10,082 nt of DNA from Enteropsectra breve (Eukaryota > Microsporidia): contig JALPMN010000470.1 in the NCBI GenBank assembly GCA_024243835.1, positions 1 through 10,082 on the forward strand, written 5' to 3'. The number at the start of each line of letters is the position of its first letter. The first letter of the stretch is position 1. Below the pieces are notes generated by a model. It was not told where the DNA came from, searched no databases, and saw nothing but the letters and a program-made list of their open reading frames with translations. A program made the position numbers and the translations under genes. Of this stretch, positions 1 to 10,082 are shown piece after piece.

Positions 1-66
1 GATGATGGCAAACTATTTAAGAAAAAAGAACCTAGAGGGGCATGGATGCCAAGGGTGAGAGATTAA
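1..66 (+). CDS. C-terminal tail of a partial ORF, possibly a Ty3-type integrase end
   Basis: Frame 1 is open from the left edge to a TAA at 64-66 and encodes 21 residues beginning DDGKLFKKKEPRG. The DD-x-K-x-FKK pattern resembles the end of the retrotransposon ORF elsewhere in this window (DDKIFKK near residues 1001-1007). It also resembles the general 'DGK-x-x-KR' tail that follows the GPY/F module of Ty3/gypsy integrases. I infer a second, different Pol end, or an older fragment, converging on the minus-strand gene that begins to be read at 2469. No polypurine tract or LTR end is visible in the 36 bases after the stop, so if it is an element it is probably degraded. With so few residues it could equally be the end of an unrelated gene. 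Confidence 0.35.
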   Translation, partial: DDGKLFKKKEPRGAWMPRVRD

Positions 67-102
67 TTAAATCTATTTACTTACTTTTTTTAGATGGCAC
101 CA

Positions 103-2469
103 TCATATCCCTACGGGGGTATGACAAAGAGCTTCCTTATATTTTGTTGATCTTTCAAAGCGAAGTGCGCTTAGCATTTTTTTCTTCTCTGTCACAGAGA
201 GCTTTTCGAAATTTTTCCTTTCATCACAATACAGCCAATCGTATATTACTTCCAACATCACTTTTTCGATTTGCTTTTGCAGATCTGCTTCAACAGAATC
301 AAAAATCTTTGGTGTATTAAAAAGGACTGTTAGTGTATTGTTGCTTGTAGAATCATAATATGCTTTTAAAAGTTCATAAGCAGGCGTGATTGAATACTTT
401 GAAAGCTTTTGATATTTTTCACCGTTTTTATCTATAACATATTCATTGAGTTGATAATTTAGTACTAAATTTAAGACCTCAAGGTCAAAGGTTTTCAACC
501 AATAGTTAAAATGGCTATCTTTTAAATCATGCTCGGTAACTGCCACCTCTAAAGTGTCATTGATCTTAACAAATGTTTTGAGAGCGTATGCAACATCATA
601 AGATTTACCATAAGGCCTCACCTCTGAAGTTGTTATAGTTCTAAGAGCTTTTACGGAACCATAAGATTCAATATAGGGGCCTTCTTCTAAAATTACTAAA
701 TTATTTACGCTGTAGATGAGCTTGCCATTTTGCTTAAGTATTTTATACAGTGGTATAGTATTGAGCAGGTACTTGTTCATTTCTCTTATACCAAAATAAT
801 ATTGTTCCATGAGATCTTTTGTTGCATCTACCTTTAAAGTAATTAGTGGCAGAGGATAATCCCTTCCATTTTTGCAATTCTTTTTGAAATTGTTATATTC
901 TTCCATGATTGCCATCTCATGCTCGTATAGCTTGTAGTGATCATTGTATCTGTGTAAAACTGCAGTTCCTGCCACAAGATTCTCAACCAAACGATAGCGC
1001 AGAGCCTCTTGAATGATTTCCTCACTTCCCACTAGATGCGTTACCGAATTTCTTAAATAGTTGTATTCACTAGTAGTTACGCCATATTCATGTTCTGAGT
1101 CATCTTCGAGTGCCAGATTACTGTAGCATTTACCATCGGTAGTCCCCTCTTCTTTAAAAGCCAGCCACATGTAGGCCAAATCTGCCTTAGAAAAGATCCC
1201 GCGCAATCCGAGAGTCTTAAACTTATACTGCTTCAAGTGCGCAAATGTGTAAACATCGGGACTGTTGAAACCAAAGACTTCAAAACCATTCAATCCATTA
1301 AGAACTTCTCTGTTGTTCGCTAAAAGGGAGTACAAGAGATGATCAAAATACGAAGAAGTATCCTTGTGAATTAGATTATAGGCAGAATCAGGGGTGTTGT
1401 ATAAATTCAGTTCCTTGATCTGTGGAAGGAGCCTTAAAAGAGAGCAGAAAATCACGTCAAGGCCAGTGAACCTACTTTTAGGAACCCAGCCGACAAGCTT
1501 GACTATATTCTTAAAAACAGGGGTTCCTTCATTAAAAAGATTTAAAAAAGAAATAATTTTTGAACTCACGCCCTTTCGCCGTGTGTGTATACATATTTCC
1601 TGTTCACTTCCAAGCCTGTATCTCATTTTATGAAGCGGCTCAACAAAATTGATTTCGAATGTTTTATCAAGCACATGATGCTTTACTTTGACAATGCGAA
1701 ACAGCGGCTCAATGAAATATAGACGTTTGTATAGGACACTGTTGTCTGTCTTGGTGAACTTCTCCAATAGCTCTTGCTTTTTGAGTAAACGGTATAAGTT
1801 TAATCCAAAAACAAGATCGCACTTAATTTTTACATGCGCGTGCTGCTTCTTGCTATCATGAACAAAAATATCAGCCGTTGCATGTGGCTCAAAACCAAGG
1901 TCTGCGTATAGTTCGAGCACTTCTATGCACTGAGCGAGGGTCATTTTCATATGCTCTGTGGTGAAGAGTTTGTGGCGCATCTCAAATATTATCATGATCA
2001 TCGTAAGGTCATATTTTTTGCTCAGTTTCATTGTTGGCATTGGCTCAGCAGATATTTTTTCAAAACACTCCAATTTATTTTTGTTTAGAGAGCTTTCAAA
2101 AAGTATAGAGAAATTCTTTGCATCAGTCGATAGACAATAATTCTGATTTTTTAAGGCATTGAGATAAATATACGCATATTCAAGACGCCAAAGAATTTGA
2201 TTTAGCTCATCTTGTGATTCTTTGCTGTATGAGGTTAACTCGTTGATATTTGTATCGGGCTCATAACTGTGTAGCAAGTCTTTTTGGTATCTAGCAGTTA
2301 TATCATCCTTCAAAACAGCAGATTCTAGCATATCTGGAAGCAAAAAGATAGCAGCCTCTTTTCCACTGCCTTCTATCTTAACTGATAATTCTTTGGCCTT
2401 TGGGTTGGTGAATGGCATCGGAGTAAATCTTCCAGCTAGTATTTGTGATAGTACTTCTTTAAAAATCAT
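103..2469 (-). CDS. Intact 788-residue protein of an unknown tandem gene family (family member A)
   Basis: I do not recognise this family. The frame is open up to a TTG at 2499, but the ATG at 2469-2467 is the better start: from there MIFKEVL lines up with MKWIKEIL, the start of the broken paralogue at 8988. It is also directly preceded by ACCG with two AAATTTT blocks just upstream. The product is 788 residues, ends at TGA 105-103, and has no obvious signal peptide or membrane span, so it is probably intracellular. Blocks shared with the paralogue (residues from the ATG) are: FTPM-x-F near 15; EMRHKLF near 163; HVKIKCDLVFGLNLYRLL near 212; EPLFRIVKVK near 254; GLDVIFC near 336; LLYSLLANN near 388; QYKFKTLGLRGIFSKAD near 414; HRYNDHY near 506. 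Around 336-430 there is leucine-rich-repeat-like spacing (LPQIKELNLYNT). No catalytic signature is visible. Confident that it is a gene, not of its function. Confidence 0.85.
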   Translation of the reverse strand: MIFKEVLSQILAGRFTPMPFTNPKAKELSVKIEGSGKEAAIFLLPDMLESAVLKDDITARYQKDLLHSYEPDTNINELTSYSKESQDELNQILWRLEYAYIYLNALKNQNYCLSTDAKNFSILFESSLNKNKLECFEKISAEPMPTMKLSKKYDLTMIMIIFEMRHKLFTTEHMKMTLAQCIEVLELYADLGFEPHATADIFVHDSKKQHAHVKIKCDLVFGLNLYRLLKKQELLEKFTKTDNSVLYKRLYFIEPLFRIVKVKHHVLDKTFEINFVEPLHKMRYRLGSEQEICIHTRRKGVSSKIISFLNLFNEGTPVFKNIVKLVGWVPKSRFTGLDVIFCSLLRLLPQIKELNLYNTPDSAYNLIHKDTSSYFDHLLYSLLANNREVLNGLNGFEVFGFNSPDVYTFAHLKQYKFKTLGLRGIFSKADLAYMWLAFKEEGTTDGKCYSNLALEDDSEHEYGVTTSEYNYLRNSVTHLVGSEEIIQEALRYRLVENLVAGTAVLHRYNDHYKLYEHEMAIMEEYNNFKKNCKNGRDYPLPLITLKVDATKDLMEQYYFGIREMNKYLLNTIPLYKILKQNGKLIYSVNNLVILEEGPYIESYGSVKALRTITTSEVRPYGKSYDVAYALKTFVKINDTLEVAVTEHDLKDSHFNYWLKTFDLEVLNLVLNYQLNEYVIDKNGEKYQKLSKYSITPAYELLKAYYDSTSNNTLTVLFNTPKIFDSVEADLQKQIEKVMLEVIYDWLYCDERKNFEKLSVTEKKKMLSALRFERSTKYKEALCHTPVGI

Positions 2470-2510
2470 CGGTCTAAAATTTTGTAAAAATTTAATCAAA
2501 ATCGTTAAAA
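2470..2510 (-). promoter_or_regulatory. Start-proximal AAATTT / ACCG signal of family member A
   Basis: Read on the minus strand, the 40 bases before the ATG contain AAATTTTTACAAAATTTTAG followed by ACCG touching the start codon. The broken paralogue (AAAAATTTT then CGGGCC-ATG) and the retrotransposon (AAAATTTTACCC-ATG) have the same arrangement. AAATTT-like and CCC/GGG-like motifs next to start codons have been described in microsporidian genes. Here they decide the ATG over the upstream in-frame TTG. Confidence 0.5.
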
Positions 2511-2774
2511 AGCATTATGTAATAATTAAATACCCATGATTGCCAACAATTATAAAATGTATCCATTTGAGGACCAAAAATAATATCGCTTAATTATTTA
2601 CAGCAGGCGCATATAAATGTGCATGCCATTTCAATAAAAACATCATAACTTCAATTTACATTTTAAAAATGCTATTTGCAACAGAATAAAATATGATTTG
2701 TAAAAAGCGGTGGAAATTTACACTTCATATTTGTTGAAAGCGTTGTCAACCCGCTTATGCCGTCATCACTTAAT

Positions 2775-2816
2775 GAGTTATAATTTAGTATACAGATTTT
2801 TATACACTTATAACTC
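2775..2816. repeat. Imperfect inverted repeat (potential hairpin)
   Basis: GAGTTATAA at 2775-2783 is the exact reverse complement of TTATAACTC at 2808-2816. An inner GTATA/TATAC pair extends the stem, leaving a small T-rich loop. It sits alone in the spacer. It could be a transcript-end or small RNA structure, a relic of a mobile element end, or chance in AT-rich DNA. No further partner sequence was seen in this window. Confidence 0.4.
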
Positions 2817-3028
2817 GCGTACTCCACGGTAGCTTCGTTCTTACGGTATATTAGAGCTAAGACCCTGTTAAAATAGAGGCTTAGTTTGAATTGACAGAAA
2901 TAATGCACCATAAGCAGGTTTTGAAGGATTTCTATCACTGGATGTTACGATTATTAATATGACAATAAAAAACTCATTATTATACCAATTTCATACGTAT
3001 TCATTCAAATGCATGCATAGCTTAACAC

Positions 3029-3217
3029 TCATAATTCGATGCTGGAAGACCTTTGCAATAGTTTTGTATGAAAAGTACAAATTTGAACATTTTCTTCACA
3101 GTCAAAACTAAAAAATACTTTTTCACTGTTTTCTAATTGAACGCAGATTGTTTGATGCTCAATATCCACTCCAAATATAACTACAACAATTGCTTTAGAC
3201 AGTATAATTTTCTTCAT
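3029..3217 (-). CDS. Doubtful 62-residue hypothetical protein
   Basis: An ATG-initiated frame encodes 62 residues starting MKKIILSKAIVVVIFGVDIE. It has a short basic start and a hydrophobic run (residues 8-16) that could serve as a signal or anchor segment, followed by a neutral tail with four cysteines. It lacks the AAATTT plus CCC/GGG arrangement seen before the three larger genes here and matches nothing I know. It lies in an otherwise empty spacer downstream of the broken family member. A chance ORF in AT-rich DNA is at least as likely as a gene. Confidence 0.2.
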   Translation of the reverse strand: MKKIILSKAIVVVIFGVDIEHQTICVQLENSEKVFFSFDCEENVQICTFHTKLLQRSSSIEL

Positions 3218-3391
3218 AAATGAATATGCTATCGTTTACCTACTAAAGTAATGCCTAGTGCTGTATGAGGGTCACTGGCGCACAAAATGGAAATCAAAAG
3301 ACCAGTAATTTAAAAGAGTTTTTATTATTGCATCTTTTCTAAAATATCATTTTGACCAATAGAGGCATCATTAAAAATGTGGTTTTCGCTC

Positions 3392-4897
3392 CTACTCTTG
3401 CCTCTCGGGGAACCAGGGGACAGCCAGCCGGGCATCTCCAAATAAAACTCGGCTTGCCAGCATATTTCTTGTCTTCTCTTCGTAATTTTGTGAATGACTG
3501 GAAGCAGTAAATTTTTCAGTTAAGGCTTTAAGAATTTGATTCTTAAAGAATATAACAGAATCATTGCTATAAGAACAAGGCAGGTCGAATTTAATGCATA
3601 GCTTGGTATCTTCTTTAGATTTGAAGAAATTTTCATAAATAGTGCATAGCAATGCCACCATTTCCCTTTTGATTAACTTTTCTTTGTTTTCGCTCCCCTT
3701 ATTCAGGTATGCAGTACCAGTACACGTAATAATTATACTTTTTCCCTCAGCATTTAAGTTTTTGAGACAGGCAAGAAAAGAATCAATGGTCTGCCGGCTC
3801 TCATGGGTTGTGAGCGTAATTTCAAGGGCTCTGCCATATGATACTGATGCTCCAATCGCTTTCATCACACTAACATTTCTTTTTTCGCTTAGACTGCTTA
3901 AAATTACAAGATTAGATGCACTGTAAGCAGGCAGGCTCTTTTTCTTTAGATCTTTGTAGACAGATATTAATCGCGGCAGCTTTTTATTTTTTCCCCTTTG
4001 CTCGAGCGGCATTTCTTTCAAATAGACTGGATTTAGATCGATTTTTAGTATTTTAAGACGAAGAGGAACCTCTCTTTTATTTTCTTTGTTATTTTTAAAT
4101 TCGTTGTATTTGTGCGAAATATTTTCTTCTTCCCTATAAAGACAATAGTTGTCGTTGTACCGATGTGCATAAACAGTTGCTTTTTTTAAATTTTCAATCA
4201 GATGATAATTCACTGCATCACTAACAACGTCCGCTGTGCATGCGATGCTCTTTACAGAGTTCCTCAGGTTATTGTATTCACCGAAAGATTCAACCTTGCC
4301 ATATTTCAATCCTTTACGAGCCAGGTCTCGATGCAGCTTTTCAATTGTAGCTTTATTTTCTTCCTTGAGAATACTGTAAAAATAAAACGGGTCTGCCTTG
4401 GAGACTATTCCCTGCATGCCAAACTTCTCAAATTTGTACTGCTTGATGAGCGAAATTGTTCTGGGGCAAAGAATATTAAAGCCAATTACATCAAACCCTT
4501 TTAGTTTGCTCAGTGTCTCTTTATTGTTCAGCAGAAGAGAATGCACCAGCTCGTCAAACTCTGTCTTGTGTTCTAAAGAGGGCAGGCTATAGCTAGTGTT
4601 GGACAGATTATAGAGAGACAAACGCATGATTTTGGGAAAAAGCTTCAAAACTGCGCAAAAAATAGCATCCAGGCCTTCTTTTGGCTGTTTAGATACACAG
4701 GCGACGAGTCAAGTCAGTACTTCGAATTCCATATTTTTTTCATTGAAACAGGCAAGAAAAGAGGCAGGATCATACACGTTCTTACCACGTCCGGCATAAA
4801 TATGTTCTTCGCCATTCCTTACCGGGATGCACTGCATATCCTTGACTGCATCAACAAACGTTATTGAATATGTTTTATGAAGCGGGTTATATTTCAT
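3392..4897 (-). pseudogene. Family member B, 3' half (downstream of the insertion)
   Basis: The frame resumes at the duplicated ATGAA (4897-4893), reading MKYNPLHKTYSITF, the counterpart of VKHHVLDKTFEINF in the intact copy. After 62 codons it meets TGA at 4711-4709, then continues in the same frame for another 438 codons to TAG at 3394-3392. Matching blocks are GLDAIFC, LVHSLLLNN, QYKFEKFGMQGIVSKAD, YNNLRNSV, HRYNDNY and NLVIL. No ATG stands at the head of the long open part; the TTG at 4648 is an arbitrary opening. The C terminus (ending PERQE) diverges from the intact copy. Confidence 0.8.
4893..4897. repeat. Target site duplication, left copy (TTCAT)
   Basis: It matches 8048-8052 on the other side of the element. 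Five bases is the usual duplication size for Ty3/gypsy integrases. On the coding strand it is ATGAA, the start of the Met-Lys pair that follows the conserved EPLFRIV block of the host gene; a sixth matching base overlaps the LTR end. Confidence 0.85.
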
Positions 4898-4946
4898 CTG
4901 AAGTATTTAAATTCATGGGTAAAATTTTAATGATAATAGTTAACTT
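4898..4946 (-). repeat. 3' LTR of the retrotransposon (49 bp)
   Basis: An identical copy of the 5' LTR, preceded on the minus strand by the polypurine tract. Because its internal ATG (4916-4914) also faces outward, reading from it gives eight codons and a stop in the flanking gene frame region, so it does not fuse to the downstream gene fragment. It could still act as a promoter for that fragment. Confidence 0.9.
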
Positions 4947-4960
4947 CCCCCCTCCCCGCC
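4947..4960 (-). promoter_or_regulatory. Polypurine tract of the retrotransposon
   Basis: The minus strand reads GGCGGGGAGGGGGG immediately before the 3' LTR. This is the RNase H-resistant primer expected for plus-strand DNA synthesis. The run is strikingly G-rich for an AT-rich region, and it begins six bases beyond the Gag-Pol stop codon. Confidence 0.85.
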
Positions 4961-4966
4961 AAACGG

Positions 4967-7900
4967 TTAGTGTATTCCTTTCAAATCATAATGATTTTTC
5001 TTGAAAATTTTATCATCTTCCTTTACTAAATAAGAATCGTTATCGCAGACATCTATGATTACTCCGTTACGATAAAATCTCCCTTTCTCATTTTTGGTCT
5101 TGTCTTTTAAGTTCTCGTGGCTGGTTATTCTTACTTTTTGTCCTTTTAAAAATTTTTCACGCTTCATCATTTTAAATCTCTTTTGGTACAACCCTGCCCT
5201 GCTATTTTCCATCTGCGCTTCTCCTCTATCATCGTAAAAGGCTTCTTTAGGTGCACATCTTATTGCTGCATGGTATGAATTGTTGTAAATTTCCACAATC
5301 CTCTCGACTCGTTCTCGTATTGTGCCTTCTTTCATTCTTTCCAATCCGTCTCTAATGCTACGTATAACTCTTTCAACACGACCATTGCTTCTATGTGCTT
5401 CGATTCCTGCTTTATGATGTTCAATGCCATATTCCCAAACTAGCTTCTTAACTCTCTCATTGCAAAATTCTCTTCCGTTATCTGTGATAATTTCTACTGG
5501 CCTGTATCCATTTTCGAAACACTTTTTTAATGCTTCTGTAATCGATTCTGCCGATTTGTCCTTTAGGATCTCTACCTTTAACATTCTTGAAAAATAATCA
5601 ATAATTACCATTAGTACAGTTTTAGGATCATTTAGGAACATCAAATCAATTCCTATTTTCTCCATTGGTCTAGATGTTGTAATAAATTCGCTGCCCCCAG
5701 TCGTCTTCCTGTTTACTCTCTGGCAGGTATTACATTCTTTTATCAACATCTCAATATCTTTCCTTATACCCGGCCAATACATTTCGCTTTTCACTGAATA
5801 ATATGTCGCCTCTAGCCCTTTGTGACCAACTTTCTTATGTGCTTCCATTAGTATTTCCTTTCTCTTGTCTTTCTCTGGCATCCACCGCCTTTCTCCATTA
5901 TCAAATATCCAGAATTCTTTCTCTCCGTCAACTATTCTATGCTTGGTCATTTTGCCTTCTTTAATTTTGACCCCTCTTTCGTTTTCATAAAGTCTACTCA
6001 AGGCATCTGGTGCCGCTAACTCTTCTCCTTTATTATAATGAACCTCAAAGTCGAACTCTTGAATAATTTCAATCCACCTATTCACTCTGCTATTATTAAA
6101 TTCTGCTTTCCTTCTTATCTCCTCTAGGGCTTTATGATCTGTTATTAACTTAAATCTTCTACCTCGTAATTCGTACTCAAATTTCTTAATACCCCAAAAT
6201 ACCGCATACATTTCTCTTTCTGTGATACCATATCTACTTTCAGCAGGAGTCAGCTTTTTAGAAGCCCACTGGACCGGCCTCCATTCGTCTTTATCATCCT
6301 TTTGTAACAATACCGCACCAAGTCCAGTAAGTGACGCATCAGTTCTAAGCATAAATTCCTTGTTATAGTTCGCCAATAGTAACTTTTTTAATTCTGATAC
6401 TTCTTGCTTTATAGTTTCAAACTGTTCTTGCATACCTTTTGTCCATTCCCATGCTTTGTGGCGACCTTTAAGTCCGTCAGTTAACTTATTTGTCTTCTCT
6501 GCATACTTGGCAATAAAATTTCTAAACCATCCAGTTAACCCCAAAAATCTCCGTAATTCTGAAACATTTTTCGGTATCGGGTATTCCAACGCCTCGTTTT
6601 TCTTTATCTCACTGGCTTCCTGTTCTGTTCCATTTAAGGTAACCCCAAGTAGCTTGATCTCTTTCTTTTTAAATTGTATTTTCTCTGGATTTATCTTCAT
6701 ATTATTAACCTCTAGTCTCCTGATTACATCCTGTAATAATATATCATGATCTTTTTCTTTTTCTGCATGTATCACGATATCATCCATATATATTTCCACT
6801 CCGTTGCCTCTGATACCTTCCATTATTTTATTCATTATTCTCTGTAGCATCTGCGGAGCATTCTTAAACCCCATTGTCATACTATTCCATTCAAAGACTT
6901 TCCCATTAATCTCAAATGCCGTCTTATATTTATCTTTCTCTACAATCTCCACATGGTAAAATCCCTCTTTCAGATCTAAAACTGTAAAAAATTTTGATCC
7001 CTGTGTTGCCCTGATCACGTCTCTTATATTCGCCAACTCAAACTCATCTTTTTCAACGATATCATTGAGCATCATAAGATTACTCACGAGCCTGATTTCT
7101 CCCCCTGGCGACTTTTCTATTGCGCGTATTGGATTTCTCCATGACGATTCAGACCTCCTAATAACTTTTCTTGTCTCTAAATCTTCTATGTAGTCCAATG
7201 TTCTCTTTAGCATTGCTTGCGGTATATTTTGCCCCTTCTTATAGACCTTCGTACCATTGATAGTGTTTATTGAGCATTTTTCGATTTCACAATATTTTAT
7301 TTCTTCTTTTTCTTTCCTAACTAATTTTTGCAATTTGCCTAACAACTCTTGGTCTCTTTTAATTCTTTTGCTTTTGTCTGATGCTTCCGCTAGCATATCC
7401 AATTCATTGTTTCTACTGCGCTTCCCTAATTTACTTAATTCACGTACATCTTGATTATGTTGAAAATCATTTCTTTCTAAATAAAACTCTTTAAAGCGAT
7501 AATTAGAATTGAATTTACTCATAGTTTCCCTGCAAAATCTTGCAGTGTGACCAATTCTCCCACATGCATAACATTTAATAGCTTTTCTCTGGACACTGTT
7601 ATTTGATCTAACTGCTTCTAATTCCTTTTCCAGTTTTATTACTCTCTCCTCCAGCATTTCTCTTTCTTTACTTAATATCCTTTCTTCTAGGATTTTTATC
7701 TGCTCTTCTTTCTCATTTAACTCTTTCTGCATCTGATTCCTTTCCTTTATTTCTTCTCTTTCTGCCACCTTTGATTTAATCGTGGCCATTATCTTCTCTT
7801 CTGTGATGGTGCCACAACATTCACTTACTAAAAAATCTCTCATCTCCTGGCTTGCCTTTCTCCACACTGCCAGTGCCCATTCACCATCTAGTCCTTCTAG

Positions 7901-8017
7901 GCTTATTTCCATCTTAATTCTTTCATACTCATCCTTTATTCTTTTGGGGTGTTCCCCACAGTAACCTCTAGTTACTCCGTTTTCGCTTCGGGTGCCATCT
8001 GAAGTATTTAAATTCAT
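4967..8017 (-). CDS. Gag-Pol polyprotein of the Ty3/gypsy-type element (RT, RNase H, integrase; no protease seen)
   Basis: The ORF encodes 1016 residues in one frame and makes the enzymes that copy the element RNA into DNA and insert it. Domains in order: short Gag-like region with a charged coiled coil (about 82-142); zinc knuckle C149-x2-C152-x4-H157-x4-C162; basic linker; reverse transcriptase (about 255-480) with VLDLKEG (D348) and YMDD (410-413); RNase H (about 553-680) with D560, E600, D627 and D671; integrase with H727-H732-C762-C765 zinc site, catalytic D791, D846 and E882 (35 residues between the last two), and a GPY/F-like module near 979-997. No D-[S/T]-G aspartic protease motif lies between knuckle and RT (163-255), and no capsid domain is recognisable. 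The ATG is inside the 5' LTR; it is preferred because ACCC touches it and AAAATTTT lies just upstream. All catalytic residues checked are present. Confidence 0.93.
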   Translation of the reverse strand: MNLNTSDGTRSENGVTRGYCGEHPKRIKDEYERIKMEISLEGLDGEWALAVWRKASQEMRDFLVSECCGTITEEKIMATIKSKVAEREEIKERNQMQKELNEKEEQIKILEERILSKEREMLEERVIKLEKELEAVRSNNSVQRKAIKCYACGRIGHTARFCRETMSKFNSNYRFKEFYLERNDFQHNQDVRELSKLGKRSRNNELDMLAEASDKSKRIKRDQELLGKLQKLVRKEKEEIKYCEIEKCSINTINGTKVYKKGQNIPQAMLKRTLDYIEDLETRKVIRRSESSWRNPIRAIEKSPGGEIRLVSNLMMLNDIVEKDEFELANIRDVIRATQGSKFFTVLDLKEGFYHVEIVEKDKYKTAFEINGKVFEWNSMTMGFKNAPQMLQRIMNKIMEGIRGNGVEIYMDDIVIHAEKEKDHDILLQDVIRRLEVNNMKINPEKIQFKKKEIKLLGVTLNGTEQEASEIKKNEALEYPIPKNVSELRRFLGLTGWFRNFIAKYAEKTNKLTDGLKGRHKAWEWTKGMQEQFETIKQEVSELKKLLLANYNKEFMLRTDASLTGLGAVLLQKDDKDEWRPVQWASKKLTPAESRYGITEREMYAVFWGIKKFEYELRGRRFKLITDHKALEEIRRKAEFNNSRVNRWIEIIQEFDFEVHYNKGEELAAPDALSRLYENERGVKIKEGKMTKHRIVDGEKEFWIFDNGERRWMPEKDKRKEILMEAHKKVGHKGLEATYYSVKSEMYWPGIRKDIEMLIKECNTCQRVNRKTTGGSEFITTSRPMEKIGIDLMFLNDPKTVLMVIIDYFSRMLKVEILKDKSAESITEALKKCFENGYRPVEIITDNGREFCNERVKKLVWEYGIEHHKAGIEAHRSNGRVERVIRSIRDGLERMKEGTIRERVERIVEIYNNSYHAAIRCAPKEAFYDDRGEAQMENSRAGLYQKRFKMMKREKFLKGQKVRITSHENLKDKTKNEKGRFYRNGVIIDVCDNDSYLVKEDDKIFKKNHYDLKGIH
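7980..7997 (-). promoter_or_regulatory. Primer binding site of the retrotransposon
   Basis: One base after the 5' LTR the minus strand reads TGGCACCCGAAGCG. TGG pairs with the CCA end of a tRNA, which is the standard position for priming minus-strand DNA. The first eleven bases differ at one position from the well-known tRNA-Lys type site TGGCGCCCGAA, so a lysine tRNA is a candidate primer; the organism's tRNA set would be needed to confirm. The site lies inside the coding sequence (codons 7-13), which is unusual. Confidence 0.65.
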
Positions 8018-8047
8018 GGGTAAAATTTTAATGATAATAGTTAACTT
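7999..8047 (-). repeat. 5' LTR of the retrotransposon (49 bp)
   Basis: It is identical over all 49 positions to 4898-4946. On the minus strand it begins AAGTTAACTATT and ends AATACTTCAG, so it lacks the usual TG...CA ends. It contains AAAATTTTACCC followed by the ATG that opens Gag-Pol, leaving only 30 bases of LTR upstream of translation. An internal palindrome AGTTAACT lies next to the outer end, a plausible integrase recognition feature. Confidence 0.9.
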
Positions 8048-8052
8048 TTCAT
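8048..8052. repeat. Target site duplication, right copy (TTCAT)
   Basis: The partner of 4893-4897. Keeping one copy rejoins the host gene in frame (Arg-Met-Lys-Tyr-Asn-Pro), which proves the boundary independently of the LTR comparison. Confidence 0.85.
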
Positions 8053-8988
8053 TCTAACTATGCGAAATAGAGGCTCTAAGAAACTTAGGCGATGCGAAAG
8101 ACTGTTATTTGGGATAAGCTCATAGCCCAACTCATTTTTAATATTACTATTGGGGAAGCATGGGAGCATCTCGGCGCACTTTGCAGCAAGAACAGAAGGA
8201 GGAGCAGAAGGTTTGTATTCAAAAGACAAAAAAGGCTCTTCTTTTACTGACCCTTGAAAGAGGACTGCCGCTTCAAACGCACTCAACAGGCCTGCCTTTT
8301 CCAGTAAGTTGTGCAAGTTTAGGCCAAATACAATTTCACACTTAATTTTGTAGTGCGCAGTCTTTCCCTCTTCATTTTTCACGAAAATTTCAGCCACAGA
8401 ATTCTTTTTAAAGTCAAACTCTTCATAATATTGCAAAACTTTCCTGAGGATTCTTGGCGTCAGCTTTACATCAGCGATATTAAACAACTGGTGGCGCATC
8501 TGAAATACAAGTTGCATTATATCGTGGTCATAGTCCACAGATATCTCTTTGAGCGGCATTTTGTTCTCACGAATTCTTTTTAAGCCATCAGATAGAAACC
8601 TGTAAGACTCAATTTTGTTTCTAACTTCATATGTTGAATCCTTAATGCAGTATGGGATTACCCATAGACAACTGGTATAGTCCATAGCGAATTGACACCA
8701 CTTTTGTATGTCGGCATATGGATCATTTGACGCTGGTGAGGGAAGTGACAGGCTGTCTTTGATATATTAAGCAGTATGAGAATCCGTGTTTGTTAATACC
8801 TTGGCGCGCATTGCATTGAGTTTGTCTGCTAGCGTCTTCGATTCTAAGAGTTCTGTTATCAAGAATTTAGCTTTTGTTCCATCGCAGAGCACAGGTACTG
8901 ACAGCAGCTCATCGTATGGACCGGTGAATTTGATTGGAGTAAAGCCGCTCCGCAAGAATGGTGGAAGTATCTCCTTGATCCACTTCAT
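8048..8988 (-). pseudogene. Family member B, 5' half (upstream of the insertion)
   Basis: The frame opens at ATG 8988, reads 73 codons (FTPIKF block near residue 16) and meets TAA at 8769-8767. The same frame then continues without a shift through residues such as YADIQKWCQFAM, into MDYTSCL at 8685. It goes on through QMRHQLF, HYKIKCEIVFGLNLHNLL and EPLFRIVRMK, where the retrotransposon interrupts the AAA codon area. After the junction the frame runs four bases more into a TAA formed by the LTR (8043-8041). The ATG at 8685 is therefore an internal methionine, not the natural start of a 214-residue gene. Confidence 0.8.
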
Positions 8989-9030
8989 GGCCCGAAAAAA
9001 TGTGAAAATTTTTAATAAAATGATAACGCT
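8989..9030 (-). promoter_or_regulatory. Start-proximal AAAATTTT / GGGCC signal of family member B
   Basis: On the minus strand the bases before ATG 8988 include TTAAAAATTTTCACA and then TCGGGCC touching the start codon. This matches the arrangement before the intact copy and in the retrotransposon LTR, and supports 8988 as the original start of the broken gene. Confidence 0.5.
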
Positions 9031-9097
9031 GATGGATTTGTTCGATGAATCAGATTTTTTTAAAGCAAAAATTATGTTGTTGTACTACATGAACATC

Positions 9098-9403
9098 CTA
9101 TAAAGAGCAGCACATCGAGCTTTTTTTGTTTTTATACAAATAAATAGACATATTTGATGCTATACCCACATTTCTTTTTGTATAGATATTTTGATATGAC
9201 AAAAGAAACATCTGCCGCTGCATTTTAGTAAAACACGCCAGAACTTTGTTTTCAATTGCATGCAAACCCCCAAGCTTGATTTTTAAGATGTGGAGTCTTC
9301 TGTTAAAATGCACATTATTTCCGATAATTTTGTTTTTAATCTTGGGTAAATAGCTCATTTCTTTGTGAAATAGTCGCTTTAATTTATATTTTTGAACATA
9401 CAT
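9098..9403 (-). CDS. Doubtful basic hypothetical protein (101 residues)
   Basis: The frame is open from a TTG at 9469, but the first ATG is at 9403, giving 101 residues beginning MYVQKYKLKRLF. It is rich in Lys, Arg, Ile, Asn and Tyr, as chance frames in AT-rich DNA often are. It ends 110 bases upstream of the start of family member B on the same strand. I see no recognisable domain, signal peptide or start signal. It may be a real small basic protein, a relic, or noise. Confidence 0.2.
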   Translation of the reverse strand: MYVQKYKLKRLFHKEMSYLPKIKNKIIGNNVHFNRRLHILKIKLGGLHAIENKVLACFTKMQRQMFLLSYQNIYTKRNVGIASNMSIYLYKNKKSSMCCSL

Positions 9404-9608
9404 CGGCACAAAATGAATAGAACAATATTTTTCAAAAATAGATTTTTGCTTATAGAGTAGAGATAGCAAATTCGTTCTGGTATGAGTATTTTAAGAAATG
9501 GTTTCTAGGATTTAAAACTGGTAAAGTTTAAAACTAGTCGTTTATCTAAGTTTGGCTTGATTTAGTGGCATACCAAAACTGTCAGGCTAAGTTATATTTG
9601 GGCGGCGA

Positions 9609-9767
9609 TTAACAGTAACAATTATGATGTTGCTTCACCCGTTCTCTCAATCCATTGATGCGAAATGCTATAATCTTAGAAGTCCTTGAATTATTGCCGA
9701 TGCTTGTTTTGAAAGTTGAATTCATATTGATAAGCGTAAAGTCACCCATATTACGAACATGTTGGCC
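9609..9767 (-). pseudogene. Frame-shifted continuation of the unknown gene
   Basis: In a second frame on the same strand, open from 9767 to TAA 9611-9609, the translation reads QHVRNMGDFTLINMN and on to a C terminus rich in His and Cys (KQHHNCYC). It looks as coding as the preceding exon. A start at ATG 9749 would give a 46-residue protein. The simplest reading is that one base has been lost (or two gained) somewhere between 9767 and 9725, so this is the true tail of the gene and the gene is broken. A sequencing error or a separate overlapping small gene are alternatives. Confidence 0.4.
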
Positions 9768-9866
9768 TTAATACGCAGTGGCCAGCCTTCTGGGAAAGTT
9801 TCGTGTTTTATCTGAATCGGTGTTAAAATGCAATAGCTGAAGGCTTCGTGGTTAAAGCTGACTTCC
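9722..9866 (-). CDS. Unknown gene, exon downstream of the intron
   Basis: After the intron the frame runs 47 residues to TGA 9724-9722, starting EVSFNHEAFSYCILTPI and including ETFPEGWPLRIKA. There is no ATG upstream in this exon's own frame, and a TAA lies inside the intron, so it makes sense only as a continuation of the right-edge exon. The early part looks coding; the last 15 residues may be out of frame, because a better-looking frame overlaps them (9609-9767). LTPIQI faintly recalls the FTPIKF block of the neighbouring family, but the similarity is too short to assign it there. Confidence 0.5.
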
Positions 9867-9918
9867 CTGAAATTATAATACAAAAAAATTGTTTAAGATT
9901 TTACTTATTAAAATTTAC
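9867..9918 (-). other. Probable 52-nt spliceosomal intron
   Basis: On the minus strand the segment begins GTAAAT, contains CTTAAAC (branch-like) followed by a run of seven T, and ends TTTCAG. It carries in-frame stops, while both sides look coding. Removing it joins CA to G, making a Gln codon, and continues exactly into the open frame GAA GTC AGC on the other side (phase 2). The length and all signals fit short fungal or microsporidian introns; transcript data are lacking. Confidence 0.55.
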
Positions 9919-10082
9919 TGGGCTGGAGTTGTGCGCGTCAAATAAGAGAGTACCATGTAGAAGTGCTTGCAATAGGCATCTGCTAAGCTGCAGGCGTTGG
10001 AATCTCCACACTCACTTTTGTTAAATTCTGCACATTGCCGTTTGAGCTCCTCAATTCTTTCTGAGCCGGTCTTAGCCTGCAG
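9919..10082 (-). CDS. Unknown gene, exon entering from the right edge
   Basis: The minus strand is open from the window edge and encodes 54 complete residues, including SERIEELKRQCAEF and CSLADAYCKHFYMVLSYL, with four cysteines (near 17, 25, 31 and 38 of the visible part). It uses mixed, more GC-rich codons and is far less AT-biased than its surroundings, as real coding sequence would be. Read straight on, it would stop at TAA 9917-9915. Instead, the last codon CA|G is split by a GT at 9918, and a typical intron follows. I do not recognise the family. The 5' end lies outside the window. Confidence 0.6.

Follow-up and report, generated by a model that had tools for sequence, protein, structure and literature searches.

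A Ty3-type LTR retrotransposon of a microsporidian with 49-bp terminal repeats that contain the Gag start codon

LTR retrotransposons of the Ty3/gypsy type (Metaviridae), such as Ty3, encode reverse transcriptase (RT), RNase H and integrase in that order, usually with an aspartic protease between Gag and RT, and have a tRNA primer, a polypurine tract and a 5-bp target-site duplication (TSD). Ty1 of yeast is of the copia type and has a long terminal repeat (LTR) of about 334 bp; its Gag start codon lies in the 5′ LTR and its primer binding site (PBS) inside the coding frame. TRIMs are non-coding. The shortest LTR that we found in the literature, 52 bp, belongs to CcaRetroS9, a 233-bp TRIM of the plant Cajanus cajan, according to the available part of the report (PMC4717578). 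In microsporidia, as described in the available parts of the respective papers, Ty3/gypsy groups with one polyprotein ORF are known (Parisot et al. 2014, PMC4202319), nearly all elements of Nosema bombycis have a protease (PMC2474625), and the start codon of a Pol gene of Anncaliia algerae is preceded by GGG, an alternative start signal of microsporidia, a finding that was read as domestication (PMC4072689). In the literature covered, mostly titles and the beginnings of abstracts, we found neither coding elements with LTRs of ~50 bp nor a start cassette inside an LTR, although both may have been noticed earlier in Xu et al. (2006) on N. bombycis, and nothing was evident on protease-less LTR elements.

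We analyzed a 10,082-nt stretch of DNA from Enteropsectra breve (hereafter the window, contig C88) and searched the genome to which it belongs (3.96 Mb in 155 contigs). The microsporidian SSU rRNA model was matched in this genome across all of its 1311 positions (882 bits), which supports a microsporidian source without proving it, as 9 of 14 prokaryotic control genomes also gave a signal in that search. The window contains a structurally complete Ty3-type LTR retrotransposon of this microsporidian on the minus strand, with a coding fraction of 0.969 (~97%). The features of the element and of its insertion site are as follows.

4897–8046, minus strand: whole element, 3150 bp, from the LTR/TSD scan
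7998–8046, minus strand: 5′ LTR, 49 bp, AGTT..CAGA
4897–4945, minus strand: 3′ LTR, 49 bp, identical to the 5′ LTR
4892–4896, no strand: left TSD, TTTCA on the plus strand (TGAAA in element orientation)
8047–8051, no strand: right TSD, TTTCA on the plus strand (TGAAA in element orientation)
8018–8032, minus strand: ATTAAAATTTTACCC in the 5′ LTR, an overlapping ATTAAA poly(A)-type signal, AAATTT-like box and CCC directly before the ATG
4967–8017, minus strand: Gag-Pol ORF, 1016 aa, its ATG at base 30 of the 5′ LTR
7984–7997, minus strand: PBS within the ORF, immediately following the LTR, 14 nt with complementarity to the 3′ end of tRNA-Lys(UUU)
7532–7573, minus strand: CCHC zinc knuckle of Gag, residues 149–162, Cys and His invariant in the alignment
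6635–7102, minus strand: RT, residues 306–461 (PF00078, E 6.9e-31)
6053–6367, minus strand: RNase H, residues 551–655 (PF17917, E 2.4e-34)
5414–5872, minus strand: integrase, zinc-binding residues 716–770 (PF17921) and core residues 783–868 (PF00665)
4946–4960, minus strand: G-rich polypurine tract GGCGGGGAGGGGGGA, read from the sequence
8047–8988, minus strand: host paralogue, 5′ part, with one in-frame stop
3395–4894, minus strand: host paralogue, 3′ part, with one in-frame stop

The ends of the element were delimited as follows. An exact direct repeat of 52 bp (100% identity) occupies positions 4895–4946 and 7996–8047, and when equal 5-bp flanks are demanded, two 49-bp registers remain that are offset by one base, AAGTTA..CTTCAG with the TSD ATGAA (4898–8047) and AGTTAA..TTCAGA with the TSD TGAAA (4897–8046). 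The latter is preferred because the TGG of the primer site then adjoins the LTR without a gap. TGG directly follows the LTR also in the elements L037, L038 and L045 (one register each) and in one of the two registers of L040, and AGTT..CAGA is the only register in which the first base is identical in all three copies of the LTR, namely that of the element and two solo copies described below. Hence, the first-pass annotation of this DNA, which had described a Ty3-type LTR retrotransposon with two identical 49-bp direct repeats at 4898–8047, was right about the type and the length, and its ends are probably one base off. Equal 5-mers flanked 0.275% of random 49-bp segments (20,000 draws from the fetched DNA). 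A chance repeat was ruled out by the exact repeat and the TSD scan, and a non-LTR or DIRS-like element because both integrase and a TSD are present. The identity of the two LTRs suggests a young insertion, for which 49 bp has little dating power. The element is inserted in a paralogue of the gene at 103–2499; residues 1–273 of the paralogue match the right flank and residues 273–730 the left flank. When the element and one TSD copy are removed, the host codons are in phase, as had been annotated, yet each translated flank has one additional in-frame stop, indicating that, irrespective of the insertion, this host copy is a pseudogene.

We looked in the genome for further copies. The LTR matched two other places only, both single 49-bp copies (AGTT..CAGA) with exact 5-bp TSDs, TTAAG in L003 and TAAGT in L004; each also fits a second register shifted by one base, in which the first base differs between the copies. 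A pattern search allowing ≤3 mismatches recovered no places other than these two and the two LTRs of the element (four in all), the reversed control gave no match, and the assembly contains one full-length copy only of this family. Shared terminal sequence extending beyond the ends, which the annotation had named as the sign of longer LTRs, was not found in the genome, and the two solo copies with their own TSDs support 49 bp as the entire LTR. A sister element, L049, lies at the end of contig C84 and is 46% identical to the window protein over residues 143–379. Its 48-bp LTR (TGTT..CACA) is known from one longer copy, because the contig ends there, and has 14 further matches that lack the internal part of the query. 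An exact 5-bp TSD was present at the 48-bp ends in 9 of these 14, which correspond to 8 of 13 sites because the flanks of L068 and L069 are identical, and was absent there from L067, L070, L073, L074 and L080.

The other elements measured in the genome, outside these two families, have LTRs of 60–178 bp. TSDs were found by script for L040 (60 bp), L038 (68 bp), L037 (70 bp) and L045 (119 bp) and by eye for L044 (GAATT; 178 bp after extension past one mismatch), and no TSD was found for L046 (110 bp, at a contig edge), L047 (80 bp) and L051 (84 bp), so that a TSD was present in six of nine two-LTR elements, counting that of the window. In addition, the LTR of L041 is 87 bp as measured from the 3′ copy only, the pair of L050 is imperfect and about 190 bp long, and no LTR pair was found for L039, L043, L048, L049 and L054. 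The L038 LTR has one further exact copy in the genome as well as the L037 pair at 83%, and the L040 LTR has nine further matches. In a tree of 38 rows (25 chosen from 78 homologues, and 13 from the same genome), the window protein falls within an 18-row clade (support 100/100) together with L037, L038, L039, L040 and L049, where its exact position is weakly supported (80/47). The LTRs measured in this clade are 48–70 bp, and those in a second clade of five rows (100/99) are 80–119 bp in the four measured. Named homologues among the closest matches to the ORF come from Nosema granulosis and Vairimorpha necatrix. A scan of viral contigs for relatives gave two pattern matches, none of which was confirmed.

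The Gag-Pol ORF had been annotated as lying between the LTRs. Instead, its start codon is within the 5′ LTR, directly 3′ of AAAATTTTACCC, with 29 bp of LTR upstream, an arrangement that resembles Ty1 both in the start codon in the LTR and in the PBS in frame, whereas Ty1 differs in type and LTR length. A gene start consisting of AAATTT, CCC and ATG has been reported for microsporidia and described as promoter-like (PMC2803860), and AAAATTTTACCCATG in the LTR matches this motif directly before the ATG. According to the available part of the same report, 5′UTRs of Encephalitozoon cuniculi are <7 nt, a CCC-like motif precedes the start codon in most of its genes, the ribosomal protein genes have a AAAAATTTT signal 1 nt from CCC, and AUUAAA makes up 25% of the poly(A) signals observed (PMC2803860). 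A microsporidian start signal before the start codon is also what the element has in common with the A. algerae Pol gene, as far as the latter is described in the accessible text (PMC4072689).

We then compared the LTRs of the genome in this respect. The Gag ATG is inside the LTR in all 11 LTRs examined, and CCC occurs ≤8 nt upstream of it in 10, the exception being L045 with TCC. A twelfth element, L039, has only CC before the ATG and was omitted from this count as its LTR is not delimited. The frames opened by the LTR ATG run for 258 residues in L047, 484 in L040 and 634 in L051. Of 16 host ORFs of ≥200 aa in the fetched DNA, 7 have CCC or GGG no more than 15 nt from the first ATG, as compared with 14% of 4150 ATGs. 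AATAAA or ATTAAA was present in 11/11 LTRs, and same-letter shuffles gave it in 8–59% per LTR; such words, common in AT-rich LTRs, may serve as promoter boxes instead. The N-termini of 20 of the 37 homologues (P0002–P0038) could be judged, the other 17 being incomplete or not fitting the rule. Specifically, 14 of the 20 have a leader of 3–6 residues followed by a second Met-Ala or Met-Gly, and six begin directly there; among the other 17, P0033 and P0035 have the same leader and P0037 begins like the window protein. By analogy with L049, the second Met of the homologues may correspond to the LTR/PBS border.

The PBS was compared with 60 of 61 genome tRNA hits, the match length being counted from CCA. 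The window PBS matched tRNA-Lys(UUU) over 14 nt, as against at most 9 nt at 110 control TGG sites, and a fit to tRNA-Lys was also seen in L037 (20 nt), L038 (17 nt) and L039 (13 nt). The PBS of L049 fits tRNA-Arg(UCG) over 13 nt, those of L041, L044, L045, L046 and L051 tRNA-Ser(AGA) over 9–11 nt, that of L047 tRNA-Ser(UGA) over 10 nt and that of L040 tRNA-Ala over 9 nt; note that the best control sites fit just as well as the three with 9 nt (L040, L046 and L051). G-runs comparable to the tract at 4946–4960 precede the 3′ LTRs of L037, L038 and L040. The primer site at one LTR border and the G-rich tract at the other were thus confirmed as annotated. Predicted RNA folding was no better than that of shuffles at the LTR/PBS border (z −0.92) and at the tract/LTR border (z +0.17).

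From this layout, a replication cycle can be proposed. Transcription would begin at ACCC or close to it, a few bases upstream of the ATG, which would make U3 LTR bases 1 to about 24, and the RNA would end in the 3′ LTR some 10–30 nt past ATTAAA (LTR bases 15–20), which would leave R at roughly 5–25 nt and U5 as the remainder. Retroviral R regions of about 15–21 nt function in MMTV and RSV. Minus-strand DNA would be primed by tRNA-Lys, copy U5 and R, and then jump to R at the 3′ end of the RNA, and integrase would insert the product with a stagger of 5 bp. The LTR would contain all or part of each of the first seven Gag codons, and the PBS would contain the few that follow. Given the ATG in the LTR, the match to AAATTT, CCC and ATG, and the 5′UTRs of <7 nt in E. 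cuniculi, 49 bp could plausibly accommodate the start codon and a short R together with a promoter and a poly(A) signal. The concern raised in the first-pass annotation, that U3, R and U5 leave little room for template switching, therefore loses force, since the LTR holds a compact microsporidian gene-start signal.

The best match of the protein among sequences of solved structures was Ty3 Gag-Pol (E 2.2e-104, profile positions 228–912). Ty3-like RT and RNase H followed by integrase, LTRs with a TSD, and a PBS and tract at the borders are all present. The aspartic protease that members of this family usually encode between Gag and RT is not recognisable; because RT, RNase H and integrase place the element in Ty3/gypsy, the missing protease is a departure within it. 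Motif and Pfam searches of the window ORF detected neither a D[ST]G motif before RT nor a protease family, and no Gag family was among the Pfam matches of the protein. In a 24-protein alignment, no retroviral or gag-type aspartic protease was among the 25 families listed of 49, where families matching a single member could be hidden; Peptidase_A17 touched two members, at E 0.047 at best. A D[ST]G[AST] motif was found in one of the 37 homologues (P0012). In the predicted structure (mean pLDDT 76.4, pTM 0.47; residues 1–22 and 165–216 unreliable), the part preceding RT contains helices, a long coiled coil and no beta-barrel, and the 50 matches listed in a fold search with the whole model were all RT chains, uninformative on Gag. 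Within the genome, protease matches were present in L039, L041, L044, L045, L046 and L047, and none was obtained for L037, L038, the first piece of L040 and L049.

In comparison with Ty3, the element thus has LTRs of 49 bp, a start codon in the LTR, no recognisable protease, and a Gag part that extends over only about 160 residues as far as the zinc knuckle. With TRIMs such as CcaRetroS9 it shares LTRs of about 50 bp, as given in the available text (PMC4717578), but its open frame of 1016 residues encodes RT, RNase H and integrase. It resembles the microsporidian one-ORF groups in its Ty3 type, single ORF and host, and is probably a member of one of them, judged by their description in the available part of that paper (PMC4202319). 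Its clade lacks a protease, in contrast to the N. bombycis elements as described in the accessible part of that report (PMC2474625). The lower bound for a functional LTR of a coding element would move to about 48–49 bp, and the reason we offer is that an LTR need only hold what the host requires to start and end a transcript. The default floor of LTRharvest is 100 bp, as stated in the available part of the source, so default runs would miss those of the present elements that have LTRs of 48–87 bp. Microsporidian genomes may hold many uncounted short-LTR elements, and solo copies leave short host-like gene starts with an ATG.

Taken together, we consider it likely that this is a complete Ty3-type element, probably inserted recently, and that it belongs to a clade in which the LTRs have been reduced to roughly the size of one microsporidian gene-start module. 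Other elements of the genome have LTRs of up to 178 bp, and the 49-bp repeats might then be remnants of longer ones, trimmed by deletion or recombination in the window copy; this is highly improbable, because two independent solo copies have the same 49 bp, each with its own TSD, the sister LTR is 48 bp with an exact TSD in 9 of 14 further matches, and the PBS and G-rich tract abut the LTR ends of the window element. Truncated longer LTRs were ruled out on the solo copies and the sister family. It is also unlikely that the LTR is not its own promoter, the RNA coming from an upstream host promoter and ACCC-ATG serving translation only. The LTR has just 29 bp upstream of the ATG, E. cuniculi is reported in the available text to show transcription overrun, and 5′UTRs average 180 bp in Edhazardia aedis (PMC2474625), so that short 5′UTRs are not universal in microsporidia. 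On the other hand, an RNA starting outside the LTR would have no R in common with the 3′ LTR, as needed for first-strand transfer, 10 of 11 LTRs have CCC ahead of the ATG, and the AAATTT-CCC form matches the promoter-like microsporidian signal, as described in the available part of the report (PMC2803860).

The element could be a non-autonomous passenger, its Gag-Pol processed by the protease of a relative and its short LTRs functioning as proposed above. Neither a D[ST]G motif nor a protease family nor a modelled barrel was found before RT in the window ORF, and protease-matching elements exist in the same genome; even so, we find this possibility rather doubtful, as the layout is common to the clade, with the motif in one of 37 homologues, some of them from Nosema granulosis and Vairimorpha necatrix, and L037 and L038 are likewise without a protease match. 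That members of the clade have this layout in common indicates that the absence of the protease is not due to a recent deletion. We tentatively suggest that the clade compressed its LTR to a host gene-start cassette of 48–70 bp and moves with an unprocessed, protease-free Gag-Pol. In this reading, the promoter box, poly(A) signal, R and Gag start codon would share bases, which would make the element a minimal coding LTR retrotransposon.

In the Gag-Pol ORF (4967-8017, minus strand) and in 37 of its homologues (P0002-P0038), a recognisable aspartic protease was not found between the zinc knuckle and the reverse transcriptase (RT), and the protease motif, D[ST]G[AST], was present in 1 of the 37. 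The Gag part was also very short.

The window further contains a paralogous host gene family (103-2499, 3395-4894 and 8047-8988), for which a Pfam search gave no match. One copy is intact, and the other is split by the element and carries two additional stops.

For the 48-bp LTR of the sister element L049, fourteen additional matches (L067-L080) were found in the genome, most of which keep an ACCCATG-like start; note that copy counts are approximate, because several contig ends or sites appear to be duplicated in the assembly (L041/L042 on contigs C33 and C132, contigs C63/C64, and L068/L069). Solo copies could seed gene starts close to host genes.

L041, L044, L045, L046 and L051 form a second element group with longer LTRs, and all five fit a tRNA-Ser(AGA) primer over 9-11 nt. 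In addition, L050 (contig C150) is an RT-bearing element lying between imperfect direct repeats of roughly 190 bp.
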